Positions 1 to 64,000 of a stretch of 64,000 nucleotides of DNA are shown here, in pieces. The stretch covers positions 62,001-126,000 of the forward strand of contig JACIXC010000002.1 of the NCBI GenBank assembly GCA_014360655.1, given 5' to 3'. The stretch's first letter is position 1. The number at the start of each line of letters is the position of its first letter. The position numbers and the translations under genes are program-made. Source of the DNA: Actinomycetota bacterium (GTDB lineage: Bacteria; Actinomycetota; Geothermincolia; Geothermincolales; RBG-13-55-18). The notes under the pieces were generated by a model. The model was given only the letters and a program-made list of their open reading frames with translations, ran no database searches and was not told the origin of the DNA.

Positions 1-1164
1 TACCTGATGACCCCGGGGCCTACCCCCATCCCCTCCGAGGTGAGCCTGGTGCAGGCGGAGCCCATCATCCACCACCGCACCCCCGCCTACATGGAGCTCT
101 TCGTGCGCATGGTGGAGGGGCTGAAGAAGGTGTTGCTCACCGAGAACGACGTGCTCACCTTCGCCGCCTCGGGGACCGGGGCCATGGAGGCGGCGGTTGC
201 CAACTGCTTCAGCCCGGGGGACCGCGTGCTGGTGGCCGCGGGAGGCAAGTTCGGGCAGCGCTTCGGCGAGATAGCCGAGGAATACAGGCTAGCGGTGGAG
301 CACTACGAATATCCCTGGGACGAGGCGGCCGACCCCGACGTCATATCACGCATGCTGCACGATAAACCCGACATCAAAGGGGTTTTCGTCACCCACAGCG
401 AGACCTCGACGGGCATCGTCAACGACGTGCGCACCATCGGTGAGGTGGTCAAAGACACGCCTGCCATCCTGGTGGTCGACTCCATCAGCGGGGCGGGGGC
501 CCTGGAGCTCCGCACCGACGCGTGGAACATCGACGTCCTGGTGACCGGATCCCAGAAGGCCCTCATGACGCCCCCGGGGCTGGCGGCGGCGGCGGTGAGC
601 GAGAAGGCCTGGGAATTAGTGGAAAAGGCGGAGTCGCCGGCCTACTACTTCTCCTTCAAGAAGGCGCGCAAGAAGTACCGTTCCGACACCCCGGAAACGC
701 CCTTCACCCCGGCGGTCAGCCTGGTCAAGGCCATGTCCGCGGCGGTGGATATCCTGCTCGAGGAAGGCCTGGAGGCGGCCTGGGAACGCCACCGCGTGCT
801 GGCGCTGTGCACCCGCGCCGCGGTGCAGGCCATGGGCCTGGAGCTCTTCCCCAAGGTGCTCGACCGCGCTTTCGCGGTGACGGCGGTCAAGGCCCCGGAA
901 GGGATAGGCGGCGGGGACATCGTACGGCACATGAACCGGGTGCACGGGGTGATCATCGCCGGCGGCCAGGAGCACCTGAAGGGAAAGATCTTCCGCATCG
1001 GGCACGTGGGATACTACAACTTCTTCGACATGGCCGTGGCCATCGCGGCGCTGGAGCTGACCCTCAAGGAACTGGGACACCCTCTCGAGCTGGGGGCGGG
1101 CGTAGGCGCCGCGGAGCGGGTATACTTGGAATTGACGCCGCAGGCCCAGTCGCGACGAGAGTGA
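1..1164 (+). CDS. Class V PLP aminotransferase (serine-pyruvate aminotransferase-like), 5' end cut off
   Basis: This is a pyridoxal-phosphate aminotransferase of the alanine-glyoxylate/serine-pyruvate family. The open frame runs off the left edge: the first codons read Tyr-Leu directly before MTPGPTPIP, which matches the usual family N-terminus (YLLTPGPTP), so the first in-frame ATG at base 7 is probably not the true start. The Schiff-base lysine lies in the motif VTGSQKAL, codon 556-558. The gene stands 133 bases upstream of serA in the same direction. The context suggests a role in phosphoserine/serine or glycine metabolism with SerA, as in several anaerobes and archaea. The family is clear; the exact substrate is inferred. 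Confidence 0.85.
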   Translation, partial: YLMTPGPTPIPSEVSLVQAEPIIHHRTPAYMELFVRMVEGLKKVLLTENDVLTFAASGTGAMEAAVANCFSPGDRVLVAAGGKFGQRFGEIAEEYRLAVEHYEYPWDEAADPDVISRMLHDKPDIKGVFVTHSETSTGIVNDVRTIGEVVKDTPAILVVDSISGAGALELRTDAWNIDVLVTGSQKALMTPPGLAAAAVSEKAWELVEKAESPAYYFSFKKARKKYRSDTPETPFTPAVSLVKAMSAAVDILLEEGLEAAWERHRVLALCTRAAVQAMGLELFPKVLDRAFAVTAVKAPEGIGGGDIVRHMNRVHGVIIAGGQEHLKGKIFRIGHVGYYNFFDMAVAIAALELTLKELGHPLELGAGVGAAERVYLELTPQAQSRRE

Positions 1165-1297
1165 GGGCGGGAGCAACCACGGAAAACCCCGGGATGACGG
1201 GTTAACGGGGATACGACGGGCGAAGATAAGCAAACATGGCGTGGATGAGGAAGGCCGGCCGCAGGCGCGGTGAGAGCAACGGAGAAAGGAGGGAAGC

Positions 1298-2881
1298 TTG
1301 GCGCGTATCCTGGTCAGGGAGAGGATAGCGGAGAGCGGGATCGAGTTCCTGCGCAGGGATTTCGAAGTCGATTACCTGACGGACATCGACCGCGATGAGC
1401 TGCTCCGTCGCATCGCCGACTACGACGCGCTCATCGTGCGCAGCGCCACCAAGGTTGACGCAGAGGTCATCCGGGCTGGGGAGAGGCTAAGGGTGATCGG
1501 AAGGGCCGGCGTGGGCGTGGACAACATCGACGTGGAGGCGGCCACCAAGCGGGGCATCATGGTCATCAACGCCCCCCAGAGCAACGTCATCTCGGCCGCG
1601 GAGCAGACCATGGCCCTGCTGCTGGCGCTCTGCCGCAACATCCCCGAGGCCGTCAACTCCCTGCGCGCGAAACGCTGGGACCGCAAGAGTTTCGAGGGCG
1701 TGGAGCTCTACCAGAAGGTCATGGGCATCGTGGGGCTGGGGCGCATCGGCACCCTGGTGGCGCAGCGCTGTCAGGCCTTCGGGATGCGCGTTCTGGCCTA
1801 CGACCCTTACGTCTCGGAGGACAAGGCGCGCAAGATCAACGTTGAGCTCGTCTCCAGGCTGGACGACGTGCTGCGGGAGGCGGATTTCATCTCCGTGCAC
1901 CTGCCCAAGACCTCCGAGACCTACCACCTCCTGGGCGAGGAGGAGTTCGCGAAGATGAAGGACGGGGTGCGCATCCTCAACGTGGCCCGTGGGGGCATCA
2001 TCGACGAGGAAGCCCTGCAGCGAGCGCTGGAGTCGGGCAAGGTGGCGGGAGCGGCGCTGGACGTCTTCGAGAAGGAACCGGCCACGGAGTGCCCCCTCGT
2101 CGAGCACCCCAACGTCATCGCCACCCCGCACCTGGGGGCCTCCACGCAGGAGGCGCAGGACCGGGCCGGGGTGATGATCGCGGAGCAGGTGGCGGCTGCC
2201 CTCAAGGGCGAGTTCGTTCCCAATGTGGTCAACCTGCAGGTGCCTGCGGAGGTGGACGACACGGTGCGCATGTTCATGCCACTGGCGGAAAAACTTGGCT
2301 TGCTCCTAACCCACCTGGTGGAGGGCCACGTGGACGGCATCGAGCTCGAGTACCTGGGAGAGCTGGCCAACCACGAGACGGGCGTGCTCACCGTGGCCGT
2401 GCTCAAGGGCTTCTTCGAGAAGGTGGTCTTCGAGCCCGTGAATTACGTGAACGCTCCCCTCTTCGCCAAGGAGAGGGGTATCGCGGTGCGGGAGACGAAA
2501 TCGGAACAGACGCGGGATTACGTGAACCTCATCATGGTGCGCGGCCGCCGCAACAGGAAGGCGGTGGCGGTGGGGGGTACCCTGGTAGGTCTTTCCAACA
2601 CGGAGCGCTTCGTGCACGTCTACGAGTATGACATCGACCTCGGGCCCTCCCGCTACATGGCCTTCTTCCGCTACGCCGACGTGCCGGGCATGATCGGCAG
2701 GATCGGCACCATACTGGGGGACCACAACATAAACATCGCGCACATGCAGGTGGGAAGGAAGAAGATAGGAGGGGAGGCGGTGATGGGGATCAACGTGGAC
2801 GTCCCCATCCCGGACGAGGTGATGGAGGAGATCCGGCGCGTGCCCAAGGTGAAGGAAGGGAAGTTCATACAGCTATGGTGA
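1298..2881 (+). CDS. serA: D-3-phosphoglycerate dehydrogenase
   Basis: SerA oxidises 3-phosphoglycerate to 3-phosphohydroxypyruvate, the first step of serine synthesis. The 527-residue length fits the long SerA type: an N-terminal substrate and NAD-binding core, an intervening domain and a C-terminal ACT domain. Visible motifs are GRAGVGVDNID, the Rossmann glycine loop GLGRIG near residue 147, NVARGGIIDE with the catalytic Arg, and TPHLGAST with the catalytic His. The ACT domain (VPGMIGRIGTILG) occupies the last 80 residues and usually mediates serine feedback. The start is TTG at 1298, supported by an AGGAGG-like site a few bases upstream. It is followed 21 bases later by leuA. Confidence 0.96.
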   Translation: MARILVRERIAESGIEFLRRDFEVDYLTDIDRDELLRRIADYDALIVRSATKVDAEVIRAGERLRVIGRAGVGVDNIDVEAATKRGIMVINAPQSNVISAAEQTMALLLALCRNIPEAVNSLRAKRWDRKSFEGVELYQKVMGIVGLGRIGTLVAQRCQAFGMRVLAYDPYVSEDKARKINVELVSRLDDVLREADFISVHLPKTSETYHLLGEEEFAKMKDGVRILNVARGGIIDEEALQRALESGKVAGAALDVFEKEPATECPLVEHPNVIATPHLGASTQEAQDRAGVMIAEQVAAALKGEFVPNVVNLQVPAEVDDTVRMFMPLAEKLGLLLTHLVEGHVDGIELEYLGELANHETGVLTVAVLKGFFEKVVFEPVNYVNAPLFAKERGIAVRETKSEQTRDYVNLIMVRGRRNRKAVAVGGTLVGLSNTERFVHVYEYDIDLGPSRYMAFFRYADVPGMIGRIGTILGDHNINIAHMQVGRKKIGGEAVMGINVDVPIPDEVMEEIRRVPKVKEGKFIQLW

Positions 2882-2902
2882 GAGAACGGGGAGGATGACC
2901 CA

Positions 2903-4489
<1,587 letters not shown>

Positions 4490-4508
4490 CCTTCTTTCGG
4501 GAGACGCA

Positions 4509-5774
4509 ATGGGTCAGACCATCACCGAGAAGATCCTCGCCTACCATGCGGGGCGGGAGGAGGTACGCCCGGGCGAGCTGGTGAACGTGCGCGTGGACCT
4601 CGCCCTGGCCAACGACATCACCGCTCCCCTGGCCATCGAGGCCTTCCGCGCCATGGGCGCCGAGAGGGTGTTCGATCCCGCCCGGGTGGTCATGGTGCCG
4701 GACCATTTCACCCCCGCCCGCGACATGGCGGCGGCGCGCAACTGCGCCCTCATGCGGGATTTCGCGCGCGAGCAGGGACTGGAGAACTACTACGAGATCG
4801 GCAGGGTGGGCATCGAGCACGTCCTGCTGCCCGAGGAAGGGCTGGTGCTTCCCGGGGAGCTGGTGGTGGGAGCCGATTCCCACACCTGCACCTACGGCGC
4901 CCTGGGAGCTTTTTCCACCGGCGTGGGCTCCAGCGACCTGGCCATGGCCATGGCGCTGGGGGAGATATGGCTGCGGGTGCCGGAGAGCATGCTCTTCGTG
5001 TTCGAGGGGAAGCTCCCTCCCTGGGTGGGCGGCAAGGACCTCATCCTCCATACCATCGGGAGGATAGGGGTGGACGGGGCCCGTTACCGCGCCATGGAGT
5101 TCCGCGGGCCGGTGGTGGAGGAGCTCTCCATGGATTCCCGCTTCACCATGGCCAACATGGCGGTGGAGGCGGGGGCCAAGAACGGCGTCTTCCACGTGGA
5201 CGCGAGGACGAGAGCATGGCTGGAGGGCAGGGCAAGCCGGACCTACCGCGAGTTCACCAGCGACGGGGACGCCGCATACGTGGAAGAGATCACCATAGAG
5301 GTGAGCGACCTGGAGCCGCAGGTGGCCTTCCCCCACCTGCCCTCCAACGTGAGGCCCGTCTCCGAGGCGTCGGGGGTGGAGATAGACCAGGTGGTCATCG
5401 GCTCGTGCACCAACGGCAGGCTGGAGGACATGGAGATAGCCGCGGGCATACTGGCGGGCCGCCGCGTGCATCCCCGCGTGCGGGCCATCGTCTTCCCCGG
5501 CTCGCGCGCCGTGCTGCTGGAGATGGTGCGGCGTGGCTGGATGGAGGCGTTCCTGGAGGCGGGGGCGGCGGTGAGCACGCCCACCTGCGGGCCCTGCCTT
5601 GGGGGGCACATGGGGGTGCTGGCCGAGGGCGAGCGGGCCCTCTCCACCACCAACCGCAATTTCGTGGGGCGCATGGGCCACACCGGCAGCGAGGTCTACC
5701 TGTGCGGGCCGGCGGTGGCGGCCGCCTCCGCGGTGACGGGCAGGATAACCCACCCCGGGGAGGTGGCGGCATGA
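4509..5774 (+). CDS. leuC: 3-isopropylmalate dehydratase large subunit (LeuC/aconitase family)
   Basis: This is the iron-sulfur subunit of isopropylmalate isomerase. At 421 residues it has the size of the compact LeuC/homoaconitase-like class rather than the roughly 470-residue proteobacterial form. The three [4Fe-4S] ligands are visible as C300 (IGSCTNG) and C360/C363 (PTCGPC). The [19 protein letters not shown] segment is the family signature. It overlaps leuD by 4 bases (ATGA), so the two subunits are probably translated together. Only one large/small pair is seen in this window although both leuA and cimA are present, so the enzyme probably also isomerises citramalate to 3-methylmalate. 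Confidence 0.93.
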
Positions 5775-6289
5775 CGGGCGGCATGGTGCTTGCGGGGAGA
5801 GCCTGGCGTTACGGGAAGAACGTGGACACGGACGTGATCATCCCGGCGCGCTACCTCACGGCCACCTCCGCGGAGGAGCTGGGGGCCCACTGCCTTGAGG
5901 ACCTGGACCCCGACTTCGCGCGCCGCGTGCGGCCCGGGGACATCATCGTGGCCGAGGAGAACTTCGGCTCCGGGTCCTCGCGCGAGCACGCCCCCTTGGC
6001 CATCAAGGGCTGCGGTGTGTCCTGCGTCATCGCCTCCTCCTTCGCGCGGATCTTCTACCGCAATGCCATAAACGTGGGCCTGCCCATCCTGGAATGCCCG
6101 CAGGCGGTGGAGGACATAGGCACGGGTGACGAGCTGCGCGTGGACCTCGCGGCGGGGACCATCGAGAACCTGGCGACTGGTAAAGTATTCCATGCCGAAC
6201 CCTTCCCGGATTTCATGCGCGAGATAATATCCCTGGGAGGGCTGGTGGAATACGTGCGGAGGAGGCTGCAGGCACGCGAGGGCCGCTGA
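5771..6289 (+). CDS. leuD: 3-isopropylmalate dehydratase small subunit
   Basis: LeuD supplies the swivelling domain that completes the isomerase active site with LeuC. The protein is 172 residues. It starts at the ATG that overlaps the leuC stop (ATGA); longer in-frame extensions upstream only shadow leuC. Family motifs are [13 protein letters not shown] near the N-terminus and [12 protein letters not shown], the substrate-recognition loop. The C-terminal part ([15 protein letters not shown]) is also typical. leuB follows after about 50 bases. Confidence 0.95.
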
Positions 6290-6341
6290 AGCCGCGCCGG
6301 GTCGTGCGGGAACGGTGATGAATGCGAGGAAGCGAGGAGCG

Positions 6342-7403
6342 ATGATGTACAGGATAGCGGTGATACCGGGTGACGGGACGGGCCCGGAGGTGGTGCGCGA
6401 GGGCATGAAGGCGCTGGAGGCGGCGGCCGCGGCGAGCGGCTTCGATTTCCAGCACACCTATTTCGATTTCGGTGGGCAGCGTTACCTGGACACGGGCCTC
6501 ACCCTCACCGACGACGAACTCGAGGAACTGCGCACCTATGACGCCATCTTCCTGGGGGCCATAGGGCATCCCGACGTCAAGCCCGGCATCCTGGAGCAGG
6601 ACATCCTGCTCAAGATCCGCTTCGGGCTGGACCAGTACATCAACCTGCGCCCGGTCAAGCTCTACCCGGGCGTGGACTGCCCTCTCAAGGACAAGGGCCC
6701 GGAGGACATAGATTTCGTGGTGGTGAGGGAGAACACGGAGGGGCTTTACGCGGGCACCGGAGGTTTCCTGCGCAAGGGCACGCCCGACGAGGTGGCGGTG
6801 CAGGAGAGCGTGAACACGCGCAAGGGCGTGGAGCGCTGCATCCGCTTCGCCTTCGAGTACTGTCAGCGGCGGAACAAGGGACGGAAGCTGACCCTGTGCG
6901 GCAAGACCAACGTGCTCACCTACGCCTGGGACCTCTGGGAGCGCGCCTTCCGCGAGGTGGCCCCCGAGTACCCGGACATCCAGACGGATTACGCCCACGT
7001 GGACGCCATCTGCATGTGGTTCGTGAAGAACCCGGAGTGGTTCGACGTGGTGGTCACGGACAACATGTTCGGTGACATCATAACCGACCTGGGGGCCATG
7101 ATCCAGGGGGGTATGGGCATCGCCGCGGGGGGCAACATCAACCCCGAGGGCACCTCCATGTTCGAGCCCATAGGCGGCTCGGCGCCGAAGTACACGGGAA
7201 AGAACGTCATCAACCCCCTGGCGGCCATCTGCGCGGTGCAGATGATGCTGGACCACCTGGGCGAGCGGGAGGCCGCGGAGCGCGTGGAGCGGGCTGTGAT
7301 GCGCGTCTGCTCCCGGGACCTCCTCTCCCTATCCGCGGGCAGGATGGGCAAGTCCACTACTGAAGTGGGTGATCTTGTCGTAAAATACATCCGTGAGGCC
7401 TGA
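6342..7403 (+). CDS. leuB: 3-isopropylmalate dehydrogenase (isocitrate/isopropylmalate dehydrogenase family)
   Basis: LeuB oxidatively decarboxylates 3-isopropylmalate to 2-oxoisocaproate. In this setting it probably also acts on 3-methylmalate in the citramalate route to isoleucine. The reading frame gives 353 residues from ATG 6342 (ATG 6345 is equally possible; a GAGGAG site lies just upstream). Motifs seen are VIPGDGTGPEV at the N-terminus, VVRENTEGLYAG, and the metal/NAD-binding TDNMFGDIITDLGA with FEPIGGSAP. The sequence resembles the archaeal and anaerobe type more than E. coli LeuB, so tartrate or isohomocitrate dehydrogenase activity cannot be excluded by sequence alone. Gene order leuA-C-D-B supports the assignment. 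Confidence 0.92.
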   Translation: MMYRIAVIPGDGTGPEVVREGMKALEAAAAASGFDFQHTYFDFGGQRYLDTGLTLTDDELEELRTYDAIFLGAIGHPDVKPGILEQDILLKIRFGLDQYINLRPVKLYPGVDCPLKDKGPEDIDFVVVRENTEGLYAGTGGFLRKGTPDEVAVQESVNTRKGVERCIRFAFEYCQRRNKGRKLTLCGKTNVLTYAWDLWERAFREVAPEYPDIQTDYAHVDAICMWFVKNPEWFDVVVTDNMFGDIITDLGAMIQGGMGIAAGGNINPEGTSMFEPIGGSAPKYTGKNVINPLAAICAVQMMLDHLGEREAAERVERAVMRVCSRDLLSLSAGRMGKSTTEVGDLVVKYIREA

Positions 7404-7449
7404 GGCCGCGTGAGGGCGGGAGCAGGACGCGAGGCGGAAGGAGTCATAG

Positions 7450-8367
7450 ATGCCGATACAGGAAGTGGAAAAGATCTGGATGGACGGCGAGCTTGTGGAC
7501 TGGGCGGAGGCCCGCGTGCACCTGCTCTCCCATTCCCTGCATTACGGGTCGGGTGTCTTCGAGGGCATAAGGGCCTACGAGACGCCGCGGGGAGCGGCGG
7601 TGTTCCGCCTGGCCGACCACATGAGGAGGCTCTTCCGCTCGGCGTCCATCTACCGCATGCCCATACCCTTCTCCCTGGAGGAGCTGATGGAGGCCACGAG
7701 GGTAGTCATCCGGGCCAACGGGCTCAAGAGCTGCTACATCCGCCCCATCGCCTTCCGCGGTTACGGCGAGATGGGGCTGCACCCCCTGGCGGCTCCGGTC
7801 AACGTGGCCATAGCCGTTTGGCCGTGGGGCGCGTACCTGGGCGAGGAGGGCATCCGGAACGGCGTGCGCGCCAAGGTCTCCTCCTTCCGCCGCAACGAGG
7901 CCAACAGCATCCCCACCGCGGCCAAGGCCACCGGGCAGTACCTGAACTCCATCCTGGCCAAGATGGAGGTGACCGAGGCCGGGTACGACGAGGCCATCCT
8001 CCTCAACATGCACGGGCACGTGGCCGACGGGGCGGGGGAGAACATCTTCGTGGTGAGGAACGGGTACCTCTACACGCCTCCCACCTCCTCGGGCGCCCTG
8101 GAGGGCATCACGCGCGACTCGGTGATGCGCATCGCGGAGGAGCTGGAGATACCCTGCCGCGAGAAAGACCTGGTGCGCACGGACCTCTACACCGCCGACG
8201 AGGCCTTCTTCACCGGGACGGCGGCGGAGGTGGTGCCCATACGCGAGGTGGACGACCGGCCCCTGGGAGATCCCGGACCGATCACCCGCAGCATCCAGGA
8301 GAAGTTCTTCCGCATCGTGAGGGGCGAGGAGAAGGCCTACGAGCAGTGGCTGGACTACGTGGATTAA
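7450..8367 (+). CDS. ilvE: Branched-chain amino acid aminotransferase (class IV)
   Basis: IlvE transaminates the 2-oxo acids of leucine, isoleucine and valine with glutamate. The 305-residue length matches the bacterial enzyme. The PLP lysine is K159 in the motif PTAAKATGQYLNS. Downstream are the class IV signatures GAGENIFVV, LEGITRDSV and TGTAAEVVPI. An AAGGAG site lies about 8 bases before the ATG at 7450. It ends the leu block and precedes cimA, with a structured leader between them, so it serves both the leucine and isoleucine branches. Confidence 0.95.
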   Translation: MPIQEVEKIWMDGELVDWAEARVHLLSHSLHYGSGVFEGIRAYETPRGAAVFRLADHMRRLFRSASIYRMPIPFSLEELMEATRVVIRANGLKSCYIRPIAFRGYGEMGLHPLAAPVNVAIAVWPWGAYLGEEGIRNGVRAKVSSFRRNEANSIPTAAKATGQYLNSILAKMEVTEAGYDEAILLNMHGHVADGAGENIFVVRNGYLYTPPTSSGALEGITRDSVMRIAEELEIPCREKDLVRTDLYTADEAFFTGTAAEVVPIREVDDRPLGDPGPITRSIQEKFFRIVRGEEKAYEQWLDYVD

Positions 8368-8392
8368 AGGCCGGCCGCGGTAGGTCGAGCGT

Positions 8393-8453
8393 CCGTGCCC
8401 GCCCGCGGGACGTCAGTTGCATTATTCCCATAATATGGAAGCAACGGCACGGG
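8393..8453 (+). promoter_or_regulatory. Predicted structured leader RNA upstream of cimA
   Basis: CCGTGCC at 8393-8399 pairs with GGCACGG at 8446-8452. GTTGC at 8416-8420 pairs with GCAAC at 8441-8445, contiguous on the 3' side. Inside that, ATTAT (8421-8425) can pair with ATAAT (8430-8434). The 5' side carries a 16-base GC-rich insert, and an alternative helix GTCC (8391)/GGAC is possible. The element sits 30 bases before the cimA start. It matches no riboswitch or T-box class I recognise. A terminator remnant for ilvE or a cis-regulator are both possible. Confidence 0.4.
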
Positions 8454-8482
8454 AGCATTAGCGGAAGAGAAGAGTGGTGATC

Positions 8483-10060
8483 ATGGAGGAAAGGTCCGTC
8501 AAGATCTACGACACCACCCTGCGCGACGGGGCGCAGAGGGAGGGGGTTTCCCTCTCCGTGGAGGACAAGCTGAAGATCCTGCGGCGCCTCGACGACTTCG
8601 GCGTGCACTACGTGGAATGCGGTTTTCCCGGCTCGAACCCCAAGGACGAGGAACTCTTCCGGCGCCTTAAGGAGGTGGACCTGCGGCATGCCGTCCCGGT
8701 GGCTTTCGGCTCCACCCGCAAGGCCATGATCGGTGCGGACAAGGACCGCAACCTGGAGGATCTGCTGCGCGCGGAGACGCCGGCGGTGTGCATCGTCGGC
8801 AAGAGCTGGGAACTGCACGTGCGCACCGCCCTGCGCACCGGCCTGGACGAGAACCTCTTCATGATCGCAGACTCCGTGGAGTACATGAAGCGCCGCGGCC
8901 GCGAGGTCGTCTACGACGCCGAGCACTTCTTCGACGCCTACAAGGACAACCCCCGCTACGCCATGGAGACGGTGAAGGCGGCGGTGGAAGCTGGCGCGGA
9001 CTGGGTCTGCCTATGCGACACCAACGGCGGGACCCTGCCCTGGGAGGTGCAGGAGATAATGCGCCGCGCCAGGGAAGAGATACCCGTGCCCCTGGGCATA
9101 CACGCGCACGACGACAGCGAGTGCGCCGTTGCGGTCAGCCTGGTGGCGGTGGCGGAAGGGGCGGACATGGTGCAGGGGACCATCAACGGGTACGGGGAGC
9201 GCTGCGGCAACGCGAACCTGTGCTCCATAATCCCGGCCCTGGTGCTCAAGATGGGCATCCCGGCGGTTTCTCCGCAGGCCCTCGCCGGCCTCACGGAGCT
9301 CTCTCATTACGTGAGCGAGATCGCCAACATCAAGCCGGACCTGCACCAGCCTTACGTGGGACAGATGGCCTTCGCGCACAAGGGAGGCATGCACGTGAGC
9401 GCGGTGACGAGGGACCCCGAGACGTACGAGCATATCCGCCCCGAGCTGGTGGGCAACATGCAGCGCATCGAGGTCTCCGAGCTCTCCGGCAAGTCCACCA
9501 TCATCATCAAGGGGAAGGAACTGGGCGTGGACCTCTCCCGCCATCCCGAGAAGGTGCAGGAGATCCTGGACATGATCAAGGAGATGGAGCACCGGGGCTA
9601 CCACTTCGAGGCCGCCGACGGCTCCCTGGAGCTGCTCATGCGCCGCGCCCTGGGCATGCACCGCGTCTTCTTCCGCCTGGAGAGCTTCCGGGTGATCATG
9701 GAGAAGCGCGAGGACGGCAAGGTGGTCACCGAGGCCACCATCAAGGTGCACGTGCGCGGCAGGCGCATCATCGCCACCGCGGAGGGGAACGGTCCGGTGA
9801 ACGCGCTGGACAACGCGTTGCGCCTGGCCATCGGGCGCGCTTATCCAGAGCTGGAAGACATCGACCTCTCCGACTACAAGGTCATCATCCTCGACCCGGA
9901 GAAGGCCACCGCGGCGGTTACCCGCGTGCTCATCGAGAGCGGCGACGGGGAGAAGACCTGGGGCACCGTCGGCGTCTCCGAGAACATCATCGAGGCCTCC
10001 TGGCAGGCCCTGGTGGACTCCGTGGAGTACGGCCTCCTGCACAAGAAGGCGCAGCCCTGA
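8483..10060 (+). CDS. cimA: (R)-citramalate synthase
   Basis: CimA condenses pyruvate and acetyl-CoA to citramalate, which feeds 2-oxobutyrate for isoleucine without threonine deaminase. The protein is about 525 residues. It has the DRE-TIM barrel opening YDTTLRDGAQREG, the metal site HAHDDSECAVA and the CimA/homocitrate-type signature QGTINGYGERCGNANL, followed by a LeuA-type dimerisation domain (TEATIKVHVRGRR, GVSENIIEASWQAL). These motifs separate it from LeuA at 2903. ATG 8483 is preferred; a GTG lies 9 bases upstream. With leuC/D/B and ilvE upstream it completes a citramalate pathway to isoleucine. Confidence 0.93.
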   Translation: MEERSVKIYDTTLRDGAQREGVSLSVEDKLKILRRLDDFGVHYVECGFPGSNPKDEELFRRLKEVDLRHAVPVAFGSTRKAMIGADKDRNLEDLLRAETPAVCIVGKSWELHVRTALRTGLDENLFMIADSVEYMKRRGREVVYDAEHFFDAYKDNPRYAMETVKAAVEAGADWVCLCDTNGGTLPWEVQEIMRRAREEIPVPLGIHAHDDSECAVAVSLVAVAEGADMVQGTINGYGERCGNANLCSIIPALVLKMGIPAVSPQALAGLTELSHYVSEIANIKPDLHQPYVGQMAFAHKGGMHVSAVTRDPETYEHIRPELVGNMQRIEVSELSGKSTIIIKGKELGVDLSRHPEKVQEILDMIKEMEHRGYHFEAADGSLELLMRRALGMHRVFFRLESFRVIMEKREDGKVVTEATIKVHVRGRRIIATAEGNGPVNALDNALRLAIGRAYPELEDIDLSDYKVIILDPEKATAAVTRVLIESGDGEKTWGTVGVSENIIEASWQALVDSVEYGLLHKKAQP

Positions 10061-10077
10061 ATATTCCATAATCTACC

Positions 10078-10863
10078 ATGAAGATCGCGAGGTACCGGCA
10101 CAAGGGGCACATACGTTTCGGGGTGCTGGAGGACGGCCTCCTGCACGAGATCGAGCGCACCCCCTTCACCGGGATACGCAGGCAGGGAAGGACCTGCCGC
10201 CTGGAGGAGGTGGAGCTCCTCACCCCCGTCTATCCCCAGAAGATAATCGCCGTGGGGCTCAACTACCGGGACCATGCCGAGGAGCTGCGCATGCCCATCC
10301 CCGACGAGCCGGTGCTCTTCATGAAACCCCCCTCCTCGCTGCTCGCCCACGGGGGCGAGATAGTCTACCCTTCCATGAGCCGGCGCGTGGACTACGAGGC
10401 GGAGCTGGTGCTGGTATGCGGGAAGGAATGTCGCGACGTCTCACCCCGGGAAGCCTCCTCCTGCATCCTCGGCTACACCTGCGGGAACGACGTCACCGCC
10501 CGCGACCTGCAGGCCAAGGACGGGCAGTGGACGCGCTGCAAGAGCATCGATACCTTCTGCCCCCTGGGCCCCTTCATCGAGACGGAAGTGGACGTGCAGG
10601 AGCTGGTGGTGGAGCTGCGCCTCAACGGAGAAGTACGCCAGTCCTCGGCGGCCTCCAACATGATCTTCACGCCGCAGGAGCTCCTGAGCTTCACCTCGCG
10701 CGTCATGACCCTCTATCCCGGGGACGTCATCATGACCGGGACGCCCCCCGGCGTGGGGGAGATGTTCCCCGGTGACGTGGTGGAGGTGGTCATCGAGGGC
10801 GTGGGCACCCTCCGCAACACCGTTACTGCCGAGGGGCGAAGCAGCGAGATAGTGGAAGAATGA
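10078..10863 (+). CDS. Fumarylacetoacetate hydrolase family protein
   Basis: This is a 261-residue member of the FAH superfamily, whose members hydrolyse or decarboxylate beta-diketo or oxo acids (for example acylpyruvases, oxaloacetate decarboxylases and 2-hydroxyhepta-diene-dioate isomerases). Probable divalent-metal ligands are E107 and E109 (VDYEAEL) and D138 (GNDVTARDLQ). The C-terminal motif MTGTPPGVG is also typical. It begins 18 bases after cimA without a convincing Shine-Dalgarno site, so it may depend on translation of the upstream gene. The substrate cannot be told from sequence. It is the last gene before a mobile-element scar. Confidence 0.85.
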   Translation: MKIARYRHKGHIRFGVLEDGLLHEIERTPFTGIRRQGRTCRLEEVELLTPVYPQKIIAVGLNYRDHAEELRMPIPDEPVLFMKPPSSLLAHGGEIVYPSMSRRVDYEAELVLVCGKECRDVSPREASSCILGYTCGNDVTARDLQAKDGQWTRCKSIDTFCPLGPFIETEVDVQELVVELRLNGEVRQSSAASNMIFTPQELLSFTSRVMTLYPGDVIMTGTPPGVGEMFPGDVVEVVIEGVGTLRNTVTAEGRSSEIVEE

Positions 10864-10892
10864 CGGTAAGCACCTGCCGGAATGGCAACATG

Positions 10893-11062
10893 GCACGGCG
10901 GCAGGTCATCCTGGCATTTCCGCAGTGGTGAAAGTGCTCTATCCAGCGCAGCCTCCTTCTGGCCTCCTTGGAGAGGACCTCGCCCATCATTCTCTCCAAC
11001 CTCCATTGATGGGGAAGCCTGGTGTGGTAGATACTAGTGGTGGTTCCAACTGAACCCTTCAT
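10893..11062 (-). pseudogene. Truncated IS-type transposase/integrase, N-terminal helix-turn-helix fragment
   Basis: On the minus strand an ATG at 11062 is preceded by a strong AGGAGGTG site. The frame reads through a segment resembling the N-terminus of IS481/IS3-like transposases (LSKEARRRLRWIEHF, then NARMTCRR). In intact relatives as I know them this continues into an HTH motif and an rve catalytic domain. Here the similarity stops at about 10893, shortly before the end of the FAH-family gene, and no DDE domain follows. It is a decayed or 3'-truncated insertion. Family placement is from pattern recognition only. Confidence 0.55.
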
Positions 11063-11189
11063 TTGGACACCTCCTTGCTCTGCTTCGTTTGCTACACAAA
11101 GCAAGTATAGGGGGTGTCCACCATGTTTATGAACCCGGGCAGGCAACGACTACATATTAAGAGAAAAGGGGAGATTAGGGATCGGAGAG

Positions 11190-11453
11190 TTGATCATCTA
11201 TGCGCCCTGGAGATTCCATTCCTTGCCAGAGCCCATAATCCATGTATACAGCGACAAGGTGGAATTTCGTCGGGATTTCGCATCGTCCGAGTTTGAGTAC
11301 CCAAAAGGGAAAAGGCTTTGGGTGCTTGAGCGATCGGCTTCACCCGATAAAGACAATTTAATCAAGTCATTCAGGGCCTCGTCTTGCGGCGATGAAAGCT
11401 GGGAGGAGTTCGTCACCGACGAACCGGCAGTAAAGATAGAGTATCAACCATGA
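11190..11453 (+). CDS. Small hypothetical protein, possibly a fragment
   Basis: An 87-residue frame with a TTG start at 11190 and only a weak purine-rich upstream region. The composition is less GC-rich than in neighbouring genes. The sequence is polar with a plausible globular make-up (VYSDKVEFRRDF, WEEFVTDEPAVKIEYQP), but I recognise no family. It lies inside the mobile-element scar between the FAH gene and the VWA gene. It could be a remnant of a longer gene or a chance frame. Confidence 0.3.
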   Translation: MIIYAPWRFHSLPEPIIHVYSDKVEFRRDFASSEFEYPKGKRLWVLERSASPDKDNLIKSFRASSCGDESWEEFVTDEPAVKIEYQP

Positions 11454-11740
11454 CAACTTGTCATAAGCTGAATTTTCACGCTTCTGGGTATGTTATACGT
11501 TAGTGTATGTTGTGATTGGAAAATGTCGCTCATTTTTATCCTGCCCTTGACAAGCGACGCTTCCATGGGCTCGCTGAGGAGATAATGGCCAAAATCCATG
11601 ACGGCGGCGGTGGGATGTAGCGGCATGGCGAAGCTCGGGTTTCCTGGGCGGAAAGCGAACCCCGGTCACAAGGTTAGCCCCGAGCACAATCTGTATCATT
11701 ACCCGCGTGCTTGTGACCGCTGTCTTGGGCGCCGTGGCGG
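11454..11740. other. Intergenic remnant, no supported gene
   Basis: This AT-richer stretch lies between the small orphan frame and the stop codon of the VWA gene. It has short open frames on both strands but none with a good ribosome site plus recognisable protein. A TTGACA hexamer occurs near 11550 without a matching -10. I see no tRNA and no terminal inverted repeat pair. It is best read as decayed sequence of the same scar. Confidence 0.4.
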
Positions 11741-13456
11741 TCAGTCGGGGTTGAGGACCTTTTCCAGGCCCCTGGGAAGGCCCGGCTTGCCCCGGAACCC
11801 GTAGACGAAGGCCCACTTCAGGAGCTTCTCCAGGGCGGAGGGCAACTGGGAGATGTGGTCTATGAACTGCACCGACCTCCCGTACTGCTCCAGCATGGCC
11901 TGGCGGTCCTCCAGGCCGCAGCCCAGGGTTATGAGCCGGATGTTCTGCTTGTCGCAGTAATCGATGCCGTAGCGGACGTCGCAGCCCGCGTTCGACGCGC
12001 CGTCGGTGATGTGGATTATCATCTTCCGTTTCCTGTCCTTGGGCAGCATGTAAGCCGCGGCTATCAACGCCTGCCCGGAAGGCGTCTCGCCGGTGGGGGA
12101 CACGGACATCAACTCGTCCCCCCTGAGCAGGCTGGTGAGCACGCAGACGTGGTGCGACTCGTAATACGCCCAAACCTGCAGGCGGGTGGTGGATCCCCTG
12201 AGCGCCTCGTGCAGGGTGGCGACGGTCGACTCGACGAGCCTCCAGCTGTTCCCCCTCCCCATGGACCCCGAGGCGTCGATGAGCAGGCAGATGCTCCAGC
12301 TCGCGTCCGGTATCTTCTGCTTGTCGAGGAAGCACGCCCCGTTGATGGGCGCGCGGTAAAGGCGCTTCCTGTCCACCTTGCCGCTGGAAAGCCCGCGGCT
12401 TATGAGCACCTTCCTGTCCGCGTAGCACTGCATGATGGTCTTGAGGCGCGTCGCCTGGTGGCGGTCCACCACGCTGAGCGCCGGCATGTAGAAGTTCCAT
12501 ATGCGGGTGGGGAGGATCTCCTGCTCCGGATCGTCGACGACGGACCTGATCACGGAGGTCAGGTCGCCGGAACTCTCGGCCATCTTCGCCTCTATCTCCA
12601 TGAAGGTGGTGGGGTCGAGCCGGGTTCCCCCGCCGCCGCCCGCCCTCTCCTCGCTGAGCGGCTCGTCGCTCAACAGGCTCCAGGGGACCATCTTATCCAC
12701 GATCTTCCAGGAGGCGACGGTGTCCCTGATGCCCTCCAGGGCCCGTATGTAGATCTCCCGGCGCAGGTCGCAGCGCTCAACCACCCCCTTTCCGCTGTCC
12801 ATGACCGCCCTAAGCTCCGGGGTGATCCCCTGCAGGACGGCGAGCGCATCACCGTAGCAGATGAGGTCGGCTTCGGATATATCCTGTCCCCATGCCCAGG
12901 ACCACCAGAGGTGGAGCAGCTTGTCCACGGAGACTTCGCCGGCGCGCAGCCCGAGCTCCATCATGCGCATGGCCGTCCTCCTGGCCTTGCGGGTGTAGAG
13001 GCCGAGTATCGAACGCTCGGAGACGGAATCGACGTAGATGTCCTCGCCCACCTGGATGATCTTGCTGAGGACGACTTTCTGGCGCGGGCTCAGGTCCGGC
13101 CTCACGTGCTTCACGCCCCGCCACACCAGGTCGCTCCACTCCGTGCGGTGCAGCGCCTCGTGGACCACCACGCCCACCAAGCGGTCCACCTGCCTGGGAT
13201 TGACGGGATACCTGCCGAGGATGGGCTCGGGGTCTATGACTATCGCCCCGGGCGACATGGACATGCCGGCATAGATGACGTCGCCCACGTTCCGCCCCAG
13301 GCTTCCCGCCACCTTGCGCAGGGCGCGCAGGAGGTTGGCCAGCTCGGTGGCCTCGAGGTGGGAGACGTTGACCCGCCAGAACTCGGAGAGGCTCTCCTCC
13401 TCGGCGAACCCCCCGGCGTTCGCGTCACGCTCAGTAGGGTTTATAGACTCGGCCAT
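11741..13456 (-). CDS. VWA-domain protein with N-terminal HExxH (predicted metallopeptidase-like) region
   Basis: This 571-residue protein has two recognisable parts. Near the N-terminus is HEALH (H99, E100, H103), followed about 35 residues later by GEDIYVDS (E138, D139), a pattern like gluzincin metallopeptidases and the putative peptidase domains seen in DUF2201- and CobT/NorD-like proteins. The C-terminal part is a von Willebrand A domain with an intact MIDAS: DASGSM (D394), the SPTGETPSG threonine loop and ITDGAS. A glycine-rich linker (ERAGGGGG) lies between them. No signal peptide or membrane helix is evident, so it is probably cytoplasmic. It overlaps the MoxR gene by 26 bases and must act with it. 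The substrate is unknown. Confidence 0.85.
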   Translation of the reverse strand: MAESINPTERDANAGGFAEEESLSEFWRVNVSHLEATELANLLRALRKVAGSLGRNVGDVIYAGMSMSPGAIVIDPEPILGRYPVNPRQVDRLVGVVVHEALHRTEWSDLVWRGVKHVRPDLSPRQKVVLSKIIQVGEDIYVDSVSERSILGLYTRKARRTAMRMMELGLRAGEVSVDKLLHLWWSWAWGQDISEADLICYGDALAVLQGITPELRAVMDSGKGVVERCDLRREIYIRALEGIRDTVASWKIVDKMVPWSLLSDEPLSEERAGGGGGTRLDPTTFMEIEAKMAESSGDLTSVIRSVVDDPEQEILPTRIWNFYMPALSVVDRHQATRLKTIMQCYADRKVLISRGLSSGKVDRKRLYRAPINGACFLDKQKIPDASWSICLLIDASGSMGRGNSWRLVESTVATLHEALRGSTTRLQVWAYYESHHVCVLTSLLRGDELMSVSPTGETPSGQALIAAAYMLPKDRKRKMIIHITDGASNAGCDVRYGIDYCDKQNIRLITLGCGLEDRQAMLEQYGRSVQFIDHISQLPSALEKLLKWAFVYGFRGKPGLPRGLEKVLNPD

Positions 13457-14294
13457 CGTCGCTCCTGGTCAGCCCCATCTCCAGGTGCATGGAGAGGAGG
13501 GTGGATTCCAGGATGTCCCTGCTCACCTGGAGGCTGTAGATGAAGGCCTCCCTGACCGACGCCCCTATGGCCACCAGCTCCGCGATCATCAGGGTGTGGC
13601 GGGTGGAGACCATCACCGGCTCCTGCGAATTGCTGCGCAACTGGTTGGCCACGTTGACGATGGTCTGCGCCTGCTCCTCGTCTACGCCCGTCTTGCGCTT
13701 GAGCACCTCCAACTCCACGTCGGGGGGGAGGTAATCCATGAGCGTCACGTAGAACCTGTCCCGCAGGGCGGCGTCCAGCATCTCCACGCCGATGAACTCC
13801 TCGCCCTCGTTGAGTGTGGCGAAGAAGACCACCTCGGGGGCGACCTTGATCAGCCCGAGCTCGTCCGTCCACACCCGCCTGTCCTCGGCGAGCACGGAGA
13901 AGAGCATGTTCAGGGCCTTGGGGTGCTCCGGGCGGTTGATCTCCTCCAGGTGTATCACGCAGCGGGGGGTCTGGATGGCCTGGGGGAAGAGGAACTGCTG
14001 GTAGTAGGTCTCCCCCTCCTTGAGCCGCATGTCCCCGAAGAGCTGCCCCGGCTCGGAGAGGATGCCCACCTGGAAGGTGGCCAGCGGCCTCCTGTTGCGG
14101 GCCGCGAACTGCCTCACCAGGGTGGACTTCCCGCAACCCTGCTTGCCGGCCACCAGCACGTTGACCGGGTGTTTCTTGGAGAGTTCGTTGATGCGCTCCA
14201 TGTGGTCGATGACGTCCTGCGGGAGGAAGAAGTTCTCCTCCGGCTCGGGGACCAGCATGGATGCGTCCAGCGTGTCACGTTGCTCCTGCGCCAT
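13431..14294 (-). CDS. MoxR-family AAA+ ATPase
   Basis: This is a 287-residue AAA+ ATPase of the MoxR type. Walker A is GKQGCGKST (residues 50-58), Walker B is CVIHLEE (112-118), sensor 1 is FFATLNEG and the arginine finger lies in ALRDRF near residue 180. MoxR ATPases typically act as chaperones that remodel or insert metal into partner enzymes, working with a VWA protein; here the overlapping downstream gene is such a partner. An AAGGAGG site lies about 10 bases upstream of the ATG at 14294. No metal-enzyme operon (methanol dehydrogenase, CO dehydrogenase, nitric oxide reductase) is adjacent, so the client is unknown. Confidence 0.9.
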   Translation of the reverse strand: MAQEQRDTLDASMLVPEPEENFFLPQDVIDHMERINELSKKHPVNVLVAGKQGCGKSTLVRQFAARNRRPLATFQVGILSEPGQLFGDMRLKEGETYYQQFLFPQAIQTPRCVIHLEEINRPEHPKALNMLFSVLAEDRRVWTDELGLIKVAPEVVFFATLNEGEEFIGVEMLDAALRDRFYVTLMDYLPPDVELEVLKRKTGVDEEQAQTIVNVANQLRSNSQEPVMVSTRHTLMIAELVAIGASVREAFIYSLQVSRDILESTLLSMHLEMGLTRSDDGRVYKPY

Positions 14295-14629
14295 CCTCTC
14301 TCACCGCCTCCTTCTCGCAGCCTCACTCCCTGGCTCCCGTCATCCCCTCGATGCGGAGAGCGGGGAATGTTATCTACCCGTTAACATATTCCCCTTGTTT
14401 AAGGGTAAGTGAATTGTTGATTTCGGTCAAACCCCTGTCCAAAAGCGCCTGCTGAGACCTTACTGCATCGCCTCCGTGTGTCTCTTTCCGCGCACGCAGC
14501 GGCTGTCATTGATGCTCCCACGGGCCTTTTCCTGGAGGGCTGAGCGCAATGTGAACCCGCGCCCGTTTACCCACGGCCCGTCCATGACGATAAATCCTAC
14601 GTCCGCCATCAAGGACCGGGAGGTAATCC
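14295..14629. promoter_or_regulatory. Divergent intergenic region with candidate minus-strand promoter
   Basis: This spacer separates the minus-strand MoxR/VWA pair from a plus-strand membrane protein gene. Part of it is locally AT-rich. On the minus strand TTGACC (complement of 14425-14430) stands 17 bases from TACCCT (complement of 14402-14407), a modest sigma-70-like candidate for moxR. A small hairpin CCCTT-GTTT-AAGGG lies at about 14393-14405. I see no gene. Confidence 0.35.
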
Positions 14630-15637
14630 TTGGAAAAGGGAGCGGGGGACGTTTTTCGGGAGGCGCTGCGGCTGGCGCTTCATGAGCGGCGCCTGTGGCC
14701 GGCGGGGCTCCTGGTCGCCGTGGGGTTCGCCGACTGTTGGCGCATCATCTTCGACTGGGGTCCCTACAGGGCCGGGGAGGTGGCGGCGAACCGGGTGCGG
14801 GGAGGGGGCGGCAGGGGCATCGCGGACATCGTGGTGATGGCGCTCGTGGCCCTGGCCGTCTTCGCTTTGCTGAGGGCATGGGGGTATGCGGGCGAGCTGG
14901 TCCTCATAGGGCAGGCGGCGAGTGCGGCGAAGGGTGAGAGCGCTTCCATCATGGTAAATTATGCCAGATACCGAAAGAGGTACCTCTCGTTGAGCGCCGT
15001 CCTCCTGCCGTGGGACGCCCTGCGCGTGGCGGTCATCTACGTGACCTTTCCCTTCGTCTTCCTCTGGGAGAAGTGGGACCCGCACCTGCGCCTCTTCCTG
15101 CCGTATCTCCTGGCGTTCCTCTCATGGCTCGCGCTGCTGGCGCTGGTTTACATGCCGCTGGGGATAGCCGTCCTCCTCGCGGGACGGGCGGCGGTTCTCG
15201 GAGATAAGCCCTCGCCGGTGGCGTGGAGGGAGGGCTGGGAGCTGTTTCGCGCCAACGCCGCCAGGTGTTGCGTCGCGTGGTTCCAGGCCCTGGCGGTGGA
15301 CGTGGCCTTCATCGTTCCGGCATGGCTCCTCGCCGCGCTGCTCCCCTGGGCGTTCACGCAGTTGCTCCGCGCGGTGTCCGTGGAAGCCCCGCGCTGGATC
15401 CCCAGGGCCGCCGCCTACCTTGTCCTGGCGGCGCTGCTCCTGCCGGGGCAAACGCTGGTACAGTGCTTCAAGTCCTCCCTGTGGACCATGACCTTCCTTG
15501 AATTGAGGGAGGAAAGGGAGGTGCGCGGGGAAGAGGTGGGCGGGCGCGGGCGGGACGGAAGGCGCGGGGGCGGAGAGGAACTCATCTATCCCCCGCTCAC
15601 GAGGCTCCCCATGCCGCCACCCGGACCCGCGCCTTGA
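14630..15637 (+). CDS. Integral membrane protein, unknown function
   Basis: A 335-residue protein starting with TTG at 14630, chosen because GGAGGTAA lies about 6 bases upstream. It contains around six hydrophobic segments (for example IADIVVMALVALAVFALL, YLLAFLSWLALLALVY and VDVAFIVPAWLLAALL), separated by short charged loops, and ends in a hydrophilic Gly/Arg/Pro-rich tail of about 45 residues. The arrangement resembles the loosely defined glycerophosphodiester-phosphodiesterase-like or DUF7544-type membrane proteins, but no catalytic motif is visible. No neighbour suggests a role. gltX begins 211 bases downstream. Confidence 0.65.
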   Translation: MEKGAGDVFREALRLALHERRLWPAGLLVAVGFADCWRIIFDWGPYRAGEVAANRVRGGGGRGIADIVVMALVALAVFALLRAWGYAGELVLIGQAASAAKGESASIMVNYARYRKRYLSLSAVLLPWDALRVAVIYVTFPFVFLWEKWDPHLRLFLPYLLAFLSWLALLALVYMPLGIAVLLAGRAAVLGDKPSPVAWREGWELFRANAARCCVAWFQALAVDVAFIVPAWLLAALLPWAFTQLLRAVSVEAPRWIPRAAAYLVLAALLLPGQTLVQCFKSSLWTMTFLELREEREVRGEEVGGRGRDGRRGGGEELIYPPLTRLPMPPPGPAP

Positions 15638-15848
15638 GCGGGCGAGGATGGACGTGAATGGACCTCCGCGCACCGCGGGGTGGAAACGCCCCGGCCCGCC
15701 GCCTGAGAGTGGCGCGGGATGTGGCTTCCCCGCAGTAACCTTGCATCGACGAGAAGGAACGGGCGGACAAGAGAGGGGCATGCCGCCATCTGCTATCATT
15801 AATCCATCACCGTCGCCTTCCCGGTTCTTGGAAGGTGGATGCAGACGG

Positions 15849-17327
15849 ATGCAAGCGCCGAGCGAGGAGGAAAAGACGTTGCGCCTGCGTTTCGCACCCA
15901 GCCCGACGGGTTACCTGCACGTGGGAGGGGCGCGCACCGCCCTCTACAACTGGCTGCTGGCGCGCCGCTCCGGGGGGACTTTCATCCTGCGCATCGAGGA
16001 CACAGACCTCTCCCGCTCCACCGAGGAGGCCATAGAGGCCATCCTGCGCGACCTGCGCTGGCTGGGCCTGGACTGGGACGAGGGGCCCGACGCCGGGGGC
16101 GAGCACTGGCCCTACCGCCAGACCGGGCGCATGGCCCTCTACCGCGAGGCGGCGCACAGGCTCCTGGAAGGCGGGTACGCCTACCGCTGCTTCTGCTCGC
16201 CGCAGGAGCTCAGGGAAAGGCGCGAGCGGGCGCTGCAGGAGGGGCGCCCCCCCATGTACGACCGGCGCTGCCTCTCCCTGACGGAGGAGGAGGTGCGACG
16301 CCTGGCGAAGGAGGGGAGGCCCTATGCCCTGCGCTTCCGCGTTCCCGAGGGGGAGACGGTGGTGAGAGACGCCATCCGGGGAGAGATAACCTTCCGCAAC
16401 CGGGAGATAGAGGACTTCGTGCTGCTGCGCAACGACGGCACCCCGACCTACAACCTCGCGGTGGTTGTGGACGACATCGACATGCGCATAAGCCACGTGG
16501 TGCGCGGGGACGACCATCTCCCCAACACCCCCAAGCAACTGTTGCTCTACCGGGCCCTGGGGGCGGAGGCCCCGGTCTTCGCACACCTGCCCATGATCGT
16601 GGGGCGGGACGGCAGGCCCCTGTCCAAGCGCCACGGCGACGTGGCGGTGGGGCACTACCGCGAGATGGGCTTTCTCCCCGAGGCCATGGTGAATTTCCTC
16701 GCGCTCCTGGGTTGGTCCCTGGACGACGCCACCACCATCATCGACCGCGATACCCTGGTGGCCAACTTCGGGCTGGAGCGGGTGACCTCCAAGCCGGCCG
16801 TGTGGGACACGGACAAGCTCTACTGGATGAACTCCCAGTACGTCATGGCCCTCGGCGACGCCGAGCTCGCGCAGGCTGTGGCGCCCTTCCTGGCGCGCGA
16901 GGGCCTGATCGCTGGGGATGACGGTGAGGCGCTGGACAAGCTGCGGCGTGCCGCCCCCCTCGTCCGCGAGAGGATGAAGGTGCTCTCCGACGCGGTGCCC
17001 CTGCTGGCCTTTCTCTTCCGCGAACCGGAGACGGAGGAGGATGCGCGCGAGCTCCTGCGCGGCGAGGAGAACAGGACGCTGCTCAAGGAGGCCGGGAAGC
17101 GCCTTCTGGAACTGGAAATATTTGACACAAAAAACATCGAGTCCCTCCTGCGCGCGCTGGCGGAGGAGATGGGCCTGAAGCCCCGCAAGGCCTTCCAGCC
17201 CATCCGGGTGGCCCTCACCGGGAGCAGGGTGAGCCCGCCCCTCTTCGAATCCATGGAGCTCCTGGGACGGGAAAAATGTTTGCAGCGCATCGCCCGTGCC
17301 CTGGACCGGGCAAGGGACGATGGGTGA
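15849..17327 (+). CDS. gltX: Glutamyl-tRNA synthetase
   Basis: GltX charges tRNA-Glu (and often tRNA-Gln in bacteria without GlnRS). The protein is 492 residues, the normal size. The class I signatures are present: the HIGH-like GYLHVGG (H24) after FAPSPTG, and the KMSKS variant PLSKRHG (K260). The phrase NTPKQLLLYRALG is typical of the family. ATG 15849 is chosen because GGAAGGTGG lies 10 bases upstream; the frame remains open further upstream but lacks family sequence. The last codons overlap the start of a truncated MBL frame. Confidence 0.95.
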   Translation: MQAPSEEEKTLRLRFAPSPTGYLHVGGARTALYNWLLARRSGGTFILRIEDTDLSRSTEEAIEAILRDLRWLGLDWDEGPDAGGEHWPYRQTGRMALYREAAHRLLEGGYAYRCFCSPQELRERRERALQEGRPPMYDRRCLSLTEEEVRRLAKEGRPYALRFRVPEGETVVRDAIRGEITFRNREIEDFVLLRNDGTPTYNLAVVVDDIDMRISHVVRGDDHLPNTPKQLLLYRALGAEAPVFAHLPMIVGRDGRPLSKRHGDVAVGHYREMGFLPEAMVNFLALLGWSLDDATTIIDRDTLVANFGLERVTSKPAVWDTDKLYWMNSQYVMALGDAELAQAVAPFLAREGLIAGDDGEALDKLRRAAPLVRERMKVLSDAVPLLAFLFREPETEEDARELLRGEENRTLLKEAGKRLLELEIFDTKNIESLLRALAEEMGLKPRKAFQPIRVALTGSRVSPPLFESMELLGREKCLQRIARALDRARDDG

Positions 17328-17508
17328 CCCGGGGGCGACGTTGCACCTGCCCTGTCCGGGGACGGCGGGTTTCGAACTGGTCAGCGAAGGTGCTTCCATG
17401 CTCATCGACCCTTACCTCTCGCGCCACCCCCGTTCCCTGCCTGCACGGGGTCCGCGGCCGGGGGATTTCCCCCATGACCCCGCTTTTATTGACTATGACT
17501 GGGCTTGA
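17320..17508 (+). pseudogene. Truncated metallo-beta-lactamase-fold hydrolase, N-terminal piece
   Basis: The frame begins with ATG 17320, overlapping the gltX stop, and ends after 62 codons. Its central part (GTAGFELVSEGASMLIDPYLSRHP) resembles the first strands of MBL-fold hydrolases of the UlaG/RomA-like group, which normally continue into an HxHxDH metal motif. Here a stop codon arrives first and the next 200 bases encode nothing similar. It is probably the stump of a deleted gene. The similarity is short, so confidence is moderate. Confidence 0.45.
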
Positions 17509-17517
17509 TGATAATCT
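17489..17517 (+). promoter_or_regulatory. Candidate promoter for the enoyl-CoA hydratase operon
   Basis: TTGACT at 17489-17494 is followed by GATAAT at 17510-17515 (15-base spacer) or TAATCT at 17512-17517 (17-base spacer). It lies in a locally AT-rich patch about 200 bases before the enoyl-CoA hydratase start, inside the 3' end of the MBL stump. No other promoter-like pair is evident in this gap. Confidence 0.4.
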
Positions 17518-17708
17518 TTTTTAGGTTGACCTGCGTGAAGGTCGAGCGGCGGAAAAGGCCGCCTGCCAGCGAGAACACTCCAAGGGATGGGATTCTCACC
17601 CTGGGACGCAGAAGCCGGGAGAACCCGGGATTAGAGGAGGAGGTGAGAACCGAAGCCAGCCTCTCTATCGGCGAAGTTTCCTCTTGGTCAAGGGAAGTGA
17701 GGTGAGTC

Positions 17709-18500
17709 ATGCCCTACGATTACGATCTGCTCATCGTCGAGATAAAGGACGGCGTTGCAACGGTGACCCTGAACCGCCCGCCCCTGAACCCCCTCAACGC
17801 CGAGCTGTTCAGCCAGATCGGCAGGTGCGCCGACGAGCTGGCGGCGGATGACCAGGTCAGGGCCGTGGTCATCACCGGCGGGGAGAAGAACTTCGCCGCG
17901 GGTGCGGACATCAAGGAGATGGTCGAGGCCAGCGCCGTGGACATCACCAAGTTCAACGTCCTGGCACAGGAGAGCTTCAGCAAGGTGGAGAACATCCCCA
18001 AGCCGGTCATCGCGGCCATCAACGGCTTCGCCCTGGGGGGAGGTTGCGAGCTGGCCATTTCCTGCGACTGGCGCTACGCGCACGAGAACGCCAAGATAGG
18101 GCAGCCGGAGATCCTTTTGGGCATCATCCCCGGCGCCGGCGGCACGCAGAGGCTGCCCCGCCTCATCGGACCCGCGAGAGCGAAGGAGATGATCTACAGC
18201 GGACGTTTCTACAGCGCACAGGAATGCCTGGAGATGGGGCTGGTGCAGAAGGTGGTCACCGGGGAGGAGTCGGTGATCGAGTACGCCCAGAAGGTCGCAG
18301 CCAGGTACGCGACCGGCCCGGCGGTGGCCCTGGCCATGGCCAAGAGGGCCATCAACAAGGGCATGGAATGCTCCATCGAGGAGGGGCTGGTCATCGAGTC
18401 GCAGGGATTCACCATCTGCTTCGCTTCGGAGGACCAGAAGATAGGTATGCGCACCTTCCTGGCCGAGGGACCCGGCAAGGCCAAGTTCGTGGGCCGTTAG
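17709..18500 (+). CDS. Enoyl-CoA hydratase/crotonase family protein
   Basis: This is a 263-residue crotonase-fold protein that probably hydrates trans-2-enoyl-CoA in beta-oxidation-type metabolism. The oxyanion-hole segments are AAGADIKEM and GFALGGGCELAISCDW, and the two catalytic glutamates are those in GGGCELA and PEILLGIIPGAGG, both present as in active hydratases. The start is supported by GAGGTGAG upstream. An acyl-CoA dehydrogenase follows 100 bases later, so the two probably catalyse consecutive steps on the same acyl-CoA. The chain-length preference is not visible. Confidence 0.92.
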   Translation: MPYDYDLLIVEIKDGVATVTLNRPPLNPLNAELFSQIGRCADELAADDQVRAVVITGGEKNFAAGADIKEMVEASAVDITKFNVLAQESFSKVENIPKPVIAAINGFALGGGCELAISCDWRYAHENAKIGQPEILLGIIPGAGGTQRLPRLIGPARAKEMIYSGRFYSAQECLEMGLVQKVVTGEESVIEYAQKVAARYATGPAVALAMAKRAINKGMECSIEEGLVIESQGFTICFASEDQKIGMRTFLAEGPGKAKFVGR

Positions 18501-18601
18501 GGGCGCGTACTGGATGATATAGACAGCCGGGCAGCTCAGGCCCGGAGGGCAGGAAGCGGTAACGTACGCCGAGGAGTTCGAAGAGGTAAGGAGGTTGATC
18601 G

Positions 18602-19771
18602 ATGATCGATTTCGAACCCAGCGAAGAACAAAAAGCAGCAGTGAAAATGGCCCACGAGTTCGCCCTCAACGAGATGAGGCCCGTCGCACTCGAGTGCGAC
18701 AAGACGGGTGAGATCCCCGACGAGCTCATCAAGAAGGCAGCGGCCGCGGGGCTCACCGCCATGGCCATCCCCGAGGAGTACGGCGGGGGAGGGCTTGACC
18801 AGGTGTCCGCGGCCATGGTCAGCGAGGAGCTCTTCTGGGGATGCGCCGGCATCGCCACCGCCATCGGGGCGAACAGCCTGGCCACCACCCCCATGCTCAT
18901 CGCGGGCAACGAGGAGCAGAAGCACAAGTACCTGCCCCGCCTGGCGGATCCCGACAACCCCAAGTTCGCGGCCTTCTGCCTCACCGAGCCGGGAGCCGGC
19001 TCGGACGCCGCCGCCATCTCCACCACCATCGTGGAGGAGGGCGACCACTACGTCCTCAACGGGCAGAAGTGCTTCATCACCAACGGGGGCCTCGCCGACT
19101 TCTACACCGTCTTCTGCACCTTCGACAAGGAGAAGAAGTACGGCGGCATCGCGGCGGTGATCGTGGAGCGCGCCTTCGAGGGCGTGTCCATCGGCAAGCA
19201 CGAGGACAAGATGGGGATCAGGGCCTCCAACACCACCGAGGTCATCTTCGACAACGTCAAGGTCCCCAAGGAGAACCTCCTGGTACCCATGGGCCAGGGC
19301 TTCTACAACGTGATGGTGACCCTGGACATGACGCGGGCCAGCGTCGCCGCCGGGGCCGTGGGCATCGCCCGCGCCGCCTTCGAGGAGGCGCTCAAGTACG
19401 CCAAGGAGAGGGTGCAGTTCGGGCGTCCCCTCATCGCCCACCAGGCCATCAACTTCATGCTGGCCGACATGGCCATGCAGATCGAGGCCGGCCGGCGCCT
19501 CTACCTGCTGGCGGCGTGGAAGGCCTATAAACTGCAGCCCTGCTCCCTGGAGTCCTCCTACGCCAAGGCCTTCTGCGGGGACATGGCCATGCGGGTGACC
19601 ACCGACGCCGTGCAGATCCACGGCGGCTACGGGTACATGAAGGAGTACCTGGTGGAGAAGCTCATGCGCGACGCCAAGATCATGCAGATCTACGAGGGAA
19701 CCAACCAGATCCAGCGCGTGATCATCGGCGCCAACCTCATGGGCGTCACCGACACCTTCCCCTGGGGCTGA
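18602..19771 (+). CDS. Acyl-CoA dehydrogenase
   Basis: A 389-residue FAD enzyme that introduces the alpha-beta double bond into acyl-CoA, passing electrons to ETF. Family motifs are CLTEPGAGSDAA, GQKCFITNGG, DMTRASVAAGAVGIA and the C-terminal YEGTNQIQRV, whose Glu matches the catalytic base of short-chain and butyryl-type dehydrogenases. AAGGAGG lies directly upstream of the ATG. It is paired with the enoyl-CoA hydratase and followed by a strong hairpin. No etfAB genes are in this window. Confidence 0.94.
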   Translation: MIDFEPSEEQKAAVKMAHEFALNEMRPVALECDKTGEIPDELIKKAAAAGLTAMAIPEEYGGGGLDQVSAAMVSEELFWGCAGIATAIGANSLATTPMLIAGNEEQKHKYLPRLADPDNPKFAAFCLTEPGAGSDAAAISTTIVEEGDHYVLNGQKCFITNGGLADFYTVFCTFDKEKKYGGIAAVIVERAFEGVSIGKHEDKMGIRASNTTEVIFDNVKVPKENLLVPMGQGFYNVMVTLDMTRASVAAGAVGIARAAFEEALKYAKERVQFGRPLIAHQAINFMLADMAMQIEAGRRLYLLAAWKAYKLQPCSLESSYAKAFCGDMAMRVTTDAVQIHGGYGYMKEYLVEKLMRDAKIMQIYEGTNQIQRVIIGANLMGVTDTFPWG

Positions 19772-19792
19772 GCGCCAACGTGACGTGCGAAC

Positions 19793-19818
19793 GAGGGGGC
19801 GCCTGCCGGCGCCCCCTC
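19793..19818 (+). terminator. GC-rich hairpin after acyl-CoA dehydrogenase
   Basis: GAGGGGGCGCC (19793-19803) pairs perfectly with GGCGCCCCCTC (19808-19818) across a TGCC loop, 20 bases after the acyl-CoA dehydrogenase stop. There is no U-tract, so it may be a U-less intrinsic terminator or an mRNA 3' stabiliser. Confidence 0.5.
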
Positions 19819-19834
19819 TCGCTTCAGCAACACG

Positions 19835-19988
19835 GACATATCCCGGGGCCAGGGCGCGACGGTGCCCGGCGAAGACGTGTTCGTGGTCCTGCCCGGAAAT
19901 GCGGACGCCCGTTTTCGTCCTCACTCGGGGATGCATCAGAGCGACACGGGCTCCCGCCCCCGGCGCCCTTAGTGTCCCCGGATATGTC
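19835..19988. repeat. 154-base element bounded by imperfect inverted repeats
   Basis: The left arm GACATATCCCGGGG (19835-19848) is the reverse complement, with one extra C, of CCCCGGATATGTC (19976-19988). Inside these, AGGGCGC (19851-19857) matches GCGCCCT (19963-19969). The paired ends total about 20 bp over roughly 25 bases. The element stops 16 bases before the chosen start of the HgdB-like gene and removes the upstream in-frame extension from consideration. It could be a MITE-like insertion or a structured 5' leader. Confidence 0.5.
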
Positions 19989-20004
19989 TGGTAACATGGG
20001 AGAT

Positions 20005-21012
20005 ATGGCGAGGATAGGAATCACCACCACGGTACCCGTCGAGGTCATCTACGCCGCCGGGCACGTGCCGGTCGACCTCAACAACGTGTTCGTGTCCAGC
20101 CCCGCCTGCGGAGAGCTCATCGAGGAGGCCGAGCTCGCGGGGTTCCCGCGCTCCTTCTGCGCCTGGATAAAAGGGATATACGGGGCGGTGCGGCGCATGC
20201 CCGACCTGGGGGCGGTGGTGGCCGTCACGCAGGGGGACTGCTCCAACACCCATGCCCTCATGGAGACCCTGCAGTGCGAGGGCATGGAGGTCATCCCCTT
20301 CGCCTATCCCTACGAGCGCGATTACGACCTGCTGCGCGCGCAGGTCGAGGGCTTCGCGCGCCGCCTGGGGACCACCCTGGAGGAGGCGCAGGCGGAGATG
20401 CGCCGCCTGGACAGGGTGAGGAGGAAGGCCCGCCGCGTGGACGAGCTGTCCTGGAAAGAGGGCCTGGTGAGGGGCCTGGAAAACCATCTCGCCCTGGTGA
20501 GCTGCAGCGATTTCGAGGGGGACCCGGAGGGGTTCGCAACGAAGCTGGACCTGTTGCTGGAGGAGGTCGCGAAGAGGAGGCGGGACGAGGGTTTCAGGCG
20601 CGCCGAAGACATGGTGCGCCTGGGCTACGTGGGCGTCCCCCCCATGGCCCCCGAGCTCTACGAATACCTGGAATCGCTGGGGGCGAGGGTGGTCTACAAC
20701 GAGACGCAGAGGCAGTTCAGCCTGCCCTTCGACACGGGGGACCTGGTGGAGAAGTACCGCCGCTACAGCTATCCTTATTCCATATTTTACCGTTTGAGGG
20801 ACATAAGGCGCGAGGCGGCACGCCGCCGCCTGCGGGGGCTGATACATTACGTGCAGAGCTTCTGTTTCCGGCAGGTCGAGGACATCATCCTGCGCCGCTC
20901 GCTCGACCTGCCCATGCTCACCCTGGAGATGGACCGCTCCTCCCGCCTCGACGCCCGCACCAGGATGCGCCTCGAGAACTTCGTCTCCGTGCTGAGGAAG
21001 GATAGAGGCTGA
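20005..21012 (+). CDS. 2-hydroxyacyl-CoA dehydratase D-component-like protein (HgdB/YjiM, COG1775-like)
   Basis: A 335-residue relative of the iron-sulfur subunits of 2-hydroxyacyl-CoA dehydratases, benzoyl-CoA reductase (BcrC) and stand-alone double-cubane cluster proteins. It contains six cysteines: C35, C52, C79 (TQGDC), C91, C167 and C287 (HYVQSFCFRQ). The C-terminal pattern LPMLTLEMD...DARTRMRLENF is typical of the family. Only one such subunit is present rather than the A/B pair of true dehydratases, as in YjiM/double-cubane proteins. ATG 20005 follows a GGGAG site; upstream in-frame ATGs at 19984 and 19996 are less likely. The activator gene overlaps its stop (TGATG). The substrate is unknown. 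Confidence 0.82.
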   Translation: MARIGITTTVPVEVIYAAGHVPVDLNNVFVSSPACGELIEEAELAGFPRSFCAWIKGIYGAVRRMPDLGAVVAVTQGDCSNTHALMETLQCEGMEVIPFAYPYERDYDLLRAQVEGFARRLGTTLEEAQAEMRRLDRVRRKARRVDELSWKEGLVRGLENHLALVSCSDFEGDPEGFATKLDLLLEEVAKRRRDEGFRRAEDMVRLGYVGVPPMAPELYEYLESLGARVVYNETQRQFSLPFDTGDLVEKYRRYSYPYSIFYRLRDIRREAARRRLRGLIHYVQSFCFRQVEDIILRRSLDLPMLTLEMDRSSRLDARTRMRLENFVSVLRKDRG

Positions 21013-21800
21013 TGGACGTGCGTTACGGGGTGGACCTGGGCAGCCGCCGCGTGAAGGTCGCCGCAGAACAGGATGGCGGCGGCTACCGTTACCTGGGGCC
21101 CTTCGACACCGCCGCCTTTTATCGTGATCACGTGGAACCCGGCGGGGGAGGCGGCACCCTTCTATACGGGGGATTGGGCATGGAGGAGGGTCTGCCCCTG
21201 GCGGTGACGGGTTACGGGCGCGCGCGCCTGGGCGGGGGAGCGCTTGCCGTGCCCGAGCTGGAGGCGGTGGTGGCGGGAGTCCGTGAGCTCACCGGGCTGC
21301 GGGACGCCGTGATCCTCGACGTGGGAGGCCAGGATTCCAAGGCGCTGCTCATGAAGGACGGGCGGCTGGCTGACTTCGCCGCCAACGACCGTTGCGCCGC
21401 CTCCTCGGGGCGCTTCATGGAGAACATGTGCGCCGCACTGGGCATGAGCCTGGAGGAGCTGGGCGGGCACTGGGAGGACCCCGTGGAGCTCTCTTCCACC
21501 TGCGCCATCTTCGGGGAGAGCGAGCTGGTGGGCCTGCTGGGGGAGGGGGTGCCCAGGGAGCGCCTGGCGGCGGGCGTGAACCACGCCATACTGCGCCGCC
21601 TCCTACCGCTCCTCGCGCGCTTCCCCGCGGCTTCCCTGGTCCTCACCGGCGGGGTGGCGTACAATAATGCCCTGCGCAGGCTCATCGGGGAGAGGCTGGG
21701 GACGGAGCCCCTGGTCCCCCACCCCCCCGATTTCGTGGCCGCCGTGGGGTGCTGCCGCCTGGGGGCGCGCGTGGAGGAGGGCGATGATGGAAGAATTTGA
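21012..21800 (+). CDS. BadF/BadG/HgdC-family ATPase activator (COG1924-like)
   Basis: This 262-residue ASKHA-fold ATPase is of the kind that donates low-potential electrons to HgdB/BcrC-type proteins in an ATP-dependent step. Visible features are GVDLGSRRVKV (nucleotide-binding phosphate loop), DVGGQDSK, NDRCAASSGRF with C128, SSTCAIFGESE with C164 and LTGGVAYN. The two cysteines match the ligands that hold one [4Fe-4S] cluster between the subunits of the dimeric activator. The ATG overlaps the stop of the upstream HgdB-like gene, and its own stop lies inside the start of queD, so all three are translationally coupled. Confidence 0.85.
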   Translation: MDVRYGVDLGSRRVKVAAEQDGGGYRYLGPFDTAAFYRDHVEPGGGGGTLLYGGLGMEEGLPLAVTGYGRARLGGGALAVPELEAVVAGVRELTGLRDAVILDVGGQDSKALLMKDGRLADFAANDRCAASSGRFMENMCAALGMSLEELGGHWEDPVELSSTCAIFGESELVGLLGEGVPRERLAAGVNHAILRRLLPLLARFPAASLVLTGGVAYNNALRRLIGERLGTEPLVPHPPDFVAAVGCCRLGARVEEGDDGRI

Positions 21801-22170
21801 GATCTCGGCCGCCGTGCACTTCGACGCCGCGCACCGCCTGCCCGGGTATCACGGGCCCTGCGCCCGCCTGCACGGCCACCGCTGGCGGGTGGAGGCGGCG
21901 GTGGCGGGCGAGCGGTTGGACGATACGGGCATCCTCGTCGACTTCATGAAAGTCAAGGAATGGCTGCAGGATATCGTCTCCGCCTTCGACCACCGCTGCC
22001 TCAACGAGGTGGAGCCCTTCACGGCGATGGCGCCCACCTCGGAGAACCTGGCCCGCCACGTCTACGGCGAGCTGGCGAGGAGGATGGGCGAGCGGGCGGG
22101 GGCGGTGCGGCTTTCCTGGGTGAGCGTATCCGAGTCCCCGGACACGCGCGTGGTCTACCGGGAGGCATAG
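21784..22170 (+). CDS. queD: 6-carboxy-5,6,7,8-tetrahydropterin synthase
   Basis: QueD converts 7,8-dihydroneopterin triphosphate to 6-carboxytetrahydropterin in the pathway to preQ0, the precursor of queuosine and other 7-deazaguanines. The 128-residue protein has the zinc ligands H17 (DAAHRL), H30 and H32 (LHGHRW), the catalytic C26 and the second catalytic motif DHRCLNE. It starts at ATG 21784, inside the last codons of the activator gene, after GGAGGAGG. It is followed by queC. The 6-pyruvoyl-tetrahydropterin synthase fold is certain; the QueD role follows from the neighbours. Confidence 0.93.
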   Translation: MMEEFEISAAVHFDAAHRLPGYHGPCARLHGHRWRVEAAVAGERLDDTGILVDFMKVKEWLQDIVSAFDHRCLNEVEPFTAMAPTSENLARHVYGELARRMGERAGAVRLSWVSVSESPDTRVVYREA

Positions 22171-22250
22171 CCCGCGCCGCGTGCAGCGGGGAAGGTGCGG
22201 CTCACCGCGGAACCTTGAGGCGGTGTTGGGGCATGGAGGCATCGCGGGAC

Positions 22251-23015
22251 ATGCGGAGGAAAAAGTCGGAAAACCTGGTGCTCCTTTCCGGGGGCCTGGA
22301 CTCCGCCGTGAATCTTCTCATGGCTCTGCGCCGTGGCGGGGTGGGGCTTGCCGTCACCGTGGACTACGGCCAGAGGGCGGCGCGGCGCGAGGTGGAAAGG
22401 GCGTCCGCGCTGTGCGCGGTGCACGGGGTCCGACACGAGGTGATCGCGGCGAAGTGGCTGGGTAAATATTCCAGGGACGCCCTGACCACGCCGGGGGTCG
22501 CTTTTACGGGCGTGGCGGCGGGGACGGAAGGGGCAGGGGACGGTGAGCCCACAACGGCGCGGGACGATGCATCATTGCACGCGCTCTGGGTCCCCAACCG
22601 CAACGGCCTGCTGGCCAACGTGGGCGCCTGCCTGGCGGAGGCGCTGGGGATGAGGTACGTGGTCATGGGCCTCAACGCGGAGGAGGGCGCCGTCTTCCCG
22701 GACAACTCCCCCGCTTTCATAAGGGAGATGAACCGCGCCTTTTCCTATTCCACGCTCTCCAGGGTGCGCCTGAGGAGTTTTACCAAGAACATGAATAAAA
22801 TGGAAATAATGGCAGAGGCCCTCGCCTGCGGACTCGATTTTCGCTACCTTTGGTCGTGCTATAATGAGGGGGAATTGATGTGCGGTTCCTGCCCCTCCTG
22901 CGCACGGCTTCTCGCAGCCGCCGAGGGGTTGGGGGTGAGGGATAGGCTGAAGGGATATTTCGGGAGCGGGCGCTCGCCGCAAGGGGACGCCGGTCAAAGG
23001 GGAGAGATTCCATGA
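22251..23015 (+). CDS. queC: 7-cyano-7-deazaguanine (preQ0) synthase
   Basis: QueC uses ATP and ammonia to turn 7-carboxy-7-deazaguanine into preQ0. The PP-loop is SGGLDS (residues 13-18 from ATG 22251). The C-terminal zinc site is C203, C211, C214 and C217 (CGSCPSC). The protein is 254 residues from this start, which has GGAGG 11 bases upstream; ATG 22233 would add six residues. An unusual low-complexity Ala/Gly/Thr segment occurs around residues 85-105. Its stop overlaps the DUF366 start (ATGA). Confidence 0.93.
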   Translation: MRRKKSENLVLLSGGLDSAVNLLMALRRGGVGLAVTVDYGQRAARREVERASALCAVHGVRHEVIAAKWLGKYSRDALTTPGVAFTGVAAGTEGAGDGEPTTARDDASLHALWVPNRNGLLANVGACLAEALGMRYVVMGLNAEEGAVFPDNSPAFIREMNRAFSYSTLSRVRLRSFTKNMNKMEIMAEALACGLDFRYLWSCYNEGELMCGSCPSCARLLAAAEGLGVRDRLKGYFGSGRSPQGDAGQRGEIP

Positions 23016-23599
23016 AGGGTAAATACATCAAGGGTAGAAGCATCACCTACGACGGCTCGCAGCTGCGTTCCCATTACGCCTATACCGAGCACGACGTGCA
23101 GGGCGACTCCGTGGTCGCTTTCCGCGGACCCTGCCGGGTGGGGGTGGACGATCTCGTGGACCTGGAGGACCGCAAGAAGAAGGCCGAGATCTACAGCGAG
23201 GAGATGGCCCATTTCATAGTGGAGCTCTTCGGGCGCGACCTTGACCTGACCCTGGCCATTCAGCGCCTCCTCCTCTGCGTGATCAAGGACGTCATCGAGG
23301 AGCTGAAACCGGAGCTCTTCATCAACCGCCGCGGCGATGACCTCTACATAGAGGTGGAGGTGGACGAGGGCGAGGAGGAGAACCGCAAGCTGACGGTGAG
23401 CGTGGCCACCGCCAGCCCCGTGTCCACGCTCATCCATACGGGCATCAACATCTCCAGCCGCAACACTCCCGTGCCCACCCTGGGGCTTGACGACCTGGAG
23501 ATCCCTGTGGACGATTTCATCCTCAAGGTCCTGCAGGGGTTCATAAACGAGATGAAGGGGATGGAGCTCGCGCGCTGCAAGGTGCGCGCCGTCACCTGA
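23012..23599 (+). CDS. DUF366 family protein (COG2029-like)
   Basis: A 195-residue protein matching the uncharacterised DUF366 family. The recognisable run includes YDGSQLRSHYAY, the glycine/acid-rich QGDSVVAFRGPCRV, DLEDRKK, MAHFIVELFG, FINRRGDDLYI and the Ser/Thr-rich VATASPVSTLIHTGINISS. It is soluble, with no signal peptide. It starts within the queC stop (ATGA), so it belongs to the preQ0 operon; DUF366 genes are commonly found beside queuosine or archaeosine genes, which suggests a role there. The reaction is unknown. Confidence 0.85.
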   Translation: MKGKYIKGRSITYDGSQLRSHYAYTEHDVQGDSVVAFRGPCRVGVDDLVDLEDRKKKAEIYSEEMAHFIVELFGRDLDLTLAIQRLLLCVIKDVIEELKPELFINRRGDDLYIEVEVDEGEEENRKLTVSVATASPVSTLIHTGINISSRNTPVPTLGLDDLEIPVDDFILKVLQGFINEMKGMELARCKVRAVT

Positions 23600-23745
23600 A
23601 GAGCGGTCGTGTCCTTCCGGCTTACGCTCCCGCGCACCGCGTACCCGCCTCGCGGGGCATGCGCCCCCGGCCGACGCGGGCGGGGGCGGCCCGCGCCGTC
23701 GCCGTGCGGGATAAGCTGTCGCGCGCGCGGGGGGAAAGCGGTGGT

Positions 23746-24594
23746 GTGCCTGTGAACGTCTGCGAGGTATTCCCGTCCTTCCAGGGCGAGGGCGTGCTTG
23801 CCGGGGTCCCGCAGGTCTTTCTGAGGCTGGGAGGGTGCAACCTCGACTGTTCGTATTGCGACACGCCCTGGGCGAGGGCGGAGTCGGACACGTGTCGCGT
23901 GTACGGATGGGAAGGGCTCCTGGAAACAGTTACCAACCCGCTGGATGCGCGGCTCCTCGCCGAGCGGGTCGCGGCGTTATGGGAAAGCGGCATGCACTCG
24001 CTGAGCCTCACCGGCGGCGAACCGCTCCTGCAGGCAGAAGGGCTGGCGGAGCTGCTGCCCGTGCTGCGCCGCCGGGGCATGCCCGTCTACCTAGAGAGCA
24101 ACGGCACCCTTCCGGAGAAGCTGGCCGCACTGCTGGAATGGGTGGACTGGATCGCCATGGACCTCAAGCTGCCGTATTCCCAGGGCGGGAAAGACTACCT
24201 GGAAGCGCAGCGGGATTTCCTGCGCCTGGCCTCCTCGCGGCGCTTGTTCCTCAAGGTGGTCATAGAGGAGGGTACCCCCGCCGGAGAGCTGGAACGTTTC
24301 CTGCGCGTCATGGCGGGGGTGGCGGAAGGCGTGCCGCTGGTGCTGCAGCCGGTATCCCTCCCCCTACGGGATACGGCGCGGGGGCCTGGCACATGGGGCG
24401 GCGGGAAGGAAGCGCCGGCTGGCGAGGGCCGGGGCGAAGGTTGCGCGGGAGGCGCGCAGCCGCCCGCAGCGGTTGCGCGGGACAGGGTGGGAATAAGCGC
24501 GGAGCGCGCGGCCGCCTTCCTCCGCATCGCCTCCGCCCATTTCCGTGATGTCCGGGTCATCCCCCAGCTGCATCGCGCCTGGGGGATAAGGTAG
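23746..24594 (+). CDS. queE: 7-carboxy-7-deazaguanine synthase (radical SAM)
   Basis: QueE rearranges 6-carboxytetrahydropterin to 7-carboxy-7-deazaguanine using SAM and a [4Fe-4S] cluster. The cluster motif is C31, C35 and C38 (GCNLDCSYC), preceded by the family N-terminus FPSFQGEGVLAG and followed by SLTGGEPLL and the DLKLPYS motif. GTG 23746 is preferred because GGGGGAA lies about 9 bases upstream and upstream in-frame sequence is low complexity. An Ala/Gly-rich insertion of some 35 residues near the C-terminus (around residues 207-245) is unusual. It lies 146 bases after DUF366, in the same direction. Confidence 0.92.
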   Translation: MPVNVCEVFPSFQGEGVLAGVPQVFLRLGGCNLDCSYCDTPWARAESDTCRVYGWEGLLETVTNPLDARLLAERVAALWESGMHSLSLTGGEPLLQAEGLAELLPVLRRRGMPVYLESNGTLPEKLAALLEWVDWIAMDLKLPYSQGGKDYLEAQRDFLRLASSRRLFLKVVIEEGTPAGELERFLRVMAGVAEGVPLVLQPVSLPLRDTARGPGTWGGGKEAPAGEGRGEGCAGGAQPPAAVARDRVGISAERAAAFLRIASAHFRDVRVIPQLHRAWGIR

Positions 24595-24717
24595 GCGACC
24601 GTGCACCCCTTAAAAGCTCCGCACGTCGGCCGTTCCCGCGCGCCCGCACGGCTCATGGGACGCCGGCCCGCCGTGTGCTATATTCATGCCGGATTCGGAA
24701 AGGCGAGGTGATCTCGG

Positions 24718-25356
24718 ATGGCACTCGACCACGCGCCGGAGGACCTGAAGAGGGCGCGCGAGAAGGCGGCGAGGGAGTTCAGGCTCCTGGACCCGTCCTG
24801 GATGGCTTCACGCTCGGGGACCTTCTATTCCTACCCGCGGCGCACCTTCTTCGTCCCCTTCTTCGGCGAGCCGTACTCCGTCTCCTACCCGGAAGGCACG
24901 GTGGCGCGCGGAAACGGCAGCCCCGCGGGGGCGCGGGAGGCGCTCATCGTCGTGCATTACCTCGTGAACGCGGACGGCACGCCGGTGCAGGGAAGGTGGG
25001 TGGCCTACCGCGACCTTCCCGGGGCGCGTTACCACGAGCCTGCCTTCGTGGCCGAGGTGGAGAACCCCCTCTCCCGCGGTTTGGCGGGGCGGCGGGAGGA
25101 GCTGCGGGGATGGGCGGAGGAGAACGCCGAGGCCGTGGACCTTCCCGGGGACGTGGCAGCGGCCTGGTACGTGCTGCCGCGCGTGCCGCTGCTGCTCGTC
25201 TTCAACGACGGGGACGAGGAATTCCCGGCGAGCGCGCGCGTTTTCTTCGACGCGAGCGCGCCGCATTACCTGCCCACCGAGGACCTCTCCGTGCTGGCGG
25301 AGCTCGCGGCGCTGCGCCTGCTCGAGGAGACCGGAGCCCTGGGCGCGGGGCATTAA
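24718..25356 (+). CDS. DUF3786-like protein
   Basis: A 212-residue soluble protein that resembles the uncharacterised DUF3786 family found in anaerobes. Supporting patterns are FYSYPRRTFFVPFFGEPYSV, an internal VVHYLVNADGTPVQG, WVAYRDLPGARYHEPAF and the C-terminal LLLVFNDGDEEFPASARVFFD with PHYLPTEDLSVL. No signal peptide, membrane helix or cysteine cluster is seen. The ATG has GAGGTG about 9 bases upstream, and a TATATT box lies at 24679. Relatives are often reported near corrinoid or CO/acetyl-CoA enzymes, but no such gene is adjacent here, so I infer no function. Confidence 0.7.
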   Translation: MALDHAPEDLKRAREKAAREFRLLDPSWMASRSGTFYSYPRRTFFVPFFGEPYSVSYPEGTVARGNGSPAGAREALIVVHYLVNADGTPVQGRWVAYRDLPGARYHEPAFVAEVENPLSRGLAGRREELRGWAEENAEAVDLPGDVAAAWYVLPRVPLLLVFNDGDEEFPASARVFFDASAPHYLPTEDLSVLAELAALRLLEETGALGAGH

Positions 25357-25401
25357 AAGCGCGGCAGGCGTCCGTGAGCGGGCCGGAACGGCGCCCGCCC
25401 G

Positions 25402-25431
25402 TTGTTCCATACGCGCCTCATAGTTTAATAT
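25402..25431 (+). promoter_or_regulatory. Candidate promoter for the HNH/MBL operon
   Basis: TTGTTC at 25402-25407 is followed by TTTAAT at 25424 (16-base spacer) or TAATAT at 25426 (18-base spacer). This is one of the few AT-rich patches in the region and lies about 100 bases before the HNH gene. Confidence 0.45.
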
Positions 25432-25527
25432 TAGGTGCAAAGCGGCGAGGAGAGGAAGGAAGAAGGAGGTAACTACGCGCAGCGGATAGGAGGGGCCTGG
25501 CGCCGCTGTGACGTGGAAGAGGAGACA

Positions 25528-26028
25528 ATGCTCAGGGTACTGGTTCTCAACGCGTCCTATCAGCCCTTGAACCTCGTTAACTTGAGACGGGCGGTGGTGC
25601 TGGTTCTCAAGAACAAGGCGGAGGTCATCGAGGAGGGTGACGGGGTCCTGCATTCCGAGAGGCTCGAGATGCCTTTTCCTTCCGTGATACGCCTGGTCTA
25701 TTACGTCAACGTCCCCTACAGGACGGTTTCCCTCAACCGCAGGGCCGTGTTCGCGCGCGACAACCACACCTGCCAGTACTGCGGGGGCAGGGCGGAGAGC
25801 ATCGACCACGTCGTCCCGCGCAGTCGCGGGGGAGAGCACAGCTGGGAAAACGTGGTAGCGGCCTGCAGGAGGTGCAACACGCGCAAGATGAACCGGCTGC
25901 CCGCGGAGGCGGGATTGAAGCTGCTGCGCAAGCCCAGCGAACCCCGCGACCACGTGTGGTTCCTCAGCCTGGCGGGCGAGATACACCCCACCTGGGAACC
26001 GTACCTGGAAACGGCCATGGTGGGATGA
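25528..26028 (+). CDS. HNH endonuclease family protein
   Basis: A 166-residue HNH protein of the small stand-alone type common in actinobacteria and cyanobacteria. The N-terminal half (LVLNASYQPLNLVN, RAVVLVLKNKAEVIE) is characteristic of this subfamily. The nuclease core follows, with C82/C85 (CQYC), H94 in the SIDHVVPRSRGG motif, N in the SWENVVAAC segment and C113/C116 (CRRCN). It could cut or nick DNA; the biological role of this subfamily is not established. The stop overlaps the start of the MBL gene (ATGA). There is no restriction-modification or toxin partner nearby. Confidence 0.88.
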   Translation: MLRVLVLNASYQPLNLVNLRRAVVLVLKNKAEVIEEGDGVLHSERLEMPFPSVIRLVYYVNVPYRTVSLNRRAVFARDNHTCQYCGGRAESIDHVVPRSRGGEHSWENVVAACRRCNTRKMNRLPAEAGLKLLRKPSEPRDHVWFLSLAGEIHPTWEPYLETAMVG

Positions 26029-27053
26029 GCCGGGACAGCTTCAGCTACCAGGATCTGGTAAGGAAGATCCGCGACGACATCGTGCACGTGGATATCCCCA
26101 TCCCGCACGTGCTCCGCAACGTAAACCTCTACCTTTTCCTGGGGAAGGAGCCCGCCCTCATCGACGCCGGTCCCTACCACCCCGTCATGGCGGAGATCGT
26201 GGAGGGCGCCCTGCGGGCGGCGGGAATGCGCGAGTTGCACCACCTTTACCTCACCCACTCCCATATCGACCATTTCGGCAATGCGGCGAGGATCAGGAGC
26301 TTGACGGGGGCGCGCGTGGTCGCGCACCGCGCCGAAAGCCCCCGCATCGAGAGGGCGCGCGAGAGGCTGCGCCGGGAATACGCCTGCTACGCGTCCATGA
26401 ACCCGCTCATGGGTTTTCCGGAGGACGTGGCGCAGGCCATATTCGGGCTCGCGCACCGCTGGATCGAGCTGTCGGAACCCTGTCCCCTGGACGGCAGGCT
26501 GCGCGGCGGCGAGACGGTGGTGGCGGGTGACCGTCGCCTGGAGGTCATCCACACCCCTGGACATACCGCGGGCCACGTCTGCTTCTACGAGAGGGAGGAG
26601 GGGATACTCTTCTCCGGCGACCACCTCATGCGCTCCATCACCCCCAACCCGGAGCTCTACTGCCCACCGCGCAGGGGCCATGTCACCGGCCTCTCCCAGT
26701 TCATGGAGTCCCTCGAGCTCCTGAAGGGATACGAGGTGAAGGAGGCGTATCCGGGGCACGGCCAGCCCATCAGGCAGGTGCGGAGGCGCATCGACTTCAA
26801 CCTGCTGCACCACCGCCGCAGGCTGGAGAAGACGGCGGAGGCGGTGGACGAGGGATGCAGCACCGTCTGGCAGGTGGCCCTGCGCCTTTTTCCCCAGGTG
26901 CGGAACAAGCCCCCGGACATCGATCATTTCCTTGCCCTGAAGGAGGCGCTGGGGCACCTGCTCATCCTCGAGGAACGGGGGGAGGTGCGCAGGACGGAGG
27001 GGGAGGGGGGCGAGTGGCGTTTTCTGCCCGCGGAGGAGAGTAAGCGGGGGTAG
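26025..27053 (+). CDS. MBL-fold metallohydrolase
   Basis: A 342-residue metallo-beta-lactamase-fold hydrolase. The dinuclear metal motif is THSHIDHFG (H78, H80, D82, H83), followed by HTPGHTAGH, FSGDHLM and the final YPGHGQPI. The C-terminal 90 residues are helical, with a winged-helix-like segment (TVWQVALRLFPQ, KEALGHLLILEERGEV), an arrangement shared with lactamase B2/LACTB2-like proteins. It is translationally coupled to the HNH gene. Substrates of this group include thioesters and RNA; sequence does not decide. Confidence 0.88.
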   Translation: MSRDSFSYQDLVRKIRDDIVHVDIPIPHVLRNVNLYLFLGKEPALIDAGPYHPVMAEIVEGALRAAGMRELHHLYLTHSHIDHFGNAARIRSLTGARVVAHRAESPRIERARERLRREYACYASMNPLMGFPEDVAQAIFGLAHRWIELSEPCPLDGRLRGGETVVAGDRRLEVIHTPGHTAGHVCFYEREEGILFSGDHLMRSITPNPELYCPPRRGHVTGLSQFMESLELLKGYEVKEAYPGHGQPIRQVRRRIDFNLLHHRRRLEKTAEAVDEGCSTVWQVALRLFPQVRNKPPDIDHFLALKEALGHLLILEERGEVRRTEGEGGEWRFLPAEESKRG

Positions 27054-27290
27054 TCCCCGGGGGGAGCGGGTTGCCCCGCGGCGGGAAGTCCCCCGAGCGA
27101 GGGGACGGGGAAGGGGAAGGAAAGGCGCGGACGGCACCCGCGGGCTTCCACGGCCCGGGCCACCAAGCCTGCGCGGCAAGGCGGGTGAGGGACGGAGCGC
27201 GAAAAGGCCCCGCGCCGCGGGAAGCACCGTCGCGCGGGAGGATTGCTTCCGGAAAGGCCTCTCGCACGGCGTCTCGCGACATGACTTGCG

Positions 27291-27319
27291 TTGAAAAGCC
27301 CCGGGGGCCTTGTTAATAT
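27291..27319 (+). promoter_or_regulatory. Promoter of tRNA-Arg
   Basis: TTGAAA at 27291-27296 and TAATAT at 27314-27319 are separated by 17 bases and lie 27 bases upstream of the tRNA. The spacing and position are ideal. The remaining 27054-27290 stretch is GC-rich and shows no supported gene. Confidence 0.6.
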
Positions 27320-27345
27320 GTAGGTGTCGCTCAGGGCTTACCGGT

Positions 27346-27420
27346 GCCCTTGTAGCTCAGTGGATAGAGCAGTGGCCTCCGGAGCCACGTGCGGGAGTTC
27401 GAATCTCCCCAAGGGCGCCA
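27346..27420 (+). tRNA. tRNA-Arg (anticodon CCG)
   Basis: The cloverleaf folds directly: acceptor GCCCTTG pairs with CAAGGGC, the D-arm is GCTC...GAGC, and the anticodon stem GTGGC/GCCAC holds the loop CTCCGGA with anticodon CCG. The T-arm reads GGGAGTTCGAATCTCCC. The discriminator is G and the CCA end is encoded. It decodes CGG. A TPR protein gene starts only 20 bases beyond the CCA, so both probably share a transcript. Confidence 0.96.
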
Positions 27421-27439
27421 TTTTTTCGAGGGGCGCGAT

Positions 27440-28006
27440 TTGTCCGAAACGACGCGGTGCTTCAACTGCAGCAAGGAGGTACCCCTGGGGGTCGAGAGGT
27501 GCCCGGTCTGCGGTTTCTCCTTTCTTGGCGGCCGCATCGAGGCCATCAAGGAGGCGACTGAACTGAACTCCCAGGCCCAGCTCCTCGATTCCAGGGGAAA
27601 GTTCGACGAGTCCGTCCCCCTTTACCGCAAGGCCGTGGAGCTCTACCCCGAGTTCGTGGTGGCCTGGTACAACCTGGGAATCGCGCTGGGGAAGCTGTCG
27701 CGGCACGAGGAGGCGATGGAAGCCCTCGGCCGGGCCATCGCCTTGAAGCAGGATTTCGCGGCGGCCTACGCGGCGCGAGGAGACGTGCGCGCCTCGGCGG
27801 GCGATTACGACGGCGCGGTCAGCGACTATTCCATGGCCCTGGAGCTCTATCCGGACTACGCGCAGGCCTATTACAGGCGGGCCCTCGCCTGGATGGAGAT
27901 GAAAAAGACGGAGGAGGCGTGCCAGGACCTGGAGGACTATCTCTTCTACAAGCCGCATGACGCGCGTGCGCGAAGGCGACTCGAGAGATTGAAGGGAGGA
28001 GCGTGA
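27440..28006 (+). CDS. TPR-repeat protein with N-terminal zinc ribbon
   Basis: A 188-residue soluble protein. Residues 6-25 form a zinc-ribbon-like CFNC...CPVC motif. The rest is tetratricopeptide repeats (LYRKAVELYPEFVVAWYNLGIALGK, ALGRAIALKQDFAAAYAARGD, ALELYPDYAQAYYRRAL), which mediate protein-protein contacts. The TTG start at 27440 is supported by GAGGGG upstream; starting earlier would run into the tRNA. Its stop overlaps the start of the small downstream gene (TGATG). No partner is visible apart from that gene. Confidence 0.82.
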   Translation: MSETTRCFNCSKEVPLGVERCPVCGFSFLGGRIEAIKEATELNSQAQLLDSRGKFDESVPLYRKAVELYPEFVVAWYNLGIALGKLSRHEEAMEALGRAIALKQDFAAAYAARGDVRASAGDYDGAVSDYSMALELYPDYAQAYYRRALAWMEMKKTEEACQDLEDYLFYKPHDARARRRLERLKGGA

Positions 28007-28236
28007 TGCCGGTGGCCGACCTGGAGGGTTTCAGGGCGCTCTGTGAGCCCAAGAAGGAATGCGAGTTCATGATCTGGACGGTGGGCGGGCATTATTTCCG
28101 CGGCACGCTGGACGAGGTCGACGAGCGCGGTTTCCTGGTCCTCAAGGACGTTAGCTGTACCCTGGCGGGGGAGAGGCAGGAGCGCGAAGCGGTCCACGTG
28201 GCCGTGCACGCCATCGATGCCTTTTCCTGGGAATAG
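28006..28236 (+). CDS. Small LSm-like hypothetical protein
   Basis: A 76-residue protein coupled to the TPR gene by a TGATG overlap. Its core (VGGHYFRGTLDEVDERGFLVLKDV) has the strand-turn pattern of the Sm1 motif of LSm/Hfq-like small beta-barrels, with G-x-L-x-x-V-D followed by a hydrophobic strand, and a possible Sm2 strand in EAVHVAVHAIDAFSW. This fold suggestion is an inference from pattern. No membrane or secretion signal is present. Confidence 0.65.
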   Translation: MPVADLEGFRALCEPKKECEFMIWTVGGHYFRGTLDEVDERGFLVLKDVSCTLAGERQEREAVHVAVHAIDAFSWE

Positions 28237-28241
28237 GCCGC

Positions 28242-28260
28242 CCCGCCACCGCCTGGCGGG
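28242..28260. terminator. Hairpin between convergent genes
   Basis: CCCGCCA (28242-28248) pairs with TGGCGGG (28254-28260) in the 45-base gap between the convergent LSm-like and DUF1844 genes. There is no clear U-tract on either strand, so it is only a weak terminator candidate. Confidence 0.3.
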
Positions 28261-28281
28261 CCGCCTTGGGGGCACGTTGCC

Positions 28282-28863
28282 CTATCCCCTCTTGAGCTGC
28301 ACGAAGTTCAGCTGCAGGTTGGCCAGGACGCCGCGAAACGGCCTCAGGCCCTCCTCGGCGATCTTCCCCTCCGCGCCCTTGACCATCGCCTCGAGGATGT
28401 CGATGGCCAGCCGCGCCTGGTCCAGGTCTCGGTACTTGAGGTTCACGCTCTCGGGCAGGCCCATCTTCAGGTAACCCATGCTGGCCATCTGGTTCATCAT
28501 GGTCAGCACCACATCGGCCACCGTGACCCGCTCCAGGCTCTCCTCCAGGAGACGGTGGAATTCCTCCTCGCTTACCTCGCGCTCCTCGCGCGCCTCGACG
28601 CGCTCCTCGCGCGTGCCGGGCGCGGAGTCCTCCGCCGTCCCGCCCGCGGCGGGCTTTTCCCGCTCCTCCGCTTTCGTCGCGGCCTGCGCGCGGGTCGCCG
28701 CACGTTTTCCCGTGCCGGTCTCCTCCCGGGTGGCCTTGCCCTTATCGCGCGCCGCGTCTTTGCCCGCCGCCTTCTTGCCGGCGCCCTCCCGCGGCTTTTC
28801 TCCCGTCGTGGCGGCCTTGCCGGTCCGGGGCTTGCGCGGCGCCTTTTCCTCCTTTTCCGCCAT
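28282..28863 (-). CDS. DUF1844 protein with long Lys/Ala/Glu-rich N-terminus
   Basis: A 193-residue protein. The C-terminal 90 residues match the DUF1844 family (LTMMNQMASMGYLKMGLPE, DLDQARLAIDILEAMVKGAEG, LANLQLNFVQL). The first 100 residues are highly charged and low complexity (Lys, Ala, Glu, Thr), probably disordered. The start at 28863 is chosen because AAGGAGG lies 6 bases upstream; a start at 28893 would add ten residues. The function of DUF1844 is not established. It is a single gene on the minus strand, back to back with the thiamine leader. Confidence 0.82.
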   Translation of the reverse strand: MAEKEEKAPRKPRTGKAATTGEKPREGAGKKAAGKDAARDKGKATREETGTGKRAATRAQAATKAEEREKPAAGGTAEDSAPGTREERVEAREEREVSEEEFHRLLEESLERVTVADVVLTMMNQMASMGYLKMGLPESVNLKYRDLDQARLAIDILEAMVKGAEGKIAEEGLRPFRGVLANLQLNFVQLKRG

Positions 28864-29065
28864 GGCGACCTCCTTTCCGGGATTTCGACTCACGCCGTTT
28901 CGCGCGAAAACGGCAACGTACCGGTATGGGGCGGAACGAACGGGTTGATGTCCGCCCTTCCTTCCCCTGTTGCCTTATTGTATATTTTACATGAGGAAAT
29001 ATGCCGTATGCGCAGCCGCAGGGCCTGTCCCGAAGCCGCAGCGCAGGTTGACAACCGCATAAGCT

Positions 29066-29146
29066 CCATGTAGGGGTGCTCCCGAGCGGGGGCTGAGAGC
29101 ATACCCTCGGAACCTGACCTGGGTAATGCCAGCGTAGGGAACATGG
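29066..29146 (+). promoter_or_regulatory. TPP riboswitch (THI element)
   Basis: The conserved core is present: GGGGTGC, then GGCTGAGAG, then AACCTGACCTGGGTAATGCC and GCGTAGGGAA. The closing P1 helix is CCATG (29066-29070) with CATGG (29142-29146). It binds thiamine pyrophosphate and controls the thi4-thiE-thiC-thiL-thiD genes downstream. An intrinsic terminator follows within 30 bases, so regulation is probably by premature termination. Confidence 0.97.
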
Positions 29147-29175
29147 TCGATTCGTGACGATCGATTGTTTTCGCG

Positions 29176-29202
29176 GCGCCGCCCGGTCGGGCGGCGCTTT
29201 TT
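29176..29202 (+). terminator. Intrinsic terminator of the TPP riboswitch
   Basis: GCGCCGCCCG (29176-29185) pairs with CGGGCGGCGC (29188-29197), leaving a short apical loop, followed by TTTTTA (29198-29203). It lies between the riboswitch aptamer and the thi4 ribosome site, the expected expression platform of an OFF-switch. Confidence 0.9.
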
Positions 29203-29248
29203 ATGCGGGAAGGTCCGCTCCGGCGAGGAGGAAACGGAGGTAGGAAAG

Positions 29249-30031
29249 GTGTCACTGGAAGAGACGGCGATAACGGCGTGCATCACGCGCTCCTTCTGCG
29301 AGGACTTCCTGGCCGACCTGGAGCTCGACGTGGCCGTCGCGGGCGCGGGGCCCTCGGGGATAACCGCCGCGCGCTACCTGGCACGGGCGGGCGCGAAGAC
29401 CGCCGTGTTCGAGAGGAACCTCTACGTGGGAGGTGGGATGTGGGGAGGAGGCATGCTCTTCCCGCGCATCGTGGTGCAGGAGGAGGCGAAGCCCCTGCTG
29501 GATGAGGTGGGAGTGCGCCTGCGGGAGGCCGCGCCTGGACTCTACGTGGCCGACTCCGTGGAAGCCGTGTCGTGCTGCGCCGCCGCGGCACTGCGGGCGG
29601 GAGCCCGCATCTGGGTGGGCATGGGCGTGGAGGACCTGGTTCTCAGGGAGGACCACCGCGTGTGCGGCGTGGTGCTCAACTGGATGGCGGTGGAGAGGGC
29701 GGGGCTGCACGTGGACCCCATGGCGCTGCGCGCGCGCCTGGTCATCGACGCCACCGGCCACGACGCGGAGGTATGCCGTACCCTAACGCGCAAGGTGCCC
29801 GGGCTGCGCCTTCCCACGCCGGACGGTTCCGTGGTGGGGGAGATGCCCATGTGGGCGGAGAAGGGCGAAGGTTCCCTGGTGGAGAACACGAGGGAGGTGC
29901 ATCCCGGGCTCATCGTGGCCGGCATGACGGCGAACGCCGTCTTCGGCTCGTACCGCATGGGGGCCGTCTTCGGGGGGATGCTCCTTTCCGGGAAGAGGGC
30001 CGCGGAACTGGCCCTGGAATCACTGGGGTGA
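29249..30031 (+). CDS. thi4: Thiazole synthase, Thi4 type, probably sulfide-dependent
   Basis: Thi4 makes the thiamine thiazole from NAD and glycine. The 260-residue protein has the Rossmann FAD/NAD-type motif GAGPSGITAARYLA, the ERNLYVGGGMWGGGMLF segment and the C-terminal GMTANAVFGSYRMGAVFGGM. At the position of the sulfur-donating cysteine of yeast Thi4 this protein has histidine (H154, in AGLHVDPMAL), as in methanogen enzymes that use free sulfide catalytically rather than sacrificing a cysteine. The start is GTG 29249, with GGAGG 8 bases upstream; an upstream in-frame start would include the terminator. It is the first gene after the riboswitch. Confidence 0.92.
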   Translation: MSLEETAITACITRSFCEDFLADLELDVAVAGAGPSGITAARYLARAGAKTAVFERNLYVGGGMWGGGMLFPRIVVQEEAKPLLDEVGVRLREAAPGLYVADSVEAVSCCAAAALRAGARIWVGMGVEDLVLREDHRVCGVVLNWMAVERAGLHVDPMALRARLVIDATGHDAEVCRTLTRKVPGLRLPTPDGSVVGEMPMWAEKGEGSLVENTREVHPGLIVAGMTANAVFGSYRMGAVFGGMLLSGKRAAELALESLG

Positions 30032-30033
30032 GG

Positions 30034-30678
30034 ATGGCGGGACGACTGCGCCTGGGAGTCTACGTTATAACCCTCGCCGACGCGGGGCGGGGCAGGGGAC
30101 ACGTGGACGTTGCCCGCGCCGCCCTGGCGGGAGGCGCGGACGCCCTGCAACTGCGGGACAAGGCGCTGGATGGGGGCGCGCTCTACCGCCTCGCCCTGGA
30201 GGTCCGCGGTGCGGTGGAGGAGAGCGGCGCCGACTGCCTTTTCCTGGTGAACGACCGCGTGGACGTGGCCGTCGCCGCGGGGGCGGACGGCGTCCACCTG
30301 GGCCAGGAGGACCTCCCTGCCCCCGCCGCCAGGGCCCTGCTGGGAGAGGGATTGATACTGGGCATCTCGGCGGGCACGGTTGCGGAGGCGGTGAGGGCGG
30401 AGAGGGAGGGCGCCGATTACCTCGGCGTGGGCCCGGTCTTCCCCACCCCCAGCAAGGCCGACGCCGGCGAGCCGATAGGGCTGGAGGGCCTGCGCAGGAT
30501 CAGGGACGCCGTGGCTTTGCCCCTGGTAGCCATAGGGGGCATAGACGAGGGGAAGGTGGAGGCCGTCTTCGCGGCCGGGGCGGACGGGGTGGCGGTGATC
30601 TCGGCCGTCGCCTCCGCCGCGGACATGGAGGCCGCGGTCAGGCGGCTGCGCAGGGCCGTGGACTCCTGCAGGAAATGA
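30034..30678 (+). CDS. thiE: Thiamine-phosphate synthase
   Basis: ThiE joins HMP-pyrophosphate and thiazole phosphate to give thiamine phosphate. The 214-residue TIM barrel shows the family motifs ALQLRDK, FLVNDRVDVAVAAGADGVHLGQEDLP, YLGVGPVFPTPSK and VAIGGI. It starts two bases after thi4, so translation is coupled. Longer in-frame upstream sequence only shadows thi4. Confidence 0.95.
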   Translation: MAGRLRLGVYVITLADAGRGRGHVDVARAALAGGADALQLRDKALDGGALYRLALEVRGAVEESGADCLFLVNDRVDVAVAAGADGVHLGQEDLPAPAARALLGEGLILGISAGTVAEAVRAEREGADYLGVGPVFPTPSKADAGEPIGLEGLRRIRDAVALPLVAIGGIDEGKVEAVFAAGADGVAVISAVASAADMEAAVRRLRRAVDSCRK

Positions 30679-30728
30679 GCGGGGCCCGACCCCCGTGCAT
30701 GTTCGGATGACGTCCGGGAGGGACGGAT

Positions 30729-32042
30729 ATGGAAAGAAAAACGGTGATGGAGGAGCTGAGGAGGGGGATACTGCCGCCCTGCGTGGCGGATGCCGCTTCC
30801 CTGGAAGGACTTTCCAGTGAGGACGTGGCGGAGGCGGTAGCCGCCGGGACGGCGGTGGTCCCCTGCAGTGTCGCGCGCAGAATGGAGAGGCCGTGCGTCA
30901 TCGGGGGAGGTTCGCGCACCAAGGTAAACGCGAACATCGGGACCTCGAGCGACTATGCCGGGGTCGACGAGGAGCTGGCCAAGCTGCGCGCTGCGGTGGA
31001 GGCGGGCACCGACGCGGTGATGGACCTATCCACGGGCGGGCCCATAGACAGGGTGCGGGAGGCGGTGGTGGCTGCCTCGCCCGTGCCGGTGGGGACGGTG
31101 CCCATCTACCAGGCGGCGGTGCGCGCGCAGGAGGAAAAGGGCAGCATCGTGGCCATGAGTGAAGAGGACATGTTCCGCGCCATAGAGGACCACTGCGCGT
31201 CGGGGGTCGACTTCATCACCGTGCACTGCGGGGTGACCGCGGGGGTGCTCGAGACCCTGAAATCCAACCCCAGGGTGGCGGACATCGTCAGCCGCGGCGG
31301 CGCTTTCCTGGCGGGGTGGATCCTGCATAACGGGAAGGAGAACCCGCTTTACGAGCGATTCGACCGCCTGCTCGAGCTTGCCCGCAGGTACGAGGTGACG
31401 CTGTCCCTGGGCGACGGCCTGCGACCGGGTTGCATCGAGGACGCCACGGACCCCGCGCAGGTTGCCGAGCTGGTGGTGCTGGGCGGCCTGGTGAAGCGCT
31501 GCCGCGAGGCGGGGGTGCAGTGCATGGTGGAGGGACCGGGGCACATACCCCTGCACCAGGTGGAAGCCAACGTGAGGCTGGCGAAAGGCATAACCGGGGG
31601 CGCCCCCTTCTACGTGCTGGGGCCCCTGGTCACCGACGTCGCGGCGGGATACGACCACGTGGCGGCGGCCATAGGGGGAGCGCTGGCCGCGATGGCGGGC
31701 GCCGATTTCCTCTGTTACGTCACGCCCCGCGAGCACCTGGGGCTTCCCACCGCGGAGGACGTGAGGGAGGGGGTCATAGTGACCAGGATCGCCGGGCACG
31801 CGGCGGATATCGCGCGCGGGATCCCGGCGGCCCGCGAATGGGACCTGCGCATGAGCCGGGCACGCAAGGCGCTGGACTGGGAGGGACAGCTGGGCATGGC
31901 CCTGGACCCGCGCAAGGCGCGCCGCCTCTTCGGCGAGCGCCAGGTGGAGGGCGAGAAGGCCTGCACCATGTGCGGAGATTTCTGCGCCATGCGCTTCATC
32001 TCGGAGTACCTGGGGCGCGAGGAGGTGCCGGCCTGCGGGTGA
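30729..32042 (+). CDS. thiC: HMP-P synthase (phosphomethylpyrimidine synthase)
   Basis: ThiC converts aminoimidazole ribotide to HMP-phosphate by a radical SAM reaction. The protein is 437 residues, the short bacterial/archaeal form without the N-terminal extension of proteobacterial ThiC. Motifs include VNANIGTSSDY, MDLSTGG, FITVHCGV and VEGPGHIPLHQV. The C-terminal cluster ligands are C412, C415 and C419 (CTMCGDFC), that is CX2CX3C, one residue shorter than the usual CX2CX4C. The nucleotide sequence reads cleanly there. It lies between thiE and thiL. Confidence 0.95.
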   Translation: MERKTVMEELRRGILPPCVADAASLEGLSSEDVAEAVAAGTAVVPCSVARRMERPCVIGGGSRTKVNANIGTSSDYAGVDEELAKLRAAVEAGTDAVMDLSTGGPIDRVREAVVAASPVPVGTVPIYQAAVRAQEEKGSIVAMSEEDMFRAIEDHCASGVDFITVHCGVTAGVLETLKSNPRVADIVSRGGAFLAGWILHNGKENPLYERFDRLLELARRYEVTLSLGDGLRPGCIEDATDPAQVAELVVLGGLVKRCREAGVQCMVEGPGHIPLHQVEANVRLAKGITGGAPFYVLGPLVTDVAAGYDHVAAAIGGALAAMAGADFLCYVTPREHLGLPTAEDVREGVIVTRIAGHAADIARGIPAAREWDLRMSRARKALDWEGQLGMALDPRKARRLFGERQVEGEKACTMCGDFCAMRFISEYLGREEVPACG

Positions 32043-32103
32043 GCGCGGGGGAACGAGAGGAGCCGGGTTGGCGCGGAGGCCAGGGCGAGGCGAGGAGGTA
32101 ACG

Positions 32104-33084
32104 TTGCGCGTCTCGGATGCGGGGGAATTCGGGCTCATCGCCATCCTGCGCGGGATGCTGGGCGAGGGGGCCGGCGACCTCCTGCGCGGCGTGGGTGACG
32201 ATGCCGCGGTCATCCGCGGCCCCGGCGGGGCCCTGTGGGCATACACCGCCGATGCCCTGGTGGAGGGGGTGCACTTCGACCTCTCCTATACCTCGTGGCA
32301 CTCCCTGGGCTACCGGGCGCTGGCGGCGAACCTCTCCGACCTGGCCTCCATGGGGGGATGCGGAAGCTCCTATGCGCTGGTGGTGCTGGGCCTGCGGGAA
32401 GAGGTGGAGACGGAGTCGGTGGAGGAGATGTACCGCGGCATGCTGGAGTGCGGAGACGCCTTCGCGTGCCGCCTGGCGGGAGGGGATATAGTGCGCTCGG
32501 CCGGGGGGTTGTTCGTTTCGATATCACTGGTGGGCAGCCTGGAGGGCGGGCGTTACCTGGCGAGGGGAAACGCGCGGCCGGGTGAGCTGGTCCTGGTCAC
32601 CGGGTCACTCGGAGATTCCAGTATCGGCCTGGAATGGCTGAGGAGGGGAGGGGAGGCGGGACATCCCTGCGCCGCGCGGCACCTTTACCCGCGTCCCCGC
32701 CTGGAGGAGGGCAGGCTCGCTATGCGGATGGGTGCCACCGCCGCCATAGACGTGAGCGACGGCCTGCTGCGCGACCTGGGGCACATCTGCGAGGAGAGCG
32801 GGGTGGGCGCCGAGGTCTATCTCGAGGAGATCCCCGTCTCACGGGAGGCGAGGGAGCTGGCGCGGGAGTTGGGGACGGATCACCTGGGAGCAGCCCTGCA
32901 CGGCGGCGAGGACTACGAGCTCGTCATCACGGCGGGCGATGAGAGCGCGCGTGAGATGGCGGAGCGGCTGCCGGCGTCGATAATCGGCAGGGTGACGGAG
33001 GGCGGCGGGGTCACCGTCCTGGACGGGGAGGGAAGGCGGGTGGAGGTCTCCCGCCTCGGCTACGAGCATTTCGGGCGGGGATGA
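32104..33084 (+). CDS. thiL: Thiamine-monophosphate kinase
   Basis: ThiL phosphorylates thiamine monophosphate to the active cofactor TPP. The 326-residue PurM-like protein has [23 protein letters not shown], the [11 protein letters not shown] signature, [23 protein letters not shown] and [13 protein letters not shown] 32104 is chosen because AGGAGGTAA lies just upstream; an in-frame start at 32068 has no comparable site. The order thiC-thiL-thiD fits a complete salvage/synthesis branch under the TPP riboswitch. Confidence 0.94.
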
Positions 33085-33228
33085 GGCGCGGCGGGAAGGT
33101 CGCCCCTGCACGGTCCTTCATGGGAATAATTTCCATAATGGCGCGGGGGAGGGATGGAGAAACGGGCACGGCGCGGGGAGGACCGTGCGTGGCTTGACGG
33201 GCGGCAGGAGGTCATGCGGGGGAACAGG

Positions 33229-34032
33229 ATGTCCGGGAAGAAGAGCTGGCCGGTGGCGCTCACCGTGGGGGGTTCCGATTCCGGGGGCGGGGCGGGCATA
33301 CAGGCCGACCTCAAGACCTTCTTCTCCCTCGGCGTGCACGGGGCGTGCGCCCTTACCAGCGTGACCTCGCAGAACACGCTGGGGGTGGTTTCCCGCTTCG
33401 ATCTTCCCGCGCAGGTGGTGATCTCCCAGGTGGAAGCCGTGATGGACGACATGGCGGTGGCGGCGGTGAAGACGGGCATGCTGGCCACCGCCGCCGTGGT
33501 GAAAGCGCTCGCCGCCTTCCTCGCGGAGAGAGGGGTGCGGAACCTGGTGGTCGATCCCGTGGTGCTCTCCTCCAGCGGGCAGCGGTTGCTGGACGCGGAG
33601 GCCGTCGCGGTGATGGCGGGGTCGTTGCTCCCACTCGCCGCCGTTTTCACGCCCAACCTGTACGAGGCATCGCTCTTCTGTGGCGAGGAGATAAGGGGCG
33701 TGGAAGGGATGAGGAAAGCGGCCCGGAAACTCCTCGCCCTGGGGCCGACCTGCGTGGTGGTGAAGGGCGGACACCTGGCCGGCAAGGAGGCCACCGACAT
33801 ATTCTATGACGGGAAGGAGATGCTCGCGCTCTCTTCGCCGCGGGTGGAGACGGAGGACGATCACGGCACCGGCTGCGTCTTCTCGGCGGCCATAGCGGCG
33901 CGCCTCGCGCGGGGAGAGGGGTTCACGTGCGCGGTACGGGGGGCCAAGCGGGACGTGACGGCGGCGCTGCGCAGCTCCCTGCGCCTGGGGGCGGGGAGGG
34001 GAGCGGTGAACCCCCTCTCCCGCGGGCGATGA
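33229..34032 (+). CDS. thiD: Hydroxymethylpyrimidine (phosphate) kinase
   Basis: ThiD phosphorylates HMP and HMP-P to HMP-pyrophosphate for ThiE. The 267-residue ribokinase-fold protein carries [18 protein letters not shown] at the N-terminus and the C-terminal [15 protein letters not shown], which holds the anion hole and catalytic Asp. The start is uncertain: ATG 33229 gives the usual family length, while ATG 33214 and 33154 are in-frame alternatives. It is the last recognisable thiamine gene; about 185 bases separate it from the next gene. Confidence 0.93.
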
Positions 34033-34076
34033 GACGGGCGTGATATGGAACCGGCCCACGGCCGTTGCTATCCTAT

Positions 34077-34112
34077 CATGTGGGCGGCGACATGCATGTG
34101 GGCGGCGACATG
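34077..34112 (+). repeat. Perfect 18-base tandem duplication
   Basis: The unit CATGTGGGCGGCGACATG occurs twice with no gap (34077-34094 and 34095-34112), between thiD and the phosphodiesterase gene. Each unit is bounded by CATG on both sides. Confidence 0.7.
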
Positions 34113-34216
34113 CGGGCGCCGAAGCCAGACAGGGAGGATTGACGCAGGCGGGAAACGCCTGGTTGAACAAGGCGGAGGCACGGGAAAGGCTCGCTTCGGG
34201 GAAGGAGGTTGCCGAG

Positions 34217-34768
34217 ATGAGGATCGGGCTGGTCAGCGATACGCACGGTGACCCGGCTTCCTGGCGCATGGCCATGCGGGTCCTGAGCGGATGCGAACTC
34301 ATCCTCCACGCGGGGGACCACCTCTACCACGGGGCCTTCAACCCGGTGCTGCCCACCTACGACCCGCAGGAGATGGCGCGGGAGTTCAACGAATGCCCCA
34401 TCCCCGTGCTGCACGCGCGGGGGAATTGCGACTCGGACGTGGACCAGCTGGCCCTGCGGGACCCCATCCTGTCGCCTTACGTGATATGCCGCCTGGAGGG
34501 GCTGAACATCATGCTCACCCACGGCGACGCCATGGGCGAGCCGGAGCTGGTGGATTTGGCACGAAGGTACGGGATGCGTCTTCTCGTGCGCGGCCACACC
34601 CACGTGCACGGCATATGGGAACACGGCGACCTCCTCGTCTGCAATCCGGGGAGCCCGTCCCTGCCCAAGGGCGACGGCGTTCCCTCGGTGGGTATCCTGG
34701 AAGACGACACCGTGAGGCTCTACGATATCAGGAGCGGCGAGGCCATACAGGCCGGGTCCCTGCCCTGA
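34217..34768 (+). CDS. YfcE-type metallophosphoesterase
   Basis: A 183-residue calcineurin-like phosphodiesterase of the YfcE/MJ0936 group. All metal-binding blocks are visible: GLVSDTHGD, HAGDHLYHG, ARGNCD, THGDAMG and RGHTHVHG. The ATG at 34217 has GAAGGAGG 8 bases upstream; the longer frame reaching back to 34040 lacks family sequence. It lies after the thiamine genes, but no sequence feature links it to thiamine. Confidence 0.92.
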   Translation: MRIGLVSDTHGDPASWRMAMRVLSGCELILHAGDHLYHGAFNPVLPTYDPQEMAREFNECPIPVLHARGNCDSDVDQLALRDPILSPYVICRLEGLNIMLTHGDAMGEPELVDLARRYGMRLLVRGHTHVHGIWEHGDLLVCNPGSPSLPKGDGVPSVGILEDDTVRLYDIRSGEAIQAGSLP

Positions 34769-35001
34769 CGGGAACTCCCCCGACGGGCGGGAGCGGCGGG
34801 ACGCGGGCGGAGAGCAACCGCGTGATGCACGTTTCTATTGACGCGGCGGCGGGAGAGGGTGTGGGCGCCGCGGAGCGCAGTGGACCGGACCCGTAAAAGG
34901 GAAAGGCGCGGCCGCGATAGAATATAGGATACGCGGAGGGAAAAGGACGTTCGCGAAAGGTATCGAGAAGGAAGGCATTTTCGTCACAGGAGGTACGAGA
35001 G

Positions 35002-35586
35002 ATGAAAAAGGCGTTGCTGATCGGTCTGGTTGTCGTCCTCACGCTCGCTCTCGTCGCCGCGGTCGCCGGGTGCGGCGACAAGAACAAGGACACCGCCAAG
35101 CAGTACATGAGGGAGGGAGACGGTTACTACGAGGAAGCCAAGGTGACGTGGAGCGACATGGAGAACAAGCAGACGGAGCTGGCGGGCAAGGCGATGCAGG
35201 GCGATTTTTCCGCCTTTACCGGGGAAGCCGGCGCGGCCCTGCAGAAGGAGATCGAGACCACACTGGCCGGGATCAATGACAAGCTGGATGAAGCCGCCGC
35301 GTCCTACAAGAAGATCACCGGTCTCGAGGGGGTACAGGACTACAAGGAGTACGCCTCCGTTATGATCGATGCCGTGGAGGTCAGGCAGAGCATGGTGGAT
35401 GCCGCCAAGGCCCTCATCGTGGAGATGAGCGAGGCCTTCGCGGCGGTCGCCCAGGGAAAGGACGTCGACCTCATCTCCATGCTCATGGGAAGCGAGAACA
35501 TGAAGAAGGTCGACGAGCTGGCGGCCGAACTTACGAAGCTGGAGAAGGAAGCGGAAAAGATCAAGAAGGATAAGAACCTGGTATAG
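35002..35586 (+). CDS. Secreted lipoprotein, helical, unknown function
   Basis: A 194-residue protein with a clear lipoprotein signal: positively charged MKK, a hydrophobic stretch and the lipobox VAGC with C24 as the lipidated residue. The mature part is predicted almost entirely alpha-helical and charged (TELAGKAMQGDF, KLEKEAEKIKKDK), suggesting a coiled-coil or helical bundle on the outside of the membrane. AGGAGGT lies upstream of the ATG, and TAGAAT (34918) is a possible -10. No family is recognised and no catalytic residues are apparent. Confidence 0.82.
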   Translation: MKKALLIGLVVVLTLALVAAVAGCGDKNKDTAKQYMREGDGYYEEAKVTWSDMENKQTELAGKAMQGDFSAFTGEAGAALQKEIETTLAGINDKLDEAAASYKKITGLEGVQDYKEYASVMIDAVEVRQSMVDAAKALIVEMSEAFAAVAQGKDVDLISMLMGSENMKKVDELAAELTKLEKEAEKIKKDKNLV

Positions 35587-35616
35587 CCCTCGCGCGGCAC
35601 GCGGGATGGCGAGGGC
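35586..35616 (+). terminator. Hairpin overlapping the lipoprotein stop codon
   Basis: GCCCTCGC (35586-35593) pairs with GCGAGGGC (35609-35616) across a GC-rich loop. It starts at the last base of the lipoprotein stop codon. There is no U-tract. Confidence 0.4.
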
Positions 35617-35755
35617 CCGGTCATCACGCGGAGCAGCAGGCTCGAAACCGACCATGGTCGCGTAGGGACCGTGGCGGCGAAGGAAGCGGACTCCCCCGTG
35701 CGGAGGCAGCGAAACACGAGGGGAGAGGGGCGCGCTCGCCCCGGTGAAGGTGGCT

Positions 35756-35779
35756 GCAGCGGCGGGCTTCCGCCGCTGC
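35756..35779 (+). terminator. Perfect 10-bp hairpin upstream of the DUF6206-like gene
   Basis: GCAGCGGCGG (35756-35765) and CCGCCGCTGC (35770-35779) form an uninterrupted stem with a GCTT loop, followed by TCGACTTCTT. It ends 10 bases before the Shine-Dalgarno site of the next gene, so it may be a terminator for upstream transcripts or a 5' UTR structure. Confidence 0.4.
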
Positions 35780-35804
35780 TCGACTTCTTGGGAGGCGGAC
35801 CGCG

Positions 35805-36785
35805 GTGCCAGCCATAGAGGTCGACCCGGAGTTGCTGCGGGAATTCGAGCTCGGGCTGCAGCCGAGCCGGCCGGAAAGGAGCGCCATCCCGGCGCGCATA
35901 CTGGGATACGGCGAGATAAGCACCGTCTTCGAGATAGCGCGCGGGGACCTGGAGGGTATAGCGTGCAAGCGGCTGCCGATATTCCGCGACCGGCGTGAAA
36001 TAGAGGAATACGAGCGCATATACGTGGAGTACAACCGCCTCCTGGAGGAAGAGATCGGGCTCAAGCTTCCCCCGCACGGTTACGCTGAGACGACGGGAAA
36101 GGGAGGACGACCCGTTTTCTTCATATTGCAGGAACGCGTGCCGTCGTCTTCCATCGGCAACAACGCCATAGCTTTCCTCGACGCAGGGGGAGTCTCGGAG
36201 CTCGTACTGCTCGTCTTGCGCGAGTTGCGCAAGGTCTGGGATTACAACCTCAGGCAGAAGGAGTTCGAGGTAGCCATAGACGGACAGATATCCAACTGGT
36301 CCGTCGCGGGGTTCGACCCCGGCAACCCGCGCCTGGAGGAGGGGCAGGTCCTGTATTACCTGGATACCAGCACCCCGCTTTTCAGGGTGGCGGGGACGGA
36401 ACAGCTCGACCCGGAGCTTTTCCTGCGCAGCGCGCCTTCTTTCCTGGTGTGGATAATAAGGCTGGCCTTCCTCGGGGACGTCATGACCCGTTACTACCGG
36501 CCCCGCCTGGTGGCGACGGACCTGGTGGCCAACTTCTACAAGGAAGGCAGGGCGGACCTGGTACCCCGCCTGGTGGAGACCGTGAACCATTTCTTCCTGC
36601 GGGAGGCGCCCCACCTCGGGGTGGAGCCCCTCAGCGTGAAGGAGGTGTCTTCCTATTATCGAGAGGACGCCCTCATATGGTCGCTCTACCTCTATATGCG
36701 CAGGCTGGACCGCTTTCTGCGCGGCACGGTCCTGCGGCGCGAATATCCCTACATCCTGCCCGGGAGGATAAGGCGCCGCCGGTGA
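35805..36785 (+). CDS. DUF6206-like protein, unknown function
   Basis: A 326-residue soluble protein that I associate with the uncharacterised DUF6206 family. The N-terminal third (PARILGYGEISTVFEI, IACKRLPIFRDRREIEEYERIYVEYNRLL) has the outline of the small lobe of a kinase-like fold: a glycine-poor loop, a strand with Lys, then a helix with Glu. Later, IDGQISNWSVAGFD and LYYLDTSTPLFR could correspond to catalytic and metal-loop regions (the YLDTSTP Asp resembling DFG). That reading is an inference. It starts with GTG 35805, with GGGAGG upstream. The next gene is a class III aminotransferase 119 bases later. Confidence 0.65.
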   Translation: MPAIEVDPELLREFELGLQPSRPERSAIPARILGYGEISTVFEIARGDLEGIACKRLPIFRDRREIEEYERIYVEYNRLLEEEIGLKLPPHGYAETTGKGGRPVFFILQERVPSSSIGNNAIAFLDAGGVSELVLLVLRELRKVWDYNLRQKEFEVAIDGQISNWSVAGFDPGNPRLEEGQVLYYLDTSTPLFRVAGTEQLDPELFLRSAPSFLVWIIRLAFLGDVMTRYYRPRLVATDLVANFYKEGRADLVPRLVETVNHFFLREAPHLGVEPLSVKEVSSYYREDALIWSLYLYMRRLDRFLRGTVLRREYPYILPGRIRRRR

Positions 36786-36904
36786 GGCCTCGCTGCGCGG
36801 TCGCGGCCCCGGCGGCAGGGCGGAGGAGGGCTTGGTCATAGTGATGTCTGGCGGTGATGCGGCGAGGAAGGAAGGGGACTTAGCGGCAGCTTGGGGGTGT
36901 GACC

Positions 36905-38155
36905 ATGAAGTTCATCGGGCGTGACGGTAAGGAGACCGTGATCGAGAGGTTCGCCAGGCACGTCTCCAGCGGGAAAGCGAGGTTCTTCCGCCAGGTGGGA
37001 ATAGATTTCATCTTCGCGCGCCGCGAGGGGATATACGTGTGGGACCTTGACGGAGAGCGCCTGATCAACTGCCACTGCAACGGCGGCGTCTTCAACCTCG
37101 GGCACCGTCACCCGCGTATAGTGGCCGCGCTGCGGGACGCGCTGGAGGAGCTGGACATCGGCAATCACCACCTCATAAGCGAGCACCGGGCCCTGCTGGC
37201 GGAAAAGCTCGCCTCCCTCTCGCCCGGCGACCTCAACCGCGTCATCTTCGGCGTGGGAGGGGGCGAGGCGGTGGACACGGCCATCAAGCTGGCGCGCGGC
37301 CACACCCGCAGGCCGGGGATCATCTCCGCGGTGGGCGGCTACCACGGGCACACGGGGTTCGCGCTGGCCACGGGGGATGACAAGTACAGCGAGCCGTTCG
37401 CTCCCCTGCCGCCCGCCTTTTACAAGGTGCCCTTCGGCGACCTTTCCGCGCTCGAGGAATGCATGGGCGAGGACGTGGCGGGGGTGATATTCGAGGCCAT
37501 ACCCGCGACCCTGGGCATCGTGATCCCGCCCGAGGGTTATTTCGCGGGCGTGCGCGAGCTGTGCGACCGCTACGGGGCGGTTATGATCATCGACGAGGTT
37601 CAGACTGGGCTTGGGCGTTGCGGGGCGACGTGGTGCATCGATACCTACGGGGTGGTCCCGGACATCATGGTGACCGGCAAGGGCCTCTCGGGCGGGCTCT
37701 ATCCCATCACCGCCACCGTCTACAGCGACCGCCTCAACCCCTTTTTCGACGAAAACCCGTTCATACACGTGTCCACCTTCGGCGGCGCGGAGCTCGGCTG
37801 CCACGTGGCCCTGGAGGTCCTGCGCATCCTCGAGGAGGAGGGATTCCTCGCGCACGTGCGCGACGTGGCGCGCGTGTTCGAGGAGGGCTTCGCCGCCCTC
37901 AGGAGGTCACATCCCGACATCCTCGAGGAGACCAGGCAGCGTGGACTGATGATGGGCCTGAAGATGGCCAACGAGGCCTGCGGCCCCCTCATGACCCTGG
38001 CCGGCTTCAGGCACGGGATCCTGACCATCTACGCCAACAACGACACCTCGGTGAGCCAGATACTGCCCCCGCTGATCATCGCAAGGGAGGAAGCGGAAAC
38101 GGTATTGGAGGCACTGGACGCCATGCTCTACGACGTGGAGAAGGCTTTCTCGTGA
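36905..38155 (+). CDS. Class III PLP aminotransferase
   Basis: A 416-residue fold-type I aminotransferase of the acetylornithine/GABA/diaminobutyrate type. The PLP lysine is K259 in VTGKGLSGGLYP, preceded by MIIDEVQTGLGRCG. GVGGGEAVDTAIKLAR and VGGYHGHTGFA are the cofactor-binding segments. ATG 36905 is used; a GTG lies two codons earlier. The N-terminus (FARHVSSGKARFFRQVGIDFIF) is longer than in ArgD-type enzymes. It stands beside the DUF6206-like gene, which suggests a shared substrate. The amino donor is unknown. Its stop lies 2 bases from the stop of the convergent rpmB. Confidence 0.85.
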   Translation: MKFIGRDGKETVIERFARHVSSGKARFFRQVGIDFIFARREGIYVWDLDGERLINCHCNGGVFNLGHRHPRIVAALRDALEELDIGNHHLISEHRALLAEKLASLSPGDLNRVIFGVGGGEAVDTAIKLARGHTRRPGIISAVGGYHGHTGFALATGDDKYSEPFAPLPPAFYKVPFGDLSALEECMGEDVAGVIFEAIPATLGIVIPPEGYFAGVRELCDRYGAVMIIDEVQTGLGRCGATWCIDTYGVVPDIMVTGKGLSGGLYPITATVYSDRLNPFFDENPFIHVSTFGGAELGCHVALEVLRILEEEGFLAHVRDVARVFEEGFAALRRSHPDILEETRQRGLMMGLKMANEACGPLMTLAGFRHGILTIYANNDTSVSQILPPLIIAREEAETVLEALDAMLYDVEKAFS

Positions 38156-38157
38156 GG

Positions 38158-38346
38158 TCAGTGGCGCGTGACCTTGCCCGCCTTCATGCACTTGGTGCAG
38201 ACGTTCATGTGGGCCGGTTTGCCGTCGACCAGCACCCGGATCTTCTGGATGTTGGGGTTCCACCGCCGCTTGGTCTTGCGGTGGGAGTGGCTGATATTGA
38301 ACCCGAACGAGGGTTTCTTGCCGCAAACCTCGCAGATCCTGGACAT
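38158..38346 (-). CDS. rpmB: Ribosomal protein bL28
   Basis: A 62-residue L28 protein of the zinc-binding form: C5/C8 (CEVC) and CTKC near the C-terminus. The core [21 protein letters not shown] is diagnostic. AGGAGGT lies upstream of the ATG at 38346. It is a single gene on the minus strand, ending 2 bases from the convergent aminotransferase and starting next to the glycan-locus promoter region. Confidence 0.96.
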
Positions 38347-38480
38347 CTCGACCTCCTGTCAATTTCCCGCTGTATGTTACCAGAAGCCATGGTGACAGGC
38401 AACCCAGGCACCTGGGCACCGGGCGGGGACGGAAGGGGCCGAGGGAGCGGAAGGGGCGGAGGGGGGGCTCCCGCGAATTA

Positions 38481-38509
38481 TTGAGGGGGCGCGTTTATGA
38501 TGATATAAA
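38481..38509 (+). promoter_or_regulatory. Candidate promoter of the glycan locus
   Basis: TTGAGG (38481-38486) and TATAAA (38504-38509) are separated by 17 bases. This is the only strong-looking pair in the gap between rpmB and the flavoenzyme gene, about 45 bases upstream of its start. Confidence 0.5.
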
Positions 38510-38510
38510 G

Positions 38511-38528
38511 GTTTGCGGGATCGCAAAC
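38511..38528 (+). promoter_or_regulatory. Inverted repeat at the predicted transcription start (operator-like)
   Basis: GTTTGCG (38511-38517) and CGCAAAC (38522-38528) form a perfect inverted repeat with a GGAT centre, beginning one base after the -10 box. In this position it could be a repressor site or a 5' stem in the mRNA. Confidence 0.45.
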
Positions 38529-38555
38529 GGCGGAACGGGAAGCGGGAGAAGGAAC

Positions 38556-40169
38556 ATGGGAGAAAGAGCGGTCGTTATCGGTGCGGGACCCGCGGGGCTC
38601 ACGGCAGCCTACGAGCTGCTGACGCGCACGGACATCGTCCCCGTGGTGCTGGAGATGACCTCCGACATAGGCGGCATCTCCAAGACCGTGAAGTACAAGG
38701 GGAACCGCATGGACATCGGGGGCCACCGCTTTTTCTCCAAGTCCGACCGGGTGATGAGCTGGTGGCTGAACATCTTCCCCCTGCAGGGCGCCCCGGCGAG
38801 GGACGACCTGGTGCTGGGGAGGGAGGTCCCCTATGCGCCGGAGCAGTGGTACGCGGAGCTCGCCTTGCAGGAAAAGGCGCGCGCGGCGGGTTTCCCCGAT
38901 CCCGAGAAGAGCGACGAGGTGATGCTGGTGCGGGGCAGGATCTCCCGCATCCTTTACCTGCGCAAGTTCTTCGACTACCCCATAACCCTCAGCCGCCGGA
39001 CCTTTACCAACATGGGGCTGGCCCGCTCCCTCAAGGTGGGTTTCAGCTACCTCTACGCCCAGGCGTTCCCCATCCGCGAAGAGAGATCGCTGGAGGACTT
39101 CTTCATCAACCGCTTCGGGCGCGAGCTCTACCGCTCCTTCTTCAAGGACTACACGGAGAAGGTGTGGGGTGTTCCCTGCCAGGAGATAAAGCCGGAGTGG
39201 GGAGCCCAGAGGGTGAAGGGCCTTTCCATGTCCAAGGCCCTGCTGCACGCCCTGCGCAAGGCGGTGAGCAGGGACGGGAGCCTCTCGCAGAAGGACACCG
39301 AGACCAGCCTCATAGAGCGCTTCCTCTACCCAAAGCTGGGGCCCGGGCAGTTGTGGGAGAAGGTCGCCGACCTGGTGGAGGATATGGGGGGCAGGGTGCT
39401 CATGCGGCACAGGGTATGCGGGCTGGTCCGCGACGGCGGCAGGATCGTGGAGGTGGTGGCCAGGGACCTGGAGAGCGGGGAGGAGAAGCGTTTCCCCGCC
39501 GACTACGTCTTCTCCACCATGCCGCTGAGGGACCTGGTGGCGGCGATGGGCCCCGACGTGCCGGGGGAGGTGAGGGAGGTGGCGTCGCGGCTTCCCTACC
39601 GGGATTTCGTCACCGTGGGCGTTCTCCTGCGTAAACTCAAGGTGAAGAACGAGTCGGACGTGAAGACGGTGAACGACATCGTGCCCGACAACTGGATATA
39701 CGTGCAGGAGAGGGACGTCAAGCTGGGAAGGATACAGATATTCAACAACTGGAGCCCCTACATGGTGGCGGACCCCGAGAAGGTGTGGATAGGGCTGGAG
39801 TACTTCTGCAACGAAGGCGACGGGATATGGTCCATGCCGGACGACATGATGGCGAAGTTCGCCGTCGACGAGCTGGTGAAGATAGGTTTCATCGACGGGG
39901 AGGACGTTCTCGACCACGTGGTGGTGCGCATGCCCAAGTGCTACCCGGCCTACCTGGGTTCCTACGAGAAGATCGGCGTGGTGACGCGATTCCTCGACGG
40001 CCTGGAGAACCTGTTCCCCATCGGCCGCAACGGCATGCACCGCTACAACAACCAGGACCACTCCATGCTCACGGCCATGATGGCCGTGGACAACATCCTG
40101 GAGGGGAGGACGGACAAGTCGAACATCTGGTCCGTCAACACGGAGCAGGAATACCACGAGGAAAAGTGA
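38556..40169 (+). CDS. FAD-dependent NAD(P)-binding oxidoreductase (UDP-galactopyranose mutase/protoporphyrinogen oxidase-like)
   Basis: A 537-residue flavoprotein. The FAD-binding motif is [15 protein letters not shown] at the N-terminus, followed by [14 protein letters not shown], which resembles UDP-galactopyranose mutases and related amine-oxidase-like enzymes (COG1232 type). The C-terminal FAD signature includes [21 protein letters not shown]. It opens the glycan locus, which supports a role in sugar or lipid-linked sugar modification rather than haem synthesis, but it is longer than typical Glf proteins (about 380 residues). ATG 38556 has GGGAGAAGG upstream. Confidence 0.82.
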
Positions 40170-40280
40170 GGGCGCACACCCGCGGTCGCTTTCCCGTACG
40201 CTCTCTCCCCAGGACGCCTTCGCGGCGCGCGGCCCCGGTGCGGGGACCCGGTTAACCCGGCTCCGGTCGGATCGATTTCT

Positions 40281-42842
40281 ATGGTTTTCGGGGATAGCGG
40301 GGATATGTGTCTTTCGGAGGTCAGCCGGGCGTTGAGCGAGAAGAGGTCTGCACGGGAAACGGCCCTGGCCCTGCTTTTCTTCACCGTCGTCACCTGCGCG
40401 TTCACCTTCCCGCTCGTCCTGCGCATGCACCGCTTGATCGTCGGGGACGTCGTGGACCCGCTCCTGAACAACTGGATCATCGCGCACGGCGCGAAGAGCA
40501 TATTCACCTCGCCTTCCAGCTTTTTCCAGGGCAACATACTCTATCCCGCCAGGGACGTCATCACCTATTCAGAGCATTTCTTCACCCTGTCTCTCCTGAT
40601 AGCGCCGGTCTATTTCGCCACCGGCAACCCGGTTCTCTGCCACAACCTGCTGATATTGTTCTCTTTCATCTTCTCCGGTCTGGGAGCCTTTCTGCTCGTC
40701 AGGTACCTGACGGACGATTACCGTGCCGGCTTGCTGGCGGGCACCTTCTTCGCCTTCTGCAACTACAAGTTCGCGCAGGTGACGCACCTGAACGCCTTCT
40801 TTTCGGCGTTCCTACCTTATGCCGTCCTCTATTTCCACAAGTTCTGGAAGGAGGGGAGGAAGAAGCATCTTTTCCTGTTCTTCCTCTTCTTCCTGGCGCA
40901 GGCGCTGGAGAGCTGGTATTACTTCGTTTTCGCGGCCGTCGTGGTGGGGCTGCTGCTGCTGGCGTACGCGTGGCGTTCGCGCCGCGATTTCCCCTGGAGG
41001 AGAGTCCTGGCCCTCGTCCTGGCCATGGCGGTCTGCCTCCTCTTCCTCTCCCCCTTCGCCCTTGCATACTTGAAGACCCACCGGCGCCTTCCCGGCTTCG
41101 AGCGGACGCTGGCGGAGAGCGAGTTCTACGGGATAGGCCCGCGGGACTTCCGCACCACCTTCCAGAACAGCCTGCTGTACGGCAACAACAACCCCCTGGT
41201 CAGGGCCGTCGACGGGGGGGAGAAGGTGGTCTTCACGGGCCTCGTCATACTGTTCCTTGCCTGCGCCGGCCTGTACCTGCTGCTGGCGCGGGGGGAAGAC
41301 GGCAGCGAGGAAGCGGCCGCTTTCCGCGGCGGGTCCCGCGATGCGGAGGCGGCATACCTCTTCGCGGCGGCGGTCATCTTCCTGTTCATGCTGGGCCCCC
41401 GGGTGGCGGGGATAAGGAACTACTTCTACGTCGCCTTCTACGATATCGGGTTGCTGAGATTCATACGCGTGCCGGCCAGGTTCTTCGCTCCCCTATCCCT
41501 CTGCCTGGCGGTCCTGGGCGGGATCGGGATGCGGGGGCTGCTGCTCAACTGCCGGCAGGACAGGCGCGGTTTGCTTTCGCCTCGCGGGGCGCTGGCGGCG
41601 GCGCTGATCCTCCTGCTCCTGGCGGAGCTTGCCGTGTACGGTCTCCCCTTCAAGGAGGTCCCCCTTCGCGGGGAAATGCCGCAGGTGTACCGGTGGTTGC
41701 AGGAGCAGGGCGACGTGCGCGTGATCGAGCTGCCGTTCGGGGACATCGAGCCGTCCCCCAACTACGACGGCGCCCTCGCCATCGCCCCGAGCGACCTCTG
41801 GACCTACCTCTACCGCGAAAGCCTGTGCACGTACTGGAGCATCTTCCACGGACGCACCATCGCCAACGGCAACAACTACTGGCCTTACAGTTACCGCAGG
41901 ATCGTGGCGGAGATGCAGGGTTTCCCCTCGCCGCGGACGGTGGAGATGCTGGGGGCCCTCCGCATCGACCTGGTCATCTGGCACTGGGACTGGGTTCCGG
42001 AGGAGTGGAGGGAGGATTTCAGGGTGAGGCTGCACGGCACCCGCGGACTGGAGCCGGTGATGGATTTCGGCGGTGAGGAGGTCTTCGCCGTGCGCACCGC
42101 GTCTGCTGCGCCGGGGCCCGATGAGCTCGAGGTGGACCTGGCGGCCCCCGGGGTTATCGGGGCGGGCATGGAGGCGGGGTGCGGGCTGCTGGTGGGCAAC
42201 GCGAGCGGTTCCCCCTACGCCTATCTCGATGAAGGACCACACCTGTTGCGGGCGCGGTGGTCGGCCGGGGGAGAGACGGCGCTGGAGGAGGAGGTGAGGT
42301 TCTGGCCGCCCTTCTACCTCGCGCCGGGCGATCGTTCCCTGGTCCCCTTCACCCTGAACAAGGTCCCGCCGCCGGGAGTATACCGCCTGCAGGTGGAATT
42401 GATCGACTGGCCGCGGGCGGCCACCCTGGAAGCCTCCGTCAGGGTGGAGGAAGCGGCAGCCCGCGGAGGGGAGGAGAGGCACGAGCGGGCCGAGATCCAC
42501 GATGTGCCGGAGGTGCTGGAGGTCGTGGGCGCCAGGGGAGGGCTCGTGCCCTTGCTGGTGGAGGTGGAGAACGCGGGGAGCGTCCTTCTTCCGGCGGGAA
42601 CAAGGGACGCCGACGGCGTGGGGGCGACCCTCCTCGAGGTGAGCTGGAAAAAGGGGACGCACGAGGAGAGGATGAGGTGCCCCTTGCCCTGCGACCTCTC
42701 TCCCGGCCAGGTGACGGCGGTCCCCTTCTCCCTGCGCCTGCCTGGGGAGTACGGGAGCTGCGAGCTAAACCTTTCCGTGGTCGCAGCCGACGGTGAGCCG
42801 ATATCGGGAGGTACGGGAGTGCGGATCCTGCAGAGGCCCTGA
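40281..42842 (+). CDS. Large polytopic membrane protein, GT-C glycosyltransferase-like, with extracytoplasmic C-terminal region
   Basis: An 853-residue protein. Roughly the first 480 residues contain about ten hydrophobic segments separated by short loops (for example LLILFSFIFSGLGAFLL, FLFFLFFLAQALESW, ALILLLLAELAVYGL), the outline of GT-C membrane glycosyltransferases. The first loop (GDVVDPLLNNWIIAHG) may carry the acidic catalytic residue. The remaining 370 residues are soluble and beta-rich, probably outside the membrane. No specific family is assigned. ATG 40281 and 40305 are both possible starts. The frame ends 26 bases before the next gene. Confidence 0.7.
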   Translation: MVFGDSGDMCLSEVSRALSEKRSARETALALLFFTVVTCAFTFPLVLRMHRLIVGDVVDPLLNNWIIAHGAKSIFTSPSSFFQGNILYPARDVITYSEHFFTLSLLIAPVYFATGNPVLCHNLLILFSFIFSGLGAFLLVRYLTDDYRAGLLAGTFFAFCNYKFAQVTHLNAFFSAFLPYAVLYFHKFWKEGRKKHLFLFFLFFLAQALESWYYFVFAAVVVGLLLLAYAWRSRRDFPWRRVLALVLAMAVCLLFLSPFALAYLKTHRRLPGFERTLAESEFYGIGPRDFRTTFQNSLLYGNNNPLVRAVDGGEKVVFTGLVILFLACAGLYLLLARGEDGSEEAAAFRGGSRDAEAAYLFAAAVIFLFMLGPRVAGIRNYFYVAFYDIGLLRFIRVPARFFAPLSLCLAVLGGIGMRGLLLNCRQDRRGLLSPRGALAAALILLLLAELAVYGLPFKEVPLRGEMPQVYRWLQEQGDVRVIELPFGDIEPSPNYDGALAIAPSDLWTYLYRESLCTYWSIFHGRTIANGNNYWPYSYRRIVAEMQGFPSPRTVEMLGALRIDLVIWHWDWVPEEWREDFRVRLHGTRGLEPVMDFGGEEVFAVRTASAAPGPDELEVDLAAPGVIGAGMEAGCGLLVGNASGSPYAYLDEGPHLLRARWSAGGETALEEEVRFWPPFYLAPGDRSLVPFTLNKVPPPGVYRLQVELIDWPRAATLEASVRVEEAAARGGEERHERAEIHDVPEVLEVVGARGGLVPLLVEVENAGSVLLPAGTRDADGVGATLLEVSWKKGTHEERMRCPLPCDLSPGQVTAVPFSLRLPGEYGSCELNLSVVAADGEPISGGTGVRILQRP

Positions 42843-42867
42843 TGCGGCGGAAGAGGTGAAACGGGCA

Positions 42868-44466
42868 TTGGGAGAGAGGACGTTCCTGCGCAGGACGCTT
42901 GCCGGGCTCTACGGGAGGAGATACCCCGTCCTCCTGTGCCTGGTCTTCGTGCTCGCCGTGCTGCTGCGCTGCCGCTACGCGCGGTGGACGCACATCTACA
43001 CGTACGACAGTTACTATTACCTGAACCTGGCGCGGGGGCTGATGCACGGCTTCTCCTATTCCCTCCGCGGCATGCCCCACGGCAAGTTCCTGCCGCTGTA
43101 TCCGGCGGCCATAGGGCTCGCCTCCCTTATCTTTCCCAGCTATGAATCGGCGGCCAAGGCCGTGAGCATCTTCTTCAGCTCCCTGGTGGTTTTCCCCGCC
43201 TGCGGCATCGCCCGGCTCATGCTGGACAGGAAGGCGGGCGTCTTCGCGGCGCTTTTCGCGGCCGTGGAACCCATCTCCGTGACCTGGTCCACGATCCCCA
43301 TGAGCGAGGGCCTCTTCGTCTTCCTGGCCTGCACGGCCCTTTACCTGTTTTTACGCTTCTGGAAACGGCGCTTCCGGGGAGACGCCAGGTCGCTGTACGG
43401 CGCGGCGTTCGTGAGCGGCCTCGCGGCCATGACGCGCTGGGAGGGATTGCTCGCCATGGCCATCTTCTTCCTCCTGGTCCTTTACGAGGTGGCTCGCCGC
43501 AGGATGGCCTGGAAGACCCTGCTCCTCATGACGCTCTTCTTCACGCTCGCCTATTCGCCCTGGTTGCTGAGGAACATCGCGGTGCGCGGCAACCCCTTTC
43601 CCCTGGATTACCTGACGGAGGTATCCGCGCACAAGGAGACCATCGCGGTGCCCATCCTGTGGAGCCGCTTCAAGAAATATATATTTTTCACGGAGTCGGT
43701 GGCCCTCTACGGGACCACCCACACCTACAACTACTGGCTGCTGCTGCTCGGTTACGGCGGCATGGCGCTGACCGCATGGAGAAGGGAGCTGCGGCGCTAT
43801 TTCCCCGCCGTCTTTCTCTGGTGGCTGCTCTTCGGGCCGCTGCACTGCCTCTTCTTCTATTTCTCCTCGCGGTACGTCGTGGGGGCGGCCGCGCTCATGT
43901 GCGTGCTCGCAGGGGTCGCCTTCTCCGCCCTTTACGGTATCATCGTCTCCTCCTTCACGCGGAGGGCGCTGGTCGCCGGCGCCACGGTTTTCATGATCTC
44001 TCTCCTGTGCATGGCCTGCGTCTCGTCCGTCCCCATAATAAGGGACCACTTCTGGCGCAACATCCTGCGCCTGGAGGACGACTGCGGGGGTATCGCCCTG
44101 CGGGAGCTCATGTTCTGGGTGCGCGACAACCTCCCGGAAGACACCGTGCTGGCCGCGCACGCGGGGCAGATGGCCTCCTACTACCTGGGGAGGGATGTCC
44201 TCTATATAGGCGACTGGAGCAATTTCGATCCCGGGGACGTGGACCCGGAGGACCCCTGGCCGGACGTTAAGGAGAAGGGAGTGGACTACTTCGTGCTCCA
44301 CGCGACGGCGCCGGACCTGGAGGAGGGGCTCGTGTTGTCGGAGATGCCGCCGGAGCTCGCCGCCTACATGAAGATAGAAAAGGTGACGGTGATGCAGCCG
44401 GTCCTGGGCGTCGACGACGTGAACTACGCCTTTCTCGTCAGCCTGCACCCTCCGCCGGGGGAGTAG
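42868..44466 (+). CDS. GT39/ArnT-like membrane glycosyltransferase
   Basis: A 532-residue polytopic membrane protein of the dolichol-phosphate-mannosyltransferase-like (GT39/GT83) group. The first extracytoplasmic loop has YTYDSYYYLNLARGL, where the Asp is the expected catalytic residue. It has ten or so membrane helices and a soluble C-terminal domain of about 130 residues (LREL MFWVRDNLPEDTVLAAH region). The TTG start at 42868 is preferred because GAGGTG lies 9 bases upstream; a GTG 12 bases earlier is the alternative. It would transfer a sugar from a polyprenyl-phosphate donor onto an acceptor outside the membrane. Confidence 0.75.
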   Translation: MGERTFLRRTLAGLYGRRYPVLLCLVFVLAVLLRCRYARWTHIYTYDSYYYLNLARGLMHGFSYSLRGMPHGKFLPLYPAAIGLASLIFPSYESAAKAVSIFFSSLVVFPACGIARLMLDRKAGVFAALFAAVEPISVTWSTIPMSEGLFVFLACTALYLFLRFWKRRFRGDARSLYGAAFVSGLAAMTRWEGLLAMAIFFLLVLYEVARRRMAWKTLLLMTLFFTLAYSPWLLRNIAVRGNPFPLDYLTEVSAHKETIAVPILWSRFKKYIFFTESVALYGTTHTYNYWLLLLGYGGMALTAWRRELRRYFPAVFLWWLLFGPLHCLFFYFSSRYVVGAAALMCVLAGVAFSALYGIIVSSFTRRALVAGATVFMISLLCMACVSSVPIIRDHFWRNILRLEDDCGGIALRELMFWVRDNLPEDTVLAAHAGQMASYYLGRDVLYIGDWSNFDPGDVDPEDPWPDVKEKGVDYFVLHATAPDLEEGLVLSEMPPELAAYMKIEKVTVMQPVLGVDDVNYAFLVSLHPPPGE

Positions 44467-44806
44467 GGGCTTCACCGGAGGAGTAAGGCCTCCATTTTCT
44501 GGGGCGCGGGCCGAGAGGCAGCAGGTCCCCCCTCGCCGCCGTGAGCCGGTATCGACCTTCGGGACGGGAACGTCGTTTTCGGCGGAACGGTGTTCGCCGG
44601 GCGTTCTGCGCGTCATGGCTCGGCCCGCTTTGCCCGCGCGCCCCGTATAACGTATCCTTTTCTCGTGGCGGACCGGGAGGCGGTTGCGGCGGAGGGGAGG
44701 AAGCGCATGGCCGAACGCCTTGAGGACAGCCGCCTCCGCAGCATCCGCGCCAGGGGCGGATGGAAACCTTGGAAGGCGCATCCGTAAAGGACCACCCGTA
44801 AAGGAC
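44467..44806 (+). other. Intergenic spacer in the glycan locus
   Basis: About 340 bases without a supported gene. Just after the GT39-like stop, GGAGG (44477) and CCTCC (44489) flank a short loop followed by ATTTTCT, a weak terminator candidate. TATAAC at about 44646 may be a -10 element for the downstream GT2 gene. The sequence CCGTAAAGGAC occurs twice, 16 bases apart, just before the GT2 start. Confidence 0.4.
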
Positions 44807-46249
44807 ATGTCAGGAGCGAAGGTCAGCTTCGTCATCGGCAACTACAACGGTCTCGGGGTCCTCCCCGAGTGCCTGGACTCGATCCTGAACCAGGGAGGAG
44901 GGGAGCACGAGATCATCGTGGTCGACGACGCGTCCACGGACGGGTCCGTGGAAATGGTGCGGGCGAGGTATCCCCAGGTGACCCTGCTGGTGAACGACGG
45001 GAACCGCGGTCTGCCCCATTCCCTCAACCGCGGCGCGCGGGCTTCCTCCGGCGCGTGGGTCGCCTTCCTCAACAACGACGTGGTGCTGGGGGAGGGATGG
45101 CTGGAGAGCATGCTGGCCGCCGTGGATACTTGGAGCGACGCCGTGCTTTTCGGGTCGCACCTGCTCTTCTACTCCGACAGGAGGGTGATCAACAGCACCG
45201 GGGGCATGATGAACCTGGCGGGTTACGCCTGGGACCGGGATATCTACGAGCGCGAGGGCGGGCGCGTTTCGTCGCCCTATATCTTCTTCCCCTGCGGGGC
45301 GGCCATGCTGGCGAAAAGGGAGTTCCTCGAAGAGGCGGGGCCCTTCGACGAAAAGCTGCGCGCCTATTACGAGGACGTGGAGTTGGGCTGGCGCGCCCAC
45401 CTCCTCGGTTACCGCGCCGTGTACGTGCCCCGGGCCAGGGCGTACCACCACTTCTCGCTCAGCATGGGTTCCTTTTCCTCGCGCAAGGTATACCTCGCGG
45501 AGAGGAACCGCATACGCCTCATGGCCAAGTATTTCCAGTCGAGCACCCTCCGCTCCTGCTGGCCCTACTGGTGGCGGCTCTATTTCTTGCGCCTGGGAGA
45601 ATACTGGCGAGACACGGAGAGGGGAGCGGCGGAGAGGCTGGGTCTCGCCTGGCGCATGCTCCTCGCGCCTGCCTGGAATCTCGTGCACGCACGCAGCCTG
45701 CTGCGGGAGAGGCGGAAATGGGCGGGGATGCGCAGGAAGGAGGACCGCGAGCTGTTGCACGAGATCATGGTCACCCGCCTTGAGGTCCCCTCGCTGCGCC
45801 CCTCCCCGCTGCTGCAGGACTACCGCCCGCGCCTTGCGGGCGAGGTGACGGGATACCGTGACGGGCTGGTCATGGGGCCCGGCGACGAGGCGAACCTGGG
45901 CGAGGGTTGGCATCGCCGGGAAACGGCTCCCGACGGGACCCGCTTCCGCTGGAGCGGGGAGAGGGCCGTCGCCTTCCTGCGTCCGAGGAAGAAGGCGGGC
46001 AGGTTGCGGATAAAGGCCTGTTACGGACCGGAGAGAAGCGATGCCCGACTGGCCGTGTCCGTGAACGGGAGCCACCTGGGGGAACTCGCCTTCCGGTCGT
46101 ATCCCGCCACGTGTGAGTTGGCGTTCCCGGAACCCGTCGGGGGATTGCTGGAAATAACACTGGAGGCGAGGATGGATGCGGCGGCGGAGTCCCCGCCGGG
46201 CGGACCCGCGAGGGGCTTCGCCATCGCGAGGCTCGAGTTGAGGCGTTAG
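44807..46249 (+). CDS. Family 2 glycosyltransferase with C-terminal beta-sandwich domain
   Basis: A 480-residue protein. Residues 1-230 form a GT-A glycosyltransferase of the GT2/rhamnosyltransferase type: VSFVIGNYNG, VVDDASTDGS, AFLNNDVVLGEGW and the late acceptor motif YYEDVELGWRAHLLG. A helical linker follows, then from about residue 365 a beta-rich domain beginning EGWHRRETAPDGTRFRWSGE. A similar GWH...W pattern occurs in the neighbouring protein at 46291. ATG 44807 is preceded by AAAGGA. The acceptor is unknown. Confidence 0.88.
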   Translation: MSGAKVSFVIGNYNGLGVLPECLDSILNQGGGEHEIIVVDDASTDGSVEMVRARYPQVTLLVNDGNRGLPHSLNRGARASSGAWVAFLNNDVVLGEGWLESMLAAVDTWSDAVLFGSHLLFYSDRRVINSTGGMMNLAGYAWDRDIYEREGGRVSSPYIFFPCGAAMLAKREFLEEAGPFDEKLRAYYEDVELGWRAHLLGYRAVYVPRARAYHHFSLSMGSFSSRKVYLAERNRIRLMAKYFQSSTLRSCWPYWWRLYFLRLGEYWRDTERGAAERLGLAWRMLLAPAWNLVHARSLLRERRKWAGMRRKEDRELLHEIMVTRLEVPSLRPSPLLQDYRPRLAGEVTGYRDGLVMGPGDEANLGEGWHRRETAPDGTRFRWSGERAVAFLRPRKKAGRLRIKACYGPERSDARLAVSVNGSHLGELAFRSYPATCELAFPEPVGGLLEITLEARMDAAAESPPGGPARGFAIARLELRR

Positions 46250-46290
46250 GCGAAGGTTGCGGTGAGGCCGACAAGGGAAGGACACGGCGC

Positions 46291-48093
46291 ATGGCGAGGA
46301 GAGCGGCTTTGCGCATAGCACTGGTGACCTCCTACTGGGAGGAGGGCTCCTGGGATCTCGAGACGGTGCTCCTGAGGAGCCTGGTGGAGGGACTGCGGGA
46401 GCGCGACTGCGAGACGGTGATATTCACCACCACCTCATCGGCGCCCGTGCCCACTTACTCGGGAGCGCTCGCCTGGAACCGCTGCTACCCCGAGGGTGGC
46501 GGGAGTGAAGGGCCGCGCGCCGTCAACCGCTTCCCGCCGGCGGGGCGGGGAAGGGCGCCGGGCGCCTGCGCGCGACGCCCCCGCAGCGCGTGGTGGGAGC
46601 GCGTGGAGACGGCCGATGCCCTGGGGGCCTACTGCAGTCGGGCCCTGCCCGCAGCCCACGGCATAGTGGCCGCCGGGTGGCACGACTACGAGATATGGGC
46701 GGACGGCCCGGGCCGCTGGTCGCGCGGCCCGGGAACGCTGTTGCTGTGGGGCAACGGGGTGGAGAGGGTGGAGATGAGGGTCCTTTCCCCGCTTGAGCAG
46801 GCGGTGGAGGTCATGGTGGCGGGCGCGGCGGAGCGGGTGGCCTTCGGCGAGGGCGAGGAGAAGGACGTCGCCTGCGCGGTCCCGCTGCGGGAGAGCCTGT
46901 CCGTCTTCCTGCGGCCGGAGAAGACCTTCCGGCCGGCGGCTGACAGGAGGGAGCTCGGGCTGGGGTTGCGCGGGTTGCGCGTGAAGGATGCGACGGGATG
47001 GCACGAGGTCTCCATCGAGCCCGACCTCTCGCGCCCTCCCGCGGGCTACTGGGAGAAAATACCAAGCGAGTTTGCGCCGGCGCCGGCGTCCCTGCCGGGC
47101 GACGTGGAGAGGCTCTGGAGGGATATCGTGGGACCGCGCACGAGGGGGTTGCGACGGGCACTGGAAGAACGGGCCGGCGGGTATGACCTGGTCATATGCG
47201 CAAGGTCGCACCATTATACCGCCTGCACGGCCGCCAGGGCCGCGAGGGCGGCGGGAAAGCCGCTGGTGCTGGTGCCCCTGCTTTCCCGCGGGCATGTGCT
47301 GGAGTCCCTGCCGTTCCTCGCATGGCAGGTGGGGTATGCGCGCGGGGTCGCGGATCCCCAGCCCCTCTGGGAAGAGTGGCTGCGAGAGGCGGGCAAGCCC
47401 TTCTTCCATCTCCCGCCACCGGCCCTTTTCCCGTCGCCGCTGGATGACGTGTGCGACGGCGGGGAGGTCGAGGAGTGGAGGGCGCGCCTGGCAGGGGAGG
47501 ACGGCCTGCCCTTCCCGGTGGCGGTAGGCGTGGAGGGCTCCCGGCGGGCAAGGGAGGAGGTCATGGACGTGCTGCGGCACGGGCACGCCGCTTCCGCCGC
47601 ATGGGAGCCCGTTCTGCTCGGGAGGGAGGAAGGGAACGCGGGAGCATCGGGTCGCGAGAGGGTGGAGTGGATCGGCGACGAAGGCATAGGGATCGGCGAC
47701 GAAGGCATAGCCGGCCCCGCGGCGAGGGATTTTTCATCCGCGCCACCGCCGCTTCAGCGCCTCCTCCTGCGGGTTGCGGAGATCTACTGCCAGGCGGCAT
47801 GGTGCGAGGACTGGGGCTGGAAGCTGTGCCTCGCCCTGGCATGGGGCAAGGAGACGTTGGCCCCGCGTGACTGTCCCCTGGCCGCGAGCATCACGGGGCT
47901 CCTGGGGATGGGTATATCCTGCGAGGACGCGCCATCATGCGTCCGATCCCTCTCAAGGGTGACGGCGGAGCATGCCGCGCGCCCGCGCGCGCAAGGCGGT
48001 GGCGAAGCAAGGGGAGGGAGGGAGGAGGCTTTCCGGGCGGCCAGGCAGAAACACCTTGACGGCTTCGCGGACTGGCTCGCGTCAATCCTGTAG
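46291..48093 (+). CDS. Glycosyltransferase-like protein with inserted beta-sandwich domain, unknown function
   Basis: A 600-residue protein I cannot place in a named family. The N-terminus (RIALVTSYWEEGSW, LVEGLRERDCETVIFTT) looks like the first Rossmann unit of a GT-B glycosyltransferase. Residues 129-240 hold the beta-rich region GWHDYEIWADGPGRWSRG and onward, which matches the accessory domain of the upstream GT2 protein in pattern. Residues 285-600 resume a GT-B-like layout (YDLVICARSHHYTACTAARAARAAGKPLVLVP), with LLRVAEIYCQAAWCEDWGWKLCLALAWGKETLAP resembling the nucleotide-sugar end. A 21-base tandem duplication is present inside. Confidence 0.6.
   Translation: MARRAALRIALVTSYWEEGSWDLETVLLRSLVEGLRERDCETVIFTTTSSAPVPTYSGALAWNRCYPEGGGSEGPRAVNRFPPAGRGRAPGACARRPRSAWWERVETADALGAYCSRALPAAHGIVAAGWHDYEIWADGPGRWSRGPGTLLLWGNGVERVEMRVLSPLEQAVEVMVAGAAERVAFGEGEEKDVACAVPLRESLSVFLRPEKTFRPAADRRELGLGLRGLRVKDATGWHEVSIEPDLSRPPAGYWEKIPSEFAPAPASLPGDVERLWRDIVGPRTRGLRRALEERAGGYDLVICARSHHYTACTAARAARAAGKPLVLVPLLSRGHVLESLPFLAWQVGYARGVADPQPLWEEWLREAGKPFFHLPPPALFPSPLDDVCDGGEVEEWRARLAGEDGLPFPVAVGVEGSRRAREEVMDVLRHGHAASAAWEPVLLGREEGNAGASGRERVEWIGDEGIGIGDEGIAGPAARDFSSAPPPLQRLLLRVAEIYCQAAWCEDWGWKLCLALAWGKETLAPRDCPLAASITGLLGMGISCEDAPSCVRSLSRVTAEHAARPRAQGGGEARGGREEAFRAARQKHLDGFADWLASIL
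47669..47710 (+). repeat. In-frame 21-base tandem duplication
   Basis: The unit at 47669-47689 is repeated exactly at 47690-47710 and encodes a duplicated IGDEGIG-type heptapeptide. It leaves the reading frame intact and looks like recent slippage. Confidence 0.85.
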
Positions 48094-48409
48094 CCGGTAA
48101 GCCCGCCTTGCCTGCGCACGTGGGACGGGCGCGGTAGGCGCGGGCATGCCGTCACCCCGCGAGGCGCGTGTTATAATCTCCCGATGCGAATCTCCGGATG
48201 CGCGCGGACCCGACGGGTGCGACGGCCGTCCCGTACGGGTGGGAGAGCGCAGGACTTGTATAATGTAGTGATGAATTATTCCAGGAAGGGAGCGGAAGGA
48301 CGCGGGAAAGCGAGGTTGCGGCGGTGACGTGGCGCGCGGAGGCCTTGAAGCCGAGGGGCGGCGGGCCGGGGCATGGTGCGAGCGCGGAGGAGACGGGGAA
48401 AGGCGTGAG
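48094..48409 (+). promoter_or_regulatory. Intergenic region with TATAAT boxes before the ABC exporter genes
   Basis: A 316-base gap with no supported gene. TATAAT occurs at 48172-48177 and again at 48259-48264; the second lies 145 bases upstream of the permease start. Neither has an obvious TTGACA-like -35 at 16-18 bases, so promoter calls are tentative. The exporter operon probably initiates here. Confidence 0.4.
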
Positions 48410-49261
48410 ATGAAGGCGGGAAAGCGCGGGAACGCCGAGGGCATGCGCGCCAGGGCAATGGAGCTCGTGCGCAGCAGGGAGCTGCTGTGGAACCTGACGC
48501 GCAAGGAAGTCAAGGTAAGGTACAAGAACTCCGTGCTGGGCTTCGTGTGGTCCATGATCTATCCCCTGATCATGCTCGCCGTCTATTACGTGGCCTTCGG
48601 GGTGATCTTCCGGATGAGGTCGGAGGGCATCGAGTACTTCGCTTTCTACCTGCTCGCCGGCATCCTGCCCTGGAACTTCTTCTCCAATTCCATGGCGCTG
48701 TCGGTGGGCTCCGTGGTGTCGAATTACCTGCTGGTGAAGAAGATATATTTTCCGCGCGAGGTCCTGCCGCTCTCGCAGGTGGGAGCGCAGGCCTTCCACT
48801 TCCTCCTGCAGGAGCTGGTGTTCGTGGTCTTCCTGGTCATATTCCGCGTCCCCCTCACGCCCTGGATACTCGCCTTCCCCCTGGTCATGATGATGCAGAT
48901 CCTCCTCATCGCGGGGCTTTCCCTCTTCCTCAGCGCCCTGAACGTGTATTTCCGCGACGTGCAGTACTTCACGGAATTGCTGCTCCTGGCATGGTTCTGG
49001 ATGAACCCCATCGTCTATCCCATCACCTTCATACTGGGGAGGTTTCCCGGTTGGGCCCAGAAGATATACCTCCTCAACCCCATGGCGCACGTCACCATGC
49101 TCTACCAGTACGTGGTGTACAATTCGCGGGTCAACGCGCCGAGCGCAGTCTATATCAGCTGGAAATGGATCCTGGGAGTGGTGGTGGGATCCCTGGTGCT
49201 CATATACCTGGGCTACCGCTATTTCACTTCCCAGGAACACCGCTTTGCGGAATTCATCTAG
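48410..49261 (+). CDS. ABC-2 type polysaccharide exporter, permease subunit (Wzm-like)
   Basis: A 283-residue membrane protein with six predicted helices. The N-terminal cytoplasmic segment LVRSRELLWNLTRKEVKVRYKNSVLGFVWSMIYPL is the classic signature of polysaccharide/teichoic acid ABC-2 permeases (Wzm/TagG/RfbA), where RYK and the aromatic residues contact the ATPase. Other markers are NPIVYPITFI and LNPMAHVTMLYQYVVY. The start at 48410 follows GGGGAAAGG; the frame extends further upstream without family sequence. The ATPase gene begins 9 bases after the stop. Confidence 0.92.
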   Translation: MKAGKRGNAEGMRARAMELVRSRELLWNLTRKEVKVRYKNSVLGFVWSMIYPLIMLAVYYVAFGVIFRMRSEGIEYFAFYLLAGILPWNFFSNSMALSVGSVVSNYLLVKKIYFPREVLPLSQVGAQAFHFLLQELVFVVFLVIFRVPLTPWILAFPLVMMMQILLIAGLSLFLSALNVYFRDVQYFTELLLLAWFWMNPIVYPITFILGRFPGWAQKIYLLNPMAHVTMLYQYVVYNSRVNAPSAVYISWKWILGVVVGSLVLIYLGYRYFTSQEHRFAEFI

Positions 49262-49270
49262 GAAGGGGAC

Positions 49271-50479
49271 ATGGCAGGCGAGTACCGGGGCGGAAAAGAC
49301 GGGATCGCGGTGGAGGTGAAGGGCGTGAGCAAGTCCTTCCGCCTCTACCACGACCTCAACTACAACCTGAAAGAGAAGATCATCAACTGGAGGAAAAGGG
49401 GCTACGAGCTGTTCTGGGCCCTGAACGACGTCACCTTCGACGTGCGACACGGCGAAACGCTGGCCATCATCGGTCCCAACGGCTCGGGGAAGTCGACGCT
49501 CCTGCGCATGATGACCCGCATCCTCAAGCCGGACAAGGGGGAGATCAACATGCACGGCAAGGTGGCCGCCCTGCTGGACCTGGGCGCCGGCTTCCATCCC
49601 GATCTCACCGGCAGGGAGAACATCTACCTGAACGCCTCCATCCTGGGCTTCAAGAAGAAAGAGGTGGACGCCATATTCGACGAGATCGTGGAGTTTTCCG
49701 AGCTGGAGGCCTTCCTCGACAACCAGGTGAAGAACTATTCGAGCGGCATGTACGTGCGGCTGGGTTTCTCCGTGGCCATCAACGTCGACCCGGACATCCT
49801 GCTCATAGACGAGGTGCTGGCGGTCGGCGACGAGGCCTTCCAGGCCAAGTGCCTGGAGAGGATAAGGAGGCTGCAGGAGGAGGGAACCACCATAATCCTG
49901 GTGACGCACACCACCGATACCGCCGCCCAGCTCTCGGACCGCATACTGTGGCTGGAATCGGGAAGGATAAGGATGCTGGGGGATCCCTGGGAGGTGGCGG
50001 GCGAGTACCACAAGGCCATGTCGCTGCGGCCCGTGGGCGAGGAGGCGGGGACCAGGGAGCTCGAGATGACCGAGGTGCTGCTGCTCGACGGCGAGGGGAG
50101 GCCCTGCGTGGAGTTCGAGACGGGGAAACCCATGAGCATCAGGGTCACCTTCCGGGCGCACGCCCCCGTGGAGGACCCGGTCTTCTCCATAGCCATACAC
50201 AACTCCCAGGGACTACTGGTGTACGGGACGGGCACGCAACGCAGGGGGTTCGGCCTGGGCACCGTGGAAGGGGAGGGTTGCCTCGCCTTCAACATACCGA
50301 GCCTGATGCTCCTTGACGGGAGGTATTTCCTAACCGTTAACGCCATGTCTTCGGACGGGCTGGTCAACTACCATTTCCTGGATAAGAAATACCAGTTCGA
50401 CGTGAAGTCCCACGGGGAGGATGAGGGTTACCTGGGCATGGATTGCGAGATCGTGAGGCTGCACAAGGGCGGTGGTTGA
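49271..50479 (+). CDS. ABC polysaccharide exporter ATPase with Wzt-type C-terminal domain
   Basis: A 402-residue protein. The ATPase domain has Walker A GPNGSGKS (from G68), the signature YSSGMYVRLGF, Walker B ILLIDE (D180) and the H-loop VTHTTD. After residue 255 comes a beta-rich C-terminal domain (RVTFRAHAPVEDPVFSIAIHN, YFLTVNAMS) of the Wzt_C type, which in O-antigen exporters recognises a modified non-reducing end of the glycan. It pairs with the permease upstream. The methyltransferase-like gene downstream is a candidate for placing the terminal modification. Confidence 0.93.
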   Translation: MAGEYRGGKDGIAVEVKGVSKSFRLYHDLNYNLKEKIINWRKRGYELFWALNDVTFDVRHGETLAIIGPNGSGKSTLLRMMTRILKPDKGEINMHGKVAALLDLGAGFHPDLTGRENIYLNASILGFKKKEVDAIFDEIVEFSELEAFLDNQVKNYSSGMYVRLGFSVAINVDPDILLIDEVLAVGDEAFQAKCLERIRRLQEEGTTIILVTHTTDTAAQLSDRILWLESGRIRMLGDPWEVAGEYHKAMSLRPVGEEAGTRELEMTEVLLLDGEGRPCVEFETGKPMSIRVTFRAHAPVEDPVFSIAIHNSQGLLVYGTGTQRRGFGLGTVEGEGCLAFNIPSLMLLDGRYFLTVNAMSSDGLVNYHFLDKKYQFDVKSHGEDEGYLGMDCEIVRLHKGGG

Positions 50480-50573
50480 GCCGGGGCATGCCGTACGAGG
50501 ATGCCGGGCGGGAGGGCGGCGGCCGTCGCCCGGCAGGCACATGGCGGCGTGAACGCGCGGGAGGTGCGGGAAC

Positions 50574-51665
50574 ATGGAAGGCGCGCAGGAGATAATCAGG
50601 ATAGAGGACCCGGAGATCGACGCCCGGGAGATCATGGCCCGCATCGAGGAGCGATTGCGGGCGCGGGAAAAGGACCTCCCGCCCGAGATGACCCTGGAGG
50701 AGCTGGAGGAATGGGGTAAGCGGGTGAGTGTCCCCCGCTTCGAGGACCCCCTGCACGAGCTGTCCCTCGCCATAGAGTACGCGCGGCACTATGCGCCGGT
50801 TTCCGCCGACCATCCCATCGCATCCTCGAAGCCGGTGATCGGCCCGCTGGTGGTCCTGGTCAAGCGCGTGATAAGGAAGTTCATGCGCCTCTACCTCGAC
50901 CTGGTCTTTTCGCCGCAGAGCGCTTTTAACGGTGAGGTGCTGGAGGCCCTGGAAAAGGTGAGGGAGCTGCTGGTGGAGGAGAGGGCTCTCTGCGACGGGG
51001 CCGTCTTCGACAGGCTTTCCTATTACCTGCGCTGGGGCGAGGACCGCGAGAAGGTGAAGGAGCGCGTGGCGGGAACGGTAGAGCTTTTCCCGCCCGGGGC
51101 GGAGATCGTCAACCTCTACGCCGGCAGGGGAGAATTCCTTCTCGCCTGCTCTGAAAGGGGAAGGGAGGCCCTTGGCGTGGAGGCGGACGCCGGCCTGGTG
51201 GGTTTCGCGCGCGAGTCCGGCCTTCGCGTGGAGCACATGGAGCCCAGACAGTACCTGGAAAAGGCGGCGACGGAAAGCCTGAAGGCCGTCTTCGTATACG
51301 AGTTCGGAGAAAGGAGCGGCCGAGCGGAGCTGTACCGCGTGGTGGAGCTGCTGGGCCACAAGATGGCCAAGGGCGCGCCGCTCGTCGTGCTCAACCATTG
51401 CCCCCGCTCCCTTTTCGCCTGCGAAGCAGCCTACCGCGACCCCACCGTCCTGCGCCTGGTGCACCCCGAGACCATGCACTTCATCCTGTCGGCGGCTCAC
51501 TTCCAGAAGGTGGAAATAGAATATCTCGCGGGCCCGGAAGAGACAGCGGCCCGCGAGGAGCTGGCAGGACTTCTCGCGCAGTGGGAGCAGGCGAGGCCTG
51601 GTGCGGGCGGCATCGCCGGCGAGCTCCTCGGCCCCGCTTTTTACCTGGTGAAGGCATGGAGGTAG
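50574..51665 (+). CDS. Methyltransferase-like protein of the glycan locus
   Basis: A 363-residue protein. The N-terminal 170 residues are helical and charged (LRAREKDLPPEMTLEELEEW), similar to the leader region seen in O-antigen methyltransferases of the class I SAM type. The putative SAM motif I is EIVNLYAGRGEFLLAC, with EALGVEAD following; the usual D-x-G-C-G is replaced by N-L-Y-A-G, so activity is uncertain. The rest keeps the Rossmann strand pattern (APLVVLNHCPRSL). It lies directly after the Wzt-type ATPase, where terminal methyltransferases or kinases are common. Confidence 0.6.
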   Translation: MEGAQEIIRIEDPEIDAREIMARIEERLRAREKDLPPEMTLEELEEWGKRVSVPRFEDPLHELSLAIEYARHYAPVSADHPIASSKPVIGPLVVLVKRVIRKFMRLYLDLVFSPQSAFNGEVLEALEKVRELLVEERALCDGAVFDRLSYYLRWGEDREKVKERVAGTVELFPPGAEIVNLYAGRGEFLLACSERGREALGVEADAGLVGFARESGLRVEHMEPRQYLEKAATESLKAVFVYEFGERSGRAELYRVVELLGHKMAKGAPLVVLNHCPRSLFACEAAYRDPTVLRLVHPETMHFILSAAHFQKVEIEYLAGPEETAAREELAGLLAQWEQARPGAGGIAGELLGPAFYLVKAWR

Positions 51666-51667
51666 GG

Positions 51668-52882
51668 GTGGCGGAAAGACCGATCGCCTTCGTGGTGGTC
51701 CGTTACGGCGAGGAAGTGGTGGGGGGAGCGGAGTCCTTCGTGCGCAGCCTGGCCGAGGAACTGCACGGGCGGGGCTGGCCGGTGGAGGTGCTGACCACCT
51801 GCGCGCTGAACAGCTTTTCGTGGGAAAACCATTACCCCGCGGGTGAGGAGCTGGTCGGCGGGGTGCGCGTGAGGCGTTTTCCCACCAGCAGGCAGGCCTT
51901 GCGCCCGCAGCGTTTCCGCCGCCTCGCTTCCGCCATCGAGGAGGGCAGGAGGCTTTCCCGCAGGAACGAACTCCGCTGGTTGAAGGCGGTGGTTTACAGC
52001 GAGGAGATGTGCGAGTATATCTCGCGCAACGCGGAACGGTACCGCGCCTTCCTCTTCATCCCCTACCTTTTCGGCACCACCTACCTGGGGTGGGAGAGGG
52101 TCAGGGACAGGGCCCTCCTCATACCGTGCCTGCACGACGAGCCCTTTGCGCGCCTGGGTATCTTCCGCCGCATGGTGTGCGAGGCGAAGGGCGTGCTCTA
52201 CAACACGCCCCAGGAAAGGGAGCTGGCGAAGAGGCTCTACGGCGAGAAAGCCGACGGCCACGTCGTGGGACTGGGCCTTGACGACTATGTGGCAGACGAG
52301 GCCAGGTTCCGGAGGAGGTTCGGCCTGCAGGGAGATTTCGTCCTGTATGCCGGGCGGCGGGAGAGCGGCAAGAACACGCCGCTGCTCATCCGCTATTTCT
52401 GCAATTACCTGGTGCACACGGGCCGGGACCTGAGGCTGGTGCTGGTGGGCTCGGGGCCGGTGGAAGTGCCCCGGGGGTTCGAGGGGAAGGTGGTGGACCT
52501 CGCCTTCCTGAAAGAAGAGGACAAGAGGGACGCCTACGCGGCCGCCGCCGTCCTGTGCCAGCCGTCGCTCAATGAGAGTTTTTCCATCGTGCAGCTCGAG
52601 GCCTGGCTGGCGGGGACGCCTACGCTGGTGCACGGCGACTGCCCGGTGACGAGGAGCCACGTCGAGAACTCGCAGGGGGGGCTGTGGTTCCGCGACTACC
52701 ACCAGTTCCACGCGGCGCTTGACCTCCTGCTGGACAGCCCGGGATTGCGGGCGAAGATGGGAGAGCTGGGGAGGGCTTACGTGTTGCGCAACTATTCCTG
52801 GGACCGTATCGTGCGCAGGTTCGGCGAGGCCCTGCGGGGAAGCGGTTTCCCCTGTCCGGAGGCCGGGGATGGCGGTGGATAG
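51668..52882 (+). CDS. Family 4-like glycosyltransferase
   Basis: A GT-B glycosyltransferase of 404 residues from GTG 51668 (GGAGG 5 bases upstream; ATG 51656 would add four residues and overlaps the upstream stop). The N-terminal acceptor domain has VVRYGEEVVGGAESFVRSLAEELHGRG. The donor domain has VLYAGRRESGKNTPLLIRYF, LVLVGSGP and the E-x7-E-type motif PSLNESFSIVQLEAWLAGTPTLV, with Glu residues typical of retaining GT4 enzymes. It overlaps the next gene by 14 bases. Confidence 0.88.
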   Translation: MAERPIAFVVVRYGEEVVGGAESFVRSLAEELHGRGWPVEVLTTCALNSFSWENHYPAGEELVGGVRVRRFPTSRQALRPQRFRRLASAIEEGRRLSRRNELRWLKAVVYSEEMCEYISRNAERYRAFLFIPYLFGTTYLGWERVRDRALLIPCLHDEPFARLGIFRRMVCEAKGVLYNTPQERELAKRLYGEKADGHVVGLGLDDYVADEARFRRRFGLQGDFVLYAGRRESGKNTPLLIRYFCNYLVHTGRDLRLVLVGSGPVEVPRGFEGKVVDLAFLKEEDKRDAYAAAAVLCQPSLNESFSIVQLEAWLAGTPTLVHGDCPVTRSHVENSQGGLWFRDYHQFHAALDLLLDSPGLRAKMGELGRAYVLRNYSWDRIVRRFGEALRGSGFPCPEAGDGGG

Positions 52883-54011
52883 CGTGACCGCGCGGAAGCG
52901 GGCGAAGGCGGAGGGCCCGTCGCAGAGCGGCGCCATGCGCGTCTACCAGCTCGTGCGGGAATGGCGCGAGGGAGAGGCGTACGCCGACAGGGTGCTGTCG
53001 GTCAGGGCCTGGCTGGAAGGGGCGGGGATCGCGAACGTGGTCTGCGTGGCGGATCCTGCCAGCGGGCATGCGCCGCCCGGAGCGTGCCCCCTGCGCCGCG
53101 TGCCCAGGTCGCCGTCGCGGGGAGACGTGCTCGTGATGCACCGGGACTGCCTGCCGCGGGAGGCCGCCCGCCACCTGGCGAGGAGGTTCCCCGCGCTCGT
53201 TTTCCTGGGCCCCGTTGCGCACCGGGAGGAGGGAGAAGGGGCACTCGATGATGGCGGGGGGGGCCCGCAGCCGGATGATGTCCTCGGGGGGGCGAAAGGA
53301 GAACTCCTCGTGGTGGTCCATTCGGGTGCGGCGAAGGCGGCACTGGCGGGCAGCGGCCTGGGGATCCACGAAACGGAGGTGATCCCCGTGGTGTCCGCGT
53401 GGGAAGGCGTCCCGAGAGCGGGCGGCGACGCCCGCCTCGCGCGGATGCTGGACGACGGGAGGACCAATATATTGTTCTGCTGCAGGAGGGTTACGCGCGC
53501 GGTCATGGAGGACCTGCTCGACGTCTTCCATGCCTACCACCGCCTGGTGAACGCGTCGTCGAGGCTCATCATCTGGGGCGGGATCACCCCGGCGGACCTG
53601 GAGTTCACGGGGCGCGAGGTGCAACGGCGAGGGTTGCAGGACAGCGTGCTGCTCCTGCCCTCTTCCAGGTCGGCGGAGAAGGTTTCCTGCCTGGAGAAGT
53701 CGCATATCTTCCTCGCTCCCGGCGGCGGGGAGGAGGTTTTTCCCGATGTCGTGTCGGCCATGCACGCGTCGCTTCCGGTGGTGGCGCGGGCGGACGGGTA
53801 CCTGGAGGAGCTGCTCGGCGACTGCGGCGTCCTTTACGAGGATGAGGACCCCGTGCTCGTGGGGGAACTGCTGGAAAGCCTCTGCCGGGACCCGCTCTTA
53901 AGGGAGCGGGTGCTGCAGGGGCAGCGGGACAGGTACCGCTTGTTGTGCGAGGCGGAGATGAGGGACAGGCTGCTGAAAGCATTGAGGAGGCTCGGTCTTG
54001 ATCAGGATTAA
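52869..54011 (+). CDS. Glycosyltransferase-like protein
   Basis: A 380-residue GT-B-like protein. MRVYQLVREWREGEAYADRVLSVRAWLEGAG at the N-terminus is close to glycosyltransferase 4 openings, so ATG 52935 is an alternative start. The C-terminal half shows NILFCCRRVTRAVMEDLL, DSVLLLPSSRSAEKVSCLEKSHIFLAPGGGEEVFPDVVSAMHASLPVVARADGYLEELL, the donor-binding layout of GT4 enzymes. It overlaps both neighbours (14 bases each side), so this block is tightly coupled. Confidence 0.75.
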   Translation: MAVDSVTARKRAKAEGPSQSGAMRVYQLVREWREGEAYADRVLSVRAWLEGAGIANVVCVADPASGHAPPGACPLRRVPRSPSRGDVLVMHRDCLPREAARHLARRFPALVFLGPVAHREEGEGALDDGGGGPQPDDVLGGAKGELLVVVHSGAAKAALAGSGLGIHETEVIPVVSAWEGVPRAGGDARLARMLDDGRTNILFCCRRVTRAVMEDLLDVFHAYHRLVNASSRLIIWGGITPADLEFTGREVQRRGLQDSVLLLPSSRSAEKVSCLEKSHIFLAPGGGEEVFPDVVSAMHASLPVVARADGYLEELLGDCGVLYEDEDPVLVGELLESLCRDPLLRERVLQGQRDRYRLLCEAEMRDRLLKALRRLGLDQD

Positions 54012-54948
54012 CGGCAGGGAGAGCAACATATCCCACCTCCTCGTCAAGGGGGAGAGGAGGAAGTTGCGGGAGAAGGCGGCCCTTTTCGAAGCGGCCGCGC
54101 CGGGCGGCGGAGGGGAAGGCGGTTACGCCGCCATCCGCTGGGACGGTGCACTCGCGCCGGGGATAGAGGCAGCACTCCGGCAGTTCGGCGCGCGCATACG
54201 TCCCGGCATGGACGAATACCTGCGAGGCGTTTCCGAAAAGGGCACGGCGGAAAAGGTGCTGGCGAGGATGCCCCTGGGCCGCAAGCGCAATTTCCGCCTC
54301 ATCGACGAGGCCGCGCAGGGCCGCGTGGCGAAGCAGGTAGCCTGCAACGAGAGGATAGCGCAGGCCGTCTGCGCGATACACCTCGAGCTGCTGCACCTGA
54401 AGCGTTGCAGGGAGGACCTGGCATGCGGTGTTCCTGCCGCCGTGGCCGTGCACAGCGGGGAGAGGGAAAAAGAGCTGGCGGAGGTGCTGCTCGCGCGGGG
54501 CGAAGGGGCTTTCTTCTTCCTGGGCCTGCCTGGCGTCGAGGCCTACGAGCGCATGCTGGAGGAGGAAAGGCTCGCGGGGGGCGCGAGCGACGACCGCTTC
54601 GAGGCCACGTACTACCAGGCGAACTTCCTTCCCGTCGTATGCATGGATTACCGCGGGTTGCTGCGCGACGAGCGCACCTGGCGGTTGGCGGCGCTGGCCC
54701 TGCCGCATCCGGAAAGGTTTGACGCCGCGCTGCTGGAGCTGGTGATGCGCATGGCGTCCTTGCACGGGTACGGGGGCGAGATGTGGTTCGCGGCGGCCCG
54801 TGGGGAAGAGGAACGCGGGATGCCCCGCGCGGCCATGGGCGGACGGTGGTCTTCCGCGTTCGTGTGCTGGCTGGCGGACAAACACGGGTTCACGACGGAG
54901 GTCGTCCCCGGCGTTCATTCCATCCTCGTGAGGGTGAGGGGCGCATGA
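53998..54948 (+). CDS. Hypothetical protein of the glycan locus
   Basis: A 316-residue protein with a TTG start inside the last codons of the previous gene. I recognise no family. The first 150 residues are helical and charged (VKGERRKLREKAALFEAA, ERIAQAVCAIHLELLHLKRC). The last 170 alternate strands and helices (AVAVHSGEREKELAEVLLARGEGAFFFLG, LHGYGGEMWFAAARGEE), consistent with a Rossmann-like fold. No signal or membrane segment is seen. Its position between two glycosyltransferase genes, with overlaps on both sides, implies a role in the same glycan. Confidence 0.6.
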   Translation: MIRINGRESNISHLLVKGERRKLREKAALFEAAAPGGGGEGGYAAIRWDGALAPGIEAALRQFGARIRPGMDEYLRGVSEKGTAEKVLARMPLGRKRNFRLIDEAAQGRVAKQVACNERIAQAVCAIHLELLHLKRCREDLACGVPAAVAVHSGEREKELAEVLLARGEGAFFFLGLPGVEAYERMLEEERLAGGASDDRFEATYYQANFLPVVCMDYRGLLRDERTWRLAALALPHPERFDAALLELVMRMASLHGYGGEMWFAAARGEEERGMPRAAMGGRWSSAFVCWLADKHGFTTEVVPGVHSILVRVRGA

Positions 54949-56024
54949 GGGTCCACCAGATCTGCGCGCGGCTGCAAAAGGGAGACGCCATAACCAACAA
55001 CGCGCTCAACATGCACCGCACCTTCCTCTCCTGGGGACTGGAGAGCCACGTATATGCCCACGAGACGGACCCCCGCATGGCCCGGTATAACGAGGGGGAA
55101 GAGGTCTACCGCAGGAGATACCGCGGGGCGAAGGGGGACCTGCTCCTCTACCACTACTCCGTTTACTGCGATAATTACCGCCTCTTCCTCGCCAGCAGGA
55201 ACCGCAGGATCCTCATCTACCACAACATCACCCCGCCGCATTTTTTCGCGCCCTACAGCCCGCGGGTCGCTTCCTTCTGCGAGAAGGGGCTGCGCCTGCT
55301 GCCCCGCCTCAGGGAATGCGACTTCGCCTGGGGGGATTCGGACTTCAACCGGCGTGACCTCGTGGCGGCCGGGTTCCCGCCCGAGAGGACGGGCGTCATG
55401 CCCATCTACGTGGATTTTTCCTACCTGGACGAGGAGGAACCCGGCATGAGGGCGCGGCTGCGGGACGGCAGGTGGAACATCCTCTTCGTGGGGAGGCTGG
55501 TTCCCAACAAGCGAGTGGACGAACTGCTGCGCTTTTTCGTTTATTACCATCATATGGTAAACCCCGGTTCGCGGCTCATGCTCATAGGCGCCTCCTGGCT
55601 GGACGGGTATACGCGCGAGCTGTGGCGCATCGTAGAGGAATACCGCCTCGCGGGCTCCGTCATGCTTCCCGGAGGGCCCACGGGCGTCAGCGACCGGGAG
55701 CTGGCCTCCTTCTATCGCTCGGCGGACGTCTTCATGACCATGAGCGAGCACGAGGGTTTCTGCGTTCCCCTTGCGGAAAGCATGAAGGAGGGTCTGCCCA
55801 TCGTCGCCTACGCGGCGGCGGCGGTCCCGGAGACGCTGGGAGGAAGCGGCATACTCTTCACCAGGAAGGCGTTTCCCTATATCGCGGAGGCGGTGGAGGA
55901 ACTGCGCCTCAACGCCGCTTTCAGGGAGAGGATAGTCTCCGGGGAGAGGAGAAGATTCGAGGACTTCCGTCCCGAGGCGGCGGAAGGACGTCTGCGCGCG
56001 GCCCTCGCTCCCTTCCTTTCCTGA
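54945..56024 (+). CDS. Family 4 glycosyltransferase
   Basis: A 359-residue retaining GT-B enzyme starting in the stop of the preceding gene (ATGA). The acceptor domain holds LYHYSVYCDNYRLF and LIYHNITPPHFFAPY. The donor domain holds ILFVGRLVPNKRVDELLRFF, VMLPGGPTGVSDRELASFYRSADVF and the E-x7-E motif SEHEGFCVPLAESMKEGLPIVAY. The mix of motifs resembles mannosyl- and glucosyl-transferases of O-antigen loci. It is the last gene of the glycan block; the downstream gap carries a promoter for the next cluster. Confidence 0.9.
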   Translation: MRVHQICARLQKGDAITNNALNMHRTFLSWGLESHVYAHETDPRMARYNEGEEVYRRRYRGAKGDLLLYHYSVYCDNYRLFLASRNRRILIYHNITPPHFFAPYSPRVASFCEKGLRLLPRLRECDFAWGDSDFNRRDLVAAGFPPERTGVMPIYVDFSYLDEEEPGMRARLRDGRWNILFVGRLVPNKRVDELLRFFVYYHHMVNPGSRLMLIGASWLDGYTRELWRIVEEYRLAGSVMLPGGPTGVSDRELASFYRSADVFMTMSEHEGFCVPLAESMKEGLPIVAYAAAAVPETLGGSGILFTRKAFPYIAEAVEELRLNAAFRERIVSGERRRFEDFRPEAAEGRLRAALAPFLS

Positions 56025-56225
56025 ACGGGGGCGGCATGCGCGCGGTGCAGCCGCCCGGACCTCCCGAGTTTCCTGCCGATGCCGGGCGTGACGTCCACGC
56101 CGCGAAGGCGGGCTTTCCCGTTGCGACCGCCGCCGTGAAACACGGCTAGATCCCCCGCGCCCGTCGGGATGAGGCGGGGGGAAGAGTTCAACCTCGGGCG
56201 CCCGGACGGCCGTCCTCCCGTGTGG

Positions 56226-56252
56226 TTGAAGGTCGGCGGCGGCTGCTATAAT
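56226..56252 (+). promoter_or_regulatory. Promoter of the Asp23-FakA-recG cluster
   Basis: TTGAAG (56226-56231) is followed by a consensus TATAAT (56247-56252) with a 15-base spacer, or 16 if GTTGAA at 56225 is taken. It lies 36 bases before the Asp23-family start. Confidence 0.55.
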
Positions 56253-56287
56253 CAACCTGTTTACGAGGGAAAAGGTGGAGGTGGGCG

Positions 56288-56644
56288 TTGCGGGACGAAG
56301 ATCCCTCGCAGGTGAAGGGAAAGATCGTCATAAGCGACGGGGTGCTGGCCGACCTCGCCGGCCTGACCTGCACGCGCTGTTACGGCATCGTGGGCATGGC
56401 CAGCCAGAGCCTGCACGAGGGCGTGGCGGAGCTGCTGGGCAGGGAGTCCCTGCGCCGGGGGGTGCGCCTGAAGCGCAGGGACGAGTCGGTCAGCTTCGAC
56501 CTGTATGTCATCGTCAAGGTAGGGGTGAACATCGTAGAAGTGGCGCATAACCTTATCGAGCAGGTGAAATACACGGTGGAGAGCTGCAGTGGGTTGCGGG
56601 TCGAGGACGTGCAGGTCCACGTGCAGGGAGTGCGCGAAAGCTGA
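56288..56644 (+). CDS. Asp23/Gls24 family protein
   Basis: A 118-residue member of the alkaline-shock protein 23 family. Family pattern: GKIVISDGVLADLAGLTCTRCYGIVGMAS at the N-terminus and SFDLYVIVKVGVNIVEVAHNLIEQVKYTVE at the C-terminus. The TTG start is supported by GGAGGTGGG upstream. In Firmicutes and actinobacteria this gene commonly precedes the DAK/FakA-like gene, as here. The exact role is unknown; cell-envelope stress functions have been proposed for relatives. Confidence 0.9.
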   Translation: MRDEDPSQVKGKIVISDGVLADLAGLTCTRCYGIVGMASQSLHEGVAELLGRESLRRGVRLKRRDESVSFDLYVIVKVGVNIVEVAHNLIEQVKYTVESCSGLRVEDVQVHVQGVRES

Positions 56645-56662
56645 TAGAGGGGTGTGCGTCGC

Positions 56663-58246
56663 TTGGTTGATGCTCTGCGGGCGGCCGACCTGTGCGGGCT
56701 CGTTGACGGTGCCCTCGAGGCCCTGCGGGTCCACAAGGACGAGATAAACGCCATGAACGTCTTCCCGGTCCCGGACGGCGACACGGGCACCAACATGCTC
56801 CTCACCATGCAGGCCGTGAAGGAGGCCATCGGGTCGAGCGACCACCATGACATGTCATCGGTCTGCCAGGCCATCGCGAGGGGTTCCCTGATGGGGGCGC
56901 GCGGCAATTCCGGCGTGGTCCTTTCGCAGATCCTCAAGGGCATGACCGAGGTCATGGGCGGGCTGGAAGAAGTGGGCGTGGCGGATATGGCGGAGGCCCT
57001 GTCCCGCGGCAGCGAGGTGGCGTACCGCGCGGTCATGAAACCCGTCGAGGGTACCATACTCACCGTGGTGAGAGAGGCCGCTGAGGAAGGGGAGAGGGCC
57101 AGGGGAGACAGCGCATCCCTCGAGGAATGGTTCGCGCACGTGATCCGCAGGGCACGCGAAGCGCTGGAGCGTACCCCCGACATGCTGCCCGTGCTCAAGG
57201 AGGCCGGCGTGGTCGACGCGGGAGGGCGCGGGCTGGTGGCCATCTTCGAGGGCATCCTCGCACGCCTGAGCGGCGAGGACCTCGGGCGCGTGGAGGAGGA
57301 CGCGGCCTTGTCCGTGGCGCGCGTCCTGGAACAGGCGGAGGACTACCGCTACGAGGCCCAGTTCATGCTCCATTGCAAGGACTCCAAGGTGGAGCGCTTC
57401 CGCGAGGTCCTGCAGGGGCTCGGGGGCTCCGTGCTGGTGGTGGGGGGCGACAAGCTCTACCGCGTTCACGTGCACACCGACGACCTGGGCAAGGTCATCG
57501 AGGAGGCGTCCGCGATAGGCAGGCTCAGCGACGTGGAGATCAGCGACCTCAGGGAGCAGGTGCATGAGGCGGGTGGCGGCCCCGCGGCGCCGGGAAAGGC
57601 CACCGCCATCGTGGCGGTGGCGGTGGGAGAGGGAATAAAGGAGATCCTCTATTCCATGGGGGTTGACGTCATCGTCGACGGTGGCCAGAGCATGAATCCC
57701 AGCACGGCGGAGATACTCGACGCCATCGAAAGCGTCCCCCAGGACCACGTGCTCCTCATCCCCAACAACAGGAACATCATCCCCGCCGCGGAGCAGACCA
57801 GGGAGCTCACCGGGAAGGAGGTCGCCGTGATACCGGCGGTTTCCATCACGGAGGGATTCGCGGCCATGGTCGCCTACGATCCCCGATGCGGCTGGGACGA
57901 GAACAGGGAACGCATGGTACAGGCCCTGCGCAAGGTGAAGACGGGCGCGGTGACCACCGCCGTCAGGGACAGCAAGTGCGGCCTGGGGAAGATAAGGAAG
58001 GGCTCATACATCGGGCTTTTCCGGGGGGAGATAGTCTCCGCCGCGGACGAGCTGCTGCGTGCGGCGAAGGACCTCCTGCGGAAGATGGTGGGGGACGGGG
58101 ACGAGGTCGCCAGCGTTATAGTGGGAGAGGGGGCCGCGGGCATGGATCACGGTCCCATAGTCGAGATGCTGGAGGAGCGCGGGCTGGAGGTCGAGGTCAT
58201 CGACGGCGGGCAGCCAGTGTACCATTACATTTTCGGCCTGGAATGA
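56663..58246 (+). CDS. DAK-domain fatty-acid kinase-like protein (FakA/YloV type)
   Basis: A 527-residue protein of the FakA/YloV family. The N-terminal Dak2-type ATP-binding domain has NVFPVPDGDTGTNM (metal-binding aspartates), GARGNSGVVLSQILKG and VVDAGGRGLV. The middle and C-terminal domains (HVHTDDLGK, PNNRNIIPAAEQ, AVSITEGFAAMVAYDP) match YloV. In Firmicutes, FakA with FakB phosphorylates exogenous fatty acids for PlsX/PlsY; plsX lies a few kilobases downstream. TTG 56663 is chosen because GAGGGG stands 10 bases upstream; the GTG at 56654 is too close to it. Confidence 0.9.
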   Translation: MVDALRAADLCGLVDGALEALRVHKDEINAMNVFPVPDGDTGTNMLLTMQAVKEAIGSSDHHDMSSVCQAIARGSLMGARGNSGVVLSQILKGMTEVMGGLEEVGVADMAEALSRGSEVAYRAVMKPVEGTILTVVREAAEEGERARGDSASLEEWFAHVIRRAREALERTPDMLPVLKEAGVVDAGGRGLVAIFEGILARLSGEDLGRVEEDAALSVARVLEQAEDYRYEAQFMLHCKDSKVERFREVLQGLGGSVLVVGGDKLYRVHVHTDDLGKVIEEASAIGRLSDVEISDLREQVHEAGGGPAAPGKATAIVAVAVGEGIKEILYSMGVDVIVDGGQSMNPSTAEILDAIESVPQDHVLLIPNNRNIIPAAEQTRELTGKEVAVIPAVSITEGFAAMVAYDPRCGWDENRERMVQALRKVKTGAVTTAVRDSKCGLGKIRKGSYIGLFRGEIVSAADELLRAAKDLLRKMVGDGDEVASVIVGEGAAGMDHGPIVEMLEERGLEVEVIDGGQPVYHYIFGLE

Positions 58247-58280
58247 GATGACCGGTGTCCCCCCTTAGGATGTGACCCCG

Positions 58281-60404
58281 ATGACGGTTCCGGCTGATCG
58301 GCGGGTTGAGGAACTGGCGGCGCACTGGCATTCCCTCCGCAGCCCGGTGAGCGAGGTGCGGGGGATAGGGAGCAGCCTCACGCGCCACCTCGAGGCCATG
58401 GGCATCCGCACGGTGGAGGACCTGCTCCTGCATTTTCCCCGGCGCTACCTCGATCGCCGCCGCATCTCGCGCATCTGCGAGGTACGCATCGGCGAGGAGG
58501 CGACGGTGGTGGGGACGGTGCGCTCGCTGGAGTCGAGGCGGCTCTCGCGCAATCGCAGCGTGCTCAGCGTGGCCGTTTACGACGGCACCGCATACCTTTA
58601 CGGGGTGTGGTTCAACCAGCCCTACCACGCAGACAGGCTGCCGGAGGGAACCGGCGTCGTCTTTTCCGGAAAGGTGCAGTACCGATTCGGGAAGCTGCAG
58701 ATGACCAATCCCTCCTACGACATCCTCGAGGACACGGACGAGGTGGGACGGGCCACGGTTCATACCGGGCGCATCATCCCCATCCACCCCGCGTCGCAGA
58801 GATTGAGCGCCGCCATGCTGCGGAGACTTGTCATGCGCGCGCTGGAACAGTACGGGGACCTGCCCGACCACATACCCTACGGGCTGCGCAGGCGGCACGG
58901 TTTCCCCCCGCGCGCGCAGGCCCTGCGCGAGATGCACTTCCCCACCACGCGGGGCCGCCTCAACCGGGCGCGGCAGCGCATGGCTTACGAGGAGTTGCTG
59001 GTCATGCAGGTGGCCCTGGCGGCCAACCGCCGTCACATGCGCACGGAGACGCGAGGTATAGCCCACGTGCCTCCCGGCGGGTTGCTCGAGCGCTTCACGC
59101 GCAACCTCCCCTTCCGGCTTACCGCCTCGCAGGAACGCGCCTTCAGGGAGATAACCGCCGACATGACGGCCCCCTCCCCCATGAACCGCCTGCTGCAGGG
59201 CGAGGTGGGATCGGGAAAGACGGTGGTCGCCCTCATGGCCCTGCTCCTCGCGGTGGAAGGGGGGCATCAGGGCGTTTTCATGGCGCCGACCGAGATACTC
59301 GCGGAGCAGCACTACCGGAACATCTGCGCGCTGCTTCAGGAAGGCATGGAGGTGCGGGTGGAGCTGCTCACCGGGAGCACCACGGCAGCGCGCCGGCGGG
59401 AGATACTGCGGGAGGCCGCCGCCGGCGGCCTGGACATTCTCGTGGGGACCCATGCCCTCATCCAGGACGACGTGGATTTCCGTGACCTGGGGCTGGCGGT
59501 GATAGACGAGCAGCACCGCTTCGGACTGCGCCAGAGGATACTGCTCAAGGAGAAGGGCGCGCACCCTGATACCCTCATCATGACCGCCACTCCCATTCCG
59601 CGCACCCTCTCCCTCACGCTCTACGGGGACCTGGAGGTCTCCGTGCTGCGCGAGCTGCCGGAGGGCAGGGCGGAAACGACCACCATGGTCATCGGCGTAG
59701 GCGAGAGGGAGCGGGCATACCGGCTGATGCACGAGGAGCTGGCGAAGGGGAGGCAGGCTTACGTTGTATGCCCGCTCGTGGACCCGTCTCCGGCCGTGGA
59801 GGCCAAGGCGGCGGAGAAGGAGGCCCGCGAGTTGGGCTCACGCTTCCCGCAGTACGGCGTGGGGCTGCTGCACGGCCAGATGGCCAAGGCGGAGAAGGAC
59901 GCCGTCATGGAGTCCTTCAGGAGAGGGGACGTCCAGCTCCTGGTGTCGACCACCGTCATCGAGGTGGGCATAGATGTCCCCAACGCCACGGTCATGATGG
60001 TGGAGAACGCGGACCGTTTCGGCCTCTCCCAGCTGCACCAGTTGCGGGGGCGCGTGGGCAGGGGCGAACACCGCTCCCACTGCATTTTCGTCTTCACGGG
60101 CGACGGCGAGGAATCGTTGCGTCGCAGGAAGGCCATCGCCGAGATAAGCGACGGCTTCGAGCTGGCGGAGGCCGACCTGGATATCCGCGGCGAGGGCACC
60201 CTTTTCGGCACGCGCCAGTCGGGGGTCTCGGACCTGCGGGTGGCCCGGCTCAACAAGGATTACCGCCTGCTGCGCGCGGCGCGCAGCGATGCCTTCTCCC
60301 TGGTGGAGGAGGACCCCCACCTGGAGAGGCCGCATAACCGCCTGCTGCGGCTGGAGGTGAGGGAGAGATACGGCGAGAACCTCGCGTGGCTCTTCCAGGC
60401 CTGA
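58281..60404 (+). CDS. recG: ATP-dependent DNA helicase RecG
   Basis: RecG remodels branched DNA such as stalled replication forks. The 707-residue protein has an N-terminal wedge/OB domain (TVVGTVRSLESRRLSRNRSVLSV) and superfamily 2 helicase motifs: Walker A GEVGSGKTVVAL (about residue 307), motif II DEQHRFG (D409), motif III TATPIPRT and motif VI QLRGRVGR. The TRG-like region LEEDPHL... end is normal. ATG 58281 has AGGA 10 bases upstream. It is in the conserved FakA-recG-rsmD-coaD order. Confidence 0.96.
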   Translation: MTVPADRRVEELAAHWHSLRSPVSEVRGIGSSLTRHLEAMGIRTVEDLLLHFPRRYLDRRRISRICEVRIGEEATVVGTVRSLESRRLSRNRSVLSVAVYDGTAYLYGVWFNQPYHADRLPEGTGVVFSGKVQYRFGKLQMTNPSYDILEDTDEVGRATVHTGRIIPIHPASQRLSAAMLRRLVMRALEQYGDLPDHIPYGLRRRHGFPPRAQALREMHFPTTRGRLNRARQRMAYEELLVMQVALAANRRHMRTETRGIAHVPPGGLLERFTRNLPFRLTASQERAFREITADMTAPSPMNRLLQGEVGSGKTVVALMALLLAVEGGHQGVFMAPTEILAEQHYRNICALLQEGMEVRVELLTGSTTAARRREILREAAAGGLDILVGTHALIQDDVDFRDLGLAVIDEQHRFGLRQRILLKEKGAHPDTLIMTATPIPRTLSLTLYGDLEVSVLRELPEGRAETTTMVIGVGERERAYRLMHEELAKGRQAYVVCPLVDPSPAVEAKAAEKEARELGSRFPQYGVGLLHGQMAKAEKDAVMESFRRGDVQLLVSTTVIEVGIDVPNATVMMVENADRFGLSQLHQLRGRVGRGEHRSHCIFVFTGDGEESLRRRKAIAEISDGFELAEADLDIRGEGTLFGTRQSGVSDLRVARLNKDYRLLRAARSDAFSLVEEDPHLERPHNRLLRLEVRERYGENLAWLFQA

Positions 60405-60450
60405 GGCGCACGGGGTGGTGGAAAGAATTGTCATGGTATAAAGTGGCAGC

Positions 60451-61047
60451 ATGAGGATCATCGCGGGAGAGGCGAAGGGAAGGCACATCAGGGCTCCGCG
60501 CGGGAGGAACACGCGGCCCATGCGGGATTTCGTGCGCGAGGCGGTATTCGGCATGCTGGGGGAGCGCGTGGCGGGCGCGCGGGTGCTGGACCTGTTCGCC
60601 GGCAGCGGTTCCCTCGGACTCGAGGCCTTGAGCAGGGGAGCGCAGCACGCGGTCTTCGTGGACAGGGGAAGGGAGGCGGCACGTATTATTCAGGAAAATC
60701 TGGATAAGCTTGGCATGAGCGACAGGGGAACGGTGGTACGGTGCGAGGTCCTCGATTACCTGCGTAAAAACCGCTTACCCGGGAGCGCCTTCGATTTGAT
60801 TTTTATAGACCCACCCTATAAAATTGATGTCAATTACCGCGAAGAAATGCTGAAAAGACTGGCCGACGGCGGGTTCCTGGGGCCCTGCGCAGTGCTGGTG
60901 ATGGAGGCTCCGCTGCGGAGCTCGATCCCCGGGGCGCCTCCGGGATTGGGTTTCCGGGAGAGAAGAAAATACGGAGAGACCGCGGTCGATATTTACATGC
61001 AGGAGGAAAATATTGTAAGGGAGGAGAGGGGGGCAGGCGAGGAATGA
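60451..61047 (+). CDS. rsmD: 16S rRNA (guanine966-N2)-methyltransferase
   Basis: RsmD methylates G966 of 16S rRNA. The 198-residue protein starts MRIIAGEAKGRHI with the family's RPMRDFVREAVF, followed by the SAM motif LDLFAGSGSLGLEAL and the catalytic DPPY motif FIDPPYK. Its last codons overlap coaD by 4 bases (ATGA), a widespread gene pair. Confidence 0.95.
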   Translation: MRIIAGEAKGRHIRAPRGRNTRPMRDFVREAVFGMLGERVAGARVLDLFAGSGSLGLEALSRGAQHAVFVDRGREAARIIQENLDKLGMSDRGTVVRCEVLDYLRKNRLPGSAFDLIFIDPPYKIDVNYREEMLKRLADGGFLGPCAVLVMEAPLRSSIPGAPPGLGFRERRKYGETAVDIYMQEENIVREERGAGEE

Positions 61048-61553
61048 CGGTAGCGATATGCCCGGGAACGTTCGATCCCATAACCAATGGACACCTGGAC
61101 GTCATAAAGAGGGCAAGCCACTTCTTCGAGCGCTTCATCGTGGCCGTGGCGGCCAACCCCGCCAAGGAACCCCTCTTCGACCTGGAGGAGAGGGTGTATC
61201 TCCTGCGCAAGGCCACGGAGGGCCTGGAAAACGTGGAGGTTGAGTCGTTCGACACCCTGCTGGTGGATTTCGCCCGCAAGGTGGGAGCCACGGCCATCAT
61301 CAAGGGCCTGCGGGCGCTGAGCGATTTCGAGTACGAGTTCCAGATGGCCCAGATAAACCAGGCGCTGGACGAGCATATCGAGACCTTTTTCGTCATGGCC
61401 AACCCCATGTACACCTTCATAAGCTCGAGCGCGGTAAGGGAGGTCGCGAGCTACGGGGGTTGCGTGAAGGGCCTGGTGCCGGAGAATATAGAGGGGGAGC
61501 TGATAAGGATGTTCAGAAAGAAATTCGGCGGCTCGCAGAAAGGGGCGGTCTAA
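61044..61553 (+). CDS. coaD: Phosphopantetheine adenylyltransferase
   Basis: CoaD adenylates 4'-phosphopantetheine in coenzyme A synthesis. The 169-residue protein has the nucleotidyltransferase motif PGTFDPITNGH (T14-H17), the substrate loop IIKGLRALSDFEYEFQMA and the C-terminal ISSSAVREVASYGG. It overlaps rsmD and abuts the coiled-coil gene with no spacer. Confidence 0.97.
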   Translation: MTVAICPGTFDPITNGHLDVIKRASHFFERFIVAVAANPAKEPLFDLEERVYLLRKATEGLENVEVESFDTLLVDFARKVGATAIIKGLRALSDFEYEFQMAQINQALDEHIETFFVMANPMYTFISSSAVREVASYGGCVKGLVPENIEGELIRMFRKKFGGSQKGAV

Positions 61554-62036
61554 ATGGATGTCTTTCAACAACTGGATCGCATAGAGGATCTCATAGTATC
61601 CAGCAAGCACGTGCCCTTTTCCTCCTCGGTGATGGTCAACGAAACGGAGATATTCGAGCTGCTGGACGAGTTCCGCAGCTCTCTTCCGGAGGAACTCAAG
61701 CAGGCACGGTGGATGGTAAAGGAAAAGCAGGAGATCATGGAGGAGGCCCGCAAGGAGGCCGAGAGGATACGGGAGGAGGCGCAGGAGGAGAGGAGGCGCC
61801 TCATAGACGAAACGGAGATCATCAAGGCGGCCAAGGCAGAGGCGGAGAAGATCATCGAAGACGCGCAGGCACAGGCGAGGGAGATACGGCTGGAGGCTGA
61901 GGATTACGCCGACGAGCGCCTGGCCAACCTCGAGGTGACCTGTTACAAGCTGCTGGAGGTGATCAAGAGGGCGCGCGAGAGGCTCCAGGGGCCTCCGGAG
62001 CAGGAGGAGGTGAGCGAGGAGTTCGACCTGGAGTGA
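61554..62036 (+). CDS. Coiled-coil protein, V/A-ATPase subunit E/H-like helical region
   Basis: A 160-residue soluble protein. Residues 45-130 are almost uninterrupted charged helix (ARKEAERIREEAQEERRRLI, AKAEAEKIIEDAQAQAREI), a coiled coil like those of ATP-synthase stalk subunits or DivIVA-like proteins. The N-terminus (DVFQQLDRIEDLIVSS) is conserved in a small family next to coaD in clostridia and actinobacteria. The ATG follows the coaD stop directly. A structural or scaffolding role is likely, but unproven. Confidence 0.75.
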   Translation: MDVFQQLDRIEDLIVSSKHVPFSSSVMVNETEIFELLDEFRSSLPEELKQARWMVKEKQEIMEEARKEAERIREEAQEERRRLIDETEIIKAAKAEAEKIIEDAQAQAREIRLEAEDYADERLANLEVTCYKLLEVIKRARERLQGPPEQEEVSEEFDLE

Positions 62037-62269
62037 CGCCGCGCCTCCCGCGGGCCGCGGAGACGCCAGTGCCGTGCGAGACAGCGCAGAGGGGGCGGTT
62101 TTCGCTCAAGCAGGCAGGCCGCCCATCCACCCCGTGACCGTACGAACCCGGACATGCAACCCCGCCATGGCATTCACGCTTGCCAACCCCCACCCTCATC
62201 CGCAACACTTGTCCTGGGGCGGTTGTCGCCCCTGAGAGTGATACCGCTGCAGGCGGGAGGAGATGCTTG

Positions 62270-62848
62270 ATGAGCGAGTCGCTTGCCTCGCGCAGGCTCA
62301 GGGTGCCCGTTTCCAGCCTCATGAAGAAGCTTTTCTCGCGGGAGAGGTTCCGGGCCGACCTGGACATCGCGGTGGGAGAGCAGGGGTTGTACGAGCGCGG
62401 CGGGCTGGGTGGCCTCAGCCTCGACCTGTGGCTGGAGAGCAGCCCGGACGGCATAAGGGTGAAGGGCAAGGTGCGGGGCACCGTCGGCATGGAATGTACC
62501 CGCTGCCTGAAGGAGTACCGCCAGGAGCTGGACATCGACGTCGACGAGTTCTACAGGCGTCCCGGCCTGGGGGCTGCCGCCGGGGAAGGCGGCAGGCTGC
62601 CGCGGGAGGTCGAGGTGCCGGAAGAGGACGCTTACCTCATCGAGGAGAACACCGTGGACCTCAACATCCTGGTCAACGACGCCGTGCTGCTCAGTATGCC
62701 GATAAAGCACCTGTGCAGACTTGATTGCCGCGGATTGTGTCCCCGTTGCGGGAAAGAGTTGAACCAGGGTCCCTGTGACTGCCGCGGGGATGATATCGAC
62801 CCACGACTGGAGGTGCTGCGCACGCTGCTGGAGGATGAGGGGGAGTGA
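62270..62848 (+). CDS. DUF177/YceD family protein
   Basis: A 192-residue YceD-type protein encoded just before rpmF, the usual position of the family. The central motif GTVGMECTRCLKEY and the C-terminal cysteine-rich IKHLCRLDCRGLCPRCGKELNQGPCDC, a likely zinc site, are typical of the longer variants. ATG 62270 has GGGAGG 9 bases upstream; the frame continues upstream without family sequence. In E. coli the family affects 23S rRNA metabolism. Confidence 0.9.
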   Translation: MSESLASRRLRVPVSSLMKKLFSRERFRADLDIAVGEQGLYERGGLGGLSLDLWLESSPDGIRVKGKVRGTVGMECTRCLKEYRQELDIDVDEFYRRPGLGAAAGEGGRLPREVEVPEEDAYLIEENTVDLNILVNDAVLLSMPIKHLCRLDCRGLCPRCGKELNQGPCDCRGDDIDPRLEVLRTLLEDEGE

Positions 62849-62875
62849 GGGGCGGCCACGCCTGGCGGACTCTGC

Positions 62876-62905
62876 TTGACCCGGGTTATGCACGGTATTT
62901 ATACT
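62876..62905 (+). promoter_or_regulatory. Promoter of rpmF-plsX
   Basis: TTGACC (62876-62881) and TATACT (62900-62905) are separated by 18 bases, about 57 bases before the rpmF start, inside the short spacer after DUF177. Confidence 0.6.
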
Positions 62906-62961
62906 CTGATGGTGTTTGTGCCGGATACATTAGAACTCGTGGTCATATCACGGAGGTGAGC

Positions 62962-63138
62962 ATGGCGGTACCCAAGCGGAGGAAATCTCGCTCGCGCACC
63001 GCATCCAGGCGGGCGAAATGGGTGGCGCGACCCCTCCCCAAGGCGGAATGTCCGCAATGCCATTCCCCCAAGTTGCCCCACCGAGCTTGCCCCAACTGCG
63101 GAACCTACAACGGCAGGGAGATCCTGGAAAGCGAATGA
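62962..63138 (+). CDS. rpmF: Ribosomal protein bL32
   Basis: A 58-residue L32 protein starting MAVPKRRKSRSRT, with the zinc-binding cysteines CPQC and CPNCG. A GGAGGTGAG site lies immediately upstream of ATG 62962. The frame is open further upstream but that sequence is not L32-like. rpmF followed by plsX is a widely conserved arrangement linking ribosome and lipid synthesis. Confidence 0.97.
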   Translation: MAVPKRRKSRSRTASRRAKWVARPLPKAECPQCHSPKLPHRACPNCGTYNGREILESE

Positions 63139-63203
63139 CGCCGCGACTACGCGGACGAAACCCCACGTTGAGCTGCGGGATCCCGTGAGGAGCTGGCTAT
63201 AGC

Positions 63204-64000
63204 ATGGAGCGGTCGGAGATCGTCGTGGCCCTGGATGCCATGGGAGGAGACCGCGCGCCGGAGGCCATGGTGGCCGGTGCGCTGGATGCGCGCGATGAGC
63301 TGGGTATAAGTGTTCTGCTCGTGGGCGACGAGGAGAGGCTGTCGGTCCTGCTGCGCGAGGCGGGCAGGGGCGAACTCCCGGTCCTCCACGCGCCCGAGGT
63401 CATAGGGATGGCGGAAGAGGGAGCCCTGGCGGTGAGACGCCGCGAGGGCTCCTCCCTTGTTGCGGCGGCCCGGGCGGTCCGGGAGGGAAGGGCGCATGCC
63501 ATGGTGTCCGCCGGGAACACGGGAGCCGCCATGGCCGCGGCCCTGCTCACCTGGGGCAGGATAAAGGGGGCCAAGAGGCCGGCGGTCGCGGTCGTTCTCC
63601 CGCCGCTGGATGCGCCCACCCTCCTCCTGGACGCGGGAGCGAACGCGGATTGCCGGCCGGAACACCTGCGCCAGTTCGCCCTGCTGGGAAGCGCCTATGC
63701 TTCCCTGCGCTTCGGCCTGGAGAAACCCCGCGTGGCGCTCCTCAACATCGGGGAAGAGGAGGGGAAGGGCAACCAGCTGGCACGCGAGGCCTACGCCCTC
63801 CTTGCGGCGGAGGAGAGGATCGACTTCGCCGGGAACCTGGAGGGGAGGGAGCTGGCCGCTCACGCTGCCGACGTGGTGGTGACCGACGGCTTCACCGGTA
63901 ACGTGGCGCTCAAGGTGATCGAAGGAGTGGCGTCGATGATATTGAGGAGGCTGCTCGCCTCCCTCTCTTCATTGAGCGAGGAGGAGATGAAAGCGGTCCT
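63204..64000 (+). CDS. plsX: Phosphate acyltransferase, 3' end cut off
   Basis: PlsX makes acyl-phosphate from acyl-ACP for phospholipid synthesis. The visible 265 codons start at ATG 63204 and stay open to the right edge. Motifs seen are VVALDAMGGDRAPE at the N-terminus, VSAGNTGAAMAAALL, LLLDAGANADCRPEHL, VALLNIGEEEGKGN and VTDGFTGNVALK. It follows rpmF by 65 bases. Full length is normally about 330-350 residues, so roughly 70 are missing. Confidence 0.95.
   Translation, partial: MERSEIVVALDAMGGDRAPEAMVAGALDARDELGISVLLVGDEERLSVLLREAGRGELPVLHAPEVIGMAEEGALAVRRREGSSLVAAARAVREGRAHAMVSAGNTGAAMAAALLTWGRIKGAKRPAVAVVLPPLDAPTLLLDAGANADCRPEHLRQFALLGSAYASLRFGLEKPRVALLNIGEEEGKGNQLAREAYALLAAEERIDFAGNLEGRELAAHAADVVVTDGFTGNVALKVIEGVASMILRRLLASLSSLSEEEMKAV

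Follow-up and report, generated by a model that had tools for sequence, protein, structure and literature searches.

The present analysis identifies a gene pair, composed of an HgdB/BzdO-like catalytic subunit and an HgdC/BadF-like ATP-dependent activator, that quite probably acts as a non-orthologous replacement of QueF in the conversion of preQ0 to preQ1. Many oxygen-avoiding bacteria make queuosine, a modification of tRNA, without QueF, for whose step no other enzyme is known, and the pair is very probably their substitute. The reaction is inferred from the genomic data, and the activity is untested. A previous reading of the window (i.e., the whole stretch of 64,000 nucleotides that was analyzed), made from the sequence only, had suggested that the pair acts in 7-deazaguanine metabolism, for example on preQ0 to give preQ1. 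This idea is supported by the lack of queF, the conserved neighborhood, the anticorrelation with QueF, and the decay of the redundant enzyme, as discussed below.

Table 1. Genes of the HgdB–HgdC/que locus, with positions in the window and profile scores
Feature	Position	Strand	Remarks
HgdB/BzdO-like catalytic subunit	20005..21012	+	335 aa; PF06050 (HGD-D) 122.8 bits, curated cut-off 28.4; proposed preQ0 nitrile reductase
HgdC/BadF-like ATP-dependent activator	21012..21800	+	262 aa; TIGR00241 156.7 bits, over the cut-off of 125.4
queD, 6-carboxytetrahydropterin synthase	21787..22170	+	TIGR03367 101.6 bits, over cut-off
queC, 7-cyano-7-deazaguanine (preQ0) synthase	22233..23015	+	PF06508 141.7 bits; TIGR00364 138.4 bits, slightly under the cut-off of 150.3
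DUF366 protein	23012..23599	+	PF04017 203.2 bits; homologue of 2ddz
queE, 7-carboxy-7-deazaguanine synthase, radical SAM	23746..24594	+	PF04055 54.7 bits; CNLDCSYC motif

The gene content of the locus is observed directly (Table 1), and the positions and order of the six genes agree with those given by the sequence-only reading, as do the overlaps that it claimed between HgdB and the activator (1 nt, TGATG) and between the activator and queD (14 nt). The queC and DUF366 genes overlap by 4 nt (ATGA), while queD and queC are separated by 62–80 nt, and a gap is also present between DUF366 and queE. The HgdB-like frame opens with the ATG at 20005, in-frame starts at 19996 and 19984 being also possible. 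The queC gene starts at 22233 or 22251, and queE at 23659 or 23746. The top NCBIfam matches of the queE product are QueE models, every one below its cut-off, and the cysteine motif is present in the translation. No preQ1 riboswitch over threshold was found close to the pair or to the que genes in the window region, in nine Bacillota HgdB loci, or in 40 short loci surrounding queC or HgdB, which neither helps nor hurts the proposal of a QueF replacement.

The source genome is 99.96% complete and contains, in addition to queD, queC, and queE, the tgt, queA, and queH genes, which sit together on the same contig some 42–45 kb past the end of the window. The absence of queF (PF14489), noted previously for the window, holds for the entire genome, such that a queF located elsewhere, which would have refuted the sequence-only reading, is not realized. 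Since tgt, queA, and queH are present and queF is absent, the missing step is that from preQ0 to preQ1.

The HGD-D profile match of the catalytic subunit, together with an HgdC-type partner carrying two bridging cysteines, places the pair in the HAD/BCR superfamily; HGD-D and BcrAD_BadFG are its sole Pfam matches, the PF14489 profile of QueF not being met. In the activator, the cluster-bridging pair C128 and C164 is found at the positions previously assigned, and both residues align with the two cysteines of the HadI activator 4eht. The six cysteines claimed for the HgdB-like protein (35, 52, 79, 91, 167, and 287) are all present. The earlier hint of a double cubane is not supported, as conservation over 81 homologues is restricted to C52, C79, and C287 (99–100%), while C35, C91, and C167 are kept in 12%, 2%, and 57%, respectively. 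The DCCP equivalog NF040772 scores 49.9 bits against a cut-off of 350, and the other cluster cysteines of DCCP have no counterpart in the aligned stretch of the HgdB-like protein. Because only these three cysteines, a pattern directly visible in the alignment, are conserved, the subunit is predicted to hold one [4Fe-4S] cluster on C52, C79, and C287, of the single rather than the double-cubane type, although the cluster type is inferred. The AlphaFold model (pLDDT 92.5) has TM scores of 0.75–0.82 to HadB, DCCP, and BzdNO in Foldseek, and its 19 top PDB matches all belong to the HAD/BCR family (E-values of 4e-15 to 2e-11). The HgdB family is found in several phyla and is sharply delimited, with strong matches at 360 bits or more and paralogues at 44 or less.

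In the mechanism that we propose, the HgdC-like activator would hydrolyze ATP and deliver single electrons of very low potential to the [4Fe-4S] cluster of HgdB, to which C52, C79, and C287 would be the ligands, leaving the fourth iron open. At this cluster the nitrile of preQ0 would be reduced to the aminomethyl group of preQ1 in a four-electron reduction, and Tgt, QueA, and QueH would then finish queuosine. The ATP and electron stoichiometry and the homodimeric nature of the catalytic unit are inferred as well. An ATP-dependent reduction of acetylene, hydrazine, and azide has been found for the double-cubane protein DCCP (PMC11971306), and judging by these substrates the chemistry of the superfamily would be suited to the reduction of preQ0.

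The distribution of the two enzymes over genomes provides the main evidence for the replacement. In 50 further HgdB-positive genomes, QueF is never found (0/50), while QueA is present in 49 and QueC in 46 of them, i.e., HgdB fills the gap left by QueF. The only sub-threshold QueF match among the 50, a weak one in genome G041, turned out to be FolE; the remaining sub-threshold PF14489 matches in HgdB genomes were assumed to be of the same kind and were not individually checked. In the Geomonas phylum (296 genomes sampled), QueF occurs in 2 of the 86 with HgdB versus 152 of the 210 without it (Fisher p ~3e-32). Among 300 genomes of the Sporomusa phylum the corresponding numbers are 0/54 and 80/246 (p ~1e-8). 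Laboratory strains of Geomonas and Sporomusa ovata have HgdB, and no queF was found in them. HgdB and QueF are thus nearly mutually exclusive in both phylum-wide samples, and the correlation between HgdB presence and queF absence that the sequence-only reading had raised is very strong across phyla. In the two genomes where both families occur, the QueF-like protein lacks the catalytic cysteine, and no genome with both enzymes intact was seen among those examined.

It is possible, albeit unlikely, that the pair replaces QueF at another point of the pathway, either by reducing preQ0 on the tRNA after its insertion by TGT or by acting on a precursor and thereby bypassing QueF. The same exclusion of QueF would be expected in these cases, and any choice between free and tRNA-bound preQ0 as the substrate is an inference, as the data do not distinguish these two forms. 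The precursor version, and not the tRNA one, is disfavored by QueC being encoded in 46 of the 50 HgdB genomes, which makes preQ0 an intermediate. Three QueA-positive genomes without QueC (those of loci L030, L038, and L042) fit the use of salvaged preQ0.

Further support for the replacement of QueF by the pair comes from decayed genes. Three genomes with an intact type II QueF are seen to carry, at a syntenic site, an HgdB relic in which all three cluster cysteines are lost. The adjacent HgdC is also gone from this site, murI-rSAM, at which relatives have an intact pair. Such reciprocal decay, which affects either enzyme where it is redundant, reinforces the reading of the pair as a QueF replacement. 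In the QueA tree, the HgdB label changes at least seven times on supported branches, and between lineages differing in HgdB, QueF never shifts in the same direction. It counts against the proposal that only 7 support-restricted independent pairs are available, with a sign test of p ~0.06. The test quoted is the version with all rows, the test being circular on rows bearing either enzyme alone.

These observations also bear on the very unlikely scenario of a mere ecological correlation, in which HgdB is a marker of strict anaerobes whose lack of QueF has other causes and which obtain preQ1 by salvage or through an unrecognized enzyme, such as DUF366. The HgdB family does occur mainly in groups known as anaerobic, and 57 QueA-positive genomes have neither an intact HgdB nor QueF, from which it follows that salvage or some third solution has to be in use as well. 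However, QueF is frequent in the two sampled phyla (154/296 and 80/300 genomes, respectively) and alternates with HgdB between closely related genomes, the HgdB genomes have queC for their own synthesis of preQ0, and ecology does not predict an HgdB relic without cluster ligands in a QueF-bearing genome. The model of the DUF366 protein has the fold of biotin/lipoate protein ligases (best match 2ddz, followed by LplA and biotin ligases), which makes it an unlikely candidate for the missing reductase.

The que neighborhood of the pair is kept in 12 other actinomycetotal loci and, in a different arrangement, HgdB is linked to que genes in two further records, one from Armatimonadetes and one from an unassigned bacterium. 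The operon linkage, whose conservation the sequence-only reading had put forward as a check, is therefore present in at least two arrangements. An HgdC homologue is found in 56 of 80 homologous loci; in the que-linked loci L006–L008, L010, L012, and L023, HgdB has no adjacent HgdC. The tblastn "QueE" matches next to HgdB in L053 and L082 correspond to a different radical SAM gene, which also flanks the relics, and these matches were left out of the linkage count. In most Bacillota and Desulfuromonadota, the HgdB–HgdC pair is located away from the que genes, which counts against the proposed function, as do the que-linked loci without an adjacent HgdC and the lack of any biochemical or genetic test of the pair.

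An acyl-CoA dehydrogenase gene lies directly upstream of the pair in the window and in 10 relatives. No sigma-70-like site was found between this gene and the pair (0.6 expected by chance), a result that carries no information. The presence of the dehydrogenase gene also counts against our proposal, as it would suit a CoA substrate as well: the pair, as a member of the HAD/BCR superfamily, could be an acyl-CoA dehydratase or reductase that belongs with the enoyl-CoA hydratase and the acyl-CoA dehydrogenase encoded upstream, with the que genes as chance neighbors. We give little credence to this possibility, since acyl-CoA dehydratases and benzoyl-CoA reductases employ two different catalytic subunits, while a single HgdB-like gene is present here and in all 80 homologous loci. 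Moreover, the pair is found apart from these upstream genes in other phyla, and the QueF exclusion and the linked decay would remain unexplained. The reduction of epoxyqueuosine (the QueG/QueH step), which likewise belongs to queuosine synthesis and could draw on low-potential electrons, is the least likely function of all, because the genome of the window already has QueH and lacks QueF, and because the exclusion seen concerns QueF (the survey of other genomes did not cover QueG and QueH).

To our knowledge, no enzyme other than QueF is known to convert a nitrile into a primary amine by reduction. It is probable that the preQ0-to-preQ1 conversion by the pair constitutes a second, unrelated biological route for this transformation, catalyzed in anaerobic lineages of several phyla by a member of the HAD/BCR radical-enzyme superfamily that is driven by ATP and has a single [4Fe-4S] cluster, and repeatedly exchanged with QueF during evolution. 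Pathway surveys regard QueF as required for the use of preQ0 (PMC6593275, PMC11130926). In the literature, searched in open-licence papers only, neither an HgdB/BadF-type protein in queuosine synthesis nor a bacterial QueF replacement was found, which is not proof of absence. If the proposal is correct, many bacteria scored as missing the step are complete queuosine makers, and a whole HAD/BCR branch with the HGD-D (2-hydroxyglutaryl-CoA dehydratase) profile gains a function. The iron-sulfur chemistry of the superfamily would also extend to nitriles, which is plausible given the acetylene, azide, and hydrazine reduction by DCCP.

It is instructive to compare the pair with known systems. The NADPH-dependent QueF (PF14489) catalyzes the reaction that is proposed for the pair, at the same pathway step; however, it uses a tunnelling fold, a cysteine thioimide, and NADPH, while the pair is unrelated and consists of an iron-sulfur type protein and an ATP-driven activator. 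The DCCP/DCCP-R system (NF040772; PDB codes 6eno and 7yyl) shares with the pair the fold (TM ~0.8), the combination of one kind of catalytic subunit with one activator, and the reduction of small molecules, the activity of the pair being inferred. Of the six cluster cysteines found in each DCCP subunit, the HgdB-like protein retains just the three that would bind a single cubane. HgdAB-HgdC, HadBC-HadI, and BzdNO-PQ have in common with the pair the HGD-D family and an HgdC-type activator, and a single three-cysteine [4Fe-4S] site like that predicted for the HgdB-like protein has been described for HadB and BzdO. These enzymes act on CoA substrates and contain two different catalytic subunits, in contrast to the one shorter subunit (335 aa) of the queuosine-gene-linked pair. 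Finally, the iron-sulfur enzyme QueH (PF02677) resembles the pair, in the role proposed for the latter, as a queuosine-pathway reductase that can take the place of an unrelated enzyme, which for QueH is QueG, but it belongs to another family, acts at the last step (epoxyqueuosine), and coexists with the pair in the same genome.

Within the window's genome (2.97 Mb, 99.96% complete), whose closest relatives in the collections are records titled Candidatus Solincola and related Actinomycetota, the genes of HgdB and its activator HgdC head the queuosine operon (see table). The HgdB and HgdC frames overlap by 1 nt, those of HgdC and queD by 14 nt and those of queC and DUF366 by 4 nt, while queD–queC and DUF366–queE are separated by gaps, which confirms the gene order and the HgdB-HgdC-queD overlaps described in the sequence-only reading. 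TGT, QueA and QueH are clustered on the same contig. A queF gene elsewhere in the genome, which would have refuted that reading, was not found in a genome-wide search. Since queD, queE and queC are in the operon, the missing step is the conversion of preQ0 to preQ1, the only one unfilled among the pathway-specific steps of queuosine synthesis (GTP cyclohydrolase, the first step, being outside this count).

Features of the window and of related loci
Feature	Location	Strand	Remark
Enoyl-CoA hydratase and acyl-CoA dehydrogenase genes	window 17709-19771		directly upstream of the HgdB operon
HgdB-like, HgdC-like activator, queD, queC, DUF366, queE	window 20005-24594	+	six genes
DUF366 protein gene	window 23012-23599		between queC and queE
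DUF3786 protein gene	window 24718-25356		downstream of the que operon
tRNA gene	window 27346-27417	+	ordinary
TPP riboswitch	window 29062-29157	+	ordinary; 73.4 bits
QueF-like gene	L127:1120-1566	-	beside thyX-like gene; without catalytic Cys
QueF-like gene	L128:1069-1506	+	beside thyX-like gene; without catalytic Cys
RAGATH-18 RNA match	L017:15453-15514	+	63.3 bits; Sporomusa silvacetica, ~6 kb from the HgdB pair

The assignment of this step to the HgdB-HgdC pair is supported by the distribution of HgdB and QueF. QueF was not found above the family cut-off in any of 50 HgdB-carrying genomes, the sole sub-threshold match being identified as FolE, while QueA is present in 49 and QueC (at least 133 bits) in 46 of them. 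Three of the four genomes without QueC (those of loci L030, L038 and L042) have QueA, which would fit the reduction of preQ0 that is taken up or salvaged. So that HgdB was not the sole criterion of choice, even samples of genomes with a completeness of at least 90% were drawn from two phyla. HgdB scores in the Geomonas phylum (n = 296) are bimodal: 86 genomes reach at least 360 bits, four lie at 236–285 and the others do not exceed 44; a clear QueF occurs in 154 genomes and QueA in 290. QueF is found in 2 of the 86 genomes with HgdB versus 152 of the 210 without it (Fisher p ~3e-32), and in the Sporomusa phylum (n = 300) in 0 of 54 versus 80 of 246 (p ~1e-8), kinship being ignored in both cases. 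The correlation of HgdB with the absence of queF, proposed as a check in the sequence-only reading, is very strong. Among the Geomonas-phylum genomes, another 57 have QueA but neither enzyme; for these, preQ1 salvage or a third preQ0 reductase is possible.

Kinship was considered with a QueA tree of the window and 100 of the sampled genomes, which were chosen by better QueA scores rather than drawn at random. HgdB and QueF are interleaved in it: the HgdB label must change 14 times, and no fewer than 7 of these changes fall on well-supported branches. In 7 independent supported pairs differing in HgdB, QueF is opposite in 4.7 on average and never changes in the same direction. The sign test gives only ~0.06 because the pairs are few, but the same pattern recurs throughout the tree. 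Transfer of QueA between lineages is possible, and the tree is therefore merely a proxy for the species.

Both enzymes were never found intact in one genome across all genomes searched. The two exceptions with intact HgdB and a PF14489 match (G260 and G280) encode QueF-like proteins of 145–148 aa that have TFLGVSGQPDF or TFLGMSRQPDF in place of the TSLCPKTGQPDF stretch of B. subtilis QueF. These proteins retain the QPDF and ELKSLK stretches but not the catalytic Cys, and may have a new role. Conversely, in three genomes with mid-scoring HgdB (G241, G281 and G319) the type II QueF is full-length and its SNCLVTGQPDW site intact, and all three cluster cysteines are gone from the HgdB homologue. 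Intact relatives (L053, L082) are arranged murI–HgdB–HgdC–radical SAM and the relics (L131–L133) murI–relic–radical SAM, without HgdC; this shared synteny identifies the relics as HgdB orthologues. Their frames are still full-length, either kept for another use or in slow decay. That QueF-bearing lineages lost precisely the cluster ligands and the activator is most simply explained by redundancy. In G320, the remaining mid-scoring genome, the reading frame is broken and PF14489 gives only a weak match (E 7.5e-5).

The neighbourhood is also conserved, as the sequence-only reading required. HgdB lies upstream of queD in 12 loci (L004–L014, L023), with HgdC between them in half, and directly 3' of queE in an armatimonadetal locus (L043, DUF366-queE-HgdB) and one of an unassigned bacterium (L074, queD-queC-DUF366-queE-HgdB). 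These differing positions argue that the linkage arose more than once. Where que-linked HgdB has no adjacent activator, the latter must be encoded elsewhere. In Bacillota and Desulfuromonadales the pair is mostly retained but located away from the que genes, often next to murI. The acyl-CoA dehydrogenase gene is kept near HgdB in 10 further actinomycetotal loci, and the downstream position of DUF3786 in 10 related loci (L004–L013). The DUF366 protein folds like a biotin/lipoate protein ligase, and queD-queC-DUF366-queE clusters occur without adjacent HgdB in Bacillota (L120–L122); it is a ligase-like protein of queuosine operons with an unassigned role beside queC.

In the genome collection, tblastn confirmed at least 171 HgdB relatives, of which the best 80 were retained. 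They share ~50–88% identity across ~330 residues and occur in Actinomycetota, Bacillota (Sporomusa, Pelosinus), Desulfuromonadales (Geomonas, Geotalea) and records titled Chloroflexi, Armatimonadetes and Zixibacteria. An alignment of 35 has 56 invariant columns. Only C52, C79 and C287 of the six HgdB cysteines are kept. By its AlphaFold model (mean pLDDT 92.5), HgdB has structural matches in HadBC, the double-cubane-cluster protein (DCCP) and BzdNO. HgdC has the two bridging cysteines and passes TIGR00241.

QueF is the preQ0-reducing enzyme listed for bacteria (PMC11130926, PMC6593275), and no bacterial replacement was found in the literature searched; the proposal is therefore unreported as far as checked. 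That the pair reduces preQ0 to preQ1, as suggested from the sequence alone, stands as a strongly supported prediction, while the reaction itself and its stoichiometry are inferred, as are the dimer state and the exact substrate, which could be the free base or preQ0-tRNA. Reduced HgdC would hydrolyse ATP and hand single electrons to the HgdB cluster, as known for activators of the superfamily (PMC11971306), and with four electrons and four protons the preQ0 nitrile would become the aminomethyl group of preQ1.

The three conserved cysteines align with three of DCCP, whose other cysteines are unmatched, and the earlier double-cubane element is corrected accordingly: HgdB is inferred to bind only one [4Fe-4S] cluster, in which one iron is left open, the type described for HadB and BzdO (PMC11971306). 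DCCP, of the same superfamily, reduces the small molecules acetylene, hydrazine and azide (PMC11971306), which makes the nitrile reduction proposed for HgdB chemically reasonable.

Follow-up and report, generated by a model that had tools for sequence, protein, structure and literature searches.

The DUF366 gene of the window, by which we mean the whole 64,000-nucleotide stretch of Actinomycetota DNA that was analysed, encodes a member of its family in an operon for preQ0 synthesis. The family is associated with the 7-deazaguanine pathway, its modelled fold is that of the biotin and lipoate protein ligases, and in the genomes that we sampled a variant form of QueC was never found without DUF366. 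We suggest, with a probability of roughly 0.42, that DUF366 and this variant QueC form a two-component synthase that makes preQ0 from CDG, and that the part of DUF366 is most likely to activate the carboxylate. PreQ0 (7-cyano-7-deazaguanine) is a precursor of tRNA modification and CDG is 7-carboxy-7-deazaguanine; canonical QueC carries out both ATP-dependent half reactions that lead from one to the other, CDG to the amide ADG and then ADG to the nitrile.

The DUF366 locus

The gene is an open reading frame for 195 residues with an ATG start, and it overlaps its upstream neighbor: the ATG (23012-23014) shares the tetranucleotide ATGA with the queC stop codon TGA (23013-23015). The original prediction, a full-length DUF366 gene starting within the queC stop, is thus borne out, as the family profile PF04017 matches residues 8-192 at 203.2 bits (cut-off 29.9) over profile positions 7-184 of 184. 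Relatives are encoded in 129 stretches of other genomes, the best 80 of which were kept, and together with the conserved queC neighborhood this shows that the reading frame is not a chance one.

The order of the operon is HgdB-like gene, BadF-like gene, queD, queC, DUF366, queE (Table 1). The QueE-like product scores under the cut-offs of the QueE models that it matches, and is thus divergent; QueC scores under the cut-off of NCBIfam TIGR00364 (139.8 vs 150.3). All eleven nearest loci (L002-L012), whose titles name Solincola, Geothermincola, actinobacterium or Actinomycetota, contain HgdB, queD, queC, DUF366 and queE. Downstream of queE lies a DUF3786 gene (24718-25356), which was also recognised in L002-L010 and L012, and a TPP riboswitch (RF00059, 73.4 bits) is found at 29062-29157. 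At the Rfam gathering threshold no preQ1 riboswitch was matched in the window, in a set of 20 HgdB loci (34 were fetched), or in another 12 loci, of which 9 are DUF366 and 3 HgdB loci.

Table 1. Genes of the preQ0 operon in the window
Feature	Position	Strand	Basis and remarks
HgdB-like protein, 2-hydroxyacyl-CoA dehydratase/reductase family	20005..21012	+	PF06050 (HGD-D) 122.8 bits, cut-off 28.4; start uncertain, reading frame opens at 19780
BadF-type ATPase/activase	21012..21800	+	BcrAD_BadFG domain; TIGR00241 156.7 bits, cut-off 125.4
QueD, 6-carboxytetrahydropterin synthase	21787..22170	+	TIGR03367 102.7 bits, cut-off 89.25
Variant QueC (YGQRAARRE, VPNRN, FPDN, Cx7CxxCxxC)	22233..23015	+	PF06508 143 bits
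DUF366, modelled BPL/LplA/LipB fold	23012..23599	+	PF04017 203 bits; model pLDDT 92.7; 2ddz Z 28.1
QueE-like radical SAM protein	23752..24594	+	GTG start is our choice; divergent

Fold and conserved residues of DUF366

The solved relative of DUF366 is 2ddz of P. horikoshii, a PDB entry named as a protein of unknown function; it matches the window protein in sequence over the full length (E 7.7e-34, query residues 5-195) and has the same fold. The corresponding COG we take to be COG2029. An AlphaFold model built with 46 sequences reached a pLDDT of 92.7, and in a structural search with this predicted fold 2ddz came first (Z 28.1), followed by 49 listed rows at Z 11.7-13.8 which are BPL, LplA, LipB and related chains, with 147-168 residues aligned. 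Foldseek agrees, with a probability of 1.00 in 50 listed rows. The modelled fold of DUF366 is therefore that of the biotin/lipoate protein ligases (BPL/LplA/LipB), and the likeness runs from model residue 1 to about residue 188, although sequence identity in the listed rows is only 8-17 %. Structure prediction had been proposed earlier as a way to look for a nucleoside-binding pocket; what the model gives is a ligase-like fold with a D-x6-K element resembling the adenylation site of these enzymes.

In BPL the catalytic lysine follows a (K)WPND-like strand, and the biotin-binding loop is GRGRRG. A marginal match of the DUF366 alignment profile to the Aquifex biotin ligase 2eay (E 0.02) pairs RxGDD...K with KWPND...K, so that K126 of DUF366 aligns with the BPL lysine, and the D-x6-K spacing is identical in 2ddz as printed in the profile alignment. 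The aligned part covers profile positions 90-177 and stops short of the biotin-binding loop; at the putative place of this GRGR loop DUF366 has an acidic VDxED region instead. Its HTGIN resembles both the HG motif of LplA/LipB and the GIN motif of BPL. Unlike BPL, LplA and LipB, DUF366 is encoded with preQ0 genes. Against the QueF profile PF14489 there was no match, PF04017 being the only one at E 0.001.

Conservation was assessed in 80 cellular rows, 56 further cellular rows (some genomes represented twice) and 49 rows from viral contigs (some of them fragments). D50, D53, G108, D109, D110, K126, H142 and N146 are near-invariant in cellular and viral-contig proteins alike: one or two viral-contig rows are gapped at these sites, single substitutions occur in viral-contig rows at D53, D109 and D110, and D109 is replaced by N in 4 of the 80 cellular rows. 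K126 is present in all 81 rows of the cellular alignment and in 47 of the 49 viral ones, the other two being gapped. From fold and residues we infer that DUF366 is an adenylating enzyme.

DUF366 and the 7-deazaguanine pathway

Directly upstream of DUF366, on the same strand, lies queC in 70 of the best 80 (of 129) loci; in 4 more it is 0.9-1.9 kb upstream, and in 6 the fetched stretch contains no queC. The gene for QueE is directly downstream in 16 of the 80. Titles of these loci include Actinomycetota, Bacillota, Deltaproteobacteria, Gastranaerophilales, Armatimonadota and WS1, and a large share of the genomes named here is metagenome-assembled. A first set of 46 genomes, consisting of those behind 45 of the 80 loci and the window's own, encodes QueD, TGT and QueA in 44 genomes each, so the idea that DUF366 compensates for an absent QueD was rejected. 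QueF was found over its cut-off in 23 of the 46. Compensation for an absent FolE was judged at the level of single loci: folE2 was seen in L015 and folE in L017, and folE also lies near DUF366 in the loci of G272, G049 and G145. For archaea the search covered the 14 control genomes, in which DUF366 was found solely in M. jannaschii and M. acetivorans and hence not in H. volcanii or S. acidocaldarius. A search of plasmids gave two partial Streptomyces matches covering 40 % of the query.

The co-occurrence with QueD, TGT and QueA, together with the queC context, places DUF366 in 7-deazaguanine synthesis, and its co-occurrence with QueF argues that it is no stand-in for that enzyme. Nor is DUF366 found mostly in genomes devoid of 7-deazaguanine genes: QueC scoring over 120 bits is present in 27 of 28 DUF366 genomes, compared to 8 of 52 without DUF366 over the cut-off. 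The role in 7-deazaguanine chemistry that was originally predicted is thus well supported, and DUF366 almost certainly belongs to this metabolism; the more specific suggestions, the step of QueF or a general partnership with the reductase pair, do not hold up, and the data point to QueC.

A variant QueC encoded with DUF366

A 2026 paper gives SGGxDS, YxQxHxxE, VPxRN, YPDC and C(x)8CxxCxxC as the motifs of canonical QueC, and reports for the YPDC tyrosine of the E. coli enzyme that Y131A is inactive and Y131F partly active (PMC13329287). QueC of the window retains the loop (SGGLDS) and the CxxCxxC zinc motif (CGSCPSC), and has FPDN and YGQRAARRE, i.e. it is without canonical YPDC and YxQxHxxE. 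Across the DUF366 loci 74 QueC proteins were read, and every one shows F[PS]DN at the place of YPDC and lacks the histidine. The variant thus resembles canonical QueC (PF06508 cluster 1 in PMC13329287) in S(G/A)GxDS, VPNRN and CxxCxxC, and differs from it in FxDN for YPDC, in the missing YxQxHxxE histidine, and in being encoded with DUF366.

In a quick tree the variant forms one clade (support 94). The motif change is therefore a single event, and genome counts are not independent; for the same reason a test on independent pairs found a single pair and had no power. Eight YxDC rows from genomes without DUF366 (G050 and 7 others) lack the histidine as well, so that its loss alone does not mark the variant, and the change to FxDN is the better marker. 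Where genomes hold a second QueC-like copy, it reads FPDA or FSDA (G307, G299), YPDC (G318) or FPDT (G073), and in G362 it is a fragment whose motif is not readable; for such genomes our counts rest on the best copy. The paralogues of G307 and G299 (L335, L336) combine FPDA/FSDA with LPGRN and occur in genomes that also have a canonical QueC.

Variant QueC and DUF366 across two phyla

The phylum of Carboxydothermus was sampled with 249 genomes not chosen for DUF366, 30 of which carry it over the cut-off. Variant QueC was found in 25 of these 30 (including G016, which was read as L017), canonical QueC in 4, and no QueC over 120 bits in 1; the QueC of G135, a genome outside the QueC, QueF and HgdB searches, was read from L155. 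In contrast, 52 of the 219 DUF366-negative genomes were examined, and the 8 among them that have QueC over 120 bits all show YPDC (8/8). G183, with a DUF366 match of 21.4 bits, under the cut-off, was counted as negative. The second sample comprised 77 genomes of the phylum to which the Gastranaerophilales genome G027 belongs; here variant QueC is present in 34 of 34 DUF366 genomes (4 of these QueC proteins had been read in the first set), whereas the 43 genomes without DUF366 have YxDC in 38 cases and no QueC over 100 bits in 5.

Pooled over both phyla and counting QueC-bearing genomes, the variant occurs in 59 of 63 with DUF366 versus 0 of 46 without it (Fisher 2e-26, a p-value that ignores kinship). 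Physical linkage alone does not explain this pairing, since DUF366 and queC are on different contigs in 5 of the 34 genomes of the G027 phylum. The four genomes with canonical QueC (G049, G096, G095 and G134) have an intact DUF366 beside queE, with queC elsewhere. In G272, where no QueC exceeds 120 bits, DUF366 adjoins folE (contig C3; L192:5484-6706) and could be a deletion remnant or have a role independent of QueC. These five genomes argue that DUF366 is not merely a crutch for variant QueC. The association is thus asymmetric: in the sampled genomes variant QueC without DUF366 was never seen, while DUF366 without variant QueC does occur. This fits DUF366 as an enzyme that makes some QueC residues dispensable, and fits a looser association as well.

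A proposed function for DUF366 and its alternatives

In the bacteria that encode DUF366, QueC would have lost the tyrosine and cysteine of YPDC and the histidine of YxQxHxxE, and DUF366 would supply what was lost. DUF366 may bind CDG, which like biotin is a fused-ring carboxylic acid, and adenylate its carboxylate, so that ammonia would give ADG; the variant QueC could then complete the dehydration to the nitrile. That DUF366 acts at the same step as QueC is an inference which seems to us reasonably probable; its assignment to the first half reaction, as a CDG-activating ligase, is more tentative. If true, the proposal would assign a role to a family that has a solved structure (2ddz) but no characterised function, and would describe a QueC subfamily with a broken catalytic signature in genomes that still carry queuosine genes. 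Among open-licence PMC papers no on-topic title was found for DUF366, PF04017, PH1223, COG2029 or 2DDZ, and among the titles listed neither a DUF366/QueC synthase nor HgdB in place of QueF was reported.

Intact DUF366 alongside canonical QueC (4/30) or without QueC over 120 bits (G272) would also suit an independent accessory enzyme of 7-deazaguanine metabolism, active in salvage, precursor binding or intermediate repair and merely co-inherited with the variant QueC. Viral-contig DUF366 beside canonical-like QueC points in the same direction, and because all variant QueC falls into one clade, the two genes may be linked by descent. We nonetheless consider such an enzyme rather unlikely, as variant QueC is found in none of the 46 genomes, from two phyla, that have QueC but no DUF366, and as it accompanies DUF366 in five genomes even though the two genes are on different contigs. 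The adjacency of queC and DUF366 in 70 of the best 80 loci could, moreover, reflect a DUF366 that takes over the second half reaction (ADG to nitrile), or one that serves QueC as a structural subunit, and not an adenylating enzyme; with near-invariant polar residues of its own, present also where variant QueC is not, DUF366 looks more like an enzyme than a scaffold, and we hold this to be quite improbable.

The BPL/LplA fold of the model is compatible with yet another activity, namely transfer of a deazaguanine or acyl group to protein or nucleic acid, in the manner of BPL and LplA with biotin and lipoate. This idea gains from QueC relatives such as Cap9, which conjugate CDG to proteins (PMC13329287; PMC13279940); in bacteria as in viral contigs DUF366 is found in a context of preQ0 synthesis, which speaks weakly against transfer, and we would give it little credence. 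The original suggestion that DUF366 provides the missing QueF step, as a non-orthologous preQ0 reductase, would account for the absence of QueF from 26 of 28 genomes with DUF366 and QueC in the Carboxydothermus phylum, compared to 3 of 8 DUF366-negative genomes with QueC. However, QueF co-occurs with DUF366 in 23 of 46 other genomes, and the listed structural matches consist of ligases and transferases. The absence of QueF is also better explained by the HgdB orthologue, including in three genomes (G103, G056 and G084) that have QueC and this orthologue but neither QueF nor DUF366. A QueF role for DUF366 is thus very hard to sustain, and we favor the two-component synthase with variant QueC.

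The HgdB-like protein and the QueF step

A protein search with HgdB of the window found an orthologue (E 2e-101 or better, at least 50 % identity) in 40 of 71 genomes. In the 66 of these 71 compared for QueF, no genome has both, 39 have HgdB only, 21 QueF only and 6 neither, so that the orthologue is present in 39 of 45 QueF-less and 0 of 21 QueF-bearing genomes; QueF matches under the cut-off in G016, G047, G083, G093 and G125, which are probably FolE, were counted as absent. In 37 genomes of the Carboxydothermus phylum the corresponding numbers are 0, 30, 7 and 0. In the co-occurrence check proposed for DUF366, queF and HgdB, QueF thus excludes the HgdB orthologue (0/21) and not DUF366. Nor does a partnership of DUF366 with the reductase pair hold generally, as the orthologue is present in none of the 16 QueF-bearing DUF366 genomes tested (14 came from the first set; the other two are G073 and G291, where DUF366 and QueF are present and the orthologue is absent). 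Among Carboxydothermus-phylum genomes without DUF366 or QueC, the HgdB orthologue is found in 5 of 44 (G078 and 4 of 39).

Of the 30 orthologous loci fetched, 27 have BadF next to HgdB, but it was recognised in only 6 of the 11 nearest-relative loci of the window; the BadF-type activase is presumably the partner of the HgdB-like protein. No BadF was recognised beside HgdB in L005-L008 and L010, and in four of these loci HgdB and queD nearly abut. HgdB has three cysteines that are conserved in at least 95 % of 30 rows, and BadF has three that are conserved in at least 95 % of the rows. The pair is proposed to act at the same pathway step as QueF, the reduction of preQ0, while being of an ATP-driven Fe-S enzyme family (BCR/HAD, DCCP) for which we saw no sequence tie to QueF. 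HgdB scores 49.9 bits with the double-cubane model NF040772, below its cut-off of 350. Reduction of acetylene, azide and hydrazine is described for DCCP relatives, with unclear physiological relevance (PMC11971306).

The HgdB-like gene explains the missing QueF step better than DUF366 does, and HgdB-like protein and activase, not DUF366, would be the likely substitute for QueF in converting preQ0 to preQ1. We lean slightly towards this replacement, having lowered our estimate a little because of the recount of BadF. In 4 of the 6 Bacillota-phylum loci looked at, a gene for methylaspartate ammonia-lyase or mutase lies beside the pair, which calls for caution with the reading as a preQ0 reductase. 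If true, the replacement would name a candidate enzyme for the reduction of preQ0 in bacteria with QueA and TGT but without QueF, where this step is unfilled. The joint reading, with a second, two-part route to the preQ0 nitrile in several bacterial phyla, phages and perhaps archaea, and nitrile reduction by HgdB/BadF where QueF is absent, is a doubtful one as a whole. Were it true, the nitrile would be made as well as reduced by enzymes unrelated to the textbook ones, and nature would possess a two-part nitrile synthase as well as an ATP-dependent Fe-S nitrile reductase.

DUF366 on viral contigs

A DUF366 profile search of viral metagenome contigs gave 49 loci. QueD, QueE, QueC, FolE or FolE2, and DUF366 are encoded together in L100, L101, L103, L104, L107 and L111. 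In a larger group of these contigs queC and DUF366 are separated by two gene clusters, either of which occurs in 28 of the 49 loci; their members in L122 resemble a glutamine amidotransferase and a glycosyltransferase at scores under the Pfam cut-offs. In viral-contig QueC encoded beside DUF366 the histidine is kept in 31 of 34 proteins, missing in 1 and not readable in 2, and YxDC is found in 10 of the 34. PHROGs held no family for DUF366 of the window or for two viral copies.

The viral contigs are putative phages. L111 encodes a family A DNA polymerase, and members of the same cluster occur in L100 and L107. All three carry a gene of a phosphoribosyltransferase cluster (L100:6506-6973, L107:5431-5862, L111:6158-6607) with preQ0 genes and DUF366; the Pfam domain was seen in L100, and L107 and L111 are assigned by cluster. 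In such contigs deazaguanine nucleotides are possibly made before polymerisation, and not by transglycosylation.

DUF366 in a cultured phage was considered as well, but the sole match of tblastn searches of a phage collection, MW495066, was discounted as bacterial-looking. This sequence (L149), named Microcystis phage MaAM05, carries secDF, fliM, glyS and acdA and looks like a bacterial contig. Long QueF-like proteins with QueF_N and QueF domains are encoded beside DUF366 in L107 (9976-11214) and L111 (9456-10604).
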